This document shows positions 1 through 64,000 of a stretch of DNA of 64,000 nt, piece after piece. The DNA comes from Candidatus Kapaibacterium sp. (GTDB lineage Bacteria; Bacteroidota; Ignavibacteria; Kapaibacteriales; HRBIN21): contig JANXCT010000001.1 in assembly GCA_025059875.1 (NCBI GenBank), forward strand, positions 372,001 through 436,000. Reading direction: 5' to 3'. The notes beneath the pieces are model-generated. The model saw only the letters and a list, made by a program, of their open reading frames with translations, was not told where the DNA came from and did not search any database. Within the stretch, counting starts at the first letter, position 1; every line of letters starts with the position of its first letter. The translations under genes and the position numbers were made by a program.

Positions 1-1
1 C

Positions 2-898
2 GGCCGAACGGCGTATGAATGGCTGTGGGTGTTCGTGCCGGTCATTCTTGGGGCCCATCTCCTGCGAGCATGGCGGTGGCAGCTGTTGGTGCAGGCAGCC
101 CTGGGTCGGCTGCCGGGTTTAGGGAATGCTTTCTCCGCCGTGATGGTCGGCTACGCTGTGAACTCGATTGTGCCAAGGGCGGGCGAGTTGGTCCGCCCGT
201 ACGTCCTGAGCCGTCGCGAGGGGCTCTCCCCAGCGACGCTCCTCTCTACAGTTGCCGTTGAGCGGCTGCTCGACGTTGCTACGCTGGTGATGCTACTCCT
301 CGTTGCGAGCACGTTGTTTGCCGAGAGGCTCATCGGCATCGTGGAGAGGTCCGGCGGGATCGGCTCAGTGCTCGTGAGCCTAGGTGTGTTGGCCCTTGTG
401 GTTGCGGCTCTAGTGAGCGCCCGGCGTTGGGGAGGATGGTTGCTACGGTGGATGCACACGCGGCTTCCCGGCACGGTGCAGCGAGGCAGCAAACTCCTTC
501 AAGAACTCGCTGCTGGAGTGGCTGCACTCCGGCAGCCCCGCCTGTACGTGCTGCTATTGCTGCAGACTCTGCTACTGTGGTTCAGCTACTGGGTGCCGCT
601 GTATGGGCTCTTCTGGGTCTGTTCGTTGCCACTCGGTCCGGCTGAGGCGTTTCAGGTGCTGGTGGTCTCTGCGGTGGCCATCTCAGTAGCCCCGACCCCA
701 TCGGCAGCAGGGGTCTACCATGTGGCCGTCCAGCTCGCATTGGTGGAGCTCTTTGCCATACCGCCGGCGGAGGCACTAGCCTATGCTGTGATTGCCCATG
801 GAGTCAACACAGCAGTTGCCCTCGTCGTCGGGGGACTCTGTTGGCTGTGGGAGCAGCTCCGGCCAGTAGGAGCAAAGCTTGCTACGGGGCCAGACTAG
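2..898 (+). CDS. UPF0104 / lysylphosphatidylglycerol synthase TM-region family membrane protein, 5' truncated
   Basis: The frame is open to the first bases of the window, so the N-terminus lies outside; about 298 residues are visible and the internal GTG at 29 is probably not the start. The protein is very hydrophobic with about seven membrane segments. It contains the polar stretch GYAVNSIVPRAGELVRPYVL typical of the LPG_synthase_TM (YbhN/UPF0104) family. Members are flippase-like inner-membrane proteins linked to lipid or glycan transfer; the substrate cannot be read from sequence. It stops 453 bases before queE and is followed by a hairpin at 919-951, so it is probably a separate transcript. 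Confidence 0.75.
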   Translation, partial: GRTAYEWLWVFVPVILGAHLLRAWRWQLLVQAALGRLPGLGNAFSAVMVGYAVNSIVPRAGELVRPYVLSRREGLSPATLLSTVAVERLLDVATLVMLLLVASTLFAERLIGIVERSGGIGSVLVSLGVLALVVAALVSARRWGGWLLRWMHTRLPGTVQRGSKLLQELAAGVAALRQPRLYVLLLLQTLLLWFSYWVPLYGLFWVCSLPLGPAEAFQVLVVSAVAISVAPTPSAAGVYHVAVQLALVELFAIPPAEALAYAVIAHGVNTAVALVVGGLCWLWEQLRPVGAKLATGPD

Positions 899-1351
899 GG
901 GGGTGTCTTGAGCCTGCACAGGGAACGACAGCGGTGCTGTGTTCTGCCCTGGCGGGTGTCGGGCGGGTGGAGCCGGTAATGAGAGACCAGCGGAGTCGGA
1001 AGCTGCGATGTATAGGATTGCCCGGGCGTAGGGTATGGACGGGTGACATCTGGAAGTGCGGCCGTGGGACACTAGGGTGTACGAGCATGGCCTAGCACTA
1101 GATGGGCGAGATGGTCGCGTGTGGAAGGATGCTCGTGTGATGGGCCCGAGGCGGGGCTGAGACAGCGTGTTGGAGTGCTCAATCTCCGCGTGTCCCAATT
1201 GTTTTGATGGGAGCTGGGGCGTGGCTGAGACTATTGCATGGCTACAGCGGGGCTGTGAGGAATGCTGGAGTTGTCTCGGCAGGGCTATGTTGCAAGAGGT
1301 TGGTTCGTCTCTTTGTGGCGCCAGTGTGAAGAGCGATTCGGTACCCGGTAG
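899..1351. other. Intergenic region without a convincing gene
   Basis: 453 bases between the membrane-protein stop and queE. Short open frames here have no recognisable motif and coding-like frames overlap on both strands. Apart from the hairpin at 919-951 I see no tRNA, riboswitch or other named RNA. The region is G-rich and must carry the promoter for the queE run, but I cannot pick out a convincing element. Confidence 0.5.
919..951 (+). terminator. Hairpin just after the membrane-protein gene, possible terminator
   Basis: Inverted repeat CAGGGAAC-g-ACAGC / GCTGT-GTTC-tg-CCCTG with a three-base loop, beginning 20 bases after the stop at 898. No T-run follows, so it is either a weak or factor-assisted terminator or an RNA-stabilising 3' structure. 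Confidence 0.35.
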
Positions 1352-2056
1352 ATGCTGCGACAGCCGACGCGGGAAGCTGTGGAGGCGATCGACCCTGTGA
1401 GGGAGCGTTTCCACGTGAGCGAGATCTTCCACTCCATCCAGGGCGAGGGGAGCCGGTCGGGAATGCCCTGTGTCTTCGTGCGCCTGCAGGGATGCAAACT
1501 GCGCTGCGTGTGGTGCGACACGCCGTATGCACTGGACCGACGCGACGGAGGACAGTGGATGACGGGGGAAGAGATTCTGCGGAGTGTGCAGGCTTACGGG
1601 TGCCGTTTCGTAGAGTTCACCGGCGGCGAGCCGCTGGAACAGTGGGGGAGCTTTGGGCTAATGCGGCTGCTGTGCGACGAAGGCTACACTGTCGCCGTTG
1701 AGACAGGTGGGCACATCAGCATTGAACCACTGGATGAGCGAGTCATTGGGATTGTTGATGTCAAGTGCCCGTCCTCGCGTATGACGCCGTTGATGTACTG
1801 GCGTAACTTGGAGCTGCTGCGCCCACACGATGAGGTGAAGTTCGTCATCGCTGACCGGCAGGACTACGAATTCGCCCGCCAGGTAATCGAACAATATCGC
1901 CTGCCAGAGCGGACGGCAGCTGTGCTCTTCTCGCCAGCTTTTGGACTGATCTCTCCGCGGCAGTTGGCTGAATGGATTCTGCAGGACCGGCTGCCGGTGC
2001 GGCTACAGTTGCAGCTCCACAAGTACATCTGGGACCCGCACCAGCGAGGGGTATGA
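1352..2056 (+). CDS. queE: 7-carboxy-7-deazaguanine synthase (radical SAM)
   Basis: 234 residues. QueE converts 6-carboxy-tetrahydropterin to 7-carboxy-7-deazaguanine in the queuosine/7-deazapurine pathway. The N-terminal part has the expected HSIQGEGSRSG segment and the radical SAM cluster-binding cysteines as CX3CX2C (Cys48, Cys52, Cys55, followed by DTPYA). The FTGGEPLEQ motif binds SAM. Length fits the family. The stop overlaps the next start as ATGA, so the two are translationally coupled. No queC, queD or queF is seen in this window. Confidence 0.93.
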   Translation: MLRQPTREAVEAIDPVRERFHVSEIFHSIQGEGSRSGMPCVFVRLQGCKLRCVWCDTPYALDRRDGGQWMTGEEILRSVQAYGCRFVEFTGGEPLEQWGSFGLMRLLCDEGYTVAVETGGHISIEPLDERVIGIVDVKCPSSRMTPLMYWRNLELLRPHDEVKFVIADRQDYEFARQVIEQYRLPERTAAVLFSPAFGLISPRQLAEWILQDRLPVRLQLQLHKYIWDPHQRGV

Positions 2057-2637
2057 AGCAGTCTGGGTTCATCCCAATCGGTGATGTGCTAGTGCAGAGC
2101 TCGATTGCGGGGCTGCCGTTTGCCTGCGATGTAGAGCGCTGCCGTGGTGCTTGCTGCACAGTGTCGGGGTCTTTGGGAGCTCCGCTACTGGAGGAAGAGG
2201 TGCCGATAGTAGAATCGCTCGTCCCTCTGCTACTGCCGCGCCTGCCAGCGGAGACACAGCGGGTGCTCCAGGAAAGCGGGGCGGTGGTGCGGCAAGAGGG
2301 ACAGTTCTACACCCGCTGCGTTGGGGAGGGCGCGTGCGTCTTCGTAGTGTGGGAGCGAGGAATTGCTCGCTGCGCCATAGAGCAGGCCTACGAGGAAGGC
2401 CTCAGCTCGTTTCGGAAGCCCCTCTCATGCCACCTCTTTCCGCTCCGCTTACGTCAGCGCCATGGTCAGCGCTACTTGGTGGCTGAACCTTTCGAGGAGT
2501 GTGCTCCAGCGTACGATCACGGGCGCCGTTGCGGTACGACAGTTGTGGTGTCGGTGGCGGAGGCGCTGGAGCGGGCCTTTGGGAGAGAGTGGTGTGAGCG
2601 GCTACGGCAGGTGCTTGTGGAGGCGGCTGCGTCATGA
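2053..2637 (+). CDS. DUF3109 family cysteine-rich protein
   Basis: 194 residues from the ATG at 2053, which overlaps the queE stop. The N-terminus carries CDVERCRGACC, and further cysteines follow at CVGEGACVFVV, ARCAIEQA, LSCHLFPLR, FEECAPAY and RRCGTT. This spacing matches the DUF3109/YkgJ-like putative metal-cluster proteins common in Bacteroidota; no activity is established for the family. It sits between queE and a histidine kinase with overlaps at both ends, so it is co-transcribed, but the context does not reveal a shared pathway. Confidence 0.8.
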   Translation: MKQSGFIPIGDVLVQSSIAGLPFACDVERCRGACCTVSGSLGAPLLEEEVPIVESLVPLLLPRLPAETQRVLQESGAVVRQEGQFYTRCVGEGACVFVVWERGIARCAIEQAYEEGLSSFRKPLSCHLFPLRLRQRHGQRYLVAEPFEECAPAYDHGRRCGTTVVVSVAEALERAFGREWCERLRQVLVEAAAS

Positions 2638-4157
2638 TTGGGCAACGGCTCTCGCTGCGGGCACGGCTGACGCTCTGGTATGGGGCTGTCGTCGCCGCTG
2701 TCTTGATAGGGTTCGGGCTGTTCTGGTACTGGAGTGTACGGCAGGAGCTCTACAGCAGTCTGCGCCATTCGTTGGAGCAGGTGGCCCGTTCAGTGGGGGT
2801 GCTGCTGGAGCGTGCTGAAGAGCAAGCGGGGCGGCGGCTCCGGCCTCCACGCCACGGGCGACTGCTGCCGTTGTGGGAGCAGATGCTCTTTGCCCGTCCG
2901 GTGCGCCGCTTCGTGGGTCCGCTCCCAAGCGATACGCTGATGGGCGCGGAGAGCCAGGTCTGGGGTGCCATCTACCAGTACGTCCTCCTCAACCCCCGCA
3001 GCTACGTTCTCCAAGTGGCCGACACCGCCGGACGCATCCTCTGGCGTTCGGAGAACCTTCTGGGAGACAGCCTTCCCGTACTGGCGGGGATGACCGTTGG
3101 GGAACAGCAGTATCGCCACTTTGCGCTCAGAGGTGAGCCTGTGGAACTCTTGGTCCATCACACTCGCCTGGCGCAGATCGCCGTGGGGTATAGCGTCCGC
3201 GAGATTGAGTCAGTCCTCCAGCGGCTGGCAGTGACGCTCCTTTGGGCATTGCCGTTGGTGCTTTCAGTCTCGGCCTTTGGGGGATGGCTCCTGGCTCGAG
3301 CGTCGCTGCGGCCAGTGGAGCAGATGCGGCGGACGGCAGAGAGTATCACGGCTCGGAATCTGAGTCTACGAATCCCAGAGCCGCCAACGAAGGATGAGTT
3401 AGCCCACCTGGCGCGAACGCTCAACCAGATGATTGCGCGCCTGGAGGCCTCCTTTGCCCAAATCCGACAGTTCACAGCCGACGTGTCGCATGAGCTCCGG
3501 ACTCCGCTGACCATCCTCATCGGCGAGTTAGAGCTGGCACTGCGGTCGCGGAAGAGGCCAGAGGAGTACGAGCGAGTGCTCTCCAGCGTGCTGGAGGAGG
3601 TGTTGCGGCTGCACCGGATTGTGGAGACACTCCTGGAGCTGGCCCGTGCTGAAAGCGGGCAGGTGCAGTTGGAGCGCCGTCGTGTGGACCTAGGAGCCAT
3701 CGTCCGCGAGATCGCAGAGGACATCGAGCCGCTAGCACGCGATCGTGGACTCTCAATTGCAACGGAGGTGGCGCAGGAGTGCTACGTGTTCGGCGATGCA
3801 CTCCGTCTGCGCCAGGCCGTGTTGAACGTCGTAGACAACGCACTGAAGTATACACCGGCCGGGGGACGCGTGACGTTGCGGGTGGCTTCGGAGGCTGAGA
3901 CCGTCGTGGCTGAAGTGGCTGACACGGGCATCGGCATACCAGAGGAGGAGCTGCCGCAAATCTTCGAGCGCTTCTACCGAGTGGAGAAGTCGCGGACCCG
4001 CAGTCATAGCAGTGATGGGGTTGGATTGGGCTTGGCGATTGTGCGCTGGATCGTTGAGGCCCATGGGGGGACGGTAGAGGTAGAGAGCGCTGTCGGACAA
4101 GGGACGCGGTTTCGGTTCCGGTTCCCTCGTTATGAGGGGCAGGATGCAGGCCAGTAG
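2634..4157 (+). CDS. Sensor histidine kinase with HAMP domain
   Basis: 507 residues. TM1 (about 12-34) and TM2 (about 199-222) bracket a periplasmic sensor region of about 160 residues. HAMP follows (223-275), then HisKA with phospho-acceptor His286 in VSHELRTP, and HATPase_c with N-box Asn402 (DNALKYTPAG), DTGIGIPEEE (430-439) and GLGLAIV. The layout is that of CusS/heavy-metal-type kinases, but the sensor region gives no ligand. The start overlaps the DUF3109 stop as ATGA. No response regulator lies before or after it here. Confidence 0.9.
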   Translation: MIGQRLSLRARLTLWYGAVVAAVLIGFGLFWYWSVRQELYSSLRHSLEQVARSVGVLLERAEEQAGRRLRPPRHGRLLPLWEQMLFARPVRRFVGPLPSDTLMGAESQVWGAIYQYVLLNPRSYVLQVADTAGRILWRSENLLGDSLPVLAGMTVGEQQYRHFALRGEPVELLVHHTRLAQIAVGYSVREIESVLQRLAVTLLWALPLVLSVSAFGGWLLARASLRPVEQMRRTAESITARNLSLRIPEPPTKDELAHLARTLNQMIARLEASFAQIRQFTADVSHELRTPLTILIGELELALRSRKRPEEYERVLSSVLEEVLRLHRIVETLLELARAESGQVQLERRRVDLGAIVREIAEDIEPLARDRGLSIATEVAQECYVFGDALRLRQAVLNVVDNALKYTPAGGRVTLRVASEAETVVAEVADTGIGIPEEELPQIFERFYRVEKSRTRSHSSDGVGLGLAIVRWIVEAHGGTVEVESAVGQGTRFRFRFPRYEGQDAGQ

Positions 4158-5022
4158 GGGATGGCAGCCGCTGTGGGGTTCTCTCCGCTGGCTTGTTTGG
4201 ATTGGGGATACCGTGGGGCAGCGCCTGGCGCAGCAGCACCTCTTCCTGCTGGCAGCAGGAATTGCTTTCAACGCCGCCCTCTGCTTCATTCCGCTAGGGA
4301 TGGTCGCGTTGTGGCTATTCGCTGGATTCGTGAAGCCTGAGGTTGTGGAGGAGGCGTTCAACCGCGTCCTCGTACTGCCTTGGATGCCTTCGGCCCGGCT
4401 CCAGAGTCTGATGGAGTCGGTCGTGGAACAGCTTGAGGTCTTCGTCCAGCGACGTGCAGCGGTGGGCGTCTTCGGGATAGTCGCGTTGCTGTGGACAGCT
4501 TCCGCGCTCCTGCAGTCCCTGCGAACTGGGCTCCATGCGGCCTTGAGACTCCCGCCGAAGCCGCAGCGAGCATTAGGGCTCTGGAGCCGGCTCCGAGACA
4601 TGTTGCTGACGGTTGTCCTCTTGCTGTTGAGCCTCCTGCTGTCGGCGGTCTTGGTCGGTTGGGGGATGGTGATTGCCTGGGGAGCAGAGCTACTGCCGCC
4701 ACAGTGGTACGAGGTCGTGCAGGGAGCCTGGAGTGCAGCCACCTCTGTGCTGCTGGAAGCGCTGCTCTTCTGGTTTGTCTTCCGCTTCGTTCCAACACCT
4801 GCTCCGCCGGGCCGTGTCATCTGGAGGGCCATGCTCGTGGCCGTTGTGATGACCGAGCTCCTGCGGGTAGGCTACGGGTGGTATCTGGAGAACTTGGCCC
4901 CGTGGGGGTGGATTTACGGGGCGTATGCGGCACTGGTGTCGCTCGTAGTGTGGGCGTACGCTATCGCGTTCGTGATGCTGTTTGCGGCAGTCGTGGCTTC
5001 GGTGCTCGTGGAGGGGAGATGA
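4144..5022 (+). CDS. YihY/BrkB family inner-membrane protein
   Basis: 292 residues from ATG 4144, preceded by AGGGG at 4135-4139; an in-frame ATG at 4132 is the alternative. It overlaps the kinase end. About six membrane segments are visible, beginning with an amphipathic QRLAQQHLFLLAAGIAFNAA segment typical of the YihY/BrkB family (PF03631, once mis-assigned as RNase BN). The final segment GAYAALVSLVVWAYAIAFVM is also characteristic. The function of the family is not settled. It lies between two histidine kinase genes, overlapping the first and coupled by ATGA to the second. Confidence 0.85.
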   Translation: MQASRGWQPLWGSLRWLVWIGDTVGQRLAQQHLFLLAAGIAFNAALCFIPLGMVALWLFAGFVKPEVVEEAFNRVLVLPWMPSARLQSLMESVVEQLEVFVQRRAAVGVFGIVALLWTASALLQSLRTGLHAALRLPPKPQRALGLWSRLRDMLLTVVLLLLSLLLSAVLVGWGMVIAWGAELLPPQWYEVVQGAWSAATSVLLEALLFWFVFRFVPTPAPPGRVIWRAMLVAVVMTELLRVGYGWYLENLAPWGWIYGAYAALVSLVVWAYAIAFVMLFAAVVASVLVEGR

Positions 5023-6056
5023 AGAGTTTCGGAGGCTTCTGGCAGCGGCGCGGTTGGGGATTAGCGCTGTGGTGGACGGGTATCAGCAGTGTAGCAGCCG
5101 TTGCGGGCACTTGGAGTGGATGGGCATCCTTTGCGTTGATTGGGGTGGGCTTAGCAGGGTCTGGGATACTGCTCCGAGTATGGCAGCGCCGCTTCCAGCA
5201 GGAGGTTACCCTTTGGGCATACGAAGTGGCCGAGCGCTTACAGCGGCTCAGCTCTGGGATCTTCTCAGTGCGCTTCCTCGGGGCGGAGTTCCCAGCGGAA
5301 ATACGTCTGCTTGCAGAGCGACTCAGTGGACTGGCAGAGGCCGTAGAGACAGAGTTGGGACGGGTACGGAAGTTAGAGCGGGTCCGGAGCGACTTCCTTG
5401 GGAACGTCTCCCACGAGCTCCGGAATCCGCTCTTCGCACTCCGAGGGTACTTGGAGACGTTAGCAGAGGCTCCACCTGAAGATGCTACAACAGTCCACCA
5501 ATTCGCTCAGAAGGCGCTGCAGTACGCCCAGCGGCTGGAGAATCTCTTGGCACGCCTGATGGAGATCTCCCAGATTGAGACTGGGGCTGTGCGGATGCGC
5601 CTGCGGACCTTCTCAGTGACGGAGTTGGCCAAGGAGGTGGTGGAGATGTTCGCGGAGCAGGCGACCCAGCGCCAGGTCCAGCTCCACGTAGAGGCACCAT
5701 CAGAGCCGGTCGAGGTCGTTGCAGATCGAGATCGGATCGAGCAGGTGTTGAGCAACCTAGTGGAGAACGCCATCAAGTACAACCGTCCTGGAGGCTCAGT
5801 CCACGTGCGAATCCGCCCCGAAGGCAAACGGGTGCGGGTAGAGGTTGCGGATACCGGGATTGGGATTCCGCCGGAGCATCAGGAGCGAGTCTTCGAGCGC
5901 TTCTACCGGGTGCGGCATGCTGAAGCCTCGGCGGTAGAGGGGAGCGGACTTGGCTTGGCAATCGTCAAGCACATCCTGGAAGCCCACCAGGCACCGTACG
6001 AGCTGGAGAGCCAGCCTGGGGTAGGGACGACGGTGCGCTTCTGGCTGCGAAGCTGA
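5019..6056 (+). CDS. Sensor histidine kinase, PhoR-like layout
   Basis: 345 residues from ATG 5019, which overlaps the YihY stop. Two membrane segments lie within residues 11-54 with almost no periplasmic loop, so sensing is probably membrane- or partner-mediated. A linker helix leads to HisKA with His132 in NVSHELRNP, and HATPase_c with Asn250 (VENAIKYNRPGG), DTGIGIPPEH and GSGLGLAIVKH. The short membrane anchor and the HELRNP box resemble PhoR/WalK-type kinases. No response regulator is adjacent. Close packing with the YihY gene suggests the membrane protein could be its signal partner (inference). Confidence 0.9.
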   Translation: MKSFGGFWQRRGWGLALWWTGISSVAAVAGTWSGWASFALIGVGLAGSGILLRVWQRRFQQEVTLWAYEVAERLQRLSSGIFSVRFLGAEFPAEIRLLAERLSGLAEAVETELGRVRKLERVRSDFLGNVSHELRNPLFALRGYLETLAEAPPEDATTVHQFAQKALQYAQRLENLLARLMEISQIETGAVRMRLRTFSVTELAKEVVEMFAEQATQRQVQLHVEAPSEPVEVVADRDRIEQVLSNLVENAIKYNRPGGSVHVRIRPEGKRVRVEVADTGIGIPPEHQERVFERFYRVRHAEASAVEGSGLGLAIVKHILEAHQAPYELESQPGVGTTVRFWLRS

Positions 6057-6099
6057 GTGGTGTTGCTGTAGCGTTCTCAAGCCCCGGTAGGTTTTTCCC

Positions 6100-6107
6100 T
6101 AAGTTTG
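6100..6107 (+). promoter_or_regulatory. Bacteroidota-type -7 element (TAAGTTTG)
   Basis: TAAGTTTG matches TAnnTTTG and lies 26 bases before the MFS start. The 11-mer CTAAGTTTGCG here recurs exactly upstream of the superoxide dismutase gene (46412-46422). I see no clear -33 TTG at the usual distance. Confidence 0.4.
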
Positions 6108-6132
6108 CGCCTTGCTGCAGGGCTCAGTTAGG

Positions 6133-7350
6133 ATGGAACATCACCCACGGAAGGCACGGCAGCGAGCGGTGGCAATCCTCTTCGGTGCAGTCCTTGTAAA
6201 CCTCATCGGTTTCGGCATCATCATCCCGCTCCTGCCGTTCTACGGGCAGCGCTTTGGTGCATCAGAGCTGGAAATCGGAGCGCTCTTCGCCAGCTTTTCT
6301 ATAGCGCAGGTATTGAGCTCGCCGCTGTGGGGTGCACTCTCGGACCGTTACGGTAGGAAGCCTTTCCTCTTCCTGGCCCTCGTGGGGGCAGCGGTTGGGT
6401 ATGTCATCATGGCTCTAGCACCCTCACTGGAGTGGCTCTTCGTTGCTCGTCTGGTTGATGGTGCCTTCGGTGGGATCATCACTACCGTTCGGGCATACCT
6501 GGCCGATGTCTTGGAAGAAAGCGAGCGTGCTCGCGGGTTCGGACTGATCGGAGCTGCGTTTGGGATTGGCTTCGTCGTAGGGCCATTGCTGGGGTCCGCG
6601 TTAGCAGCGTGGGGGCTATCGGCACCGGCGTGGGCCGCTGCCGCACTCAGTTTCATTGCTGCGCTGTGGGTTGCTATGGGATTGCCTGAGCCAGCGCGCC
6701 ATCGGACCCGGTCTGTAGGCTCGTTTGGAGAGGGTTTTCGGAGGCTGTGGGGCCACCAGATGGTGCGCCCGTTTCTGCTCTTCGACTTCCTCCTCTGGAG
6801 CTCCCAGGCAGTCTACCAGACTAGCTTTGCCCTCTTGGTGCATCGCCGCTTCGGACTCACGGAACAGCATGTGGGGTACTTGGTGGCCTTCGCCGGTGCC
6901 TTGGGAGTTCTGACGCAGGTGGCCATTGTCGGGCCGGTTGCCCGCCGACTGGGGGATGGGAACGCTTTCTGGGTAGGGTCTCTCCTGGCAGCAGTAGGGC
7001 TGGGTACAGCAGTGCTGGCGCCATCAGTCCCGCTCTTCATGCTCTGCGTCGTTCCAGCAGCATTGGGATCGGGGATGGCAATCCCAACGCTGCTTAGCGT
7101 GCTGAGCCGTGTCACGCCATCGGCTTACCAGGGCAGCCTCCAAGGGGTGACGACATCACTGGAGGGCTTAGCGCGGATCCTCGGCCCGCTGTGGGGGAAC
7201 GGTAGCATGGCACTTTCTCCGCTACTCTCCTTCGGCTCTGCGGCGGTAGTGCTCGCTGCCGTTGGGCTTGCCGCTATCCCGTATGTGCAACGCTTGCCCC
7301 AAGTCCATGAAAGTTCGCAGGGCTCTGCTGAGCGCATGGCGGAAAGATGA
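6133..7350 (+). CDS. MFS transporter, TetA/drug-proton antiporter type
   Basis: 405 residues from ATG 6133. It has twelve predicted membrane segments, with motif A as GALSDRYGRKPFLF after TM2 and a second half-repeat after a central loop near residue 200. The sequence resembles TetA/Bcr-like 12-TM exporters; the substrate cannot be assigned. A TAnnTTTG element lies just upstream, suggesting its own promoter. The 3' end overlaps the purH start by 44 bases, so purH is probably co-transcribed, an unusual pairing. Confidence 0.85.
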   Translation: MEHHPRKARQRAVAILFGAVLVNLIGFGIIIPLLPFYGQRFGASELEIGALFASFSIAQVLSSPLWGALSDRYGRKPFLFLALVGAAVGYVIMALAPSLEWLFVARLVDGAFGGIITTVRAYLADVLEESERARGFGLIGAAFGIGFVVGPLLGSALAAWGLSAPAWAAAALSFIAALWVAMGLPEPARHRTRSVGSFGEGFRRLWGHQMVRPFLLFDFLLWSSQAVYQTSFALLVHRRFGLTEQHVGYLVAFAGALGVLTQVAIVGPVARRLGDGNAFWVGSLLAAVGLGTAVLAPSVPLFMLCVVPAALGSGMAIPTLLSVLSRVTPSAYQGSLQGVTTSLEGLARILGPLWGNGSMALSPLLSFGSAAVVLAAVGLAAIPYVQRLPQVHESSQGSAERMAER

Positions 7351-8836
7351 GCTCGTAGAGTTTGCTCGCCAGCTCTCCCAGCTTGGGGTAGAGCTGCTGG
7401 CTTCCGATGGTACAGCCCAGGTGCTGAGATCGGCTGGAATCCCCGTGCAAGCCGTCTCTGAGCTGACGGGCTTCCCGCCTATCTTGGACGGGCGGGTGAA
7501 GACGTTGCATCCACTCATCCACGCTGCTCTACTGGCGCGGCGTGATGTGCCGGAACACATGGAGCAGCTCCGACGCTTTGGCGTGGAGCCTATAGACCTG
7601 GTGGCGGTGGATTTCTACCCGTTCGAACAGGCTCTCGACAGTTCAGAGCTGGACGCTGGGATGCTGGAGCTAATCGATATTGGTGGTCCGGCATTAGTGC
7701 GGGCAGCAGCGAAGAACTACCCATGGGTGACGGTCGTCGTGCAGCCGGCCCAGTACGGGGAAGTCATTGCACTACTCCGTGAACACGGGGAGGTCCCCGA
7801 GTCTGTGCGCCGGCGCTACGCAGCGGAGGCCTTTGCCCGAACAGCCGCTTACGATGCTACGGTGGCTGCAGCCCTGCGGGCCGACGGGGATACTCCACAG
7901 TGGTGGGTTCAAGTCCTCCCGCTGGCACAGGAGCTCCGCTACGGGGAGAATCCCCACCAGCGTGGCTGGCTCTACGGCAGCGATTACGGCCGCTGCTTCC
8001 AACAGCTCCATGGCAAAGAGCTCTCGTACAACAACGTGCTGGATGCGGACGCTGCTGTGCGACTCATCCTCGAGTTTGAGGCCCCCACAGTGGCCATCCT
8101 CAAGCACACAGCACCTTGCGGAGTTGGAAGTGACGAGGACTTGGTGAAAGCCTGGGAGAAGGCCTGGGCATCCGATCCGATTTCGCCGTTCGGTGGGGTT
8201 GTTGTGGTCAACCGTCCATTGGGCGCGGAGTTAGCAGAGCGGTTAGCGTCTGTGTTCTTAGAGCAAGTGCTGGCACCGGACTTCTCCGAAGAGGCTCTGG
8301 CACTACTCCAGCGCAAGCGGAATCTCCGGCTCCTCCGCTACAACGAGCCCTTACTGCGGCAGCAGTGGGAGCAAGACTTCCGGAGCATCCTTGGGGGTGT
8401 GCTCGTCCAGACGTCGGATGTTGCCGTGCCTCTGCGGACTGAGGAGTGGCAGGTGGTGACGCAACGAGAACCTACGCCAGCGGAATGGGAGGCTCTCCGC
8501 TTCGCTTGGCGTGTCGTCAAGCATGTGAAGTCGAACGCCATAGTCTTCGCAGGTCCCGATCGGACGCTAGCAATCGGCGGGGGACAGCCGTCGCGGCTGG
8601 ATGCTGTTCGAGTGGCCGTGCGTAAAGCGCGAGAGAGTGGACCATCGCTCAGCGGGTCTGTGGTTGCTTCTGATGCCTTCTTCCCCTTCCCGGATGCGGT
8701 GGAGGAGGCGATTGCTGCGGGGGCAACAGCAGTAGTTCAGCCTGGCGGGTCGGTACGTGATGCGGAGGTCATCGCCGCGGCCGATGCCCACGGCGTTGCC
8801 ATGGTCTTCACAGGTACGCGCCACTTCCGACACTGA
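7307..8836 (+). CDS. purH: Bifunctional AICAR formyltransferase / IMP cyclohydrolase
   Basis: 509 residues. It carries out the last two steps of IMP synthesis. I chose ATG 7307 because MKVRRALLS aligns with the usual family start; this places the start 44 bases inside the MFS gene. The N-terminal IMP cyclohydrolase domain has the family segment DGRVKTLHP, and the C-terminal formyltransferase has KHTAPCG where many enzymes have KHANPCG or KHTNPCG. The N-terminal loop reads SAWRKDEL rather than the common SVSDKTGL, keeping Ser and Lys but losing the second Ser. The frame is intact and full length, so I take it as functional with a divergent substrate loop. Confidence 0.94.
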   Translation: MKVRRALLSAWRKDELVEFARQLSQLGVELLASDGTAQVLRSAGIPVQAVSELTGFPPILDGRVKTLHPLIHAALLARRDVPEHMEQLRRFGVEPIDLVAVDFYPFEQALDSSELDAGMLELIDIGGPALVRAAAKNYPWVTVVVQPAQYGEVIALLREHGEVPESVRRRYAAEAFARTAAYDATVAAALRADGDTPQWWVQVLPLAQELRYGENPHQRGWLYGSDYGRCFQQLHGKELSYNNVLDADAAVRLILEFEAPTVAILKHTAPCGVGSDEDLVKAWEKAWASDPISPFGGVVVVNRPLGAELAERLASVFLEQVLAPDFSEEALALLQRKRNLRLLRYNEPLLRQQWEQDFRSILGGVLVQTSDVAVPLRTEEWQVVTQREPTPAEWEALRFAWRVVKHVKSNAIVFAGPDRTLAIGGGQPSRLDAVRVAVRKARESGPSLSGSVVASDAFFPFPDAVEEAIAAGATAVVQPGGSVRDAEVIAAADAHGVAMVFTGTRHFRH

Positions 8837-8840
8837 ACGA

Positions 8841-9584
8841 CTACTCCCAGCGGTAGCGTTCCAGCGAAAAGCTCTCGCCAAGGTAGAGGCGGCGCACGTC
8901 GGGATGGGCAGCAATTTCTTCCGCCGTTCCAGCGTAGAAGATGGAGCCGTCGATGAGGATATAGGCCCGGTCCGTGATGGAGAGCGTTTCGTGGACGTTG
9001 TGGTCTGTGATGAGCACGCCGATACGACGCTCCTTCAAGCGGCGGACGAGGCGCATGAGATCTTCGACGGCCAGCGGATCTATGCCGGCAAAGGGCTCGT
9101 CCAGCAGGATGAACTTGGGATCAGACGCTAGAGCGCGAGCAATCTCGCAACGTCGGCGTTCTCCGCCGGAGAGCATGTAGCCTTTCCGATGTCGGATGTG
9201 GGTAATCCCGAACTCTTCCAGGAGCTGCTCCAAGCGTCGGCGCTGTTCGGGACTTGGGAGACGGCGGAGCTGGAGGATGGCTCGGATGTTTTCTTCTACC
9301 GTCAAACGCCGGAAGACCGAGGGTTCCTGCGGCAGGTAGCTAATCCCCAAGCGAGCACGGCGGTACATTGGCATGTGGGTAAGCTCCTGCGAGTCCAAGA
9401 AGATGCGCCCGGCCGTCGGAGAAATCATCCCGACGAGCATGTAGAACGTCGTTGTCTTGCCTGCTCCGTTTGGGCCCAGGAGTCCAACGACCTCCCCCTG
9501 CCGGACTTCCAGCGAGACGTTACGGACAACCAGGCGTCGGCGATACGCCTTGGCTAAGCCCTCGCACCGTAGGGAGCTTATCAT
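8841..9584 (-). CDS. lptB: LPS export ABC transporter ATP-binding protein
   Basis: 247 residues. It has Walker [11 protein letters not shown]-loop in YLPQEPSVF, signature [15 protein letters not shown], Walker [13 protein letters not shown] and the switch histidine in [11 protein letters not shown]. The long N-terminal similarity, [20 protein letters not shown] and the DHNVHETL switch are characteristic of LptB, which powers LPS extraction from the inner membrane with LptFG. It is coupled by ATGA to the htrA stop and converges with purH, four bases apart. LptF, LptG, LptC and LptA are not in this window. Confidence 0.92.
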
Positions 9585-10774
9585 GAGCGGCGCCTGCCGA
9601 CGACCAATTCAACTGTCCTCTCCCGCCCGTCGCGCAGGATGGTGATTCGCAGGCGCTGTCCAACCATCGTGTCAGCCAACAGCAGGTTGGCATCGTCGCT
9701 ATCGCGGATACGGGTGCCGTCTATGGCCGTAATGATGTCTCCTGGCTCAATCCCCGCATTGTCGGCCGGGGAGCCCCGGCGGACGCTGACGACGAGGGCA
9801 CCGTATGACAGCTTTCCTACATCGAACTGCTCAGGATCGCCCAAGCGGATACCAATATCTACGTCGCGGTCGATATGCCCATCGGCGTGTAGGCGCTCGA
9901 TGATGCGCTTGACGCGATTGATGGGGATAGCAAAGCCAATTCCGATACTACCTGCGCCTTGCCAGTTCTGAGCCGTTGAGATGATCGCCGCATTGACCCC
10001 CACAACCTCTCCGAGGGCGTTGACGAGCGGGCCTCCGGAATTGCCGGAGCTAATGGCAGCGTCGGTCTGGATCATGCCGCGGTAGACCCGCCCACCCTGC
10101 CGAAAGTTGACTCCAACGTTGCTGACTACCCCGACGGTGACAGTTGGCTTTGCGTTGAGGTCAAACAGTCCAAAGGGGTTCCCGAGAGCGATGACCCACT
10201 CGCCAACAATCACGGAGTCGGAGTTGCCGAGCCGCAGGTATGGGAACTGGCGGGGCTTCGATGAACGGAGCTTCAGCAGTGCGATGTCGCTGACGGGATC
10301 GGAGCCGACGAGCTCAGCATCGTAGTGCTCGCCTCCAACCAGGGTCACCGTGATCTTTGTCGGGCGTTCGCCGACGACGTGCTGATTGGTCACAACGTAG
10401 CCGTCGGGGGAGATGAGGAATCCAGAGCCTAAGTTCCGGATCGTGTAGCGCTGACGGTACTCACGTGGCTCGCCGAAGAAAAAGCGGAAGATCGGGTCGT
10501 CGTAGAACCACGAGCTGAAGGGGTCGCGGTAGACGACCTCACGCTCGTCTATCACAGTGATGCCTACGACGGCAGGACTACAGAGGTGGACAGCACGGGT
10601 GATGGCATTCGTTCGCGTGCCAGTGAGAGTTGCAGTGAGCAGGTGTCGGAGGCTGTCAGGAGGATTCTGGCTCTCTTCATACAACCGCTCCCCTCGGCCT
10701 CCGGAACAGTTCAGGCCGAGGAAGAGCAGGGATGTAAGCATCCACACCGCATGTTGCCGGTAATGCATTTCCAT
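9581..10774 (-). CDS. HtrA/Deg family serine protease with one PDZ domain
   Basis: 397 residues from ATG 10774 (AAAGG just upstream). The hydrophobic N-terminus ends in LGLNC, a poor lipobox, so export as a signal-anchored or lipid-anchored periplasmic protein is likely. The trypsin-like domain has His132 (VVTNQHVV), Asp163 (SDIALLKL) and Ser246 (GNSGGPL). A single PDZ domain occupies about residues 325-395. This layout resembles DegS/HhoB rather than two-PDZ DegP. It probably acts in envelope protein quality control. Expressed before lptB in a two-gene unit, divergent from the outer-membrane protein gene at 10920. Confidence 0.9.
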
Positions 10775-10919
10775 GCCAGCCTTTTCGGACTTTCTGCGCA
10801 CGGTATTGACGAACAATGCCGCAGCCTCCGGCAAGAATAGAGCCTGGGAATGGGGAACCCTTCGCATTTTGGCGGAGTATGAGTAGACGCTTGAGTACTG
10901 CCAACCGTTGAGGGGGTTC

Positions 10920-12599
10920 ATGGCTGTAGCGCTTCTAATCTGCTTTGCCAGCTTCGCGGTCGTGGGGATAGCACAGGACCGCACGGCCGCTCCGATAGAA
11001 CTTCGAGGCTCGCTCAGTACGACTGCGGAGGCGTATACCAGCACTGGGGAAGCTCCATCTCAGCACTACATGCCTCGGTATGGGGCTCGGGTGTTCTTCC
11101 GTCCAGTCGTGCGGCTCTTCGGGGAAGTCGAGCTTCCATTTGAGTTCTCTTACAGCGCTGCCGTAGGCCGGCGGGCACCTTCTTCGATTGTGGAACCGCT
11201 GCAGCCGTTCAACCAGTTTGGCCTCAGTCCGCGGATTACCTCGTGGCTGCGCCTCCACGGCGGATACTTCTCGCTGCAGCTATCGGAGTTGAGCTTCGGA
11301 GAGCTGCGTGTGCTCGGTGGAGGACTGGAGCTGACACCTGGTCCTCTGCGGTTGAGAGGACTATACGGTATCGTGCAGCATCCTCGACCCATAGATACCG
11401 TCAGCGGCTCTCCTGGTGCATATCGCCGCTGGGTGTGGGGTGGCTCGGTAGGGTTCGGTACCGATGAAGGTGCAGAGGTAGCGCTACACTACGTGCGCCT
11501 GCTGGACGATACCACAAGTATTCGCCTTGCCCGAGTCGTGCGGGATACGCTGCTGGGGCGTAGCGATACGGTCGTCACCCCAGGTCAGGACAACGCTGTT
11601 GCGGCGCTTTCGTTCCAAGTGCCGTTGACGACAGGGATGACCGTCCGTGGGGAGATTGCCGTGAGCGCCTTCTCCAGCAGTATCCGTGCGCAGAGGAAGG
11701 AATCAGAGCTGCCAGACTGGCTCTTTGCGTCTCGCTACTCCTCCAATATCGACGGAGCTGCTACAGTAGGGATTAGCATTGTGCCGTCACCTTCGGTGGC
11801 TGTCAATCTGAATGGGCGCTGGGTTGGGCCGGGATTCTACAGCCTCGGGTATCCGCAGCTGTTCAACGATGTAGCGGAGGTCAGCGTAGCGCCTCAGTTC
11901 AGCTTTGCTGAGCAAACAGTCTCTGTTCGCCTCTCGGGAGGACTCCAGTGGAATAACTTGCGGAAGACGCGCCTGGGAACCTCACGGCGTATCATCGCTG
12001 GAGCGGGCGTTGGCTGGCAGCCATCGCAGAACTTCGGCGTCGACGTGCAGTACTCCAACTACGGCATGCGAATGCAGCATGACAACGACACCTTCCGGGT
12101 GCAGAACGTCTACCACAGCGTTTTGCTGAGCCCACGGTGGCAGTTTTCCGGACTGGGGGGTATGAACTCCGTTGCAGCGACCTATGCGTTCTCTAAGACG
12201 GACGACCGCAATCCCGTGAGTCGTGGAGCCACGCAGCAGCAGGCACACTCCCTGTTCCTCTCGCACAGCCTGTTGTTCCCTTCGTTGCTGGGCCTGACGA
12301 CTACGGCCAGCTATGCGCTTACAGAGGCCGGTGGCTTGCGGACCAGGATCTGGATGCTCGGAGAGACCGTCTCTTACCCGATCGTTCCGGAGAAGCTCAA
12401 TGGCTCAGTAGGACTAAGCCTGTCCCAGACTCACGTAGTAGCGTGGGATACACAGTGGGGACTCCGATTGTCGTTGAGCTACCACCTCAAGGAGTGGGGA
12501 ACGCTGACCTGGAACACCTTCCTGAACCGTTCTGAGCGTTCCGGGCGGCGACCTTTCACCGAGTTGCATACCAGCCTCAACTACGGGTTGAACTTCTAA
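10920..12599 (+). CDS. Outer-membrane beta-barrel protein of unknown function
   Basis: 559 residues. ATG 10920 has AGGGGG at 10911-10916; an upstream TTG at 10908 is less likely. A signal peptide (MAVALLICFASFAVVGIAQ) is followed by alternating hydrophobic/polar strands to the C-terminus, which ends in an aromatic (NYGLNF) as expected for BAM substrates. No plug or TonB box is visible. I do not recognise a named family. It is followed after 60 bases by the GWxTD protein gene, so the two are probably co-transcribed. Confidence 0.7.
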   Translation: MAVALLICFASFAVVGIAQDRTAAPIELRGSLSTTAEAYTSTGEAPSQHYMPRYGARVFFRPVVRLFGEVELPFEFSYSAAVGRRAPSSIVEPLQPFNQFGLSPRITSWLRLHGGYFSLQLSELSFGELRVLGGGLELTPGPLRLRGLYGIVQHPRPIDTVSGSPGAYRRWVWGGSVGFGTDEGAEVALHYVRLLDDTTSIRLARVVRDTLLGRSDTVVTPGQDNAVAALSFQVPLTTGMTVRGEIAVSAFSSSIRAQRKESELPDWLFASRYSSNIDGAATVGISIVPSPSVAVNLNGRWVGPGFYSLGYPQLFNDVAEVSVAPQFSFAEQTVSVRLSGGLQWNNLRKTRLGTSRRIIAGAGVGWQPSQNFGVDVQYSNYGMRMQHDNDTFRVQNVYHSVLLSPRWQFSGLGGMNSVAATYAFSKTDDRNPVSRGATQQQAHSLFLSHSLLFPSLLGLTTTASYALTEAGGLRTRIWMLGETVSYPIVPEKLNGSVGLSLSQTHVVAWDTQWGLRLSLSYHLKEWGTLTWNTFLNRSERSGRRPFTELHTSLNYGLNF

Positions 12600-12659
12600 G
12601 CGGATTGCTGCATTGCAGCAGAGTAAATTGGCAGCCGATGAGCTGCGCGTCTGCCTGTG

Positions 12660-14036
12660 ATGGCGTACCCGCGGAATGTGCTCTTTATCGTGGCAATGCC
12701 GCTGTTCCTATGGGGACAACTCCATGTCTCCTTCGACGCTGCACAGTTCTGGCATGAGGGGCGAACGCCGCGGTGGGAACTCTACTACGCCTTTCCGGAT
12801 ACGATCCTCTGCTACCGGCCCCACCGCGAGGGATATCTCGGCGAGCTTTACTTCGGTGTGCAGGTAGACAGTGCAGGACGTCCTGTGCTTGCGCACCAAT
12901 GGGTCGTTCCGGTTGAGCGCCCAACCCCACGGATCGAGCAGCCTCAGGAGCTCATTGGGCAGCAGAATTTCCTCCTAGCCCCTGGCGAGTACCGTGTCCG
13001 TCTCGTTGTCCAAGATGTACACGACAGCACGCGCCGAGCAACGGCTCAGTTTGGGCTATCCCTCCGTGCCTTTGATACGGCCCAGCTCCAGCTTAGCGAT
13101 ATTCAGTTGGCCATACTCATCGAACGTGTCGAAGAAGGCGTTGGGTCTTCCCCATTCCACAAGGGGCGATATCGGGTTGTGCCGAATCCTACGGTTGAAT
13201 ACCGAGGGACAGACCCAATCCTGCGGCTCTACGTGGAGCTCTATGGTGCACGTCGACACGCGCCACAAGGTGGGGTGATTCGCTATGAACTCCAGGATGC
13301 CGTGCGTCGCCTTCTGTGGGAGATGGAGCGCCGCTTTGAGGCTGTCTCGGACGCCCTAGCCGATGTCTTGGAACTGCCGCTCAATGTTGTGCCGAGCGGG
13401 GTCTACTTCATCCGGGTCGTTGCCCGAAGTGATCGCGACAGCACCTCTGCAGAGAAGCGCTTCTACGTTCTCAACCCCGAGATGCCTCCACAGGCTATCA
13501 CGGGTCAGCCTGAGGACAGCCTCTTCGAGCAGAGTGAGTTTGCGGCCTATTCAGAGGATCGGGTTGCCGAAGAGTTAGAGCAAATTGCTTACTTGGCGAC
13601 GCCTCAAGAGCTCGAGGTGGCCCGCTCCCTTACGGACTTGCGGGCGCGTCAGCGTTTCCTCTTCCGTTTCTGGCTGCAGCGGGACCCGAATCCCCTCACC
13701 GCCGTTAACGAGGCCCTCGAGGACTTCCGATCGCGGGTGCAGTATGCCAACACCTTCTTTGCTTCCCCCCGGTGGCGAAAGGGGTGGCGTTCGGACCGTG
13801 GCCGAGTACTGCTCAAGTACGGTCGGCCAACACAGCGGGAGAGCATCCAGCCCACGCCGGAGCGCCGACCGTATGAGGCGTGGTTCTACAGCGAACTGCG
13901 AGGTGGGACTTACTTCTACTTCGTGGACCTGACGGGCTTCAATGACTACGTGCTTGTGCACTCTACCTGTCCTGGCGAGCCGTACGCTCCTGATTGGCAG
14001 AGCCGGTACCTGCCGTTAGGGCCTTCAAGGCAATGA
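12660..14036 (+). CDS. GWxTD domain-containing exported protein
   Basis: 458 residues from ATG 12660 (GTG 12657 is also in frame). A hydrophobic N-terminal signal (VLFIVAMPLFLWG) is followed by a beta-rich region. The C-terminal domain has GWRSDRGRVLLKYGRP from residue 375, a GWxTD variant with Ser for Thr, then the usual EAWFY and FYFVDLTGFNDY segments. GWxTD proteins occur mainly in Bacteroidota, Ignavibacteria and relatives; their role is unknown. The preceding barrel gene is its likely operon partner. Its last 12 bases overlap the convergent L,D-transpeptidase gene. Confidence 0.8.
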   Translation: MAYPRNVLFIVAMPLFLWGQLHVSFDAAQFWHEGRTPRWELYYAFPDTILCYRPHREGYLGELYFGVQVDSAGRPVLAHQWVVPVERPTPRIEQPQELIGQQNFLLAPGEYRVRLVVQDVHDSTRRATAQFGLSLRAFDTAQLQLSDIQLAILIERVEEGVGSSPFHKGRYRVVPNPTVEYRGTDPILRLYVELYGARRHAPQGGVIRYELQDAVRRLLWEMERRFEAVSDALADVLELPLNVVPSGVYFIRVVARSDRDSTSAEKRFYVLNPEMPPQAITGQPEDSLFEQSEFAAYSEDRVAEELEQIAYLATPQELEVARSLTDLRARQRFLFRFWLQRDPNPLTAVNEALEDFRSRVQYANTFFASPRWRKGWRSDRGRVLLKYGRPTQRESIQPTPERRPYEAWFYSELRGGTYFYFVDLTGFNDYVLVHSTCPGEPYAPDWQSRYLPLGPSRQ

Positions 14037-14897
14037 GTCGCTATGAGGGTGGTGGCGGTAGGAGTAAAAGGAAGCCCATGTGTTGCTTGCAGGCACTGGT
14101 AGAAACTCTGCAGCTGCGCTGAGGAGCAATGGGGGCTCTTGGGAGGGAATCGAGTCCGCAGACCCGATTGGGTACCCCGGGGAGGGCAGTACGGTAGAGC
14201 CATCCAGAGCAGCCCGTCGGAGGGGATACCGAATGCGTCCGCTGTAGAGGTCCTGGAGTCGTGCCTGGAGAATTCGCCGTTCCGTGGCGAAATCAGAGCC
14301 TAAGAGCCAATCGCGGTGAGGGTCGAATTCCTCCGGGAGTAGGAAGGAGAGCACGCGTGCTGGCTCCCTGCTGTAGACTAGCACGGGGGTACCGCGGCGG
14401 AGTGTGTGGTAGAGATAGCGGGCGTCTTCACGGCTCAGACGTACACAGCCGTGCGACGACGGGCGCACCCCGAGGTGGCGGTAGTAGCTCCATCCCTCTA
14501 AGGCGTGGAAGCCAACATTACCGGAGAAGCCCATCCAATACAGCATCCGGGTATTGTCGAACTGACGGGAGATCGCTAAGGTTGCCTTCGTCTGCAGCGT
14601 AAATAGCCCCGTTGGGGTTTCGATCCCCCCAGCTATCCAGGGGGTACCTGAAGAAACCCTGAACTCCTGCCGTTCACCGTTGCGGCTGACGAGATATAAC
14701 CGCTGCCGTTGCAGGTTGAGCTCCAAGTACCACGGGCTTAGGGTGTAGATGGTATCCCGCCGTGGGAAGAAGCGGAGGAAGCTCGTGGGGATGATACCTG
14801 TTGCTGATGACTGAGCCCGATAGGCTGGCGCTGGGCCCCCTTCAAAGGGGGTGCTCAATAGGAGCCAGGCAATGCAATGAAGGAGGAGACGCAGCAT
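14025..14897 (-). CDS. L,D-transpeptidase (YkuD domain)
   Basis: 290 residues with a cleavable N-terminal signal. YkuD-fold enzymes cross-link peptidoglycan or attach proteins to it in the periplasm. The catalytic motif is complete: His131 (FHALEG), then SSHGCVRLS with His149, Gly150 and nucleophile Cys151. Also visible are the strands LELNLQRQRLYLVSRNG and TPTGLFT typical of the family. About 100 residues after the catalytic domain have no recognisable domain. It is convergent with the GWxTD gene (12-base overlap). Confidence 0.9.
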   Translation of the reverse strand: MLRLLLHCIAWLLLSTPFEGGPAPAYRAQSSATGIIPTSFLRFFPRRDTIYTLSPWYLELNLQRQRLYLVSRNGERQEFRVSSGTPWIAGGIETPTGLFTLQTKATLAISRQFDNTRMLYWMGFSGNVGFHALEGWSYYRHLGVRPSSHGCVRLSREDARYLYHTLRRGTPVLVYSREPARVLSFLLPEEFDPHRDWLLGSDFATERRILQARLQDLYSGRIRYPLRRAALDGSTVLPSPGYPIGSADSIPSQEPPLLLSAAAEFLPVPASNTWASFYSYRHHPHSDSLP

Positions 14898-15112
14898 TAT
14901 GGGTAGTCAGTGATAGGCATGCACAGAGACGAACGAACTTTGGGGTTGTTGGATCTCGCAGGGAGTATTTTCCGGTTAAGCTTTGGCTTCTGCTTGTGCC
15001 GGCGGGATTGAGAAGGAGGAGGGGCTGTTAGGCCAGATCTGCGGTCATCTGGAGACTCGCAGGTGTCGTGAGGCGTGCCATACAGAGAGTGGTGGTGCAC
15101 GTATCGGCGTAC

Positions 15113-16123
15113 CTAACTGCTCGGGAGACCAGTCGGAGTGCTGGGAGAGTCGTTGGGTATTAGGTTATGCAGAGTACAGGAACCCCTCATTGGGGATGGT
15201 GTCCCTGTGCCGTCGAGTTGCGGTACCGAATCCTCCCCAACGATGCTCCGGAAGATCGCTTCTATGCTCGGTTCGGTCCAGGCAAGGTGGTAGAGCTCGA
15301 CATGCTGTACTACTGCCTGGAGGAAGGTCGGTAGGGAGCGAAGGTCCCCATGCCACTGAAGCTCTATGTGGCCGCGGCTAGAGCGTAGGAGGTGGGCATT
15401 CGGGAACTGCTGGAGCACGGGAGTGATGTCTCCGCAGAATTCCAGTACAAGCGTCTTGGGGCCCCATTGCTGCTTAATGTCACGAATACTGCCCGATAGT
15501 GCGATGCGCCCACGGTGGAGGAAGATGATAGCATCGCAAAGCTCTTCCGCCTGCTCCATGCGGTGAGTTGATAATACAATCGTTTGGCCTTCGCTGCGGA
15601 GCTCCTGGAGGAGATTGCTTAGTTCCCGAACGTCGACTGGGTCAAGACCCGACGTCGGCTCATCCAAGAGCAAGAGGTGCGGTTGATGGAGGAGTGCGGC
15701 CGCTAGCTGGACTTTTTGCTGTATCCCCTTGGAAAGCTCGCTTATCCGGGAGTGACGCCATGGTATTACCCCTAACCGCTCTAGCCAGTATCCGATAGCC
15801 TGCCGTGCCTGTCCTAAGGGTAGGCCTCGGAGACGGGCGAAGTAGAGAAGTTGATCCTCCACGCGCTGATGTCGGTAGAGCCCACGCTCTTCTGGCAGAT
15901 AACCAATGAGCCGCTGATGACGACGCTGCAGAGGCTCACCTTCGAAGAGGATTTGACCTGCATCCGGTAGTAGGATGCTGGCTAAGAGGCGGAGGAGGGT
16001 GGTCTTTCCAGCACCATTAGGTCCCAGCAGTCCAACGACCTGCCCTGTGCGGAACGTGAAGCTGCATTCCTGCAGGGCTACTGTCTGCCCGTAACGCTTC
16101 CAGAGACCTCGGGCCTCTACCAT
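15113..16123 (-). CDS. ABC-2 type transporter ATP-binding protein (orphan)
   Basis: 336 residues. ATPase with Walker [10 protein letters not shown], signature LSKGIQQKVQLAAAL, Walker B LLLLDEPTSGLDP and switch His in LSTHRMEQAEELCD. The C-terminal 110 residues form a DUF4162-like extension, as in NatA-type ABC-2 exporters. The usual permease gene does not follow: the next gene downstream is an L,D-transpeptidase 215 bases away, so the membrane partner is encoded elsewhere. It lies 15 bases after dapD and may be read through from the agmatinase-dapD unit. Confidence 0.85.
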   Translation of the reverse strand: MVEARGLWKRYGQTVALQECSFTFRTGQVVGLLGPNGAGKTTLLRLLASILLPDAGQILFEGEPLQRRHQRLIGYLPEERGLYRHQRVEDQLLYFARLRGLPLGQARQAIGYWLERLGVIPWRHSRISELSKGIQQKVQLAAALLHQPHLLLLDEPTSGLDPVDVRELSNLLQELRSEGQTIVLSTHRMEQAEELCDAIIFLHRGRIALSGSIRDIKQQWGPKTLVLEFCGDITPVLQQFPNAHLLRSSRGHIELQWHGDLRSLPTFLQAVVQHVELYHLAWTEPSIEAIFRSIVGEDSVPQLDGTGTPSPMRGSCTLHNLIPNDSPSTPTGLPSS

Positions 16124-16138
16124 CGGGGACTGTGCTGT

Positions 16139-16999
16139 TCAGCGAAACATCGCCCGGAGGGCCTCTTCTAGGGCCGTTCGAGCGTCAGTCTGACGATCGC
16201 GGTACTTCACAATCAAGGGTGTCACTATCCCAAGCCCATGGGCCCGGGCAAATTCGGTGGAGATTCCCCGAACGCCAGGCACGACGACAGCAGCTTCGGG
16301 GATCTCAATCGGTGACTCCGGTGTGCCGGTAAGGAGCCGCTCGTGGACCAGGTCGTAGACCGGAGTAGTCGCCGTTAGCTGGACTCCAGCAGCGAGGACG
16401 GCGCGGCGACGCACGAGGACTCCTTCGAAGAGCCCACAGTTTGCGCCAATGAGGACCTCATCCTCAACGATGACGGGTCGAGCCGTGGGGGGCTCGAGCA
16501 CGCCTCCAATCTGTGCTCCAGCACTGACATGGACACGCTTGCCAATCTGGGCACAGCTCCCGATGAGAGCGTGTGAATCCACCATCGTGCCCTCATCAAC
16601 GTATGCGCCTACGTTGATGTACATGGGGGGCATGCAGATGACGGTAGGAGCAACATAGGCTCCCGTGCGGACGGTAGATCCTCCGGGGACGAGCCGCACA
16701 CGGTCTTCTGGTGCAAACCAGCGTGGAGGCAGAAGGTCGATGTCGGTGAAGTGCCATCCCCCCAACCGCATGGGGCTGAGTTGCCCTACGCGAAAGCACA
16801 GAAGAATCCCTTGCTTGATCCACGAATGGACTCGCCAGGAGCCATCAGGCTGCGGACTGGCTGCGCGGACTTCCCCACGGCTGAGAGCGTCGAGGAGGGC
16901 ACGGACATCGTGGATGACAGCCTCCCGCTCAGCTCGTAGAGTGTCTGGCGAAGCGTTGCTCCATCGCGTGATAGCTGCCTGCAGTTCTTCCACAGTCAT
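16139..16999 (-). CDS. dapD: 2,3,4,5-tetrahydropyridine-2,6-dicarboxylate N-succinyltransferase
   Basis: 286 residues. DapD adds succinyl to tetrahydrodipicolinate in the succinylase branch of diaminopimelate/lysine synthesis, feeding peptidoglycan. The central left-handed beta-helix hexapeptide repeats are clear (YINVGAYVDEGTMVDSHALI, then GSCAQIGKRVHVSAGAQIGG). The N-terminal helical region and the C-terminal DRQTDARTALEEALR segment fit the family. The start overlaps the agmatinase stop as ATGA. Confidence 0.93.
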   Translation of the reverse strand: MTVEELQAAITRWSNASPDTLRAEREAVIHDVRALLDALSRGEVRAASPQPDGSWRVHSWIKQGILLCFRVGQLSPMRLGGWHFTDIDLLPPRWFAPEDRVRLVPGGSTVRTGAYVAPTVICMPPMYINVGAYVDEGTMVDSHALIGSCAQIGKRVHVSAGAQIGGVLEPPTARPVIVEDEVLIGANCGLFEGVLVRRRAVLAAGVQLTATTPVYDLVHERLLTGTPESPIEIPEAAVVVPGVRGISTEFARAHGLGIVTPLIVKYRDRQTDARTALEEALRAMFR

Positions 17000-17898
17000 G
17001 GCGCAAAGGCGATGTTGAGAGCCTTGTAGGTAAGACGCGCGGCCGTTAGGGCTGCATGGTGGAGGCCGGGGATGGGAGCAAATTCTACAACATCGAGGCC
17101 GATAATACGGCGGCCACTCGATCGCACGCGGCGCAGGAGTTCAACGAGCTCGTGGTACAGTAGCCCGTTCGGTTCTGGTGTCCCTGTGGCTGGCATCTGC
17201 GCCGGGTCTAAGACATCGACGTCGAGCGTAACGTAGACCTCAGGCCCCAGACTCTCTACGACGTGCCCGTACCAGTCCTCTCCGAACAAACCTTTTCGGA
17301 TGGAGGTTGCAAAGAATGTTCGGAGGCCTCTACGGCGGATGAGCTCGACCTCCTCGCGAGCGATGGCTCGGATCCCAACTTGGACAAGTTGGCTAGGGGG
17401 TAGAAACTCCAGCGCACGTGCGATGACACAGGCGTGCGAGTATGGGGAGCCCTCATAGGTGTCCCGGAGGTCTGGGTGAGCATCCAACTGAAGAAGGCTC
17501 ATGTGTGGAAATTTCCGGAAGTGGGCCCGAATCGGTGCCAGGGCAATAGTGTGCTCGCCGCCAATAGTCACCACGAACTTGCCCTGCTGCAGGAGTGTCT
17601 CGATGACGGCTTCCACTTCAGCAATGGCGGCAGCGTCGTGTTTACCGCCGAACGCAATCGGCTGGAGAGTTGCTAGGCCGAGCTCGTAGCAGAGCTCTCG
17701 GTCGAATTCCTCGTCGTATGTCTCCAGGTGAGCGCTAGCGGCAAGGATAGCCTCCGGGCCGTAGCGTGTGCCTTTGCCGAAGCTGGTTCGGTATTCGTAT
17801 GGCGCTGGGACGATGACGATCCGTGAGGACTGGAGTCCCGAATGCTCTGGCTCTAAGTCCAAGAAATTCTCCTTCGGGCCCAAAGTAACAAGCTCCAT
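16996..17898 (-). CDS. speB: Agmatinase (arginase/agmatinase family)
   Basis: 300 residues. Predicted to hydrolyse agmatine to putrescine and urea using two Mn ions. Metal-binding motifs are complete: GGEHT, DAHPDLRD and DVDVLDP. The segment YEGSPYSHAC is typical of agmatinases rather than arginases. It begins a minus-strand run with dapD (ATGA overlap) and is divergent from fliP across 209 bases. Formimidoglutamase or guanidino-acid hydrolase activity cannot be fully excluded from sequence. Confidence 0.87.
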   Translation of the reverse strand: MELVTLGPKENFLDLEPEHSGLQSSRIVIVPAPYEYRTSFGKGTRYGPEAILAASAHLETYDEEFDRELCYELGLATLQPIAFGGKHDAAAIAEVEAVIETLLQQGKFVVTIGGEHTIALAPIRAHFRKFPHMSLLQLDAHPDLRDTYEGSPYSHACVIARALEFLPPSQLVQVGIRAIAREEVELIRRRGLRTFFATSIRKGLFGEDWYGHVVESLGPEVYVTLDVDVLDPAQMPATGTPEPNGLLYHELVELLRRVRSSGRRIIGLDVVEFAPIPGLHHAALTAARLTYKALNIAFAP

Positions 17899-18107
17899 TC
17901 TAGTGACCAGGTGTACTTACACGTTGCTGCGGCGTAGTGGCTCAGGACGAAGAGCCAGCGGGTTGCGGGTACGGGCTGATCTGCTATGGTGTGGCCCGAC
18001 GGTGCTTTTGCCACTGCACGGTCGATGCCTTAGGGGAGATGTAGGGTCTCCGGAACTGGTACGAAGATTGACATACAGCAGACGGTGTCTTGTGACTATG
18101 CAGCAGA

Positions 18108-18875
18108 ATGCGGTGGAGCTTGAGTGTTGGGGTCTTAGTGGCAACTCTCTGGTTGGGGGGAAGCGAGGTGTGTGCGCAGACGATGTCGCTGCCCCCCATT
18201 CCGAAAATCAGCGTGGGCGTGGAGGAAGCGAATTCTCCGCAGGAACTCTCTCTCACCCTCCAGCTCTTAATCTTGTTGACGGTGTTGGCTCTGGCACCGT
18301 CTATCCTGGTGATGATGACCTGCTTCACCCGGATCATTGTGGTGTTCTTCTTTCTGAAGCAGGCCCTGGGGACACAGATGCAACCACCCAGCCAATTGCT
18401 GACAGGGCTTGCTCTCTTCTTAACCTTCTTCGTAATGCAGCCTGTGCTCGATGAAGCTAACGAGAAGGGGCTCCAGCCATACCTGCGGCAGGAGATTACT
18501 CAGCAGCAGGCGGTGGAGAACATGGTGCGCCCCTTTCGGGAGTACATGCTCAAGCGGGTGCGGCAGGAGGACTTAGCGCTCTTCTTGCGACTCAGTGGGG
18601 CGCGGCGCCCAAAGACTCCAGAGGAGGTGAGCATATGGGCACTTATCCCAGCCTTTGCGATTAGCGAGCTGCGAGTCGCGTTCCAGATCGGCTTTTTGCT
18701 CTTCCTGCCCTTCCTGGTCATCGATCTTATCGTTGCCAGCGTCCTGCTTTCGCTAGGGATTTTCCTACTACCCCCACAGCTGATTTCGTTGCCGGCCAAG
18801 GTGCTGTTGTTCGTGCTCGTGGATGGCTGGAACCTGTTGATTGGCTCGCTCTTGCAGGGGATACTCGCACCTTGA
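18108..18875 (+). CDS. fliP: Flagellar export-gate protein FliP
   Basis: 255 residues and intact. FliP forms, with FliQ and FliR, the helical entry gate of the flagellar type III export channel. A cleavable signal (MRWSLSVGVLVATLWLGG...) precedes four membrane segments, as known for FliP. Family segments visible are MMTCFTRIIVV, MQPPSQLLTGLALFLTFFVM and the C-terminal VLLFVLVDGWNLLIGSL. First gene of the fliP-Q-R-flhB-flhA cluster. No fliO, fliN, fliM or fliL precedes it. Confidence 0.95.
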   Translation: MRWSLSVGVLVATLWLGGSEVCAQTMSLPPIPKISVGVEEANSPQELSLTLQLLILLTVLALAPSILVMMTCFTRIIVVFFFLKQALGTQMQPPSQLLTGLALFLTFFVMQPVLDEANEKGLQPYLRQEITQQQAVENMVRPFREYMLKRVRQEDLALFLRLSGARRPKTPEEVSIWALIPAFAISELRVAFQIGFLLFLPFLVIDLIVASVLLSLGIFLLPPQLISLPAKVLLFVLVDGWNLLIGSLLQGILAP

Positions 18876-18890
18876 GTGGCGGGGATAGCC

Positions 18891-19157
18891 GTGAACGAGG
18901 AGATGGTGGTATACTTGGTCCGGGAAGCCTTCTTCCATACCCTCCTTGTGGCTGGGCCCCTGTTGTTCCTGGCATTGGTGGTGGGGCTGGTAATCGCAAT
19001 TCTGCAGGCAGCAACGACCATCTCTGAACAGACGCTCACCTTCGTACCGAAGCTCGTAGCCGTTATGATCGTAGGTGTCTTGCTGCTACCCTTCATGGTA
19101 GGGGCGATGAAGCGCTACCTTCTAGAGCTGTTCCGTCTCATCCCGACTCTGCGATAG
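18891..19157 (+). CDS. fliQ: Flagellar export-gate protein FliQ
   Basis: 88 residues from GTG 18891. That start gives the usual VNEEMVVYLVREAF N-terminus and has GGGGA at 18880-18884; a GTG at 18876 directly after the fliP stop is the alternative. Two membrane helices flank the conserved QAATTISEQTLTFVPKL loop. The frame is intact. FliQ packs four copies around the FliP/FliR core. Confidence 0.93.
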   Translation: MNEEMVVYLVREAFFHTLLVAGPLLFLALVVGLVIAILQAATTISEQTLTFVPKLVAVMIVGVLLLPFMVGAMKRYLLELFRLIPTLR

Positions 19158-19161
19158 TGCT

Positions 19162-19952
19162 ATGGTACTGGATGCAGCAGCGTTGGAAGAGACGATACGG
19201 GTTGTCATAGTAGGAGCGCTGTTGAGTATCCGGGCCGTTGGGGTACTCATAGTAGCCCCAGTCTTCAGCCACCCCGGGATTCCGGTGCTCGTTAAGGGGA
19301 TGCTGGCACTTGTGATTGCCGCTGCATTGGTGCCGAGCGTACCCCCACAGCCAACATTGGAGCTCCACCCTTGGGTCTTAGCGTTCCTCGCGTTTAAGGA
19401 GGCATTGGTTGGTCTCATGATTGGATTCCTCAGTTCAGGCGTGCTCTACGCTGCCCGCTTTGCCGGAGGGATGTTAGACTTGGATATCGGCTTCCAAACG
19501 GCTCTACTGTTCGATCCGGGATTGGGAGGCTTCCCGACCCTTATCGGAGAGTTCTTCGCCCTCACAACTCTGGTGCTCTTCTTCTGGCTAGATGGACACC
19601 AGGCGCTGTTGCTAGCTCTCAGGGAGAGTGTCCACCTGATTCCGCTGACAACCGTAGTTGTACCGACGACGGGAGAAGAGCTCATCCGCTGGGCAAGTTC
19701 TGTGACGGCTCTAGCACTGAGCCTTGCTGCACCGACGGTGGCGGCGCTCTTCGTCAGCATATGGGTATTGGCACTGCTGGGGCGAGGTCGGCACCACAGA
19801 TCAACATCTTCATGCTCAGCTTTTCGGTTAAAGCGCTGGTCGGGATTGGGATGCTCGGCTTGAGCACTCCACTGGTGGTGGTAGCACTGCGAAACGCTTT
19901 GAGTGAGCTCCAGCTACAGCTCTTCGCATTCGTGCGTGCTTTGTGGCCGTAG
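19162..19952 (+). pseudogene. fliR: Flagellar export-gate protein FliR, reading frame broken near 19775
   Basis: The first frame (19162-19863) matches FliR through VAALFVSIWVLALLGRG and then turns to unrelated residues until a stop at 19863. The conserved continuation SAPQINIFMLSFSVKALVG is encoded in another frame from about 19780 to the stop at 19952. Joining the two gives about 263 residues, the normal FliR length, ending ten bases before flhB. The break lies in GGGGCGAGGTCGG (about 19769-19781), where a net -1 (or +2) change is needed. No long homopolymer or classical slippery heptamer is present, so programmed slippage is not obvious. It is either a real frameshift mutation or an assembly error. 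If real, the last conserved helix is lost. Confidence 0.88.
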
Positions 19953-19961
19953 TGACTACTG

Positions 19962-21071
19962 ATGCCGGAGACTCCAGAAGGACAGCAGCGGACCGAACCG
20001 CCGACGCCAAAGCACCTTGAGGAGGCGCGGTTGCGAGGACAAGTCGCCAAGAGCGCAGATATGACGGCAACAGCGGTGCTGATAGGAGCACTACTCCTCT
20101 TTGCCGGTCTGCTACCTGGTGCCGTCCGCTCTTTCCAGGGCCTATTGGAACAATACCTGCAGTGGGGCGCCACTGTGCGGCTTGATGAGAGTAGCGCCTA
20201 TGCCCTCGCTTGGGACTTTATCGTTCGCACATTGCTGCTACTCCTACCGGCTATGGCTGTCGTCCTTGCTCTTGGCGTCGGGGCTGAGCTTGCCCAGGTA
20301 GGGGTGCGGTTTGCAACGAAGAAATTTCCGCAGGGGCTGCCGTTGCAGACGGTCTTCAATCCCCTCGTGGGGCTACGGCGGGTATTCCTTTCGGGGCGCT
20401 CGGCTGTTGAGCTGCTCAAGAGTGTGCTGAAGATTGCATTGGTGATTGGCATCGCTGCTCAGGTGCTCTGGGGCCGGTTAGAGGAGCTCATCCAACTTGC
20501 TGTACTTCCGTTGCCTCAGGCTGCTTCCGTGCTGTGGAACGTGGTGGTGGAAGCAACGGTGAAAATTGTCGCTGCTCTGCTGCTGTTGGCGTTAGGCGAT
20601 GTGCTCTATCAGCGGTATCGCTACCGTGAGGATCTTCGCATGACACGACAGGAGGTCCGGGATGAACTCAAGCAGACGGAAGGGGACCCACAGCTCAAGG
20701 CTCGTTTGCGAAGCTTGCTCCAACAGCGCTTACGGCGATGGCTGCTGCAGCGCGTACGACAAGCAGATGCGGTTATCACGAACCCTACCCACGTTGCTGT
20801 TGCTCTCCAGTATACGCCACAGAAGATGCGGGCCCCAATCGTTGTAGCGAAGGGTGCGAATCGGATTGCGGAGCAGATTCGCCAGATAGCACAGGAGGCA
20901 GGAGTGCCGATTATCGAACGACCTGCCTTGGCATGGAGTCTCTATCGGGGTGTAGAGGTGGATCAGGAGATCCCCGAACGCCTGTTCGCAGCCGTTGCAG
21001 AAGTGCTGGCGTACGTGTACCACGTGTACAATCGGGCCAAAGCATCCCAGATCTTGCAGAGTCGTAGATGA
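19962..21071 (+). CDS. flhB: Flagellar export switch protein FlhB
   Basis: 369 residues, intact. FlhB sits on the FliPQR gate and switches export from rod/hook to filament substrates. The N-terminus QQRTEPPTPKHLEEARLRGQ is typical, four membrane segments follow, and the C-terminal cytoplasmic domain keeps the autocleavage site Asn274-Pro275-Thr-His (VITNPTHVAVAL). The intact NPTH argues against long-standing decay of this gene. It overlaps the flhA start by ATGA. Confidence 0.95.
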   Translation: MPETPEGQQRTEPPTPKHLEEARLRGQVAKSADMTATAVLIGALLLFAGLLPGAVRSFQGLLEQYLQWGATVRLDESSAYALAWDFIVRTLLLLLPAMAVVLALGVGAELAQVGVRFATKKFPQGLPLQTVFNPLVGLRRVFLSGRSAVELLKSVLKIALVIGIAAQVLWGRLEELIQLAVLPLPQAASVLWNVVVEATVKIVAALLLLALGDVLYQRYRYREDLRMTRQEVRDELKQTEGDPQLKARLRSLLQQRLRRWLLQRVRQADAVITNPTHVAVALQYTPQKMRAPIVVAKGANRIAEQIRQIAQEAGVPIIERPALAWSLYRGVEVDQEIPERLFAAVAEVLAYVYHVYNRAKASQILQSRR

Positions 21072-23153
21072 CTGAGCTCCGGCTTCCAACAACGGGTTGG
21101 CTCCAACGCCTCCAGCGACAACCTGATATCGCTGTGGCTGTTGGAATCCTGGGGATTTTGACGTTGTTGCTCTTCCCGCTCCCGACCCCTCTACTGGATT
21201 TGCTGCTGGCTCTCAACATTACAGTGTCACTGCTCGTTCTACTGATAGCGGTCTACGTTCAGCATCCGTTGGAACTCAGCGTCTTCCCCAGCTTGCTGTT
21301 GATCACGACCCTCTTTCGTCTTGGGCTCAACGTTGCTACAACGCGGCTCATCTTAGGGCAGGCGGACGCAGGTGAAATCATCCGTGCTTTCGGCAGCTTC
21401 GTCGTTGCTGGGAACTACATCGTTGGCTTCATCATCTTCCTCATCCTGGTGCTTATCAACTTTGTGGTCATCGTCAAGGGGGCAAATCGAATCGCCGAGG
21501 TTGCAGCCCGCTTCACACTGGATGCTCTACTAGGGAAGCAGATGAGCATAGATGCCGAGCTCAACGCTGGCTTCATTACAGAGCAGGAGGCACGGCAACG
21601 GCGGGAACAGTTAGCGCGGGAAGCTGATTTCTACGGAGCAATGGACGGGGCGGCAAAGTTCATTCGAGGCGATGCCATTGCAGGTCTGGTCATCACGCTG
21701 GTCAACATTCTCGGGGGCCTCATCATTGGGATTGCACAGCGAGGGATGGAGGTTGTTACAGCACTCCAGACGTACACAGTGCTGACTATCGGCGATGGCC
21801 TCGTTGCCCAAATTCCTGCTCTCCTCATCTCCGTTGCCGCTGGTATGGTGGTTGCCCGCTCCTCCACACGTGACCGTCTGGAGAAAGAGCTCGGTCGGCA
21901 GTTCGGGCAGCAGCCGCGGGCAATCGCCATAGGAGCAGTTGCTGCGCTCCTCCTGGCACTGCTCCCTGGACTGCCATTCTTTCCCTTCGTGGTGCTAGCT
22001 GCTGGGTTAGGGACGATCTCCTACTTCCTGCTCCGTCGGGAGCGCCTGCTCGAGGAGCGTCGCCGTGCCGAAGAGGCGGCGCGTGCACGCATACCGGAGC
22101 GTCCGGCTGAGCCAAGCCCTGAGGAACTGTTGCGTGTGGACCCCGTAGAAATTGAACTCGGGTATGGGCTTCTCCCCCTCGTGGATGAGACGCGGGGGGG
22201 CAACTTGTTGCAGCGCATCACCAACGTGCGGCGCCAGTTAGCGGCAGAACTGGGCATCCTCCTCCCTCCAGTGCGGATCCGATCTCCGACTGGAACCCGA
22301 AGAGTACCTCATCCGGATTCGGGGCAATGAGGTGGCACGGGGGAAAGTCTTCCCCGGCATGGTGATGGCGATGAATCCAGGAACGGCCGAAGGGGAGCTC
22401 AAAGGGCTCCATGTCACAGAACCTGTCTTCGGGCTGCCTGCTGTGTGGATCCCTGCTGCCCAGCGGGAGCAGGCAGAACTGATGGGCTATACCGTCGTGG
22501 AAGCTGCTACGGTGCTGATCACCCACCTCACCGAGCTCCTCCGCCGAAATGCCTGGCGCCTGCTAACTCGACAAGATACGCGCCAACTCCTAGAGCAGCT
22601 TCGCCGGGATTACCCAGCACTCGTGGAGGAGGTGACTCCAGAGACGCTGCCTTTGGGAACCCTGCAACAGGTCCTGCAGAACCTTCTGCGCGAAGGCATT
22701 CCTATTCGGGATCTGCCCCTTATCGTAGAACCGGCGCTGGAACACAGCAAGGCGACCAAGAGTGCCGATGTGCTTACGGAGTATGTACGGCATGCTCTTG
22801 GTGAGACCATCCGACGGCTGTACCAAGATAGCAACGGTGTGGTACATGCCGTGACGCTTGCTCCCGAAGTCGAGCGGCTGCTGACAGTACAGCTACAGCA
22901 ATCACCGCAAGCTGCGGGATTGCCCACCTTGGGATTGGCTCCAGACGTTGTGCAACGCCTTCGGCAGGCTACTGGACAAGCACTGGAACAGCTCTTAACG
23001 CTCGGATATCCCCCCGTCCTCCTCGTCTCTACACCTTTACGTCCTTACGTTGCCCGTCTGTTAGGAACGACGTTTCCCATGCTGGCTGTTCTTAGCTACA
23101 CGGAACTTCCGCCAGACACCACCCTGGACATCATAACGTCGGTTCAGCCCTGA
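21068..23153 (+). pseudogene. flhA: Flagellar export protein FlhA, reading frame broken near 22280
   Basis: The first frame (21068-22330, 420 residues) covers the eight-helix membrane domain, including the FHIPEP-family stretch LFRLGLNVATTRLIL and KGANRIAEVAARFTLDA. It then runs into ELGILLPPVRIRSPTGTRR and stops. The expected continuation LRLEPEEYLIRIRGNEVARG is readable in another frame from about 22286 and continues to 23153 with the complete cytoplasmic domain (EPVFGLPAVWI, LIVEPALEHSK, LSYTELPP). Together they give about 695 residues, normal for FlhA. The break is at CGGATCCGATCTCCGACTG (about 22274-22292), needing a net +1 or -2 change; there is no homopolymer. The loss would fall inside the first cytoplasmic subdomain, removing the substrate-docking platform. 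Confidence 0.9.
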
Positions 23154-23164
23154 GCCCGTAGTGC

Positions 23165-23187
23165 ATGGGACTCCATGTGAGTCCCGT
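23165..23187 (+). terminator. Hairpin after flhA, possible terminator
   Basis: GGGACTC-catgt-GAGTCCC at 23167-23185, extendable by an A-T and a G-T pair, starts 11 bases after the flhA stop. There is no T-run after it, so intrinsic termination would be weak; it could mark the 3' end of the flagellar transcript before etfB. Confidence 0.4.
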
Positions 23188-23256
23188 ACAGAAGCGTGTT
23201 ACGAGATAGTCCGTAGCTTTGCGCGTGCTGGTGTCACAGCTGATGTAGGCGTGTGC

Positions 23257-24006
23257 ATGCGAGTGCTGGTCTGCATCTCGTACGTGCCGGATACAGCAAC
23301 GCGTCCACAGGTTGCTAGCGATGGGAAGCAGATTGAGCGCGCTGGTGTCAAATTCATCCTCAACCCTTATGACGAGTACGCGATTGAAGAGGGGCTGCGA
23401 GTTCGCGAACGCTTCGGCGGTGAAGTACTCGCCGTCTGTGTCGGACCCGAAGGGGCAAAGGAGATTCTGCGGACGGCCTTGGCAATGGGGGTTGACCGGG
23501 CGCTCCTGGTGCGGAATGGGTGGACTTTGGACTCATTCGGCGTTGCAACTGCGCTGGCAACGGTTGCTCGCCAATATCAGCCCGAGCTCATCCTCATGGG
23601 ACGACAGAGCATCGACTGGGACTCCTTCCAGATGCCCTCGACGGTGGGTGAACTTCTGGGGTACCCATCGGTTGCCGTCGTTTCGCGCTTGGAGATTGCC
23701 GATGACGGAGCTGTGATAGCTGAGCGAGATGTTGAGGGAGGCAAGGAAGTGGTGCGCACGCGCTTGCCGTGTGTCATCAGTGTCCAGAAAGGGATCAACG
23801 AGCCACGATATCCTCGGCTGCCAGACATCATCAAGGCGAAGTCTAAGCCGATAGATGAGATAGCTCCTCCCGAAGTGGAGCCGCTCAGCGAGGTCGTGCA
23901 ACTAACACTGCCTCAGCGGCAGCGGGCGGGCAAGATCTTGGGACCATCTGACGCGGAGCTGGACGAGCTCATCCGGCTGCTTCACGAAGAGGCGAAGGTC
24001 ATTTAA
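23257..24006 (+). CDS. etfB: Electron transfer flavoprotein, beta subunit
   Basis: 249 residues from ATG 23257, chosen because MRVLVCISYVPDTATRP is the usual start. EtfB binds AMP and pairs with FAD-binding EtfA to pass electrons from acyl-CoA dehydrogenases to the quinone pool. Visible family segments are FILNPYDEYAIEEGLR, LILMGRQSIDWDSFQMPS and RLPCVISVQKGINEPRYP. etfA follows after 15 bases. The acyl-CoA dehydrogenase at 49579 is a possible electron donor. Confidence 0.93.
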   Translation: MRVLVCISYVPDTATRPQVASDGKQIERAGVKFILNPYDEYAIEEGLRVRERFGGEVLAVCVGPEGAKEILRTALAMGVDRALLVRNGWTLDSFGVATALATVARQYQPELILMGRQSIDWDSFQMPSTVGELLGYPSVAVVSRLEIADDGAVIAERDVEGGKEVVRTRLPCVISVQKGINEPRYPRLPDIIKAKSKPIDEIAPPEVEPLSEVVQLTLPQRQRAGKILGPSDAELDELIRLLHEEAKVI

Positions 24007-24021
24007 GCGTGGAGGATGGGA

Positions 24022-25041
24022 ATGGCGAAGGTTCTGGCCCTTGTTGAGACAGATACTGCGGGGATCAAGCGCACTTCGCTGGAAGTGTTGACGGCTGCGG
24101 GGGCTGTTGGTGAAGCGCTTGGAAGCAGCGTTGCTGCAGTTCTCATAGCAGGTCCTCCTGAGGCTCTCAGTCAAGCTGGTGTCTACGGAGTCCCCGAGGG
24201 GATCGTCCTCCAGCATGAGCTGTTGGGTTCCTACTCTATGACAGGTGTGGCAGCAGCAGTAGCGCAACTAGTGGAAGCGGAAGACGCACAGATCGTGTTG
24301 GTCGCTGCAAACGCACGAGGAAAGGAATTAGCCCCACGGTTGGCTGCGAAGCTCCGGGCAGGATATGCCTCCGATTGCGTAGAGCTACGGCCCCAGCAGG
24401 GACAGCTCTTGGCTATCCGCCCTGTCTATGCCGGGAAAGTAATGGCAACCGTGCGTTTGAGAACGGCTCGGGGAGTGTACTCGCTGCGTCCCAACGTCTT
24501 CACTGCTCGTCCACTAGCAGATGGGGTGGAGACTACCATTCGCTCCTTCCGGCCGGAGTTGCAACCGGAGGACTGTACGACGATCGTAGAGCGCGTCATC
24601 CGTACAGAGGGGAAGCTAGATGTCCTAGAGGCAGACATCATCGTCTCTGGTGGCCGTGGGATGAAAGGACCGGAGCACTTCTGGATGATTGAAGAGTTAG
24701 CCCAGCTCTTAGGTGGTGCCGTGGGGGCATCCCGGGCAGTCGTAGATGCTGGATGGCGGCCTCATAGCGAACAGGTTGGGCAGACTGGCAAGACCGTGTC
24801 CCCAAGCCTTTACATTGCCTGTGGAATCTCGGGTGCTATTCAGCATCTGGCTGGCATGTCCTCCTCGAAAGTGATCGTGGCTGTCAACAAGGATCCGGAG
24901 GCTCCGATCTTTAAGGTAGCTGACTACGGGATTGTCGGAGATGTCTTCGACGTGTTGCCGCGCTTGGCTGTGAAACTTGCCCGCTTCCTGGGGAAGCCTC
25001 TTCCGGAGCGCTTTCAGCATATGGTGGAGCAGAGCAATTGA
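24022..25041 (+). CDS. etfA: Electron transfer flavoprotein, alpha subunit
   Basis: 339 residues. GGAGG at 24011-24015 lies six bases before ATG 24022, favouring it over ATG 24016. The C-terminal FAD-binding domain is clear: SGGRGMKGPEHF, VGASRAVVDAGWRPHSEQVG, QTGKTVSPSLYIACGISGAI, then NKDPEAPIFKVADYGIVGD. Forms a heterodimer with the preceding EtfB. Ordinary, intact, non-bifurcating-looking pair; I do not see extra domains. Confidence 0.94.
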   Translation: MAKVLALVETDTAGIKRTSLEVLTAAGAVGEALGSSVAAVLIAGPPEALSQAGVYGVPEGIVLQHELLGSYSMTGVAAAVAQLVEAEDAQIVLVAANARGKELAPRLAAKLRAGYASDCVELRPQQGQLLAIRPVYAGKVMATVRLRTARGVYSLRPNVFTARPLADGVETTIRSFRPELQPEDCTTIVERVIRTEGKLDVLEADIIVSGGRGMKGPEHFWMIEELAQLLGGAVGASRAVVDAGWRPHSEQVGQTGKTVSPSLYIACGISGAIQHLAGMSSSKVIVAVNKDPEAPIFKVADYGIVGDVFDVLPRLAVKLARFLGKPLPERFQHMVEQSN

Positions 25042-25102
25042 GGAATAGCCCTCGTCGTCTACACCAGCAGCGCTAGGTCAATGCCGCCAAGAGGGCCGAA
25101 GG

Positions 25103-25729
25103 ATGAAGAAGGTACGGGTAGAAGTTGTCGGGCTTGCCTCCACGGAGAGCAACAGCGCTTATGCCCTCATCCTGAAGGAAGTAGACGGTGAGCGCCGCTT
25201 GCCGATCATCATTGGGGCGTTTGAGGCACAGGCTATCGCACTGGAGCTGGAGAATATGCGCCCTCCACGCCCGATGACTCATGATCTGCTCAAAAGTGTC
25301 ATAGAGGCCCTGGACAGCAACTTGGTGGAGGTATGTATCCACGACCTGCGTGATGGCACTTTCTACGCGTACCTTCTCCTGGAGGATGGAGAGGTGGAGG
25401 TGGATGCTCGCCCCAGCGATGCTATTGCGCTGGCATTGCGTTGTGGGAGTCCTATCTATGTTGCCGAGGATGTCATGGAGGAGGCGGCCCTATCGCCTTC
25501 TTCCATGGAAGAGGGTTCAGCGGAAGAAGAAGCCGAGGAAGAAGAGCAGGACTTCTTTGAACGCCTTAAGCGGAGCTCAGAGGAGGCAAGGGCCTCTTCA
25601 GCGCAGCCTAAGGATCAGCTCCAGCGCCTGCAGCAGCAGCTTCAGAAGGCAATTGAGGAAGAGGACTACGAACGGGCTGCCCGTATTCGGGACGAGATCC
25701 GTCGTCTCATGCAGCGCTCTTCGCAGTAG
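25103..25729 (+). CDS. Bifunctional nuclease (DUF151) family protein with C-terminal UVR motif
   Basis: 208 residues. Residues 1-135 form the DUF151/BFN domain (LPIIIGAFEAQAIALELE, RPMTHDLL, ARPSDAIALALR). An acidic Glu-rich linker follows (about 136-150), then a UVR-like helical hairpin (LQKAIEEEDYERAARIRDEI) as in UvrB/UvrC. BFN proteins have reported RNase/DNase activity, while UVR motifs bind partner proteins. The fusion is known in Bacteroidota and relatives. It sits 61 bases after etfA and 37 before tRNA-Met. Confidence 0.88.
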   Translation: MKKVRVEVVGLASTESNSAYALILKEVDGERRLPIIIGAFEAQAIALELENMRPPRPMTHDLLKSVIEALDSNLVEVCIHDLRDGTFYAYLLLEDGEVEVDARPSDAIALALRCGSPIYVAEDVMEEAALSPSSMEEGSAEEEAEEEEQDFFERLKRSSEEARASSAQPKDQLQRLQQQLQKAIEEEDYERAARIRDEIRRLMQRSSQ

Positions 25730-25748
25730 AGTGTCGGCCTGAGCCTGC

Positions 25749-25756
25749 TATTTTTG
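25749..25756 (+). promoter_or_regulatory. Bacteroidota-type -7 element (TATTTTTG) before tRNA-Met
   Basis: TATTTTTG fits TAnnTTTG and ends ten bases before the tRNA 5' end, a natural distance to a start of transcription at the tRNA. The 10-mer GCTATTTTTG recurs before the acyl-CoA dehydrogenase gene (49528-49537). Confidence 0.5.
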
Positions 25757-25766
25757 CATTTGGCCT

Positions 25767-25839
25767 GCCGGCGTAGCTCAGCTGGTAGAGCAGCGGAATC
25801 ATAATCCGCGAGTCGGGGGTTCGAATCCCTCCGCCGGCA
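25767..25839 (+). tRNA. tRNA-Met (anticodon CAT)
   Basis: 73 bases folding as a standard cloverleaf: acceptor GCCGGCG/CGCCGGC, D-stem from GCTC, anticodon stem GCGGA/TCCGC with loop ATCATAA (anticodon CAT at 25800-25802), T-stem GGGGG/CCCTC with loop TTCGAAT, discriminator A. G1-C72 is paired, so this is not the initiator. Elongator Met is most likely; a lysidine-modified tRNA-Ile(CAT) cannot be excluded. CCA is not encoded. Confidence 0.95.
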
Positions 25840-26192
25840 CTTTCTCCCCACGCTTTAGTGACGACGAGTAGCCGACTTCTCAGTGGGCACTTCAAGCTAA
25901 TCGCGGGAGCGCCCGTCTGGATTTAATGCCCCAGTTGCGATCGGGAGGAACGTGGAATGGATGTGCTGCTCCACCAGTAGTGGGCGCAAGATTCTCCCTC
26001 CTTATCCGAACGCGGGTGACACAAAATCTAACGATAGGCAATCGGTCGGTTTTTCAGGCGGCCGTACAAATCAGCCATGGACGCAGGTGGCTGCCCGGTG
26101 CGAATATCCCTGGCATCAACGAGAGTAAGCCTCTGAGGCATTGTCGACGGCGATGATCAGTGGTGTCCTGAGGTGCCGAAGGGTAGGCTAAC
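25840..26192. other. Intergenic region without a recognised gene
   Basis: 353 bases between tRNA-Met and the convergent cysteine desulfurase gene. A 76-codon open frame (25926-26156, +) has no start signal, motif or coding character that I trust. I see no strong hairpin with T-run and no named RNA. Confidence 0.45.
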
Positions 26193-27335
26193 TTAATCGC
26201 GCATCGGCGCTAAAACACGCTGGAGTGCCTCTACGGCGTAGGAAATCTCTTCCTCCGTGGTCTCGTGGGAGAGTGAAAATCGGATCGCTGCTCGCGCCTG
26301 AGCCGGGCTGCGCCCCATGGCCAAGAGCACATGGGAGGGTTGCATGCTCCCGGCAGTACAAGCTGAGCCGTTGGAGACGGCAACGCCGTGTAAGTCCATT
26401 CCAAGGATGAGGGCATCACCATCGAGCTTATGGGCATCAGTGAAGGTAATGTTCACGATGTTGGGTAGGGAGCCTTCCTCTGGGGTGTTGAAGATGACGC
26501 CTGAAATGCGCTCGCGCAAGAGCCGGCGGAGGAGGTCACTTAGGTGGCGCATACGCTGCGACCGATGTTCAAGCTCTTGGACAGCCTTCCGGACAGCTAC
26601 TTGGAAACCGACAATGAGAGCAACGGGTTCAGTTCCGGCTCGTCGGTTCCGTTCCTGTGAGCCACCATGTTGATGAGCTTTAAACTCGATCCCACGTCGG
26701 ATGTACATCGCCCCGATCCCCTTGGGACCGTGAAGCTTGTGGGCAGAGAAGCTAGCGAAGTCGACGCCTAACTGGCGAACGTTGAAGGGAGTCTTGCCGA
26801 GGGATTGTACGGCATCCGTGTGCAGCAGCGCATCTGGTGCTAATCTCCGGATTTCCTCCAAGGGCTGGATGACCCCTGTCTCGTTGTTTGCGTGCATGAC
26901 GGAGATGAGGGTACGGGGATGGTTCCAACGGGCAACCTCTTCTAAGACCACTCTGCCCCAGGAGTCCACAGGAAGCACGGCTGTTCGGAACCCTTGGGCC
27001 GCCAGAGCCTCCGCAGGATGAATGACAGCATGGTGCTCTACAGCGCTGTACACAACCGTGTCAGCCAACCCTGACTCTGTACAGCAGCTCTTCAGAATAG
27101 CATTGTTGGATTCAGTGCCACCGCTAGTGAATACAAGCTCCGCTGGGTGGGCTCCAATCAGAGTGGCGATCTCCTCCCGGGCTTCTTCTACGGCAACCCG
27201 TGCGCGACGGCCCCACGTGTGGAGCGAAGAGGCATTTCCAAAGTGCTCCCGTAGCCAAGGGAGCATAGCCTCCAGGACCTCAGGGTCTAACGGAGTGGTA
27301 GCACTATGGTCGAGGTAGACGCTACGCTGTTTCAT
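26193..27335 (-). CDS. Cysteine desulfurase (IscS/NifS family)
   Basis: 380 residues. PLP enzyme that takes sulfur from cysteine for Fe-S clusters and tRNA thiolation. The N-terminus VYLDHSATTPLDPEV, the PLP lysine in SFSAHKLHGPKGIG and the persulfide cysteine in SNGSACTAGSMQPSHVL are all present, matching class I IscS/NifS. No iscU or iscA lies next to it. Its start overlaps the stop of an 87-residue unknown gene by ATGA, so the pair is coupled. Confidence 0.93.
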   Translation of the reverse strand: MKQRSVYLDHSATTPLDPEVLEAMLPWLREHFGNASSLHTWGRRARVAVEEAREEIATLIGAHPAELVFTSGGTESNNAILKSCCTESGLADTVVYSAVEHHAVIHPAEALAAQGFRTAVLPVDSWGRVVLEEVARWNHPRTLISVMHANNETGVIQPLEEIRRLAPDALLHTDAVQSLGKTPFNVRQLGVDFASFSAHKLHGPKGIGAMYIRRGIEFKAHQHGGSQERNRRAGTEPVALIVGFQVAVRKAVQELEHRSQRMRHLSDLLRRLLRERISGVIFNTPEEGSLPNIVNITFTDAHKLDGDALILGMDLHGVAVSNGSACTAGSMQPSHVLLAMGRSPAQARAAIRFSLSHETTEEEISYAVEALQRVLAPMRD

Positions 27336-27595
27336 TCTTCCGCTTCGTTGAGCCGACCATAGCCCTTGTGGATGTCAAACTTTGGGCTATATAGCACGAT
27401 GTTAAAGGAACTGTCCCGAAGGATTCCGCCAGAGGGTGAGAGGTAGAAGATCGCAGTGCGCCCTGTGGGATAGCGAGCTGGCATGCCCCGTTCGTCGACA
27501 TAGAAGCGGAGGATGTAGTATCCCTGCCTGTATTCAGCCGTCTCCATCTGACGTAGCACATTCTCTGGAGAGAAGATGTAGAGCTGCGACTCCAT
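27332..27595 (-). CDS. Conserved-looking hypothetical protein, 87 residues
   Basis: ATG 27595 gives a protein starting MESQLYIFSPENV and ending GRLNEAEE. It has no signal peptide, membrane segment or cysteine. The middle (YYILRFYVDERGMPARYPTG) and the following IFYLSPSGGILRDSSF look like a small beta-rich fold. I do not recognise a family. It is coupled to the cysteine desulfurase by an ATGA overlap and divergent from secA across 109 bases. Upstream in-frame sequence to 27820 overlaps secA and is unlikely to be coding. Confidence 0.65.
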   Translation of the reverse strand: MESQLYIFSPENVLRQMETAEYRQGYYILRFYVDERGMPARYPTGRTAIFYLSPSGGILRDSSFNIVLYSPKFDIHKGYGRLNEAEE

Positions 27596-27704
27596 GGTAG
27601 CGCCTAGTCCTCCGGCTAACCCCGCAAGGTAAGACGCACAAACCCCCTTGCTTCCTGCGTCTATAGGCAAGCTGTTCCACAAGGAAGCTCGATGCTCTGT
27701 CCCA

Positions 27705-30700
27705 ATGTTGCTCAAGCTACTGCAGCACATCTTCCCAACGAAGCGTGAGCGAGACATTCGGCAGCTGTTGCCGATAGTGGAAGCGATCAACCGTGAGTAT
27801 GAGCAGCTCCATGATATCACTGATGCCGAGTTGCGGGCTAAGACGGACCTCTTCCGCTCGATTGTTCGCGAGCGTACGGAGCGCTACCGGCAGGAGATAG
27901 AGAGTCTGCGAGAGCAACTGCGGACTCAAGACCTGTCGTACGAAGAACGGCTGCAGGTCTACGACCGTCTAGCGAAGCTGGACGAAGAGGAGTACAGCGT
28001 GATTCAGTCTACGTTGGACGAGTTATTGCCACAAGCATACGCTGTCGTCAAGGAGGCGTGTCGGCGTCTGGCGGAGTCCCAGTATACCTACGAGGTTGTG
28101 GGGCACCAGGTTGTCTGGGACATGATTCCGTTTGATGTTCAGCTCATGGGGGCAATAGTCCTGCATCAGGGCAAGATTGCCGAGATGGCGACCGGCGAAG
28201 GGAAAACCCTTGTGGCTGTAATGCCGCTATACCTCAATGCGCTGGCAGGGCGTGGAGTTCATCTGGTCACCGTCAATGACTATTTGGCCCGGCGAGATGC
28301 GGAGTGGATGGGACCCGTCTTCCGAATGCTGGGGGTGACAGTCGGTTGTATCCAGACAGGGATGTCCATCCCGGAGCGGAAGAGGCAATACGAGTGCGAT
28401 GTCACCTATGGAACGAACTCAGAGTTCGGCTTCGACTACCTTCGCGACAACATGGTGCTGGACCCCAACGACATCGTCCAGCGAGGACACTGGTATGCGA
28501 TCGTCGATGAGGTAGACTCTATCTTGATTGACGAAGCCCGTACACCGCTGATCATCTCCGGTCCCGTCATCTCCAGCAACGAGGAGTTCGTGCGGATGAA
28601 TCCGCGCGTTCGTCGACTGGTAGAGGCGCAGACCCGGCTTATCAACCAGATTGTTGCAGAGGCCGAGCGGCTGCTCCAGCAGAATTCCTCTAAGGAAGCA
28701 CGCGAGCGCGCAGGGAGGCTTCTGCTACAGGCACATCGAGGCCTACCGAAACACAAACGTCTGCTCAAGCTCCTTGCTGACGGCGAGATTAAAGAACTTC
28801 TGCACCAAACGGAGCTTTACTACCTCCGTGACCAAGGTATCCATCTCCATGAGCTGGACGAGGAGCTCTACTACACCATAGACGAGAAGACCCACCAAGT
28901 GGACATCTCTGAAAAGGGTCGCCAACTGCTAGCCCAAGTGGGAGAGGATCCCGACATGTTCCTCATTCCGGACGTTGGTACGGAGATCAGCCTCATCGAG
29001 CAAGACCCGGATCTAACACCTGAAGAGAAGCAGCGTCGCAAGGACGAGGTCTTCCGCCTCTACGCTGAGCGCAGCGAGCGTGTCCACGTCGTCAACCAGC
29101 TTCTGCGGGCCTACTCGCTCTACGAGCGCGACGTGGACTACGTCGTCCAGGATGGCAAGGTCAAGATCGTGGACGAGTTCACGGGGCGTATTTTGGAAGG
29201 ACGTCGGTATTCTGATGGCCTCCACCAGGCGATCGAGGCCAAAGAGGGCGTAACGGTAGAGCAGGATACTCAGACATTGGCAACGATTACCATCCAGAAC
29301 TACTTCCGCCTCTACCGCAAGCTAGCTGGCATGACTGGAACGGCTGAGACGGAGGCTGCTGAATTTGACAAAATCTACGGACTAGACGTTGTGGTCATTC
29401 CGACGAACAAACCCGTAATACGCCAAGACTTGGATGACCTCGTCTTCCGGACGAAGCGTGAGAAGTACAACGCCGTTATCCAGGAGATTCAGCGACAGTT
29501 GGAGCGAGGACGGGCTGTTCTGGTAGGGACCACGAGTGTGGAAGTCTCCGAGACGCTGAGCCGTATGCTGCGACGGCTCGGCATTCCCCACAACGTGCTC
29601 AACGCGAAGCACCACCAGCGCGAGGCGGAGATCATCGCGCAGGCAGGACGGAAGGGAGCTGTGACGATTGCTACGAACATGGCCGGTCGCGGCACAGATA
29701 TCAAGCTAGATCCAGAGGTGCGTGCTGCTGGAGGCTTGGCTGTTATCGGCACAGAGCGGCATGAGGCGCGGCGGATAGACCGGCAGTTGCGCGGACGTGC
29801 AGGTCGCCAAGGTGATCCGGGGACGTCACAGTTCTTCGTATCCCTCGAGGACGATCTGCTCCGCCTCTTCGGTGGGCCGAGGATTGCGGCGATTATGCAG
29901 AAGCTCAAAGTGCCCGAGGGTGAGCCGATCCAACATCCGATGATCACGAAGGCAATAGAGCGGGCACAGAAGAAGGTAGAGGAGCAGAACTTCGCAATCC
30001 GCAAGCGGCTGCTGGAGTACGACAATGTGATGAACCAGCAGCGCGAAATCATCTACGACCGTCGGCGCCATGCTCTCCTGGGTGAGCGCCTTAAGGGTGA
30101 GATCTTCCAGTACATCCGGGAGCTGGCTGAGGATTGGTATGCCACCTACCACCCAGAAGGCGACCTAGAGGGGCTGAAGAACACCGTCCGTGCCACCCTG
30201 CTCTGCGAGCCTGCAATTAGGTCAGAGGAGTTCCGCGAGATGTCCAAGGAGGAATGCGTGGAGCGAGTTCTCCAGGCGGCTCAGCAGTTCTACCAGCGCA
30301 AGGAGGCTCTGCTAGGACCAGAGTTCATGGCCCAACTGGAGCGGTTTGCTGTTCTGGCTACGATCGACGAGAAGTGGCGAGAGCATCTCCGAGCAATGGA
30401 TGAGCTGCGAGAGGCGATCCACTTACGGGCTTATGGGCAGAAGGACCCGCTATTGGAGTATAAGGCGGAGGCATATCGGCTCTTCGTGCAGCTCATCAAG
30501 GAGATCAACCGGGAGGCAGTCCACTTTGTCTTCAAGTACTTCCCGCCTGTCCTCGAGCAGGCTCCAGCAATGGCGTATCAACAACCCGCTGTAGCCCCGC
30601 CATCGCTTCGTCTTCAGCAACGAATTCCTTCGTCAGCATTGCAGTTTTCTCACCCTGAGGTGACGAGTAGTGTTGTACCGGCTGGGGTTGGAGCGGCGCA

Positions 30701-30830
30701 AGCTGTTACTGCAGGTGTGGTAACGAAACCAAGTCCTGTTGTCAATACTATGCCTCGCGTTGGTCGTAACGATCCGTGTCCCTGCGGCTCTGGAAAGAAG
30801 TACAAGCACTGCCACGGGCGGAACGCGTAG
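27705..30830 (+). CDS. secA: Preprotein translocase ATPase SecA
   Basis: 1041 residues from ATG 27705 ([17 protein letters not shown]); an in-frame ATG at 27648 would add 19 unlikely residues. Motor domain with Walker [31 protein letters not shown], and the second RecA-like domain with [12 protein letters not shown] and [10 protein letters not shown]. The C-terminus has the zinc SEC-C motif [14 protein letters not shown] preceded by a Pro/Val-rich linker. An insertion between the motor halves ([10 protein letters not shown]...KHKRLL region) makes it longer than E. coli SecA, as usual in Bacteroidota. SecA drives Sec-dependent export. rluD starts six bases downstream. Confidence 0.97.
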
Positions 30831-30835
30831 TATCC

Positions 30836-31960
30836 ATGGAGGCTGCCCGGGAAGAGCGCATCCCGGTGCACTATACGTTTCGTGTGCCTGAGGGGCAGAG
30901 GGCTGAACGCATTGATGTGTGGCTGGCTCGGGTGCTTCCGCACGCCAGTCGTACGAAGGTACAGCGGGCGATTGAGGCCGGGCTCGTCCATGTGAATGGG
31001 CGTATCCCGAAGGCAAGCTACAAGGTTCGCCCTGGTGATGAGATCGGCTGCGTCGTTTACCGACTTCCGCCGCTCGAGCTTGTCCCCGAGCCGATACCGC
31101 TAGACATCGTCTACGAAGACGAGTACTTGATGGTCATCAACAAGCCTGCGGGTATCCCGACGCATCCAGGGATTGGGCATCGTCGCGGGACGCTTGTCAA
31201 TGCCGTCCTCTACTACCTTGGCCTACGGGAGCCCGTGCGCGTTCAGGCAGAGCTGGAGGAGGAAGAGGACGAAGGTGCAATCTTTGCTAGCGAAGCTGTG
31301 CGCCCCGGCATTGTCCATCGTCTGGACAAGGACACCTCAGGACTGCTATTGGTCACGAAGGAGTCTGCACTCCACGCTGAGCTGGCTGAGCAGTTTGCGC
31401 AGCGCCGGATCTACCGGGAGTATCGGGCAATTGTATGGGGGCGGCTCTCGCAGAAGCACGGCGTGATTGACGCTCCGATTGGGCGTTCTCCGAAGAACCG
31501 AAAGGCATTTGCAGTAGTGCCTTCGGGGAAGGCGGCACGGACGGAGTACTGGGTTGTAGAAGAGTTCCCGATCGCTTCGTTGTTGCGACTGCGCCTCTAT
31601 ACAGGCCGCACACATCAAGTGCGGGTCCATTGCACCTGGATGGGACACCCGTTAGTCGGGGATGCCCTCTACGGTGGAGCAGCCGTTCGAGTGAGAGTCG
31701 AGCACCCAATATGGCGACAATGCGCGGAAAGGTGCTTGCAGCTCATCCGTCGACAGGCACTCCATGCTCAGGTCTTGGGGTTCTTCCATCCCGTTACTCA
31801 GCAGTGGATTGAGTGCCAGAGTCCGCTCCCTTCTGATATGCAGGCTGTGTTGGATGAGCTACGTGCTGCGCGTCAGGCGACGGAGGCTCCACACCAAGGA
31901 GTTGTGCCACTACTTGCTCCGCTTTCCGAAGAGTCTCCTCCAGGCGGTCGTTGCAGATAA
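30836..31960 (+). CDS. rluD: 23S rRNA pseudouridine synthase, RluD-type
   Basis: 374 residues from ATG 30836. An S4 RNA-binding domain (residues about 20-80: RIDVWLARVLPHASRTKVQR) precedes the RluA-family catalytic domain with the catalytic Asp in HRLDKDTSGLLLVTK and the later TGRTHQVRVHC. The family core ends near PLPSDMQAVLDEL; about 32 extra residues follow and overlap the convergent gmk gene by 167 bases. It directly follows secA and may share its transcript. Confidence 0.92.
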   Translation: MEAAREERIPVHYTFRVPEGQRAERIDVWLARVLPHASRTKVQRAIEAGLVHVNGRIPKASYKVRPGDEIGCVVYRLPPLELVPEPIPLDIVYEDEYLMVINKPAGIPTHPGIGHRRGTLVNAVLYYLGLREPVRVQAELEEEEDEGAIFASEAVRPGIVHRLDKDTSGLLLVTKESALHAELAEQFAQRRIYREYRAIVWGRLSQKHGVIDAPIGRSPKNRKAFAVVPSGKAARTEYWVVEEFPIASLLRLRLYTGRTHQVRVHCTWMGHPLVGDALYGGAAVRVRVEHPIWRQCAERCLQLIRRQALHAQVLGFFHPVTQQWIECQSPLPSDMQAVLDELRAARQATEAPHQGVVPLLAPLSEESPPGGRCR

Positions 31961-32480
31961 CGAGGTCGAATTGGGCCTGGTAGCTCAGCTCGAGTGATAC
32001 CCGCTGGAGGCGCTGTTGGATCTGCTCTTCTGTTTCTGTCCCTCGCTGCCGGAGGCGGCGTTCTAGCTCTTCAATGCTCGGGGGGGCGACGTAGAGCAGA
32101 AAGGTCTCTTCCGGATACGCTTTGCGTAGAGAGAGTGCGCCTTTGACGTCAACATCGAAGAGCAAGAACTCGCCCTTGACGAGGGCTTCCTCTATTTGCC
32201 GCCGCGGGGTACCATAGAGGTGTCCGAAGATTTCCTCGTACTCTACTAGCTCTCCAGCGCGGATGGCGGCCTGGAATTCTTCGGTTGAGAGGAAGAGGTA
32301 GTCTCTTCCATGCACCTCTCCGGCGCGTTGCGGACGTGTTGTTGCGGAAACAGAGAATCGGAGCTGTGGGAAACGCGATAGCAGGTATCGGGCAACAGTG
32401 GTCTTCCCAGCGCCGCTTGGAGCGGAGATGACGATCAGGTGCTTGCGCTGACCAGCCGTGCTGCTCATGCTGCTACTCAA
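31794..32480 (-). CDS. gmk: Guanylate kinase
   Basis: 228 residues. Phosphorylates GMP to GDP. P-loop SAPSGAGKTT, GMP-binding SATTRPQRAGEVHGRDY and the lid region LRQRGTETEEQIQQRL are intact. The usual core ends near DLVICNDRLEETLRKAEQVV; about 30 further residues (EPPSPDAQHVAHP...) are not part of the family. The 3' 167 bases are antisense to rluD. The start at 32480 overlaps the yicC stop by eight bases; ATG 32468 is also possible. Confidence 0.95.
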   Translation of the reverse strand: MSSSMSSTAGQRKHLIVISAPSGAGKTTVARYLLSRFPQLRFSVSATTRPQRAGEVHGRDYLFLSTEEFQAAIRAGELVEYEEIFGHLYGTPRRQIEEALVKGEFLLFDVDVKGALSLRKAYPEETFLLYVAPPSIEELERRLRQRGTETEEQIQQRLQRVSLELSYQAQFDLVICNDRLEETLRKAEQVVAQLLGVEPPSPDAQHVAHPTQPAYQKGADSGTQSTAE

Positions 32481-33342
32481 TGTTCTGAGCTTGCTCGCGA
32501 ATGCGTTCCAATTCTTCCTTCAACTGAACAACCCACTGCGAGATTTGGGCATCATCCGCTTTTGCTCCAATTGTATTCGCTTCCCTCTGCATCTCCTGCA
32601 GCAGGAAGGAGAGCCGACGTCCTACAGGCTCGCGTTCGCGTAGGAGCTGCCGCATTAGCTGAAGGTGGCTGCGGAGTCGGGTACATTCTTCCGTTACGTC
32701 CAGCCGATCCGCTAGTATGGCGAACTCTTGGTAGAGGCGCTGAGGATCTGGAAGCTCTTGGAGGAGTGCAGCAACCCGCTTGCGGAGCCGCTGTTGGGCT
32801 TCGGGCACACGCTGATTGCTTCGGCGTTCGATTGCCCTGACGGTGCGTTCTATGGTCCGAAGGCGCTGACGAATATCAGCAACGAGAGCCTGGCCCTCGG
32901 CAGCCCTCATACGCTGAAGTTGGCGAAGTGCTTCCTGCAAAACTCGCTGCGTCAGCTTCCAAAGGTACTCGTCGGTCTCGGAGGTCGTCGTCCCTTCAAA
33001 GAGTTCGGGGAAGCGCAGGAAGTGCTCCAGCCGCAATGTGTCTTCTATGCCCGTCAGCTGGATGAGTTGCTGTAGCATACGCTGGTATGCCTGGACGAGT
33101 TCAGGGGAAAGGAGGCGAGCCGGCGGTTCCTGCCATTGCAGCGTAACGGCAACAGTAACGGTCCCCCTTGAGATGTAATCTTGGACCAGCTCCCGGATGT
33201 GCCACTCACGTGCAGCTAGTACCTTCGGCAAGCGGCATGAGATGTCTAGGAAACGGCCGTTGAGGCTGGTGATCTCAGCGACTATGCGGACGCGCCTGTC
33301 GTAGATTTCTGCCCGCCCAAAGCCGGTCATGCTGCGCAGCAT
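32473..33342 (-). CDS. YicC family endoribonuclease-like protein
   Basis: 289 residues from ATG 33342, giving the canonical MLRSMTGFGRAE start. The C-terminal DUF1732 block with EMQREANTIGAKADD is conserved in the family, and the middle is a long helical region. YicC members are reported to act in RNA turnover. The yicC-gmk order is common in bacteria and is seen here with an eight-base overlap. Confidence 0.9.
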   Translation of the reverse strand: MLRSMTGFGRAEIYDRRVRIVAEITSLNGRFLDISCRLPKVLAAREWHIRELVQDYISRGTVTVAVTLQWQEPPARLLSPELVQAYQRMLQQLIQLTGIEDTLRLEHFLRFPELFEGTTTSETDEYLWKLTQRVLQEALRQLQRMRAAEGQALVADIRQRLRTIERTVRAIERRSNQRVPEAQQRLRKRVAALLQELPDPQRLYQEFAILADRLDVTEECTRLRSHLQLMRQLLREREPVGRRLSFLLQEMQREANTIGAKADDAQISQWVVQLKEELERIREQAQNIE

Positions 33343-33373
33343 TCTGCTTGCCTTGTGGTGTAGGCAAAAGCAG

Positions 33374-33420
33374 AGGCTGCGGGTATGAGCCAATCTACCA
33401 GGCAAGCATACCCGCAGCCT
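33374..33420 (-). terminator. Perfect 14-base inverted repeat, terminator or attenuator
   Basis: AGGCTGCGGGTATG (33374-33387) and its exact complement CATACCCGCAGCCT (33407-33420) flank a 19-base loop. On the minus strand it starts 16 bases after the stop of the 147-residue gene and is followed by CTGCTTTTG, a short T-run. It precedes yicC, so it may partly end the par operon transcript and reduce read-through into yicC-gmk. Confidence 0.55.
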
Positions 33421-33435
33421 ATTGGAGGCACTACC

Positions 33436-33879
33436 CTAGCGTCTGCCACCCCGCTGCTGTTGTTGCTCGCTACCCTGCTGCTGAGCTGCTGCTGTGATGG
33501 CATCCATGACTTGTTTGTATCGGTCAGCATCAGCACCCGTAATACGGGCACGCTGCATGAGCGTTACCAGATTCTGTGCAACCGGCAGCTGGAGCTCCAA
33601 GGTAATCTCGTCGTTCGGATTGGCGCGGTTGGCCTTCTGTGCGTTCTCTAGCGCATCAGAGAGGACTTTGCGAACCTCGAGGAATGCATCTACCTCACGA
33701 CCCTGAATTTCCACGCTGTTGATGAGGTTGATGGTGAAGACCAGCCCTGCAGCCGTCAGCTTCGGCTTGATAATCTGAGGCGGAGGTGGCGTCTGGAGTT
33801 GGCCAGCCCCTTGCTGTGCCATTGCAAAGGTGCCTGCGGTAAGACTAACCATGAGCCATTGCACGACAGATCTGGACAT
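33436..33879 (-). CDS. Small secreted protein, hypothetical
   Basis: 147 residues. The N-terminus has a clear signal peptide with likely cleavage after AMA (GTFAMA-QQ). The mature part has a Pro-rich start (TPPPPQIIKPK), a segment LVFTINLINSVEIQGREVDAFLEV and a Gln/Arg-rich tail ending QQQQRGGRR. No family recognised. It lies 26 bases after the PorQ-like gene in the same direction, so a periplasmic or surface role linked to that protein is possible but unproven. Confidence 0.65.
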   Translation of the reverse strand: MSRSVVQWLMVSLTAGTFAMAQQGAGQLQTPPPPQIIKPKLTAAGLVFTINLINSVEIQGREVDAFLEVRKVLSDALENAQKANRANPNDEITLELQLPVAQNLVTLMQRARITGADADRYKQVMDAITAAAQQQGSEQQQQRGGRR

Positions 33880-33905
33880 TGGAACACCTCACGAGCTGCG
33901 TGGTT

Positions 33906-34829
33906 CTACATACCTATCTGTACACCCAGCCGGTGAAGCAAGGCAGCGCTCACCAGCGTTGCACTGTAGTCAACACTTACCTCCGGTACGGTAATTCCTA
34001 CGCCGGCTGTTGCCCCCGTCGTACCCCTATACCCTGACGCGGCGGCACGACGCAATGCGTTGTCGTAGCCGATGCGAAGCCGGAGCGCAGGACTAAAACG
34101 TAGCTCCACGCCAACCGCAAAATTCTCGAATTTTTGCCATATGGAGGCGCTTGGTTCAGTCAGGCGCGTGAAGCTCAGGTTGAAGATTGCTGGTAGACCC
34201 TGTAGGAAGTGTGTCAGCCCAACCCGTAGGTCGGTAGGTAGGGACAGAGGCTCCTGGGAGAAGCGGCGGAGGATTGTACCAGCATGAAGAAGGGATAGTC
34301 CAACGCTTGTTCGCTCGTCCGGGAAACGGTAGAGCAGGCCAGCGTCTATGGCAATAACCCAGGCGTGGCGGCTCTCTAAGCGCTCCCACACAAGCTTGGC
34401 TCCAAGCCCATAGAAGAGGCGTGGCTCCAGCGTGTCGCCGTAGGAGATGGAGAGAGCTATGTCGTGGGCTGAGAACTCTCCCAGAGGGCGCCCTTGGACG
34501 TCGCGCCGTTCGAAGACGCCGTAGTCCATGTAGACGATACTAGTACTGAGTATGCCGGCCATTAGGGGAATGCCGGCTGCCAAAAGGGCTCCCGCGTTGA
34601 TGTCCAGTACGTGCTTCAGGAACACTGAGCTGAAGGAGCGGCGGGGGAGCGTGGGATTCAGGGCAGGGTTCAACAGAATGCTGGGGGCATCCTCTGGGAG
34701 AGCGACTGTCGCCGCAGCCAGGGCGGCTGAACGAGGGGCAATCGCAGTCCGCAGGAACTGGAATGCCGCCGTAGAGCTAGCAATCGCGGGCACGACGGTA
34801 AATAGGCCGAGCAGTACTATGCGGTACAT
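33906..34829 (-). CDS. PorQ/PorV-like outer-membrane protein
   Basis: 307 residues from ATG 34829. A signal peptide is followed by FLRTAIAPRSAALAAATVAL and SILLNPALNP, matching the start of type IX secretion PorQ (ALGG...NPA pattern). Next come alternating beta-strands with YMDYGVFERRDVQGRPLGEF and SAHDIALSISYG, also typical of PorQ. In true T9SS bacteria PorQ is an outer-membrane component of surface attachment. No other T9SS gene is in the window, and related barrels occur without T9SS. The start overlaps the thioesterase stop by 13 bases. Confidence 0.7.
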   Translation of the reverse strand: MYRIVLLGLFTVVPAIASSTAAFQFLRTAIAPRSAALAAATVALPEDAPSILLNPALNPTLPRRSFSSVFLKHVLDINAGALLAAGIPLMAGILSTSIVYMDYGVFERRDVQGRPLGEFSAHDIALSISYGDTLEPRLFYGLGAKLVWERLESRHAWVIAIDAGLLYRFPDERTSVGLSLLHAGTILRRFSQEPLSLPTDLRVGLTHFLQGLPAIFNLSFTRLTEPSASIWQKFENFAVGVELRFSPALRLRIGYDNALRRAAASGYRGTTGATAGVGITVPEVSVDYSATLVSAALLHRLGVQIGM

Positions 34830-35278
34830 CTGCTGCGGACCTGCTGCACAACGTAACGCTGGATTGCTTCCCAGAAGATTGCCGGGGGGCGGACAGGCCG
34901 CCACCGACGGGCATCCATGAAGGTGTGGAGCGTATAACCAGTAGCGATCAACTCAGTCTCGCGATAGATTTCATACTCCAGCCGAAGTGATGGAGTGTAC
35001 CGAGGAAGGTACCGAGTCCGAATAGAAAGCACGTCGTCATAGTGCGCGGGGGCATGGTAGTGAGCATGGGCTTCTAAAACCGGCAGGAGATACCCGTGTG
35101 CCTCCAGGACGACGTATGGAATTCCGCAAGCACGTAGTAGCTCGGTGCGCCCCACCTCGAAGTAGAGTAGGTACGTGGCGTAGTACACGACCCCCATTCG
35201 GTCAGTGTCGGCGTAGCGAACCCGTATAGTGGTGGTATGCAGGAGCGGCGGTAGCGTTTCCAGCTCTGCTAATCTCAT
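34817..35278 (-). CDS. Acyl-CoA thioesterase, YbgC/4HBT family
   Basis: 153 residues. Hotdog-fold protein with the family active-site helix RYADTDRMGVVYYATYLLYF, whose Asp is the catalytic residue in 4-hydroxybenzoyl-CoA thioesterase-like enzymes, then FEVGRTELLRACG. Probably hydrolyses short or medium acyl-CoA/acyl-ACP. The start overlaps the parB stop as ATGA. Confidence 0.87.
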   Translation of the reverse strand: MRLAELETLPPLLHTTTIRVRYADTDRMGVVYYATYLLYFEVGRTELLRACGIPYVVLEAHGYLLPVLEAHAHYHAPAHYDDVLSIRTRYLPRYTPSLRLEYEIYRETELIATGYTLHTFMDARRWRPVRPPAIFWEAIQRYVVQQVRSRCTA

Positions 35279-36267
35279 CGGCGGGGGAGAGGGTGGATCT
35301 TCTCCAGCGTTGCGAAGAGCTCCAGGAGCCGCTCCAGTTCCTCAAAGGAGTAGAACTCAATCTCTAGCCGACCTTGCCCGCGAGCGTTCGCATGGAGACG
35401 GACACGTGTGCTGAAGAGCCGCTGGAGGTGCTCTTCGATCTCCTTCAGGGTGGTCTGAACAGGCGAAGAAGTGGCTGCTGGGGAAGAAACGGGCGCTTCG
35501 CTGGTTTTGGGAGGTCGTTCTAACGCTCCTTCGGGGGTCAAGCGCAGCCGTCCTAATTCGATCTCCTTCACCAGCATCTCCGTTTGGCGGACGGAGAGAC
35601 CCTTTGCGAGGACGAGTTCAAAGGCGGCACGCTGTAGCTCTTCTGTCGGTAGTGCCAACAGAGCACGTGCATGTCCCATCGTGAGCTCGCGCCGGCGGAG
35701 AGCCTCCTGGATAGGTTCTGGCAGACGGAGGAGCCGAAGGAAGTTTGCTACGGTCGTCCGGTCTTTGCCAACTTTAGCAGCCACCTCCTCCTGTGTCAGG
35801 TGGCATTCCTCAATGAGCCGCTGGTAGCCTCGGGCAACCTCTATGGGGTTGAGGTTCTCTCGCTGAACATTCTCGATGAGCGCTAGCTCGAGGAGCTCGA
35901 TGTCGCGTTCAACGTCCAGGATGTACGCGGGGACACGCTCCAATCCCGCTTCTATGCAGGCGCGTACGCGGCGCTCTCCAGCGATCAGCTCAAACTCATT
36001 GCCAGCGCGGCGGACGGTGATTGGTTGGATAAGCCCTCGCTCTTTGATCGACCGGGTCAGCTCTTCGAGTGCTTTCGGATCGAAGTCTTGGCGAGGCTGG
36101 TAGGGATTCGGACGAATCTTCCGGAGCTCAATCAGCATGACAACGCCAACCGAAACGCCGTCATCCAGCGGTAGTTCCCGGGCCCGTTCGGGGGATAGGG
36201 GTGTTGAGGGGATCAGAGCCTCGAGTCCACGTCCTAATCCGAGAGCTGGACGGGCCTTAGAGCTCAT
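35275..36267 (-). CDS. parB: Chromosome partitioning protein ParB
   Basis: 330 residues. The N-terminus [13 protein letters not shown] is the hallmark. The ParB/Srx CTPase domain has NPYQPRQDF and [17 protein letters not shown], followed by [18 protein letters not shown] helix-turn-helix ([20 protein letters not shown]) reads parS, and the C-terminus is a dimerisation domain. It follows parA with an ATGA overlap. I see no parS site (TGTTTCACGTGAAACA type) in the window. Confidence 0.95.
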
Positions 36268-37091
36268 CCTACCTTCCCTGCAGCTGTTGATGTCGCCTGC
36301 TCTGGTAAGTGTGATCCTCGGGCAATCTCGGGGTTACGTTCTAGGATCTCCTGCGCCAGCTCCAAGTAGTTCCGTGCCCCCTGGCAGAGAGCGTCGTAGA
36401 GCAAGACAGGCTTGCCATGGCTCGGGGCTTCAGAGAGGCGCACATTACGAGCAATGACTGTCCGGAACGTCTTTGTCCCAAAGTGACGTCGGACTTCCTC
36501 CAAGACCTGGTTGGAGAGTCGGAGGCGACTGTCGTACATCGTCAGCAAGACACCCTCAATGTCCAGCGTTGGATTGAGGTGTCGCCGGACAATCGCGATC
36601 GTATTCAGAAGCTGGCCTAAGCCCTCCAGAGCGTAGTACTCACACTGCACGGGAATGAGCACGGAGTCGGCGGCAGTTAAGGCGTTGAGGGTGAGCAGGC
36701 CGAGGGATGGGGGACAATCGATGAGCGTGAAGGAATACTTGCGTCGAACATCTTCCAGGACCTCCCGTAGGATGCGCTCTCGCCGTGGAAGGTCTACCAT
36801 TTCAATCTCTGCGCCCACCAGATTGATGTGGGATGGCAACACCCAGAGAAAGGGAAGCTCTGTAGACACGATGGCCTCGTGGATCGGCACGCCGCCAATG
36901 AGGACTTCATACGTGGTCTTCTCCAAGCGCCGAGTGTCGATTCCTAGGCCGTTGGAGGCATTTGCTTGCGGATCGACGTCAACCAAGAGCACGGGGTATT
37001 CTGCGACTGCTAGAGAGGCAGCTAAGTTGACAGCTGTTGTCGTCTTCCCAACCCCACCCTTCTGGTTAGCGATCGCGATGACTTTCCCCAT
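36264..37091 (-). CDS. parA: Chromosome partitioning ATPase ParA (Soj)
   Basis: 275 residues. Deviant Walker [19 protein letters not shown] at the N-terminus, then [16 protein letters not shown] and [16 protein letters not shown]. Works with ParB to segregate the origin region, so the replication origin may be within some tens of kilobases, although it is not in this window. The start lies 26 bases inside the nudix gene, so the nudix-parA-parB genes are co-transcribed. Confidence 0.95.
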
Positions 37092-37680
37092 ACTGCCCCA
37101 TAGGCTGTAGTACCATCCCCTCGTTGCACAGGAAAGCGTAGAGGGCTACCAGTACCAGGGAGTGGCGAATCTGACCAGAACGGATGAGGTGAGGGAGTGC
37201 TTCTACGGGAGTCAGGCGAACAGCGATTTCTTCATGCTTGTCCCATCGCTGCTCATCTACCTGGCGGCAGTCGCGCCAGAGGTACGTGTAGCAGACATTC
37301 GTCAGGAAGGCAGGGTTAGGATACACTGTGGCTAGCAGGGTGGCGTCGGTGTCTGAGGCATACCCGGTCTCTTCTCGACACTCCCGCTCCGCCGCCATCC
37401 GAGGGTCTTCGCCTGGTGCGACCATCCCCCCGGGAATCTCCAACGTCACAGCATCGATCCCATGGCGGTACTGCTCAATGAGCACGACTTCGCCATCCGA
37501 AGTGACGGGGACAATGTTGACCCATGTGGGGGCCTCCAGGACGACGAACTCACCCACCTGCTGCCGCAGCGGGTGGCGGCGCCGAACGCGCCATACAGTG
37601 AAGATGCTGTGCTCGGAGAGCCGCTCTTGCCCAAGGGTTTCCCATAGGGGGAGTGTGGTATGTTCTGTCGGCCGTTGCAC
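37066..37680 (-). CDS. Nudix hydrolase, ADP-ribose pyrophosphatase-like
   Basis: 204 residues. The Nudix box is complete: GMVAPGE, seven residues, then RECREETGY (GX5EX7REUXEEXGU). [18 protein letters not shown] upstream of the box is typical of ADP-ribose/ADP-sugar pyrophosphatases. The 3' end overlaps parA by 26 bases. Just upstream (about 37706-37714) TAATTTTA on the minus strand is one base off the TAnnTTTG element. Confidence 0.87.
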
Positions 37681-37711
37681 AGAGTTCGAACGGGCTGACT
37701 AGCGCCTAAAA

Positions 37712-38482
37712 TTACGGAGTTTGGGATGGCTTCTGGGACCGCCGCAGTCGGCGGCGTAGCGCTTCCAGCTGCTGGGGTGTGTCGATGCCCATGAGAATCC
37801 CCTCAACGGGCACGCAACCGATCTGGAGGCCAGCCTCTAGTAGGCGTAACTGCTCCAGCCGTTCTGCCTCTTCCAGCGGGCTGGGCGCGAGCGTGCGGAA
37901 ACGCTGGAGAACAGGAGCACGATAGGCATATAGCCCGATGTGCTTCCAGAAGTGGGCACGGTGAATCCACTCCTGGGGTTGGTAATCGCGAACATGTGGA
38001 ATCGGGGAACGAGAAAAGTACAGCGCACATCCATCAGCTCGGAGTACCACTTTCACAACATCAGGGGAGAAAAGCTCCGAAGCCGACGTCATGGGCTGGA
38101 TGAGTGTAGCCACATCCCAGTGCGTGTTGCTCTGGAGAGCGGAGACCAGGGCGTCGATATGGGCTGGCTGGACGAGAGGCTCATCGGCCTGGAGGTTCAC
38201 GACGATTGGGTCGTGGAGACCAAGGAGTTCGTACGCTACGGCAAGCCGATCCGTCCCGCTTGGGAGTGTATCAGGGGTGAGAATGGCGTCGGCTCCAAGA
38301 CGGCGGCATGTAGCAACGATCCGCTCGTCGTCAGTAGCTACGTAGACGTACCGGAGGCTTCGGGCTTGCCGTGCTGCTTCCCACACCCATTGGAGTAGGG
38401 GCTTCCCGAAGAGACGCCGCAACGGTTTGCCAGGGAGGCGCTGCGAAGCGTAGCGGGCAGGGATAATGCCCACAGCCGTCAT
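37712..38482 (-). CDS. kdsB: 3-deoxy-manno-octulosonate cytidylyltransferase
   Basis: 256 residues from ATG 38482 (MTAVGIIPARYASQRLPGKP, the usual start). KdsB activates KDO as CMP-KDO for the LPS inner core. Visible motifs are YVATDDERI, SGTDRLA, VNLQADEP, YFSRSPIP, KHIGLYAYR and EEAERLEQLRLLE, all family-typical. Its presence implies KDO-containing LPS. It begins one base after the gatC stop. Confidence 0.95.
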   Translation of the reverse strand: MTAVGIIPARYASQRLPGKPLRRLFGKPLLQWVWEAARQARSLRYVYVATDDERIVATCRRLGADAILTPDTLPSGTDRLAVAYELLGLHDPIVVNLQADEPLVQPAHIDALVSALQSNTHWDVATLIQPMTSASELFSPDVVKVVLRADGCALYFSRSPIPHVRDYQPQEWIHRAHFWKHIGLYAYRAPVLQRFRTLAPSPLEEAERLEQLRLLEAGLQIGCVPVEGILMGIDTPQQLEALRRRLRRSQKPSQTP

Positions 38483-38483
38483 G

Positions 38484-38771
38484 TCATTCAATGACTTTCG
38501 GGACGCGGAAGAAGACCCCATTGTGCTTAGGAGCATTCCGAAGGGCTTCTTCGCGTGGGAGCGAAGGCTGAGGTATGTCCTCACGGAAGGCGTTCTCCAC
38601 GGGGATGATGTGCACGAGTGGTTCGACACCTTCCAGTTCCAGCTTCTCGATGGCGCTGATGAAGTGAACGATGCGCTCGAACTGCTCAACGAATCCACTG
38701 AGCTCTTCCTCAGAGAATCGGAGCCGAGCCAGCTCGGCAATGTGCTTCACCAAGGCTACGCGGGATTCCAT
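38484..38771 (-). CDS. gatC: Asp-tRNA(Asn)/Glu-tRNA(Gln) amidotransferase subunit C
   Basis: 95 residues from ATG 38771 (MESRVALVKHIAELARLRFSEEE), the normal GatC length; ATG 38807 would add 12 residues. GatC stabilises the GatAB amidotransferase that makes Gln-tRNA or Asn-tRNA. The C-terminal REDIPQPSLPREEALRNAP is the family signature. gatA and gatB are not nearby. Overlaps the plsC stop by 16 bases. Confidence 0.92.
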   Translation of the reverse strand: MESRVALVKHIAELARLRFSEEELSGFVEQFERIVHFISAIEKLELEGVEPLVHIIPVENAFREDIPQPSLPREEALRNAPKHNGVFFRVPKVIE

Positions 38772-39511
38772 GAGGGGCCCACCATGGTAGACATTTCCGC
38801 TAGCCATGTCGCAATGCGATGTCGTAGGGACTGAAGAAACTCCTGCTGCGCCGCGCGGTCTGTTGCCGGCGGGATTTCTATAGGAGCTCCGATCCGTACG
38901 CGAGCGGTTCCAGGTCGGAAGCGAAGGGTATGGGGGGGTAGAAGGGCATAGGTACCGGCGATTGCTACAGGAACAATGGGACAGCGAAGCTGCTGGGCTA
39001 GGATGAGAGCCCCACGTTTGAATGGGCGGACAGTGCCATCAAAGGAGCGACCGCCTTCGGGAAAGACCACTGGTGACACTCCGTACTGCCGAGAATAGGC
39101 AATGGCTAAGCTGAGTTGCTGGAGAGCATCTGTGCTCCGCCGGGTAATTGGCACGTACGGCATTCGGCGCAATACCCATCCAAAGAAGGGAATGCGCTGC
39201 AGCCCCTTTTTGTAAAGGAAGCACAGACGATCGGGGAGCGCAGCAATCAGTACAGGTATGTCCAGGAGGCTGGCATGGTTGCAGACGTAGACAACGGGTC
39301 CTCGGAACTGCCGGAGATGCTCCGCTCCTTCTACCACGACTCGTACGCCACACAGCCACAACATCGTTTGGGCCCATCCGGGGACGGCTTCTAGCAAACG
39401 CCGGTGGGCGGTACGTGGAGGCAGTAGGAGGGCCCATGTTGAGGCTACGATTGTGTAGCCGATAATTGCAGCCGCTCGTAGGCCATATCCCACGATGTCA
39501 CCGGTCCACAT
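38756..39511 (-). CDS. plsC: 1-acyl-sn-glycerol-3-phosphate acyltransferase
   Basis: 251 residues. Inner-membrane enzyme adding the second acyl chain in phosphatidic acid synthesis. An N-terminal membrane segment precedes the acyltransferase motifs NHASLLD (HX4D), FPEGGRSFDG and PIVPVAIAGT. It is joined to the upstream DUF4286 gene by a one-base TGATG overlap. Confidence 0.9.
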   Translation of the reverse strand: MWTGDIVGYGLRAAAIIGYTIVASTWALLLPPRTAHRRLLEAVPGWAQTMLWLCGVRVVVEGAEHLRQFRGPVVYVCNHASLLDIPVLIAALPDRLCFLYKKGLQRIPFFGWVLRRMPYVPITRRSTDALQQLSLAIAYSRQYGVSPVVFPEGGRSFDGTVRPFKRGALILAQQLRCPIVPVAIAGTYALLPPHTLRFRPGTARVRIGAPIEIPPATDRAAQQEFLQSLRHRIATWLAEMSTMVGPSWNPA

Positions 39512-39855
39512 CAGGGCTCAGAGTGATGAGGACGGTTGTTAGGCTCGAAAACATAGTAGGCGTAGAGCACGTAGCGCTGGAGGCGGACAATCGGTCCAAA
39601 CTGCTCAGCGTGCTCGCGGCGCAGTGCTGGGGCATACTCTGTCTCGTACCGTCGAAAGGCCTCCGGGGTGGGACAAGCGTAGTCTACCACGAAGGTTACC
39701 TCGTCGATGTCTGCTCCTACCGACCTCCACAACGTTGCGCGTTCAAAGCAGCCGGTGGAGAGCACAGCGGGGATATGCTCCTGACGCATCCACCGCTCCC
39801 ACCTTGCTACATGGGGCAGTGGGACGGTTGCAATCACGAGGTAGCGGAGTTCCAT
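39511..39855 (-). CDS. DUF4286 family protein
   Basis: 114 residues. The pattern W...EHIPAVLSTGCFERATLWR, then VDYACPTPEAFRRYETEYAPALRREHAEQFG, matches DUF4286, a small ferredoxin-like-fold family found mainly in Bacteroidota. No function is known. It overlaps plsC by one base and follows the phosphohexomutase after 89 bases. Confidence 0.82.
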   Translation of the reverse strand: MELRYLVIATVPLPHVARWERWMRQEHIPAVLSTGCFERATLWRSVGADIDEVTFVVDYACPTPEAFRRYETEYAPALRREHAEQFGPIVRLQRYVLYAYYVFEPNNRPHHSEP

Positions 39856-39944
39856 TCCGAAGTTGTCGACTGTCTACGGCGGTCGAAGACGAAGCAACCG
39901 AGAGCAGCGATGTGCTGTGACATCAGCGGCTCTCTGCTTTGGTC

Positions 39945-41351
39945 TTAGAGGGGTCTCCCAAGCTCGGAGTCGGATCGCTGGCGCTGGAATGATGGGAGGA
40001 CTAATGCCTCCAATTGCTCTAGTTCTCCGTGCGTAGGCGCCTCCACGACGAAGCGAATGATCGGCTCTGTGTTCGAGGGGCGCAGGTGGAACCAGCCCCT
40101 CCCAAACCGAGCGTAGAGGCCGTCATCACGGCGAACCTCTTTTGCCTGGTTGACAATGCTGGCAGCAATCCGCTCTATGACGGCGGATGCAGGCTCGGGA
40201 TGAGTCAAGGCATATTTGTGCATAATCGGCCGTGGGAGAGCTGTAGCGAGCTCCGAGAGGCGTCGTTGCGAACGGGCCATGAGCCCCAGGATGAGCATGC
40301 AGCCCACAAGGGCATCCCGGCCATAGTGGACGTGCGGTAGAATGACCCCCCCGCTCCCTTCACCTCCAATCACTCCACGGGCTCTGCGGAGTGCCTGCAC
40401 AACGTTAAGCTCTCCGACGGGGGACCGCAGGACATTTGTGCCATACTGCTGGGCTATGGCCTCCACGACGGAAGTGGTGGAGTAGTTGACTACTACCGTT
40501 GGCTCGTATTGCCGTCCACACGCTTGTTCCTTTTGCTCCAAGACCGCCTGCACCGCTAGTGCGATTGTCAACTCCTCCCAGAGGCATGTTCCAGTTTCGT
40601 CAACCAGTACCAAGCGGTCACCGTCGGGGTCAACGGCGATACCGATGTCAGCTCCAGTGCGACGCACCCACTCCGATAGTTCCTGGAGGTGCTGGGGAAG
40701 GGGTTCCGGAGGATGCGGAAAAACTCCGCTGCCATCCGCATGGAGGAGCGTGATTCTACAGCGGAGGTGCTGAAGGAATGGAGGCAGGAGGAATGAGCCG
40801 CTGGCATTGACAGCGTCTACTACAACATGGAAGTGCTCATGGGCGATCATTTCGCTGAGGCGTCGTAGCCATCGGGGGCGCTCGAGGCTCTGGATATGCT
40901 CCCAAATGGCACGCTCGTGCAGCCAGCGAACAGGATGAAGGGTGTAGCGGTACCCGTTCGAGGAGATGCTGCTGGTGGAACGTGCCTCCCGATAGAAGAG
41001 CGTAGCGTCCAGTGTCAGCCCTTCTGCCCCTAAGAACTTCAGCCCGTGCCATTCGGCGGGGTTGTGAGAGGCCGTAATCGAGATGCCTCCGGGGAGACGG
41101 CGACGTGCAATCCATACTTGGGTCGTCGGCGTAGGGACAATCCCCAGCCGATGGATGCGGTGCCCATACGCCTTTAGGGTTGTCACGACTAACTCCTCCA
41201 GAAGCTCGCTTCCACTGCGTCCATCACGGCTAACAGCTATGGGACCTTCCGGGAGGCGCTGCGAGAAGGAGTGGAGCATTCTCTCGATGAGTTCGGGCGA
41301 GAAGTCGTCGGCTGTGAAGCGTAGTCCGGAAACGGAGCACATCAGCGCCAT
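39945..41351 (-). CDS. Phosphoglucomutase/phosphomannomutase family protein (GlmM-like)
   Basis: 468 residues. The alpha-D-phosphohexomutase motifs are complete: phosphoserine loop ITASHNPAEW, Mg loop DPDGDRLVL, sugar loop GEGSGGVI and phosphate-binding RPSNTEPIIR. Length and the start ALMCSVSGLRFTADDFSPEL resemble the Bacteroidota/Chlorobi phosphoglucosamine mutase group, but glucose, mannose and glucosamine specificities are not separable by eye. It lies 21 bases after the Xaa-Pro peptidase gene. Confidence 0.88.
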   Translation of the reverse strand: MALMCSVSGLRFTADDFSPELIERMLHSFSQRLPEGPIAVSRDGRSGSELLEELVVTTLKAYGHRIHRLGIVPTPTTQVWIARRRLPGGISITASHNPAEWHGLKFLGAEGLTLDATLFYREARSTSSISSNGYRYTLHPVRWLHERAIWEHIQSLERPRWLRRLSEMIAHEHFHVVVDAVNASGSFLLPPFLQHLRCRITLLHADGSGVFPHPPEPLPQHLQELSEWVRRTGADIGIAVDPDGDRLVLVDETGTCLWEELTIALAVQAVLEQKEQACGRQYEPTVVVNYSTTSVVEAIAQQYGTNVLRSPVGELNVVQALRRARGVIGGEGSGGVILPHVHYGRDALVGCMLILGLMARSQRRLSELATALPRPIMHKYALTHPEPASAVIERIAASIVNQAKEVRRDDGLYARFGRGWFHLRPSNTEPIIRFVVEAPTHGELEQLEALVLPSFQRQRSDSELGRPL

Positions 41352-41372
41352 GGAGGTCTCCGCCGAATAGCG

Positions 41373-42791
41373 TTAGCGAGGAGAGCGCAGGAGCTTCTCC
41401 AACTCTTCTACCCTCCGCGGCAGGGCTGAAGAGAGGACTTCACTGCCCGTTGGCGTGATGAAGACGAGGTCTTCAATCCGCACGCCGATGTTCCACCACC
41501 GTTGGTCGCAGGGGCTGCCAGGAGGGATGTAAACTCCCGGCTCTACTGTGATGACGAAGCCCGGCCGTAATGTGTCTACTGGTCCGACGTCGTGGACGTC
41601 CAAGCCTAAGTGGTGCGAAGTGGAGTGTGGGAAGTAGCGGTGCAGCTCCTCTGGGCTGCGGAGGATCCCCAGCTCCGACAGACGGCGTTTGAGGACGGCC
41701 ACCGCGCGCCGGTGTGGAGCGGAGAATGGTACGCCTGGACGACAGGCCGCTAGTGCAGAATCCTGGGCTTCCAGCACGGCTTCGTAGACGAGGCGCTGCT
41801 CTGGGGAAAAGCGCCCGTTGATGGGAAACGTGCGGGTGAGATCGGCTGCATAGCCTGCGTACTCGGCACCGCAGTCTACTAAGACAAGCTCGCCATCGCG
41901 GATGCGGTGCGAACCGCGAGTGTAGTGGAGGATGCATGCATTGCCCCCAGCAGCAACGATTGTTGGGAAGGCAGGGGCATCGGCACCATGGCGTCGGAAC
42001 TCAGCTTCCAAGAGTGCCTGGAGTTCTGCTTCCTTCATGCCGGGACCGGCTTCCCTCCAGAGGCGCTGGAATGCAGCCGTTGTAATTGCAATTGCCCGTC
42101 TCAGCAGTCTGAGCTCGGCAGTGTCCTTCTCTGCCCGCATTCGGCGTAGTGGCGGAAAGCCGTGCTGTAGGATGAGCTGAGGGAAGCGGTTACGGAGCCG
42201 TTCTCGCTCTAGCCGTTCAGTGGAAATGACCTCTCCAGAGATCGGGAGCCGGAGTGAAGGGGTAGGGAAGGCGAGCACGTAGAGGGTATCCGTTTGGCTC
42301 AGGAGCAGGTGAAGGAGCGAATCGTAGTGTACCCGTGGGAGTGCCGGGATGTCGAGCAGCCTCTCTGCTTCCATTGGACCCATTTGGGCTCCCTCCCAGC
42401 GTTCGCGTGCAGCGGACCGCTCTGGAAGGAAGAGCAGCTCTTGCAGGCGGCGTTCTCCCCATGGAATGCCCTGAGGGCTGAGTACCAAGACCGAATTCGG
42501 CTCGAGGACTCCAGTGAGGTACCATAGCCAACTACTTTGGCGGTAGGGGTAGTAGACGTCACCGTTCCGGAGACGGGGCTCAGCGGCGAACACAAGGAGT
42601 GCTGACCGTGGACCCAAGTACTGCAGCACTCGCTGCCGACGCTGGCGGTAAACCGATGCAGGAATCCCATCGGGGTGGGGGTACTCGTAGGCCAGTTGCC
42701 AGTCTTCGGGGAGCCTGGAATGGCCTATCGATGATAGCAGCAAGGACCCAAGCAAGATTCCTGTGGCAGCGCAGGTCCGTGTGCTGTTCAT
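41373..42791 (-). CDS. Exported Xaa-Pro aminopeptidase, M24 family
   Basis: 472 residues. Unusually for PepP, it begins with a signal peptide (ATGILLGSLLLSSIGHS), so it is probably periplasmic. An N-terminal creatinase-type domain is followed by the pita-bread fold with two-metal ligands: Asp residues in VDCGAEYAGYAADLTRTFPI, His in SHHLGLDVHDVG, Glu in TVEPGVYIP and Glu in RIEDLVFI. Cleaves N-terminal residues before proline. Second peptidase of the operon with the leucyl aminopeptidase upstream. Confidence 0.9.
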   Translation of the reverse strand: MNSTRTCAATGILLGSLLLSSIGHSRLPEDWQLAYEYPHPDGIPASVYRQRRQRVLQYLGPRSALLVFAAEPRLRNGDVYYPYRQSSWLWYLTGVLEPNSVLVLSPQGIPWGERRLQELLFLPERSAARERWEGAQMGPMEAERLLDIPALPRVHYDSLLHLLLSQTDTLYVLAFPTPSLRLPISGEVISTERLERERLRNRFPQLILQHGFPPLRRMRAEKDTAELRLLRRAIAITTAAFQRLWREAGPGMKEAELQALLEAEFRRHGADAPAFPTIVAAGGNACILHYTRGSHRIRDGELVLVDCGAEYAGYAADLTRTFPINGRFSPEQRLVYEAVLEAQDSALAACRPGVPFSAPHRRAVAVLKRRLSELGILRSPEELHRYFPHSTSHHLGLDVHDVGPVDTLRPGFVITVEPGVYIPPGSPCDQRWWNIGVRIEDLVFITPTGSEVLSSALPRRVEELEKLLRSPR

Positions 42792-42801
42792 CAGGGTAGT
42801 A

Positions 42802-43368
42802 TCATTTCAAGACTCGACGCAGGCTCTGGAGGAATTGGTCACGTGTCCGTGCCCCTACGATGCGCTCAACGATCCTGCCGTTGGCATCAATGATGAAGGT
42901 AGTTGGGATAGCTACGATGTTGCCGTAGGCGTCTGCTACTCGGACATCGCCAAGCAAATTCAAGTACGGAACACCCCGAGCTTCGAGGAAGCTTCGGACC
43001 TTCTCCTGGGCTTGTGCACCCTGGTCCAAGCTGATGCCGATCAACAAGAACTTCTCTGGCGACAGTTCGCGGTGGAGCTCGATCAAGTCTGGAATTTCCC
43101 TTCGGCAAGGACCACACCAAGTTGCCCAAAAATTCAGCAGAACGACTCGATTTCGGGCTATTTCCGAGAAGCGGACCCGACGACCATCGCTATCACGCCA
43201 GGCGAAGTCGGGAGCTCGGTTTCCTGACGCAGGGAACACCTCCTCTATGACCGGTACTCGAATGGGGGTAGGGCCTTGGGAGGCCGGCTGCGGTGACTTC
43301 TGTGCAACGCAGGCGTTCACGAGGATGAGGATGCTCACTAGGAGTCCGGCGGCTTTGGAGAAGCGCAT
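42802..43368 (-). CDS. TlpA/ResA-like thiol-disulfide oxidoreductase
   Basis: 188 residues from ATG 43368 (AAAGGCAG just upstream). A hydrophobic leader ends in LVNAC, a probable but imperfect lipobox, so the protein is likely anchored in the periplasm. The thioredoxin fold has the active-site WCGPC in LLNFWATWCGPCRREIPDL and the cis-Pro region IPTTFIIDANG. This fits ResA/TlpA reductants for cytochrome c maturation or envelope thiol control. It follows the sigma/anti-sigma pair by 34 bases. Confidence 0.9.
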   Translation of the reverse strand: MRFSKAAGLLVSILILVNACVAQKSPQPASQGPTPIRVPVIEEVFPASGNRAPDFAWRDSDGRRVRFSEIARNRVVLLNFWATWCGPCRREIPDLIELHRELSPEKFLLIGISLDQGAQAQEKVRSFLEARGVPYLNLLGDVRVADAYGNIVAIPTTFIIDANGRIVERIVGARTRDQFLQSLRRVLK

Positions 43369-43402
43369 CTGCCTTTGCAATCTGACGTGCAACATTAGCA
43401 GT

Positions 43403-44209
43403 TCACTCTTGCCATTCTGCATGGAGCAATAGCTTGGCCTTCTGCGGAGGCAGAGTTGTCGCAATCCCACAGACGAAGGACTCTTGCTCCCAGAAGGCGC
43501 ATGTAACGATGCTGTCGCATGATTGCCACTTCCACTCGTGTCGGTGGAGGGCTTCCCAAATAGACGAATCCAGCCACAGTCGCTGTTGGTCAAACGCTTG
43601 CCGTGGTGCCTTCGCAAACATCAACCAACCCTCGGGCGCGTGGTAGATTGCTATGGGGATCGAGTAGCCGTTGACCTGCTGGATAGCGACTCCAACGAGC
43701 TCCGCTCTCGACAAGCCCCGGGGGACAGGGGACAGTGGATAGGGGATCCCGTTCTGGCGGAGGAGGGAATGGAGCTCCGCAATGTCTCCGACCTTAGCAA
43801 CGGCTAGTCTCTGCCGTTGAAACTCGTGAAGACTTGTCCGAAGGGCTGTTGCAAAGCATGCTGGGCTGGGGCGTACTGGCAGATTCGTCCAGAGCCATAA
43901 ACCCGCTCCAGCGACAAGTAGTGCTCCGGCAGTCACGAGAAGGCGTCGCCGCCGACGGGCCCTTCGCTGGCGTAGGTGCATCGCTAGACGGAGAGTGCCT
44001 AGAAGCTCTGGGGGAGCAGTCTGCCGTAGCCGAGCCTGCCGTTGCCGTAGTAGAGTAGCAACAGCCTTCTCTGTTCGGTAGAGGTGAGCATACTCTGGGT
44101 TGGTGGCAAGCAACCGCTCTAAGCGGGCGCGTACCGATGGCTCCAACGGGATGCCATCTACGTAAGCGGAAAGGTGCTGCTGTAGGAACGAGCGGTCCTC
44201 AGTCGCCAT
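43403..44209 (-). CDS. Single-pass membrane protein, probable anti-sigma factor
   Basis: 268 residues. The N-terminal cytoplasmic region (LQQHLSAYVDGIPLEPSVRARLERLL) resembles anti-sigma domains but lacks the HX3CX2C zinc motif. A basic stretch (RQRRARRRRR) precedes one membrane helix (about 89-107), and a C-terminal periplasmic domain of about 160 residues contains several cysteines (PACFA, QSCDSIVTCAFW, VCGIA). It overlaps the ECF sigma gene by 11 bases. The role is inferred from position and layout. Confidence 0.7.
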   Translation of the reverse strand: MATEDRSFLQQHLSAYVDGIPLEPSVRARLERLLATNPEYAHLYRTEKAVATLLRQRQARLRQTAPPELLGTLRLAMHLRQRRARRRRRLLVTAGALLVAGAGLWLWTNLPVRPSPACFATALRTSLHEFQRQRLAVAKVGDIAELHSLLRQNGIPYPLSPVPRGLSRAELVGVAIQQVNGYSIPIAIYHAPEGWLMFAKAPRQAFDQQRLWLDSSIWEALHRHEWKWQSCDSIVTCAFWEQESFVCGIATTLPPQKAKLLLHAEWQE

Positions 44210-44783
44210 GGTTCGCTGATGGAGATTCCGGCGATACCCAGCCTCGCTGCTGAGCGTAGTGGAAGAGGAGTGCCGCTAATCGAATTCGAGCTCGATGGAG
44301 TCGTGAGCGCACGGTCCCGATTGGGATTCCCAACATGTTGGCAACGTCCTCATACGAGAACTCCTCAAGGTCGCAGAGAATGACGATTGTCCGGAATGAT
44401 TCGGGCAACGCATAGAGCGCTTCCACGACTTCCTCGTCCAGCACAGTCTTGTAGAACTCGGTTTCGACTGAAGGACTCGCTGGTAGCTCTGGGAAAGAGT
44501 CCTCATCATCCGGATGCTCGTCGTAGCTGAGGAGCTCCGGAGTGCGCCGGAGTCTACGGTAGTGGTTGATGTAGAGGTTCCGCAGAATCTTGAACAGCCA
44601 TGCCTTGCAATTCGTACCCGGCTGGAAGCTCTTCCAGTTCTCCCAGGCTCGCGTGAAAGTGTCCTGGACTAAGTCCTTCGCTAGCTCGCGGTCTCGGCAG
44701 AGGTATGCAGCAAAGGAGTATAGTGCCTCCCAGTGGGGGAGGGCCTCTCGCTCAAACTCCCGTTGCTGCTTACTGGAGTACAC
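44199..44783 (-). CDS. RNA polymerase ECF sigma factor
   Basis: 194 residues. Region 2 is DRELAKDLVQDTFTRAWENW with CKAWLFKILRNLYINHYRR, and region 4 is FSYEDVANMLGIPIGTVRSRL with HRARIRLAALL. An acidic linker (HPDDEDSFPELP) joins them. RpoE-like group-4 sigma. It overlaps pepA by 14 bases and the putative anti-sigma by 11, so the unit is probably transcribed from the pepA promoter as well as any own promoter. Confidence 0.93.
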   Translation of the reverse strand: MYSSKQQREFEREALPHWEALYSFAAYLCRDRELAKDLVQDTFTRAWENWKSFQPGTNCKAWLFKILRNLYINHYRRLRRTPELLSYDEHPDDEDSFPELPASPSVETEFYKTVLDEEVVEALYALPESFRTIVILCDLEEFSYEDVANMLGIPIGTVRSRLHRARIRLAALLFHYAQQRGWVSPESPSANHGD

Positions 44784-46329
44784 GTTCGCTACGCTGAGTT
44801 TTGGGAGTCTTGTCAGCGGGGCCCTCCGAAGAGAAGGGGGTCCAAGTTCGGAGCAAGTCTACCAGCAGCCGAACCCCAAAGCCCGTACCGCCCTTCGGCA
44901 TATAGTCGGTCTCTTTAGGCGCGATTGCCGTCCCGGCGATGTCCAGGTGTGCCCAAGGGTAGTCTCCGACGAAGTGCTTCAAGAAGAGGGCTGCCGTGAT
45001 GGCACCAGCATTGCGGCCGCCGGAGTTCTTCACGTCAGCTACATCGCTGCGGATTAGCTCTCCGTACTCCTCGTAGAGCGGCAGCTCCCAGACACGCTCG
45101 TACGTTCTCTCGGCGGCTTGCTTGATGCGCTCAAGGAGTTCACGATGGTTTCCGAAGAGTCCGGCAGCGACGTTCCCAAGGGCGACGACGCAGGCACCAG
45201 TAAGTGTCGCTAAGTCGATGACAGCCTGGGGTTTGTAGCGTTCCGCGTAGACCAAGGCGTCCGCAAGGATCAGTCGGCCTTCGGCGTCGGTATTCTCGAT
45301 CTCAGCAGTCTTACCGTTGAGGAAGCGCAGGATGTCGCCCGGGACCATGGCTGAGCCGCTGGGCATGTTCTCGGTTGCCGGCACCAGTCCGACGACGTTG
45401 AGTGGGAGTCGGAGCCGGGCAACGACGGAGAGTGCCCCGATAACAGAGGCGGCACCGTGCATGTCGGCCTTCATCTCGCTCATGTTGGCTGCCGGCTTTA
45501 GCGAGATGCCGCCCGTATCGAAGGTGATGCCTTTCCCGACGAGTACGATCGGTGGCTGGCTTCGCCGAGTGCCCCAGTACTCCATGATGATGAAGACTGG
45601 AGGACGGGCACTCCCGCGGTTAACTCCCAGGAGACCTCCCATTCCCAAGCGCTCAATCTGAGCCTTGTTGAGTACCCGAACATTGAAACCGGCCTGGTTG
45701 CCGACCTCGCGAGCACGTTCCGCCAGCGTCTCTGGGTAAATCTCATTCGGCGGAGCGTTTGCCAGATCACGTGTCAGGAAGACCCCTTCGCAGAGGATAC
45801 GAGTGTAGTCCACCACAGGACGAAAGCGCTGTTGTTCGGCAGCGTTAGCGGTGCAGACCGTGAGGCGCTCCAGGAGTCCGTTGTCTTGTTGGGTTGTGAT
45901 GTACTTGGCGAAGCGATACTGGCTCAGGACGATCCCCTCGATTGCTGCCTGGAGGAATTCCTCTGCTGAGAGGCTCCCTACAGAGCCCTGCGGCACGGGG
46001 ATGGCTACGTGGCGCAGCTTTGCAGAGGCAGCGCGTTTCGCAGCTGCTGCTGCGGCTCGACGGACAGTCTCCGCGCTCAACATTGCTTCCGAACCCAGCC
46101 CCGCTATCAGTACGCGAGGAGCTTGGAAGAGAGCTGGGTCTGTATACAGCAGCGCTACGCTCTTTGCCTTCCCGCTGATATCGCCTGACTGGAGGGCTAC
46201 TCGCACTGTTGGCACGTAGCTGCTGATCTCCTGTTCCAAGCTCTGCACGCCCTCTTCCGTGACGAAGAGCACAACTGCATCAGCCTCGACCTGTTGCCAT
46301 CGCTTACGGCGCAGTTCTATGGCGACCAT
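44770..46329 (-). CDS. pepA: Leucyl aminopeptidase, M17 family
   Basis: 519 residues from ATG 46329; longer frames upstream have no support. The C-terminal catalytic domain has GKGITFDTGGISLKP, MKADMHGAASVIGA and the signature NTDAEGRLILADAL, with the two-metal ligands in place. The N-terminal macro-like domain is divergent, as usual. It starts a tightly packed minus-strand unit that includes the ECF sigma factor. A TAGTTTTG element lies 33 bases upstream. Confidence 0.94.
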   Translation of the reverse strand: MVAIELRRKRWQQVEADAVVLFVTEEGVQSLEQEISSYVPTVRVALQSGDISGKAKSVALLYTDPALFQAPRVLIAGLGSEAMLSAETVRRAAAAAAKRAASAKLRHVAIPVPQGSVGSLSAEEFLQAAIEGIVLSQYRFAKYITTQQDNGLLERLTVCTANAAEQQRFRPVVDYTRILCEGVFLTRDLANAPPNEIYPETLAERAREVGNQAGFNVRVLNKAQIERLGMGGLLGVNRGSARPPVFIIMEYWGTRRSQPPIVLVGKGITFDTGGISLKPAANMSEMKADMHGAASVIGALSVVARLRLPLNVVGLVPATENMPSGSAMVPGDILRFLNGKTAEIENTDAEGRLILADALVYAERYKPQAVIDLATLTGACVVALGNVAAGLFGNHRELLERIKQAAERTYERVWELPLYEEYGELIRSDVADVKNSGGRNAGAITAALFLKHFVGDYPWAHLDIAGTAIAPKETDYMPKGGTGFGVRLLVDLLRTWTPFSSEGPADKTPKTQRSERVLQ

Positions 46330-46361
46330 GCTTCCTCTTCTACTCGCAGCTTGAACCACAG

Positions 46362-46369
46362 CAAAACTA
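46362..46369 (-). promoter_or_regulatory. Bacteroidota-type -7 element (TAGTTTTG) before pepA
   Basis: Minus-strand TAGTTTTG (CAAAACTA on the plus strand) fits TAnnTTTG and lies 33 bases before the pepA ATG. It is paired with a plus-strand element at 46413 in the same divergent gap. Confidence 0.45.
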
Positions 46370-46412
46370 CGAACCGCGCTGTTGTTCCGTGTGTCTTCTC
46401 TAGGAGTGTCGC

Positions 46413-46420
46413 TAAGTTTG
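46413..46420 (+). promoter_or_regulatory. Bacteroidota-type -7 element (TAAGTTTG) before superoxide dismutase
   Basis: TAAGTTTG fits TAnnTTTG, 64 bases before the ATG at 46484. It shares CTAAGTTTGCG with the element before the MFS gene. Confidence 0.45.
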
Positions 46421-46483
46421 CGGCTGACTCCAGGCAGTGGAGCAGCTGTGTCTTGGCCAGTGGAACTCGGAGAGAGCTGCAAG

Positions 46484-47200
46484 ATGGAGCGCCGTGAATT
46501 CCTTGGGTTGTTAGGGTTGTTGGGAGCTACAGGGGCGGTTGGGCCTCTAGGGCAGAAGGAGGCACAAGGGCAGCAGTTTGCAGGGCAGCTTACAGAGCAC
46601 ACGCTCCCGCCACTTCCCTATCCTTACGATGCTCTAGAGCCCTACATTGACGCCAAGACGATGGAGATTCACCACACCAAGCACCATCAGGCGTACGTGG
46701 ATGGGCTCAACCGTGCTGAGCGAGAGTTGGCAAAAGCTCGGGCTTCGGGGGACTTTACCTACGTAGAGTACTGGTCCAAGAAGGCTGCCTTCAACGGCGG
46801 AGGGCACTTCCTCCACACGCTTTTCTGGAACATCATGGCGCCTCCGGGTAAGGGAGGCGGAGGTGAGCCGACAGGGCTGCTGCGACAGCTAGTAGAGCAG
46901 AGCTTCGGGAGCTTCGAGGCCTTCAAGCGGCATTTCTCCGCTGCTGCTTTAGCCGTCGAGGGGAGTGGATGGGCGCTACTACACTATCGGCCTGCAGACG
47001 GGCGCCTCATCGTCCTCCAAGCCGAAAATCAACACAAGCTCACCCCATGGGGAGCCATACCGTTGATGGGGATAGATGTCTGGGAGCACGCCTACTACCT
47101 CAAGTACCAGAACCGTCGCAAAGACTACATTGACGCCTGGTGGAACGTTGTAAACTGGGCGCAGGTAGAGCAGAACTTACGGGCCGTTATGGGCAGATAG
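46484..47200 (+). CDS. Exported Fe/Mn superoxide dismutase
   Basis: 238 residues from ATG 46484 (GGAGAG upstream). The N-terminus MERREFLGLLGLLGATGAVG looks like a twin-arginine signal (RREFLGL), so the enzyme is probably exported folded with its metal. The SOD fold is complete with metal ligands His63 (EIHHTKHH), His111 (LHTLFW), Asp198 and His202 (DVWEHAYY). Fe versus Mn is not decided by eye. The upstream residues possible from 46382 are not needed. The sugar nucleotidyltransferase starts 12 bases after its stop. Confidence 0.92.
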   Translation: MERREFLGLLGLLGATGAVGPLGQKEAQGQQFAGQLTEHTLPPLPYPYDALEPYIDAKTMEIHHTKHHQAYVDGLNRAERELAKARASGDFTYVEYWSKKAAFNGGGHFLHTLFWNIMAPPGKGGGGEPTGLLRQLVEQSFGSFEAFKRHFSAAALAVEGSGWALLHYRPADGRLIVLQAENQHKLTPWGAIPLMGIDVWEHAYYLKYQNRRKDYIDAWWNVVNWAQVEQNLRAVMGR

Positions 47201-47211
47201 TTGGCTTTAGG

Positions 47212-47928
47212 ATGGATGCGGTTATTCTTGCGGGAGGGTTGGGCGAACGCCTGCGGCCGTTGACGAAGATTATCCCGAAGCCGCTGCTGCCAGTTGGTGA
47301 ACGCTCTGTGCTGGAGATTATCCTTCTGGGGCTCAAGCGTAGTGGCGTCCGCCGGATTTTCGTGGCGCTCAACTACCAGTCAGAGCTCTTCAAGGCCTTC
47401 CTGGGAGACGGCAGCCGTTGGGGGCTCCAGATCGAGTGTTCGGTCGAAGACCAGCCCCTAGGAACCGCTGGGCCGCTTCGCCTGTTTGCCGATCGGCTAC
47501 GCCGCCCGTTTATCGTCATCAATGGAGACATCCTGACCAACTTGAATTTCCGCACTCTGCTACAATATCACCGTCGCCGCAAGGCTCTCATAACGGTCGT
47601 CACCAAAGAATTGGCGCTACCCCTTCGGTATGGAGTCGTTACAGCCGAGGGGGATTATGTTCGGCGGCTTGAGGAGAAGCCGAACATCTATGCGGAGGTT
47701 GTCGCGGGCATCTATGCTTGTGAGCCAGAGATACTGCAGCGTATTCCGCCACGAGAGTACTACACGATGCCGCAGCTTATCCACCAACTCCTGGATGTGG
47801 GGCTTCCAGTAGCGCGGTTCCCTCTGCGGGATTATTGGCTCGACATCGGGCAGATGGAGGATTACGAGCAGGCACAGCAGCTCTACGCTCAGGGCGCTTT
47901 CGACGAGCTCGTCAGCAATGCAACGTGA
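47212..47928 (+). CDS. Sugar-phosphate nucleotidyltransferase
   Basis: 238 residues from ATG 47212. NTP_transferase fold: AVILAGGLGERLRPLT with PKPLLPVGERSVLE, then VINGDILTN for metal binding and VVAGIYACEPEIL. This resembles short mannose-1-phosphate guanylyltransferase or glucose-1-phosphate thymidylyltransferase-like proteins without the C-terminal repeat. The exact sugar is not assignable. First gene of a three-gene overlapping set with a methyltransferase and an SDR protein. Confidence 0.85.
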   Translation: MDAVILAGGLGERLRPLTKIIPKPLLPVGERSVLEIILLGLKRSGVRRIFVALNYQSELFKAFLGDGSRWGLQIECSVEDQPLGTAGPLRLFADRLRRPFIVINGDILTNLNFRTLLQYHRRRKALITVVTKELALPLRYGVVTAEGDYVRRLEEKPNIYAEVVAGIYACEPEILQRIPPREYYTMPQLIHQLLDVGLPVARFPLRDYWLDIGQMEDYEQAQQLYAQGAFDELVSNAT

Positions 47929-48571
47929 GCCGAACTTCCATCGCCCATGGTATCCCCCGGCATTGGAACTCTTTGAGAAAGCAGCCGCAGGGAAGCGTTG
48001 CCATGTGCTGGACGTTGGGGGCGGTGCCGCGGAGATGGCGGTGCTCCTTCGGGAGCGTGGGCATACGGTGGAATTCGTAGATATTGACGAATACAACGTT
48101 GCTCGTGCGCGCCTGTTGGGATTCCTAGCTTACCGCCACGATTGCAATCGCCCTTTGACGGAGCTCTTCGAGCCAGAGCGCTACGACGCGGCACTGCTCC
48201 TAGAGGTCATAGAACACGTTATCCATACTCAGGTCCTGCTGCGTAGCCTTTGGCGATGTCTGCGTCCGGGTGGGTTTGTTGTCGTGACAACCCCGAACGT
48301 TGCCCATCTCCGCTGGCGTCTGCGGGCACTCTTAGGCCATCCGCCACGGGGTGAGGGATACCATGTGCGCTTCTTTACGTACGCACTGCTCTGCCATGAG
48401 CTCCGTACCGCTGGCTTTCGGATTGAGCACGAGGCGCACGCAACCTCAACGTTCGGACTCAATGCCCTCCGCATATGGTTGGGTAAGCCACCGATACGGC
48501 TCCCGCTTCCGAAGCCGCTTCGTGGACTACTGGCGAGGAACTTCGCGGTAGTGGCGCGGAAATGCCCGTGA
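47918..48571 (+). CDS. Class I SAM-dependent methyltransferase
   Basis: 217 residues. The SAM-binding motif I is HVLDVGGGAAEMAVLL, followed by VEFVDIDEYN, LLLEVIEHVI and LRPGGFVVVTTPN, as in Methyltransf_11/23 proteins acting on lipids or sugars. The basic C-terminus (LPLPKPLRGLLARNF) may associate with membranes. It overlaps both neighbours by about ten bases, so it works with the sugar-nucleotide genes, perhaps modifying a surface glycan or lipid carrier. Confidence 0.82.
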   Translation: MQREPNFHRPWYPPALELFEKAAAGKRCHVLDVGGGAAEMAVLLRERGHTVEFVDIDEYNVARARLLGFLAYRHDCNRPLTELFEPERYDAALLLEVIEHVIHTQVLLRSLWRCLRPGGFVVVTTPNVAHLRWRLRALLGHPPRGEGYHVRFFTYALLCHELRTAGFRIEHEAHATSTFGLNALRIWLGKPPIRLPLPKPLRGLLARNFAVVARKCP

Positions 48572-49524
48572 ACGCTCAGGCATGGCAGGATTTCTACCAG
48601 GATCGGGCAGTAATCGTCCTTGGAGGCGCTGGATTCTTGGGAAGCCACCTCGTAGAACGATTGGTCGGACTTGGTGCGCGGGTGACGGTGGTGGATGCCC
48701 TAATACCAGGCAGTGGTGGGCGGTTGGACAATCTTGCGGGGGTCATCTCTCGGATTCACTTCGTGCAGGCCAACTATGGGGATATTTCAGCATGGTCATC
48801 AGCACTAGAGCCCGGATGCATCGTCTTCCACTGTGCCGCCTTCAATACGCACCGTTGGTGCAATGAGCACCCAGAGCAGGATGCCCGCTGGAACTACTTG
48901 CCGAACTGTGCCCTCGCAGAGTTGTTCCATCGGCTCTCATTCTCGGTCCGGCTCCTCTATGCCAGTAGTCGGACAGTCTACCCACGGAGCTCTGCCCGTA
49001 TCGTGACGGAGCGCCATCCTGTAGCCCCCAGCGATGTCTACAGCCTCCACTGCTGGGCAAGTGAGCAGCTCTTAACGCAGCTGCTGGGATCTTATCATGC
49101 CGTCCTTCTGCTTCGGCTTTCCCACCTCTACGGGCCTCGGCAGCGATTGCAAGGCGTAGAGATTGGATTCATGGGAGAACTCCTTCGGGCAGCTCTCTCG
49201 GGAGAGCCCTATGAGCTCTTCGCTAAAGGGGAAGTTTACCGCGATGTGCTCTATGTAGGCGATGCCGTGGAGATCTTCCTGCGGCTGGGTGCTCACTGGG
49301 TTACTGGTGTCTTCAATGTGCCAGGAGCCTATGTATCGGCTCGGACAATAGCACAGATGTTGGAGAGTCTGTGTGGTTGGAGCTCGTATCGGCTAGTAGA
49401 GACCCCCGCGCTCTCTTTCCCTCGCCTCTCTGGACGGAAGCTTCGGGAGGTTCTCGGCCAGTTACTACAGACACCACTGCGGGAGGCTCTGTGGACTACA
49501 CTTCAAGCACTCCAGCGATGCTGA
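48562..49524 (+). CDS. NAD-dependent epimerase/dehydratase-like protein lacking the catalytic Lys
   Basis: 320 residues. Extended short-chain dehydrogenase fold with the NAD motif VIVLGGAGFLGSHLVERL and strand VFHCAAFN. Serines are at 135-136 (YASSRTVYP), and the active-site Tyr160 is in PSDVYSLHCWASEQ. The position of the catalytic Lys (Tyr+4) is Cys164. The rest is preserved, including LRLSHLYGPRQRLQG and YRDVLYVGDAVEIFL. Either the enzyme uses an altered mechanism or it is a non-catalytic binding protein. Overlaps the methyltransferase by ten bases. Confidence 0.85.
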   Translation: MPVNAQAWQDFYQDRAVIVLGGAGFLGSHLVERLVGLGARVTVVDALIPGSGGRLDNLAGVISRIHFVQANYGDISAWSSALEPGCIVFHCAAFNTHRWCNEHPEQDARWNYLPNCALAELFHRLSFSVRLLYASSRTVYPRSSARIVTERHPVAPSDVYSLHCWASEQLLTQLLGSYHAVLLLRLSHLYGPRQRLQGVEIGFMGELLRAALSGEPYELFAKGEVYRDVLYVGDAVEIFLRLGAHWVTGVFNVPGAYVSARTIAQMLESLCGWSSYRLVETPALSFPRLSGRKLREVLGQLLQTPLREALWTTLQALQRC

Positions 49525-49529
49525 GGCGC

Positions 49530-49537
49530 TATTTTTG
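49530..49537 (+). promoter_or_regulatory. Bacteroidota-type -7 element (TATTTTTG) before acyl-CoA dehydrogenase
   Basis: TATTTTTG fits TAnnTTTG, 42 bases before the chosen ATG at 49579, and directly after the stop of the SDR gene. GCTATTTTTG is identical to the tRNA-Met element. Confidence 0.45.
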
Positions 49538-49578
49538 TGCTCCACCGGGATATGTGGAGTTCAGCGGTGCAGGATGTG

Positions 49579-50742
49579 ATGGCGTTTCAGGGCGTGGACT
49601 ACTATCGGCTGGACGAGTTGCTGACTCCAGAACAGAAGTTGGTGCGCCAGACGGTGCGCGACTTCGTTGAGGCAGAAGTCATTCCCATCATCGAGCAGCA
49701 CTACCGAGAAGGGACCTTCCCGCTGCATCTTGTGCCGAAGATGGCCGAGCTTGGGCTCTTTGGGATTACACTGCCTCCTGAGTATGGCTGTGCTGGGGCC
49801 GACAATATCACGTACGGCTTAGTCATGCAGGAGCTGGAGCGAGGGGACTCGGCAATCCGGTCGTTTGCGTCGGTGCAGAGTTCCCTGGTGATGTACCCGA
49901 TCTACACCTACGGTACTGAAGAGCAGAAGCGGAAGTGGCTACCAAAGCTGGCTCGTGGTGAAGCCATTGGCTGTTTTGGCCTCACCGAGCCTGACTTTGG
50001 CTCTAACCCTGCCGGTATGCTAACGACGGCTCAGCGGACATCCTGCGGCTTCGTGCTCAACGGCACGAAGATGTGGATTACGAACGGCTCCATCGCCGAT
50101 GTGGCAGTCGTCTGGGCGAAGCTGGACGGGGAGGTCCATGGCTTCCTCGTGGAGAAGGGTACTCCCGGCTTCACTACCGTGGAGATGAAGAACAAGCACT
50201 CGTTGCGGGCATCCGTGACGTCAGAGCTTATCTTCCAGGATTGCGAAATCCCGGAGGAGAACATGCTTCAAGTTCGTGGACTCAAGGGGCCGCTGAGCTG
50301 CTTAACGCAAGCTCGTTACGGCATCGCTTGGGGTGCTGTTGGTTCGGCGATGGCCACGTTTGAGGTGGCCCTCAACTACGCAAAGACGCGGATTCAGTTT
50401 GGGCGTCCGATTGCCAGCTTCCAGCTCATCCAGGACAAACTGGTATGGATGTTGACCGAAATCACCAAAGCCCAGCTCCTCTGCTTCCGGTTGGGACAGC
50501 TTAAAGATGCTGGAACAATGACTTTCCAGCAGGTTTCATTGGCGAAGCGGAACAACGTAGACATCGCGCTCAAGGTAGCCCGGATGGCCCGGGAGATTTT
50601 GGGTGCCAATGGCATTTTGGATGAATACCCCGTCATGCGTCACATGGCTAACTTGGAGTCAGTTAAGACCTACGAGGGAACCCACGAGATCCACACGCTC
50701 ATCATCGGCGCCGACATCACGGGCTTTCCTGCATTCGCTTAG
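49579..50742 (+). CDS. Acyl-CoA dehydrogenase, glutaryl-CoA dehydrogenase-like
   Basis: 387 residues from ATG 49579 (AGGA at 49571-49574); ATG 49552 is an alternative. Flavoprotein with FGLTEPDFGSNPAGM, KMWITNGSIADVAVVWAK, ARYGIAWGAVGSAMATFEVA and the catalytic Glu in KTYEGTHEIHTLIIG. These segments match the glutaryl-CoA dehydrogenase branch (YEGTHDIHALILG), but substrate specificity is not proven. Its electrons would go to EtfAB, encoded at 23.3-25.0 kb. Ends with a four-base overlap of the convergent SRAP gene. Confidence 0.9.
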   Translation: MAFQGVDYYRLDELLTPEQKLVRQTVRDFVEAEVIPIIEQHYREGTFPLHLVPKMAELGLFGITLPPEYGCAGADNITYGLVMQELERGDSAIRSFASVQSSLVMYPIYTYGTEEQKRKWLPKLARGEAIGCFGLTEPDFGSNPAGMLTTAQRTSCGFVLNGTKMWITNGSIADVAVVWAKLDGEVHGFLVEKGTPGFTTVEMKNKHSLRASVTSELIFQDCEIPEENMLQVRGLKGPLSCLTQARYGIAWGAVGSAMATFEVALNYAKTRIQFGRPIASFQLIQDKLVWMLTEITKAQLLCFRLGQLKDAGTMTFQQVSLAKRNNVDIALKVARMAREILGANGILDEYPVMRHMANLESVKTYEGTHEIHTLIIGADITGFPAFA

Positions 50743-51413
50743 AACGGAGGTGGCTGCTCTTCAGGAATGAGCAGACTCCGATCATCGTAGCGGGCAGAGT
50801 TGAGGCGTCGCGAGACCGGAGCGAAAGCCATGGCTTCTGAAGGATAGGGACGGAGGAGACTAAGGGCAAGTGGTACAGGAGTTGCGGGGTCTAGCCATAG
50901 CTTTTCTGCTTCTCGATGGAGGAGGGCCGGCATTCGGTCGTGGATGCGAGCAACGAGACCGTTGGCGGGTACGGTGATGATCGCGAAGCTTTGGAGGAGT
51001 TCTCCCGTCTCGGGATTGAGCCACTCGTCCCACAGCCCTGCCATTCCGAAGAGCGGCTCCTCGGGAAGGAAGAAGCGGAAGGGAAACCGACCACTAGGGT
51101 GCTGAAGCCATTCATAGAAGGCGCTCGCTGGGACTAAGCAACGGCGGTGGTGGATGAGATGGCGAAAGCTAGGGCGCTCGCGCAGCGTTTCAGCCCGTGC
51201 ATTGATGAGGCGGCTACCAAAGTCCTCGCGGGCCCACACAGGAGTGAGCCCCCATCGTAGGAAGCTCAGCTCGCTCTGTCCCATCTGCACGCGAATAGCG
51301 GGTAGCAACTGGAGGGGTGCAGCATTGTACCGTTCTATGGTCGGTGCCTCTTGTACGTAGAAGCGCCGAGAGAGTTCCTCCCCAGAAGCAACGAGCATGT
51401 ACCTCCCACACAT
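50739..51413 (-). CDS. SOS response-associated peptidase (SRAP/YedK/HMCES family)
   Basis: 224 residues from ATG 51413, which places the catalytic Cys at position 2 (MCGRYMLV) as the mechanism requires. Other family residues are YNAAPLQLLP, SRLINARAETL, CLVPASAFYEW and the His in ARIHDRMPALL. SRAP proteins form a covalent cross-link with abasic sites in single-stranded DNA and protect replication forks. It stands alone here between an acyl-CoA dehydrogenase and a divergent barrel gene. Confidence 0.93.
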   Translation of the reverse strand: MCGRYMLVASGEELSRRFYVQEAPTIERYNAAPLQLLPAIRVQMGQSELSFLRWGLTPVWAREDFGSRLINARAETLRERPSFRHLIHHRRCLVPASAFYEWLQHPSGRFPFRFFLPEEPLFGMAGLWDEWLNPETGELLQSFAIITVPANGLVARIHDRMPALLHREAEKLWLDPATPVPLALSLLRPYPSEAMAFAPVSRRLNSARYDDRSLLIPEEQPPPF

Positions 51414-51603
51414 TCGGACCAGAATGTGCTGCTCTTCAACCGAGCTCGGAGACGAACAAACCTCACTTTCGCAGGGTGGGTGGGAACTGCATGGCTCTGG
51501 CACGTCTCTACTGGCAGAGGCGGAGAGCAAGCGTAGTGGTTTGCGAGCTGCTCTGTAAAGCGTTGATTGTGTTGGACTTGCTGCACAGAGGACAACCGCA
51601 GCG

Positions 51604-51611
51604 TATATTTG
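51604..51611 (+). promoter_or_regulatory. Bacteroidota-type promoter (TTG ... TATATTTG)
   Basis: TATATTTG fits TAnnTTTG, 63 bases before the beta-barrel gene start. A TTG at 51578-51580 lies 23 bases upstream, the outer limit of the -33/-7 spacing described in Bacteroidota. Confidence 0.5.
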
Positions 51612-51674
51612 TAGTGCCGTGCAGTGCACGGAAGCGTTGTAGAGTATATGTCGAACTAGCTGTCAGGGTGCACC

Positions 51675-52301
51675 ATGAAGCGGCTCGTTGCTCTGCTGGT
51701 CGTTGCCGGAATGGCGGCAGTCAGTGCATCAGCACAGAAGACCAAACAAGGGGACAGAGCATGGCTGTTTACACTGAACGGTCTGTCAGTTCTGGGGGTC
51801 GGCGGTTACAACGGTGGGTTAGGGCTGTTGTACTACCTCAGCGATGACTTAGGTTTGACCGTGGGTCTGGGATTTGGAACTAAGAGCACAACAGAAAGAG
51901 CGCCGACCCAGGGAGGAGCAGATGAGAAGACTTCTGCACTGAACCTCACTCTTTCCCCGGGGATCCGCTTCAATCTTGCCTCAAGTGGCCCCGTTGTGGG
52001 GTATGCGGGTGTCGGTATATCATTTGGAATGGGGAGTGAGACGGTGGAGAATCGAGATCATCAAAGCGGACACAAAGTAGAAGCGTCAACGACTACGTTC
52101 GGTGCAGCGGTCACCGTGGGGGCTGAGTGGTTTGCGTGGAGCAACGTCTCTTTAGGTGCCAGCTACAGCCTGGGCTTCTCTACAAGCTCGGGAAAGCAGA
52201 AGGTAACGACTGGCGGCCAGACGACAGAAACGGATGCGCCCTCTGTGACCAACATTAGCACCGTTCCGTCTGGTTCCTTTACGCTTTCCATTTACTGGTA
52301 A
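51675..52301 (+). CDS. Outer-membrane beta-barrel protein, about 200 residues
   Basis: 208 residues. A clean signal peptide (MKRLVALLVVAGMAAVSASA-QK) is followed by Gly-rich alternating strands (GLGLLYYLSDDLGLTVGLGFG, TFGAAVTVGAEWFAW) and a terminal aromatic (SIYW), as in OmpW/OmpA-like eight-strand barrels. No OmpA peptidoglycan domain. No specific family or ligand is recognised. It has its own promoter and a strong terminator, so it is a single-gene transcript. Confidence 0.75.
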   Translation: MKRLVALLVVAGMAAVSASAQKTKQGDRAWLFTLNGLSVLGVGGYNGGLGLLYYLSDDLGLTVGLGFGTKSTTERAPTQGGADEKTSALNLTLSPGIRFNLASSGPVVGYAGVGISFGMGSETVENRDHQSGHKVEASTTTFGAAVTVGAEWFAWSNVSLGASYSLGFSTSSGKQKVTTGGQTTETDAPSVTNISTVPSGSFTLSIYW

Positions 52302-52325
52302 GCATGGTGCAAGCGCCCTGAATGA

Positions 52326-52364
52326 GAAACGCCCGTGCGCTTACACGCACGGGCGTTTCTTTTT
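52326..52364 (+). terminator. Strong intrinsic terminator
   Basis: A perfect 14-base stem GAAACGCCCGTGCG / CGCACGGGCGTTTC with a six-base loop, followed by TTTTT at 52360-52364. It ends the beta-barrel transcript (stop 52301). The tRNA-Phe 3' end is four bases away on the other strand; the minus-strand reading lacks a T-run. Confidence 0.93.
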
Positions 52365-52368
52365 AGGG

Positions 52369-52441
52369 TGGTCAGGGAGGGATTCGAACCCCCGACACGG
52401 GGATTTTCAGTCCCCTGCTCTACCACCTGAGCTACCTGACC
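52369..52441 (-). tRNA. tRNA-Phe (anticodon GAA)
   Basis: 73 bases. Acceptor GGTCAGG/CCTGACC, D-arm GCTC...GAGC, anticodon stem GGGGA/TCCCC with loop CTGAAAA (anticodon GAA), T-loop TTCGAAT, discriminator A. CCA is not encoded. Confidence 0.96.
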
Positions 52442-52458
52442 AGCCAGAGAGCTCACCA

Positions 52459-52466
52459 CAAAATTA
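52459..52466 (-). promoter_or_regulatory. Bacteroidota-type -7 element (TAATTTTG) before tRNA-Phe
   Basis: Minus-strand TAATTTTG lies 17 bases before the tRNA 5' end. The 10-mer TAATTTTGTG is identical to the elements before the TPP riboswitch (57257-57266) and, as TAATTTTGTG, before nuoD (63599-63608). Confidence 0.5.
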
Positions 52467-52490
52467 GCAAGTGCGCACGGTTTCAGCAGT

Positions 52491-54650
52491 ATGGTGCGCT
52501 TTCGCTGGGAGCAATGGCAAGCACTGCCGTGGGCGCTTCGACTGCGGAAGCTTCTCTGTAGGCCCTTCAGACAGCTTTCGAGGCAGTGGGGTCCTCGGTC
52601 CCTGGAGCTTGTCTGTGGACATGGTGTAAGGGCAACTCTTAGCCCTCTTTCGCGCTCTCCGCTGTCGGCGCGGCACGTTGAGCCCTTCCAGAGAGGGCTC
52701 TGGGAGTGGTGGGAACACTGGCGGCAAGGGGAGCTCTTACTCTTTCTCCCTTCATGGATCCGTCTCCCGCATGTAGAACAGCCAATGCGCTATCGAGAGG
52801 AAGGGAGGTCGGGTAGGAAATGGGTGGAAGAGGCTCTGAGCTTGCTGCCTGCAGCACATCAGTGGCTGGATTGGCAGTGTGATGTGTTCAGCGGATATCA
52901 GTGGGATGGTACCAGACCGTCGTGGGAGCTGTCGCTATGTCCGACAGGAGCTGACCCGAAGGTGCCATGGGAGCTCGGTCGGATGCAGTATTTGGTGTCA
53001 CTAGCGCTCTTAGCCCAGCTTACCGATGGGCCAACGGCAGAGCAGCTCCGAGACCACTTCCGCTCCACAGTGCTGGATTTCCTCGTGCAGAATCCGCCTG
53101 GATTCGGGATTCAGTGGGCATCGCCGTTGGAGGTGGCTCTCCGCGCAGTATCGTTGGTTGTAGCATGGACATTCTTCGAGCAGCAGGGGCTACTGGATGT
53201 CGCTTTCGGACGCGTGATGGCTCAGGGCCTGTGCGAGCATGGGTCCTTTCTGATGCATCATCTGGAATGGGGCGAGGGGCTACGAGGGAATCACTACGTG
53301 GGGAATCTAGTCGGGCTGCTGTGTTTGGGAGCCGCTTTGGACAATCTTCCGGTGGCTGATGCATGGCTGGCTTTTGGAATTCGAGAGCTGACCAGTGAAG
53401 TCTTACACCAATTCTTGCCGGACGGGGGGCACTTTGAAGGCTCTACGTACTATCACCGGTTCGTGCTGGAGATGGTGCTCCTCGGAACCCTTGTCGTGGT
53501 AGGGCTACCTACGGCTCGGCGGCAGCGACTCCAGCACTACGACCATCAGCTGTGGCGAGGCGAAAGGCCGTTGGCGCCGCCCCCAGTCCCGGCGTATCCA
53601 ATATCTACATCCGCAGCAGGATCGGTATCTCCGTTCCCGCAGGAGTACTGGGAACGATTGCGCGCGGCGATCCGCTTTGCTGCAGCCATAACGAACCGTA
53701 GCGGGCGGGCTCCTCAGATTGGCGACCACGACAGTGGACGCTGTGTCAAGCTCATTCCGCGGCTCGTTATGCTCTCCCAAGAGCAGGCAGAGACATACGA
53801 GCTCCCTACCGGACGACCGGTTGCGCAGCTAGCAGAGGACCATCGTGACATGCGACCGACGTTAAGCTTAGCGGCGGCGCTCTGCCGGTCCTACCCTAAG
53901 GAATGGTTGCAACAGCCGGAAGCGTGGTTGTTAGAGCCTTGCCCGCTGCTGGAGGTAGAGCCGCCTGGACCCGTGGAGGTCTTTCCCGATTTCGGTGTCG
54001 TGCTCTATCGCTGGGACGAGTTCTTCTTGGCTGTTCGCTGCGGGGGTATAGATCGGCTCCACCTGAGTGGTGGACATGCCCACTGCGATCAGTTGTCGTT
54101 TGAGCTGACCATCGGCAATTGTGAAGTCCTTGTGGACCCCGGAACCTACTGCTATACGGCCTCGCCGGAATGGCGGAACTGGTTTCGTGCAACAGGAGCG
54201 CACAACACGGTTGCTGTGCCTGGGGTAGAGCAGTTCCGGTTCTATGGACATACTCCGGAGGCTCTCTTCTGGCTCTTCCGACGCAAGGTGCAGGTACGGA
54301 TACTCTCTGTCAGCGCGCAGGAGTTTGTCGGAGAGTTCCTCCATCCGCTGTACCGGCATCGTCGCTGCTTGCAGATACTAGCCACGGGGATCGAAGGGGC
54401 GGACGTCTACGAGGGGCCGACCTCAGCAGTTGTCAACTTTCACTTGTCACCGGAGATCAGGGTTGTGCAGCATGGCTCCGAGGAGATGCTCTGGCATAGT
54501 CCAGTGGGTACCCTCCGCTTCTGGAGCACGGCTCCTGCGGAAGTATCTCCCAGCTTCTTCTCCCCAGGGTACTTGGTGCGGCAGCGTACTCACTGCGTGC
54601 GGCTTACCCTCGTGCCTGGTGAGGTCCGCTGGAGGCTGGAACTCCTGTGA
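52491..54650 (+). CDS. Heparinase II/III family protein
   Basis: 719 residues. The N-terminal alpha-toroid region (about 100-480) includes LRGNHYVGNLVGLLCLGAAL and FLPDGGHFEGSTYYHRFVLEM. The C-terminal beta-sandwich has SGGHAHCDQLSFELTIGNCE and DPGTYCYT, then RATGAHNTVAVPG, all hallmarks of Heparinase_II_III (PL12/15/17/21-like). In surface-polysaccharide loci such proteins often process uronate-containing glycans. No clear signal peptide is seen, so it may act in the cytoplasm or be a capsule-locus type member. The substrate is unknown. Convergent with the TonB receptor gene, 12 bases apart. Confidence 0.87.
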   Translation: MVRFRWEQWQALPWALRLRKLLCRPFRQLSRQWGPRSLELVCGHGVRATLSPLSRSPLSARHVEPFQRGLWEWWEHWRQGELLLFLPSWIRLPHVEQPMRYREEGRSGRKWVEEALSLLPAAHQWLDWQCDVFSGYQWDGTRPSWELSLCPTGADPKVPWELGRMQYLVSLALLAQLTDGPTAEQLRDHFRSTVLDFLVQNPPGFGIQWASPLEVALRAVSLVVAWTFFEQQGLLDVAFGRVMAQGLCEHGSFLMHHLEWGEGLRGNHYVGNLVGLLCLGAALDNLPVADAWLAFGIRELTSEVLHQFLPDGGHFEGSTYYHRFVLEMVLLGTLVVVGLPTARRQRLQHYDHQLWRGERPLAPPPVPAYPISTSAAGSVSPFPQEYWERLRAAIRFAAAITNRSGRAPQIGDHDSGRCVKLIPRLVMLSQEQAETYELPTGRPVAQLAEDHRDMRPTLSLAAALCRSYPKEWLQQPEAWLLEPCPLLEVEPPGPVEVFPDFGVVLYRWDEFFLAVRCGGIDRLHLSGGHAHCDQLSFELTIGNCEVLVDPGTYCYTASPEWRNWFRATGAHNTVAVPGVEQFRFYGHTPEALFWLFRRKVQVRILSVSAQEFVGEFLHPLYRHRRCLQILATGIEGADVYEGPTSAVVNFHLSPEIRVVQHGSEEMLWHSPVGTLRFWSTAPAEVSPSFFSPGYLVRQRTHCVRLTLVPGEVRWRLELL

Positions 54651-54662
54651 GAGGAGCTTACG

Positions 54663-57050
54663 CTAGAGCTCCAGGTCTGCTCCAAGAAAGATTAGGCGCT
54701 CCCCGCCTGGGAAGAAGTGGCGCCCCTCGGCGCCAGCAGCATAGAGGGCGTTGAAGAGGTTGGAGACCTGTAGGCGGAGAACGATCCCCTGGAGTCCCAG
54801 AACGTTCGAGAGTCGCCAGCGCACGTCTAAGTCGGCAACCGTGTAGGGGTCGACAACGTTGTCCCGGTAGTCGGCAATCGTTGGGTCCTGGGCAGCGTAT
54901 TCAGCCAGCTTCTCTCCAAAGCTGTCCGAATAGAACTTGCCCACATGCCGGACTGTGAGTTGGGCCTCGAGCTGACCAATCCGGTAACGGAGCACTCCAG
55001 AAGCAAGAACCTCGGGAAATCCCGCTACTGGATTTCCATTGAGCGAGAAGGCCTTTGTGCCGCTGTAGTAAGTATACTCCACAATGCGGTTGCGGCTTAG
55101 CGTTGCGGAGCCCCCAACGGTTATAGAGCTCCCATCCGGAAGCCGGAGGAGCTCTGCGAGGATTTCAATCTCCACTCCAATGTGGCGTGTCCGTGGTGCA
55201 TTCCCGTCAATCGGGACTCCGAAGACGTCGACGCGTCCACTCTTGACCAGCTCGTCGAAGAACTCCATCCAAAAGGCGTTGACAGAGGCAGCGAGACGCT
55301 CGGATCGGTAGCGCCACCCTAGCTCAATGTCCAGCATCCGCTCGGGCTTGATCAGTGGTTTAGAGAAGTCGTAACGAATGACGCCACCAACGGTGTCAGC
55401 CTCAAACAAGGGTCGGGCTCCGAAGTAGGAATCTTCGGCAGCGTAGAGATTCCGCATCCGTGGCTCGCGAGAAGTATACCCTACCATGCCGAAGGCTTCA
55501 TGCCCTGTGCCGAAGCGCCATAGGAGCCCGACGCGGGGGTTGAAGAAAGTGTAGCGCACGTCGAATAGGGTTCCAGTGCCCCTCACCGTATCGCCCGATC
55601 GGGTTAGGTACTGCGTAGGTCGGCCTCCGGCCCTCTCGTTGCGGATGCGGTAGCTGTGGTGGACGAGTTGCCCTTCGAGATTGAGCAGGAGCTGTGGGCG
55701 GAGTTCGTACTGTTCACGGGCGAATACGGAGAAGATGTCGCGAATGCCCTCGTAAGAGTAGATCTTATACTCGGGGTCGAAGTTCGTCGGCAGGAGTTCG
55801 GCGTACCGCACCTTACCCCAATGCACGGAGCGATGCAGTCGCACCTCGGCCCCAATCAGGAGCTCACCACCAGTGTGTCGCCATAGTAGTCGAGGGATCC
55901 ACCCACCGTGTCGGTTGCCCACAAATGCCCGAATGATGGCATTGCGCGGGTAGACGGTATCGGGGAGGTCCCAACCATACTCTCTGGTCAGCCGTAGCGT
56001 CCGAGCGTCAGCCCACGATCCATCGAAGTCAAAGAAGCCGTCACCGGTGTAGTAGAAGAGCACGGACTTCAGCTCCAAGTCGTCGGTGATGCGCCAGTCG
56101 TTGAGCAACTCGTAGTGTGGCTGGGAGAAGTTCTCCAGCTCGTTGGGACGGCGTTCTATGGCGAAAACGATTTGACGGTAGGTGCTATCGTATTGCCACC
56201 AGGCATAGTTCTTGCGGCGGAGTGTCAGGTCCTTGATGTGCTCCTTAGGAATGCCGTAGTACGTCAGCCCATCGGCTATGGGCCCACCGTAGATGTTGAT
56301 CTGCGTAGTGAGACGCTCGTCGAAGCGGGCCCCGCTGAGGAAGTAGCTGTTCAGCTCTGCCCAGCTCTGGTCCCGATAGCCCCAGGAGTTGATGCGGGCC
56401 ATGCGTCCATAGACGGCGTATTGCCCCTCAATGAGCCCAGAGGAGACTTCGAATGCGTAGCGCTGGATTGTAGGCTGGAACGTCGTCCGCCCGCCAGCAC
56501 CGAACTGCTGCCAGCCGTTGCCGATGCTGATGCGTACCAAGCGCCCTGTGAGAAAGTTGGAGGTGGTGATGTTGATGCTGCCTCCGATGGCAGCAGCACC
56601 GTAGTTCGTTACTCCAGCTCCACGCTGGACCTGAATGGAGCCAATACTGGCGGCCAGATCTGGGAGGTCAATCCAGTACACGTTGTGGTCCTCCGGGTCG
56701 TTCTGCGGCACCCCGTTGATGAGTACAGCAATCCGGCGTTGGTCGAATCCTCGCATAACAAGGGTGGAGTAGCCGATTTGGTTGCCGTTCTGGGACCATA
56801 CGAGCACGGACGGGAGTGTGTTGAGGAGGGTTGGGAGGTCTTGGGCCGTATACCGCTGGGCAAGTTCTGCTCGTGTAACCTCAGCGAACGGTACGGGGCT
56901 CCTCCCCACCTCAGCTCGGGTTGTGGTCACGGTTACGGCCGGTAGCTGGTACAAGCGGAGTGTGTCCTCTGGGTTCTCTGTTCTCTGCTGGGCATAAGCG
57001 AGGACTAAAGGGACGGAGAGAGCAAGAACACCTGCGGTGGACCGAACCAT
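54663..57050 (-). CDS. TonB-dependent receptor, candidate thiamin transporter
   Basis: 795 residues. Signal peptide (VLALSVPLVLAYA-QQ), plug domain with LPSVLVWSQNGNQIGYSTLVM, RIAVLINGVPQNDPEDHNVYW and VQRGAGVTNYGAAAIGGSI, then a 22-strand barrel. There is no carboxypeptidase-like N-terminal extension, so it is not SusC-type. GGAGG at 57058-57062 precedes ATG 57050. The leader carries a TPP riboswitch and a hairpin covering that ribosome-binding site, which strongly suggests uptake of thiamin or a thiamin precursor. No inner-membrane partner or thi gene is adjacent. Confidence 0.93.
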   Translation of the reverse strand: MVRSTAGVLALSVPLVLAYAQQRTENPEDTLRLYQLPAVTVTTTRAEVGRSPVPFAEVTRAELAQRYTAQDLPTLLNTLPSVLVWSQNGNQIGYSTLVMRGFDQRRIAVLINGVPQNDPEDHNVYWIDLPDLAASIGSIQVQRGAGVTNYGAAAIGGSINITTSNFLTGRLVRISIGNGWQQFGAGGRTTFQPTIQRYAFEVSSGLIEGQYAVYGRMARINSWGYRDQSWAELNSYFLSGARFDERLTTQINIYGGPIADGLTYYGIPKEHIKDLTLRRKNYAWWQYDSTYRQIVFAIERRPNELENFSQPHYELLNDWRITDDLELKSVLFYYTGDGFFDFDGSWADARTLRLTREYGWDLPDTVYPRNAIIRAFVGNRHGGWIPRLLWRHTGGELLIGAEVRLHRSVHWGKVRYAELLPTNFDPEYKIYSYEGIRDIFSVFAREQYELRPQLLLNLEGQLVHHSYRIRNERAGGRPTQYLTRSGDTVRGTGTLFDVRYTFFNPRVGLLWRFGTGHEAFGMVGYTSREPRMRNLYAAEDSYFGARPLFEADTVGGVIRYDFSKPLIKPERMLDIELGWRYRSERLAASVNAFWMEFFDELVKSGRVDVFGVPIDGNAPRTRHIGVEIEILAELLRLPDGSSITVGGSATLSRNRIVEYTYYSGTKAFSLNGNPVAGFPEVLASGVLRYRIGQLEAQLTVRHVGKFYSDSFGEKLAEYAAQDPTIADYRDNVVDPYTVADLDVRWRLSNVLGLQGIVLRLQVSNLFNALYAAGAEGRHFFPGGERLIFLGADLEL

Positions 57051-57054
57051 CTCG

Positions 57055-57100
57055 TCTCCTCCACACGTGTGTTACACAACGTGCTTTCACCGTGTGGAGG
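57055..57100 (-). promoter_or_regulatory. Hairpin sequestering the ribosome-binding site (riboswitch expression platform)
   Basis: CCTCCACACG (57058-57067 on the plus strand) is complementary to CGTGTGGAGG (57091-57100). In the minus-strand RNA this ten-base stem contains the GGAGG that lies seven bases before the ATG at 57050. Closing the stem would block translation, as expected for TPP-bound OFF control. Sixty bases separate it from the aptamer. Confidence 0.65.
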
Positions 57101-57160
57101 TGCTTGCTGTAGGGAGGCCATGAGAGGGGGGATTGCAGCAACAGAGAGGTTCTCTGGGCT

Positions 57161-57253
57161 GCTCCGTTTTCCCTACGCCGGCATTACCCGGATCAGGTTC
57201 GAAGGGTATCCTCTCAGCCTCGCCCCAGAAAGGCGAAGCACCCCCAACGGAGC
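57161..57253 (-). promoter_or_regulatory. TPP riboswitch (THI element)
   Basis: On the minus strand the 5' part GGGGGTGC, then GGCTGAGAGGATACCC, GAACCTGATCCGGGTAATGC and GCCGGCGTAGGG match the conserved thiamin pyrophosphate aptamer. P1 is closed by GCTCCGTT and AACGGAGC at the two ends (8 bp). The element lies 110 bases before the TonB receptor ATG. Confidence 0.95.
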
Positions 57254-57258
57254 TACCA

Positions 57259-57266
57259 CAAAATTA
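57259..57266 (-). promoter_or_regulatory. Bacteroidota-type -7 element (TAATTTTG) before the TPP riboswitch
   Basis: TAATTTTG on the minus strand ends five bases before the P1 helix of the riboswitch, so transcription would begin at or just before the aptamer. This position makes it the best-supported promoter element in the window. Confidence 0.6.
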
Positions 57267-57298
57267 CGGCTTTCCTGGAAGCTACGTGGTTCTGAACC

Positions 57299-57760
57299 CT
57301 ATAGCGAAAAGCGCAGCCCAGCACCAATGACCAGCTGCTCGGCTCCACCGAGCACAAACTTGATCTCGCCGAAAATAGCGCCGAAATCTACCCGCGTTTC
57401 GCCTCCAATGCCGACGTTGAGACCAATCTCGGAATCGCTGACAGTTTCGAAGCCAATATCTCTACGAGCATACTGGAGACCAAAGAGCCCGTAAGCGCGT
57501 TGCTGACGTCGGTGCTCGTAGAAGATGTAGTGGGCGTTGAGGTCAATTGTCCAGAAGCTCGTCCCCGACTCAGTGAAGAAATAGTGGAAGTTCGGAGTCA
57601 GGCGTAAGGTGGGGGAGAGTCCGTAGTAGCCTCGAAGGTCGATCCCGGGCTTCTCGATGTCGCTACCGAAGCAGAGGCCGACCCCTAAATGGATCTGGGC
57701 AAACGCAACATTAGCCCAGACTATGAAGGTAACGACGGCAAGTGAGAACACGAGCTTCAT
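57299..57760 (-). CDS. Small outer-membrane beta-barrel protein
   Basis: 153 residues from ATG 57760 with GGAGG nine bases upstream. Signal peptide (LAVVTFIVWANVAFA-QI), then alternating strands (LRLTPNFHYFFTES, FWTIDLNAHYIFYEH, RAYGLFGLQYARRDIGF) and a terminal LRFSL. It looks like an eight-strand barrel; no specific family is recognised. It lies 50 bases after the sugar aminotransferase gene and just upstream of the riboswitch promoter; the TonB receptor has its own promoter. Confidence 0.7.
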   Translation of the reverse strand: MKLVFSLAVVTFIVWANVAFAQIHLGVGLCFGSDIEKPGIDLRGYYGLSPTLRLTPNFHYFFTESGTSFWTIDLNAHYIFYEHRRQQRAYGLFGLQYARRDIGFETVSDSEIGLNVGIGGETRVDFGAIFGEIKFVLGGAEQLVIGAGLRFSL

Positions 57761-57810
57761 AGGGGCTTCCTCCAAGGAGTAGTACCAACTCTTGGTATGC
57801 ACCACGGCGG

Positions 57811-58947
57811 CTATGGACGTACGATGGACTGCCGCTGATGTGCAAAGAAGCTTTTGATCGCGTCTGCGACGTAGCGGAGCTGTTCTTCGGTCAACTCCGG
57901 ATACAGGGGTAAAGAGAGCAACTCTTGTTGGTATTGCCAAGCGATAGGGAAATCCTCAGGGCGATGCCTGAAGTGCTGGTATGCCGGCACGAAGGGAAGA
58001 GCTCGGGGATAGTGGAGCTGGGTTTGGATTCCACGCTCAGCGAGGAATTTCTGCAGTTCGTCTCGTCGAAGAGTACGGACGACGAAGAGATGGAAGACAT
58101 GGGTGCAGTTGGGGCGGATACGCGGTAGAGCTAGCTCTTCAACGTCTGCCAGGAGTTCGGCGTAGCGCTGCGCACGCTCAGCACGCTGCTGGTTCCAGTG
58201 GTGAATGTATCGGAGCTTGACGGAAAGGATCGCCGCTTGGAGACCATCTAAGCGGCTGTTGATGCCCTCGATCTCATGCTCGTGCTTCGTCAATGAGCCA
58301 TGATTAGCGAAAATGCGGACAAAGTAGGCAAGAGCATCGTCGTCTGTCAAGAGCGCTCCGCCATCTCCGAAGGCTCCTAAGTTCTTGCTGGGGTAGAAGC
58401 TAAAGGCTGCTAGTGCCCCAAAGGTTCCCACCAGACGCTCACGGTAGCGAGCGAAATGTGCTTGAGCACAATCCTCCAGGATGGAAAGCCCGTGCCGCTG
58501 AGCTAATTCCAGCAGAGGGTCCATATCTGCTGGCTGCCCATAGAGGTGCACTGGGATGATAGCCTTGGTCCTCTCCGTAATCTTGGCTTCTGCGTGGCGT
58601 GGGTCTATGGTGTAGTACTCGGGCTCGATGTCTACGAAGACGGGTCGGGCGCCTGTCAGGGAGACTGCCTCGGCTGTAGAGATCCACGTCAGAGCAGGGA
58701 CGAGGACTTCATCACCAGGGCCGATTCTTAGTGCTCGGAGACCAATGTGGAGGGCATCGGTGCCGTTACCAACCCCAATGCAGTGACGAACGCCGTGAGC
58801 TTCAGCATAGGCGCGCTCGAACTCCTCAACATACTTGCCGCGAATGAATGCAGCGTCTGCAAGGACCTGTGCGATTGCAGCATCGATCTCTGCTTTAATA
58901 CGAGCGTACTGAGCTGGGAGGTCGACGAAGGGGACTTGAACATGCAT
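57811..58947 (-). CDS. DegT/DnrJ/EryC1/StrS sugar aminotransferase
   Basis: 378 residues. PLP-dependent enzyme adding an amino group to a nucleotide-linked keto-sugar. Motifs: VPFVDLPAQYARIK start, GVGNGTDALHIGLRAL, EDCAQAHFARYRE and the PLP lysine in FSFYPSKNLGAFGDGG. The pairing with a hexapeptide acetyltransferase two bases downstream of that gene's stop suggests synthesis of an acetamido-deoxy sugar, as in QdtB/FdtB (3-amino) or WecE-type pathways. The exact sugar is not fixed. Confidence 0.9.
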   Translation of the reverse strand: MHVQVPFVDLPAQYARIKAEIDAAIAQVLADAAFIRGKYVEEFERAYAEAHGVRHCIGVGNGTDALHIGLRALRIGPGDEVLVPALTWISTAEAVSLTGARPVFVDIEPEYYTIDPRHAEAKITERTKAIIPVHLYGQPADMDPLLELAQRHGLSILEDCAQAHFARYRERLVGTFGALAAFSFYPSKNLGAFGDGGALLTDDDALAYFVRIFANHGSLTKHEHEIEGINSRLDGLQAAILSVKLRYIHHWNQQRAERAQRYAELLADVEELALPRIRPNCTHVFHLFVVRTLRRDELQKFLAERGIQTQLHYPRALPFVPAYQHFRHRPEDFPIAWQYQQELLSLPLYPELTEEQLRYVADAIKSFFAHQRQSIVRP

Positions 58948-58949
58948 CG

Positions 58950-59435
58950 CTATACCTGCTGAGATAGGTCGCGCAGCTTACGGGCAGGATTCCCAGCGTA
59001 GATGCCAGGCTCTAAGATATCCTTCGTCACCACCGCTCCAGCTCCGATAACGACATCATCTACAATCCTGACGGGCAGAATCGTTGCGTTCGTGCCGATC
59101 GCGACGCGGTTGCCGACGATCGTGGGTTTCAGCAAGTCTCGGCACCCGCGGGGGGCTGGGCCGCCCGTTTGGAAAGTGTCGTTGATGAACATGACCCCAT
59201 GCGAGATGAAGCAGTCGTCTCCGATAGTGACCATTTCACAGATGAAGGAGTGCGACTGGATGCGAGTGCGTTTGCCAATTCGGACTCCGCGCTGGATTTC
59301 TACAAAGGGGCCGATGAAGCAGTCGTCGTCAATGAAGCACTCGTAGAGGTTAACTGGCTCGACGACGATGACGTTCCGTCCAAAGGTGACGTCCCGAATC
59401 TGCACCTTCCAGCGAATCGGCCCGTAGCCTACCAT
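58950..59435 (-). CDS. Hexapeptide-repeat N-acetyltransferase
   Basis: 161 residues. Left-handed beta-helix repeats throughout (CFIGPFVEIQRGVRIGKRTR, VTIGDDCFISHGVMFIND, VIGAGAVVTKDILEPGIYAG). The sequence NPARKLRDL at the end and the HGVMFINDTF segment match WlbB/WbpD/FdtC-like sugar N-acetyltransferases. It is two bases from the aminotransferase gene, so it likely acetylates that enzyme's amino-sugar product. Confidence 0.87.
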   Translation of the reverse strand: MVGYGPIRWKVQIRDVTFGRNVIVVEPVNLYECFIDDDCFIGPFVEIQRGVRIGKRTRIQSHSFICEMVTIGDDCFISHGVMFINDTFQTGGPAPRGCRDLLKPTIVGNRVAIGTNATILPVRIVDDVVIGAGAVVTKDILEPGIYAGNPARKLRDLSQQV

Positions 59436-59443
59436 GCTGCACT

Positions 59444-60523
59444 TCAGCTTTCAAGGCACTGCTGGAGTACTTGAAGGACTCCCTCAACCGTTGGCCGAGA
59501 ACCTCTGTCGCCACCGACCACAACGGCCTTTGGAGAATACGGGCCGATATGGCACGGATCCGTACTCACAAAGATAGCCACTACGGGCGTTCCTACGGCA
59601 ACCGCCAAGTGCATAAGCCCGGAGTCGTTGCAGACGAGGAGACGGCAACGGCTGAGGATGGCAGCAGTCTCAGGCACAGAGGTCTTCCCGGCCATGTTGA
59701 TAGTAGCAGGACCGAGAGCCTGCGCAAGCGTTCTTGCCAATCCCTGCTCTTCACGGCCCCCAAGCAGTACAAGCGTATACCCTTGTGCTTGCAGCCAGCG
59801 CCCAACAGCGATGAACTGCTCATCCCCCCATCGCTTCTCCGCCCGACCGCTACCTGGATGGAGTGCTACCAGTTGGGCTCTAGGGAAGAGCTGCTGCACT
59901 CTTGGATGAGCTGCATTCGAGACGGGATATGAAGGACGGAGGCTGCCCTCAGGGATGTGCTCTCCAAGGATGCGGAGCAGGTCCAGATTCGCCTCCACGC
60001 GGTGGCGGCTCGGTTGGAGGGGGAGGAGGTGGTGGTAAATGCAGGAAAGATCTCGCTCTGGCTCGGTCGTTGGTGGAAAAGCGTGCTTCACCCGGAGTCG
60101 AGCTTGGCTAATGGCAGCAATGAGAGAGTGTCGGAGTGTATTTGCGGGTTGTGCACCGAGGAAGACATCAGCCTTGAAGCTCCAACAGCGCCACAGCACC
60201 CAGGGGAGTGTCAAGATTCCGAGAGTGCCTTCGCGGTACTGGAAGAGGCGCACACGAAAGGGCGCGAAGACTGCTGCCACTCGCTCCGAGGCTACGACGG
60301 CGGTCTCTTTTTGCGGACGACTCTGTTGCAGAGCGAGCAGCAGTGGAGTGGCCATGAGAGCGTCTCCGAGTCCGGCGCCGCAGAGGAGGAGTACCCGGCG
60401 GGCATGCCGCCATCGACTTTGGAGCTCCTCTCGGGTCAGCGGCCTAGCTTTTGCCAAGCGACACAGTAGGGCGCGGAGCAGTGCTTTCGCCTTTCGGCCT
60501 ACTCTCGGTAGCCGTTGGCCCAT
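59444..60523 (-). CDS. Glycosyltransferase family 9 (heptosyltransferase-like)
   Basis: 359 residues. GT-B fold with VLLLCGAGLGDALMATPLLLAL at the N-terminus. The donor-binding half has LVALHPGSGRAEKRWGDEQF, VLLGGREEQGLA, INMAGKTSVPETAAILSRC and CNDSGLMHLAVAVGTPVVAIF, all typical of WaaC/WaaF/WaaQ-like enzymes adding heptose to the LPS core. The N-terminal 40 residues are Arg-rich and may bind the membrane. Overlaps the neighbouring GT4 gene by 25 bases. Confidence 0.88.
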   Translation of the reverse strand: MGQRLPRVGRKAKALLRALLCRLAKARPLTREELQSRWRHARRVLLLCGAGLGDALMATPLLLALQQSRPQKETAVVASERVAAVFAPFRVRLFQYREGTLGILTLPWVLWRCWSFKADVFLGAQPANTLRHSLIAAISQARLRVKHAFPPTTEPERDLSCIYHHLLPLQPSRHRVEANLDLLRILGEHIPEGSLRPSYPVSNAAHPRVQQLFPRAQLVALHPGSGRAEKRWGDEQFIAVGRWLQAQGYTLVLLGGREEQGLARTLAQALGPATINMAGKTSVPETAAILSRCRLLVCNDSGLMHLAVAVGTPVVAIFVSTDPCHIGPYSPKAVVVGGDRGSRPTVEGVLQVLQQCLES

Positions 60524-61686
60524 AGGCAGCGGAGCTCTTCGGTTGACAGGCCTATGCGGATACCCTCAAAGAGGCGGTGGAGTTGGTAGGAGTTGTGCCG
60601 AAGCCCGTGGCGTGACTCTGCATACTGGCGTGCCCGCTTCCCAAGTGCTCGAAGGTCTTCTGGGTGGTTGAGAGCATCTTCCAGCTCTCGCTGTAGCAAG
60701 GTCAAGTCCCCTCGAGCACAGAACCCTAAGCCATGGCGAGTGATGACCTCTGCAGGATCCACCCAAAGAGAGTACACCGGAGTTTCTCTCAACCAGGCTT
60801 GGACGAAAGTGTTGGGGAAGCCCTCGTAGAGCCCCGTATGGAGTAGAACCCATGCACGCTCCAGCAGCCGTTCCACGTCCTCAACTGGTAGGGCACCGTA
60901 GAAAAGGAGAGTTTTCGGCAGGGAGCGCCAACGACGGAGCTCGTGAAGCTGTTCCCGGCGAGTAGCTCCAGTGACGAAGTGGAACTCTGCCCTCTCGGCG
61001 AGCGCTGTGGCGATTCGAAGAGCCGACGAGAGCTGGGCGTGGGGACGATAGTTGTGAATCCAGGCCACTAGGGGGGTGGGGTGCTTCTCTGGCGAGCGTA
61101 GCGGTTCCGGATGGAGCGTGCGGACGAGGAGTCCTATGCGCGCATACCGCTGGCGTAGCCATAAGGCCTGCTGTTCGTGTTGTACCAAGATATACGGTGC
61201 TTTGCGGAGAAGACGATGGAGTCGGGCGTCTGACCAGAGGGCGTATGGGAGCAGCAGCCATGAACGCCACCGAGGGTATCGGTAAAGAGTAAATGCTCGT
61301 GTGGTTGGAAATCGCCATCGAAGCAGCGCATCCGAAGAGATGGCGAAAACATACGGGATCTTTCGGCGTAAGGCAAACGAAAGGACGGATCCGCTCTCCT
61401 GGAGTGTGCCCCAGCCTCGCTGGTAGAGGACTTCTGGCTGTACCTCTTCGAGGACTCGTTCCACCTCCTTCTGCGGGACAGCCCAGCCATAAGGGTAAAG
61501 CGGCAGCCAATAGACAGGCGTGCCAGCCACGTCTTCCCAGCCCTGCTTTCCCTGCAGGCTGTGGCAGAGGTAGACGACCTCCCAACCGTAGTGTTGGAGA
61601 GCCTCGCCGAGGAAGCGAGTCTGCAGCTCGACTCCGCCGGCATGCTCGCTCCAGTGGCGATGCCCTGCGATGCAGAGGCGTGGCAT
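60499..61686 (-). CDS. Glycosyltransferase family 4
   Basis: 395 residues from ATG 61686 (MPRLCIAGHRHWSEHAGGVE); frames further upstream overlap the TrmH gene and are not needed. GT-B protein with a GGVE acceptor loop near the N-terminus and a C-terminal nucleotide-sugar site of the GT4 type (LLHTGLYEGFPNTFVQAWL, with the EX7E-like EGFPNTFVQ). The sugar is unknown. Together with the GT9, aminotransferase and acetyltransferase genes it forms a surface-polysaccharide/LPS cluster. Confidence 0.85.
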   Translation of the reverse strand: MPRLCIAGHRHWSEHAGGVELQTRFLGEALQHYGWEVVYLCHSLQGKQGWEDVAGTPVYWLPLYPYGWAVPQKEVERVLEEVQPEVLYQRGWGTLQESGSVLSFALRRKIPYVFAISSDALLRWRFPTTRAFTLYRYPRWRSWLLLPYALWSDARLHRLLRKAPYILVQHEQQALWLRQRYARIGLLVRTLHPEPLRSPEKHPTPLVAWIHNYRPHAQLSSALRIATALAERAEFHFVTGATRREQLHELRRWRSLPKTLLFYGALPVEDVERLLERAWVLLHTGLYEGFPNTFVQAWLRETPVYSLWVDPAEVITRHGLGFCARGDLTLLQRELEDALNHPEDLRALGKRARQYAESRHGLRHNSYQLHRLFEGIRIGLSTEELRCLWANGYRE

Positions 61687-61693
61687 CAGAGTG

Positions 61694-62290
61694 CTACCGT
61701 TGGAGAAACTCTTGGAGTAGCATTTCCCACAGCTCTTGTGGGAGGCGTGGCTGCTCGTACATCCCAGCCAACCAGCGCTGCCGAAAGGCCTCGTAGAGTG
61801 CAACGGCGCAGGCAACCGAGATGTTGAGGCTCTGCACCATCCCTACCTGTGGGATCCAGAAGACCCCATCAGCGGCCTCCAGAGCCTCTTCGGAAACCCC
61901 GCGATGCTCATTCCCGAAGACCAGAGCTGTCGGTAACGTGAGATTTAGGCTGTAGAGCGAAGGGACCTCTGAGCGGACAGCTGTTGCCCAGATTCGGTAG
62001 CCCTGGGAACGGAGTGCAGCATAGCATGTGGCGATATCTCTGTGGCGTCGGAGGATTAGCCACTTATATGCGCTGGCGGATGTTCGATGGCTGATTTCGG
62101 GGAAGGGATCTACCGTGTAGACTAAGTAGACCTCCAGGACTCCCACAGCATCGCACGTGCGGAGGACTGCTGAGACGTTGTGGGTGTCATGAACGTTCTC
62201 GAGTACGACGGTCAGATCGGGTTGACGACGGTGCAGGACTTCTGCGATCCTATCACGGCGTTGGGCCGTCCGTTCCCGTAGTGGGATCAT
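61694..62290 (-). CDS. TrmH/SpoU family RNA 2'-O-ribose methyltransferase
   Basis: 198 residues. The knotted SPOUT fold shows all three motifs: NVHDTHNVSAVLRTCDAVG, VFGNEHRGVSEEAL and MVQSLNISVACAVALYE. Closest in layout to TrmH, which makes Gm18 in tRNA; rRNA targets cannot be excluded. The start overlaps the nuoD stop by ATGA, an unusual pairing. Confidence 0.88.
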   Translation of the reverse strand: MIPLRERTAQRRDRIAEVLHRRQPDLTVVLENVHDTHNVSAVLRTCDAVGVLEVYLVYTVDPFPEISHRTSASAYKWLILRRHRDIATCYAALRSQGYRIWATAVRSEVPSLYSLNLTLPTALVFGNEHRGVSEEALEAADGVFWIPQVGMVQSLNISVACAVALYEAFRQRWLAGMYEQPRLPQELWEMLLQEFLQR

Positions 62291-63573
62291 TTATCAGCTT
62301 CGCCCATCACCGGATCGATAGAGCCAATGATAGCAACGACGTCAGCTACCATGGAGCCCTCACAGAGGTATGGCAGTGCCTGCAGGTTGGCCGCCGATGG
62401 GGAGCGGATCTTCAGCTTCCAAGGCTGGCCAGTACCGTCGGAGACAATGTAAAAGCCCAACTCGCCTTTCGGACTCTCGATCGCTGTGTATGTCTCGCCT
62501 GGTTCAGGCATAGCACCGAAGTTGATGAGCATGAAGTCGTTGATGAGTTCCTCCATGCGCGTGTAGACCCGCTCCTTTGGGGGAAGGACGAAGCGGGGAT
62601 CGTGGGCCAGAACCTCCCCGGGCGGCATCTTCTCTAGGACTTGCCGTAGGATTTTGACGCTCTCTTTCATCTCCTGGATACGCACCATGTAGCGCGCCCA
62701 TGAGTCTCCGTCGGGGTAGGTGATGACTTCGAAGTCCAGTTGGTCGTAGACCAAGTATGGCTCATCGCGCCTCAAGTCGCGTGGTACTCCGGAGCCTCGC
62801 AGCGATGGGCCCGTCAGTCCGAGCTGGATTGCCTTCTCGGCCGAGATGTACCCAACCCCTGCTAGGCGCTCAATGAAGATGCGGTTGCGGTGTACGACCT
62901 TCTCAAAGTAGGCCAGCTCGTGGGGGAACTGGTCCAGCCACTCTCGAATCTTCGCGAAGGCTTCTGGTGGAACGTCGTTCGCAACGCCTCCGATACGGGT
63001 GTAGCTCGTTGTGAAACGGGCCCCACAGATGAGCTCGAAGATGTCGTAGAGCTTCTCTCGCTCGCGGAAGGTCCAGAGGAACAGGGTCATTGCGCCAACG
63101 TCCATGCAGGTGGCGCCCATTGCCAGCAGGTGCGAGGAGATTCGCGCTAACTCGGCAACCAGGACTCGGATCCACTGGGCTCGTGGTGGAGCTTCGATGC
63201 CACAGGCGTTCTCTATCGCCAGCGCAATGGCAACGTTGTTCGACATCGGAGCAATGTAGTCCAGCCGGTCAGTGTGCGGGATGAATTCGTGGTAGGTGAT
63301 GTTCTCCGCCAGCTTCTCGTAGCCACGGTGGAGGTACCCCAATTCGGGCACGCACTTGACGACCGTCTCCCCATCCAGCCGGAGCAATACTCGCAGGACT
63401 CCATGGGTTGCTGGATGCTGTGGCCCCATGTTGAGGACGAGGTCGTTCTCCAGTGGGTCTTCGAAGAGGACACTGACATCGCGGTCCAGCAATTGGCGTA
63501 GGATTTTCGCTTGCCGGACTTGCTGCACACGCTCCACGAAGGCGATCTCATCGTGCGGTCGGTGTTCCTTCAT
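62287..63573 (-). CDS. nuoD: NADH-quinone oxidoreductase subunit D
   Basis: 428 residues from ATG 63573. Subunit D of complex I lines the quinone site. MGPQHPATHGVLRVLLRLDGE, YLHRGYEKLAE, HTDRLDYIAPMSNN, GPSLRGSG and SDGTGQPWKLKIRSPSAANL are diagnostic. About 50 residues precede the MGPQHPATHG motif, longer than in many NuoD proteins. nuoC does not precede it and nuoE/F do not follow; neighbours are dcd and a TrmH gene. A TAATTTTG element lies 28 bases upstream. Confidence 0.95.
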   Translation of the reverse strand: MKEHRPHDEIAFVERVQQVRQAKILRQLLDRDVSVLFEDPLENDLVLNMGPQHPATHGVLRVLLRLDGETVVKCVPELGYLHRGYEKLAENITYHEFIPHTDRLDYIAPMSNNVAIALAIENACGIEAPPRAQWIRVLVAELARISSHLLAMGATCMDVGAMTLFLWTFREREKLYDIFELICGARFTTSYTRIGGVANDVPPEAFAKIREWLDQFPHELAYFEKVVHRNRIFIERLAGVGYISAEKAIQLGLTGPSLRGSGVPRDLRRDEPYLVYDQLDFEVITYPDGDSWARYMVRIQEMKESVKILRQVLEKMPPGEVLAHDPRFVLPPKERVYTRMEELINDFMLINFGAMPEPGETYTAIESPKGELGFYIVSDGTGQPWKLKIRSPSAANLQALPYLCEGSMVADVVAIIGSIDPVMGEADK

Positions 63574-63600
63574 TGCAGCTCCGCTTGAGCTCTGACCGCA

Positions 63601-63608
63601 CAAAATTA
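63601..63608 (-). promoter_or_regulatory. Bacteroidota-type -7 element (TAATTTTG) before nuoD
   Basis: Minus-strand TAATTTTG lies 28 bases before the nuoD ATG and after the dcd stop, giving nuoD its own promoter. Sequence identical to the elements of tRNA-Phe and the TPP riboswitch. Confidence 0.5.
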
Positions 63609-63641
63609 TGCAGCCGATATCCCTTGGCAGCTACCGTAGCG

Positions 63642-64000
63642 TCAGAGAAAGGCCTTCCACAGCATGGATTCGATCGGGACAGGTTTCTTCTCGCGGTACT
63701 TGGAACTCGGGCGGCGATTGTAGGGGTTGAGCACCTCACCTTTGACCTCGAAGTAGATGAGCTGCCCAATCGGCATCCCAGCGTAGATGCGGACAGGCTT
63801 CTTGACGGAGATCTCCAAGGTCCAGTAGTTACAGAACCCCACATCTCCCTTGCCAGCAGTGGCGTGGATGTCAATTCCAAGGCGTCCGACGCTGGACTTT
63901 CCTTCTAAGAAAGGGACGTGAGCGTGCGTCTCCGTGTACTCCTCAGTGACGCCGAGGTAGAGCATGTTCGGCTGGAGGACATAGCCCTCCTCGGGGATCT
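63642..64000 (-). CDS. dcd: dCTP deaminase, start beyond the window
   Basis: The frame is open to the window edge, so the N-terminus is missing; about 119 residues remain. Dcd converts dCTP to dUTP for dTMP synthesis. The visible part has VLQPNMLYLGVTEEY, then EGKSSVGRLGIDIHATAGKG, DVGF and the catalytic Glu in WTLEIS, followed by GMPIGQLIYFEV. An internal ATG at 63965 is not the true start. Confidence 0.9.
   Translation of the reverse strand, partial: IPEEGYVLQPNMLYLGVTEEYTETHAHVPFLEGKSSVGRLGIDIHATAGKGDVGFCNYWTLEISVKKPVRIYAGMPIGQLIYFEVKGEVLNPYNRRPSSKYREKKPVPIESMLWKAFL

Follow-up and report, generated by a model that had tools for sequence, protein, structure and literature searches.

Why should the reading frame be broken in two genes of a flagellar export operon, fliR and flhA, within a stretch of DNA whose other genes read through? 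The operon lies in what we call the window, the whole 64,000-nucleotide stretch that was analysed (G000:C1:372001-436000), taken from a 1.97 Mb draft genome of Candidatus Kapaibacterium sp. in 33 contigs, 98% complete. The species is represented by this one genome, and five more species from its genus served as a sister set (G000-G005 being the six genomes of the genus). The gene order is fliP-fliQ-fliR-flhB-flhA, with one frame change each in fliR and flhA and the other three genes open, as follows.

18108 to 18875, forward strand: fliP, open, ORF of 255 aa, 80-85% identity to the five congeners; a leftover of the flagellar export operon
18876 to 19157, forward strand: fliQ, open, ORF of 93 aa, 77-83% identity to the five congeners
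19162 to 19952, forward strand: putative fliR pseudogene, piece 1 from 19162 to ~19785 and piece 2, in a different frame, from ~19785 to 19952; PF01311 in two pieces and two frames
19785 to 19788, forward strand: fliR frame break, net +2 against the five congeners, by alignment
19962 to 21071, forward strand: flhB, open, ORF of 369 aa, 64-74% identity to the five congeners
21068 to 23153, forward strand: putative flhA pseudogene, piece 1 from 21068 to ~22281 and piece 2, in a different frame, from ~22281 to 23153; PF00771 in two pieces and two frames
22280 to 22284, forward strand: flhA frame break, net -5 against the five congeners, in the cytoplasmic part of the protein, by alignment

Alignment with the congeners confirmed the two frame breaks of the original prediction as one indel each, at ~19786 in fliR and ~22281 in flhA, and these are the sole frame-changing differences of the two genes. 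The sequence at both sites likewise bears out the claim that neither break lies in a homopolymer. When the frames were checked in relatives, both genes proved to be single open frames in 5/5 congeners. Here, the Pfam profiles are matched over their lengths and above the curated cut-offs, but the frame is not continuous: the two pieces of FliR cover positions 4-189 and 188-228 of the 230 in PF01311, and those of FlhA cover 1-379 and 378-656 of the 657 in PF00771. Searches of the genome with these two profiles found no second copy of fliR or of flhA. Joining the frames had been said to restore conserved residues and normal protein length, and for FlhA this holds only in part, since the Asp-Asn of VRIRDNLRLEPEEY, present in 5/5 congeners, has been lost through the flhA change and the joined frames do not give back the full protein. 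Across the order, FlhA is frame-broken in one of the 27 genomes with a FlhA match, namely this one; a split match in genome G025 was rejected as a second true break, its pieces sitting on two contig ends. Among named public genomes, a search returned nothing closer than distant matches, none above 61% identity.

To set these breaks against the rest of the genome, we aligned the genes of congener G001 to the compared stretches of this genome (a part of it, with the window included), which gave 143 orthologue pairs, and we looked individually at the pairs that had been flagged because they showed two frames or contained an internal stop. The mid-gene breaks left after inspection were those of fliR, flhA, fliM and flgE. 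Broken genes thus make up 4/11 of the retained flagellar genes compared with 0/~130 of the others (Fisher p ~2e-5), where ~130 is an approximate figure, the 143 pairs including a few that are flagellar or probably non-genes; with strictly filtered controls the comparison is 4/11 to 0/44 (p ~0.001). The window itself contributed 37 orthologue pairs, with true mid-gene breaks in fliR and flhA only, in agreement with the claim that the rest of it reads through.

A suspected non-flagellar break at window positions 52255-54665 was dismissed on inspection: ahead of the gene lies a conserved tRNA-like stretch that had been translated as if it were protein. This stretch (window ~52390-52460) is almost identical in a congener and precedes a 719-aa open frame at 52491; when translated, it mimics a conserved protein segment. 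Three more two-frame matches were rejected as over-extended query starts ahead of complete open frames, and the other flagged control stops were rejected because they lie near match ends, in over-extended starts that align poorly, or in frames that look antisense.

Damage to flagellar genes extends well beyond the window. By alignment, fliM carries two breaks (net -4 and -8) and flgE one (net -1); FliM is found by profile, its open frame being 169 aa long here compared with 330 or more elsewhere. Profile searches gave no match in this genome to flagellin (PF00669), which has 2-3 matches per congener in 5/5, or to FliG (PF01706), which has one per congener in 5/5, and the N-terminal domain of flagellar rod and hook proteins (Flg_bb_rod) has one match here compared with 5-6 in congeners. 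Mapping of G001 DNA, its genes named with Pfam, against this genome located four deletions.

Inside contig C1: fliI, fliH, fliG, fliF, fliE and a flgB/C-type rod gene deleted, ~7.9 kb in G001 reduced to 0.7 kb
Inside contig C7: flgF, flgG, flgA, flgH and flgI deleted, ~4.7 kb in G001 reduced to ~0.17 kb
Inside contig C1: flgK, flgL, motA and the next gene deleted, 6 kb in G001 reduced to 0.8 kb, with flgN still recognisable
Inside contig C10: fliD and fliS gone from the fliD-fliS-fliC segment, with fliC left as a remnant

All four sites are inside contigs and have aligned neighbours on either side; therefore gaps in the draft are not the cause. The breaks had been described as confined to export-gate genes, a description that does not survive this comparison: fliM and flgE are frame-broken too, fliC is a remnant riddled with stops, and fliE-fliI, flgF-flgI with flgA, flgK, flgL, fliD and fliS are missing from the sites where synteny would place them. 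That the breaks seemed restricted to the export gate came from viewing one window; damage that appears limited to a pair of genes there can be one corner of a genome-wide loss.

We conclude that this species has almost certainly lost its flagellum, and that fliR and flhA are pseudogenes among its decaying leftovers. We favour a lineage-specific loss with pseudogene decay because of the breaks themselves, the deletions with aligned flanks, the open copies in congeners and the clean control genes. The pattern is that of pseudogenes formed after the loss of a system, with open orthologues in relatives and an indel here, and with other parts of the system missing or broken. Recent loss of flagellar function, as originally proposed, is thus supported and in a stronger form, most of the flagellum being gone through large deletions elsewhere in the genome. 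The congeners have the complete set of flagellar genes, spread over several separate clusters, and the ancestor would have had it too. The likely order of events is one in which several of these clusters were deleted in this lineage, flagellin was worn down to a remnant, and the genes still present (fliPQR-flhBA, fliLMN and fliK-flgD-flgE) have been gathering frame-breaking indels, fliR and flhA being two of at least four broken genes; the breaks would have come after selection was relaxed on a useless flagellum. From this gene content we infer that cells of the species do not swim by flagella.

The same evidence bears on whether errors of assembly or sequencing made the frame breaks in a species that is in fact flagellated. 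The draft state of the genome, with its 33 contigs, speaks for such errors, but the net sizes of the breaks (+2, -5, -4, -8 and -1) and their positions outside homopolymers speak against them, as do the lack of mid-gene breaks in the ~130 control genes and the flagellar clusters missing within contigs between aligned flanks. We therefore regard this explanation as very improbable.

Another way to view the locus is through the genes that remain open, which include fliL, fliN and flgD as well as fliP, fliQ and flhB. These might be kept for some non-swimming role, with the apparatus partly reused and not simply decaying. In retained genes that total 9.9 kb and carry five breaks, the probability of fliP, fliQ and flhB all escaping is ~0.3, and their open frames are therefore no evidence for continued use. 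Open fliP, fliQ and flhB call for no special explanation, and we consider a retained role for the open leftovers extremely unlikely.

Programmed recoding, in which a ribosomal frame shift yields whole FliR and FlhA, had already been offered as a less likely explanation. Sequence is kept in the parts after the breaks, as recoding would have it. However, the splits are not conserved among relatives, where congeners are open at both sites: fliR is open in 5/5 of them and no examined relative has a true flhA break, so that the breaks belong to this genome only. No canonical slippery heptamer is seen by eye at either joint, the FlhA joint would be without two conserved residues, and much of the machine that the proteins would serve is missing, with rotor, MS-ring, rod and filament genes absent. 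Recoding can be given practically no credence. The original prediction also raised phase-variable or population-level inactivation. Flagellar genes are targets of phase variation in some other bacteria, but for this export gate such switching on and off has next to no chance of being correct, since neither break has the simple repeat tract of slipped-strand mispairing, multiple genes are broken at once and whole clusters are missing, and with MS-ring, rotor and filament genes absent no toggle could restore function.

How old, then, is the loss of the flagellum? Between these species synonymous sites have reached saturation (pS ~0.7), which makes dN/dS proper unusable, and we used nonsynonymous distances instead. 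For the gate genes, the ratio of the distance to congeners over the distance among congeners was 0.90-1.20, that is, hardly accelerated, with flhA at 1.03 before its break and 1.20 after it. When three species were compared, the values for flgE and flgD exceeded the 90% quantile of 44 controls and fliM was on the high side; flagellar genes as a group did not differ from controls in rate of amino-acid change (p 0.70). Since the gate genes show scarcely any acceleration, the loss was probably recent relative to the split of the species. The near-ordinary gate rates and the six genes that are still open fit a recent loss without proving it.

Loss of the bacterial flagellum is frequent and partial gene sets occur, as a survey of 11,365 genomes found, with a missing filament gene the best sign of lost motility (PMC12199754). 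The present genome likewise holds a partial set, without a flagellin match; unlike presence/absence counts, however, it lets one compare deletion sites, remnants and frame breaks directly with five sister species that are flagellated. Lysobacter enzymogenes is similarly a non-flagellated species with many leftover flagellar genes and flagellated relatives (PMC9927559). Putting some lost genes back into L. enzymogenes weakened its antifungal activity (PMC9927559), a link that belongs to that system, with none seen here. A study across a phylum also traced how flagellar gene sets were lost repeatedly, and recorded flagellar pseudogenes (PMC10746217); our case shares the gene loss with pseudogenes, and differs in concerning one species within a genus. 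It is thus one more instance, and a well-preserved one, of an evolutionary process that is known and common. Its value is as a clear and apparently young loss with readable intermediates (deletion sites, remnants and first frame breaks) beside flagellated sisters, useful for establishing in what sequence a large machine falls into decay.

Three further observations concern the wider group and the surroundings of the leftovers. FlhA is absent in 14 of the 41 genomes of the order that were searched (6/6 of family f2, 5/5 of f7 and 3/5 of f9), which suggests that the flagellum has been lost repeatedly within the order. A CheW match (PF01584) is lacking in all six genomes of the genus, so that this species and its congeners are alike in this respect; the five congeners have flagellin, FliG and FlhA yet no match to PF01584, and are apparently flagellated species without canonical CheW-based chemotaxis. 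Lastly, the gene adjoining flgE (L119:11022-12449, in G000:C1) is open here, and its counterpart in a congener (L122:11064-12377) matches PF17116, a plug domain of the type 9 secretion system; the species may thus possess a further surface-related system.
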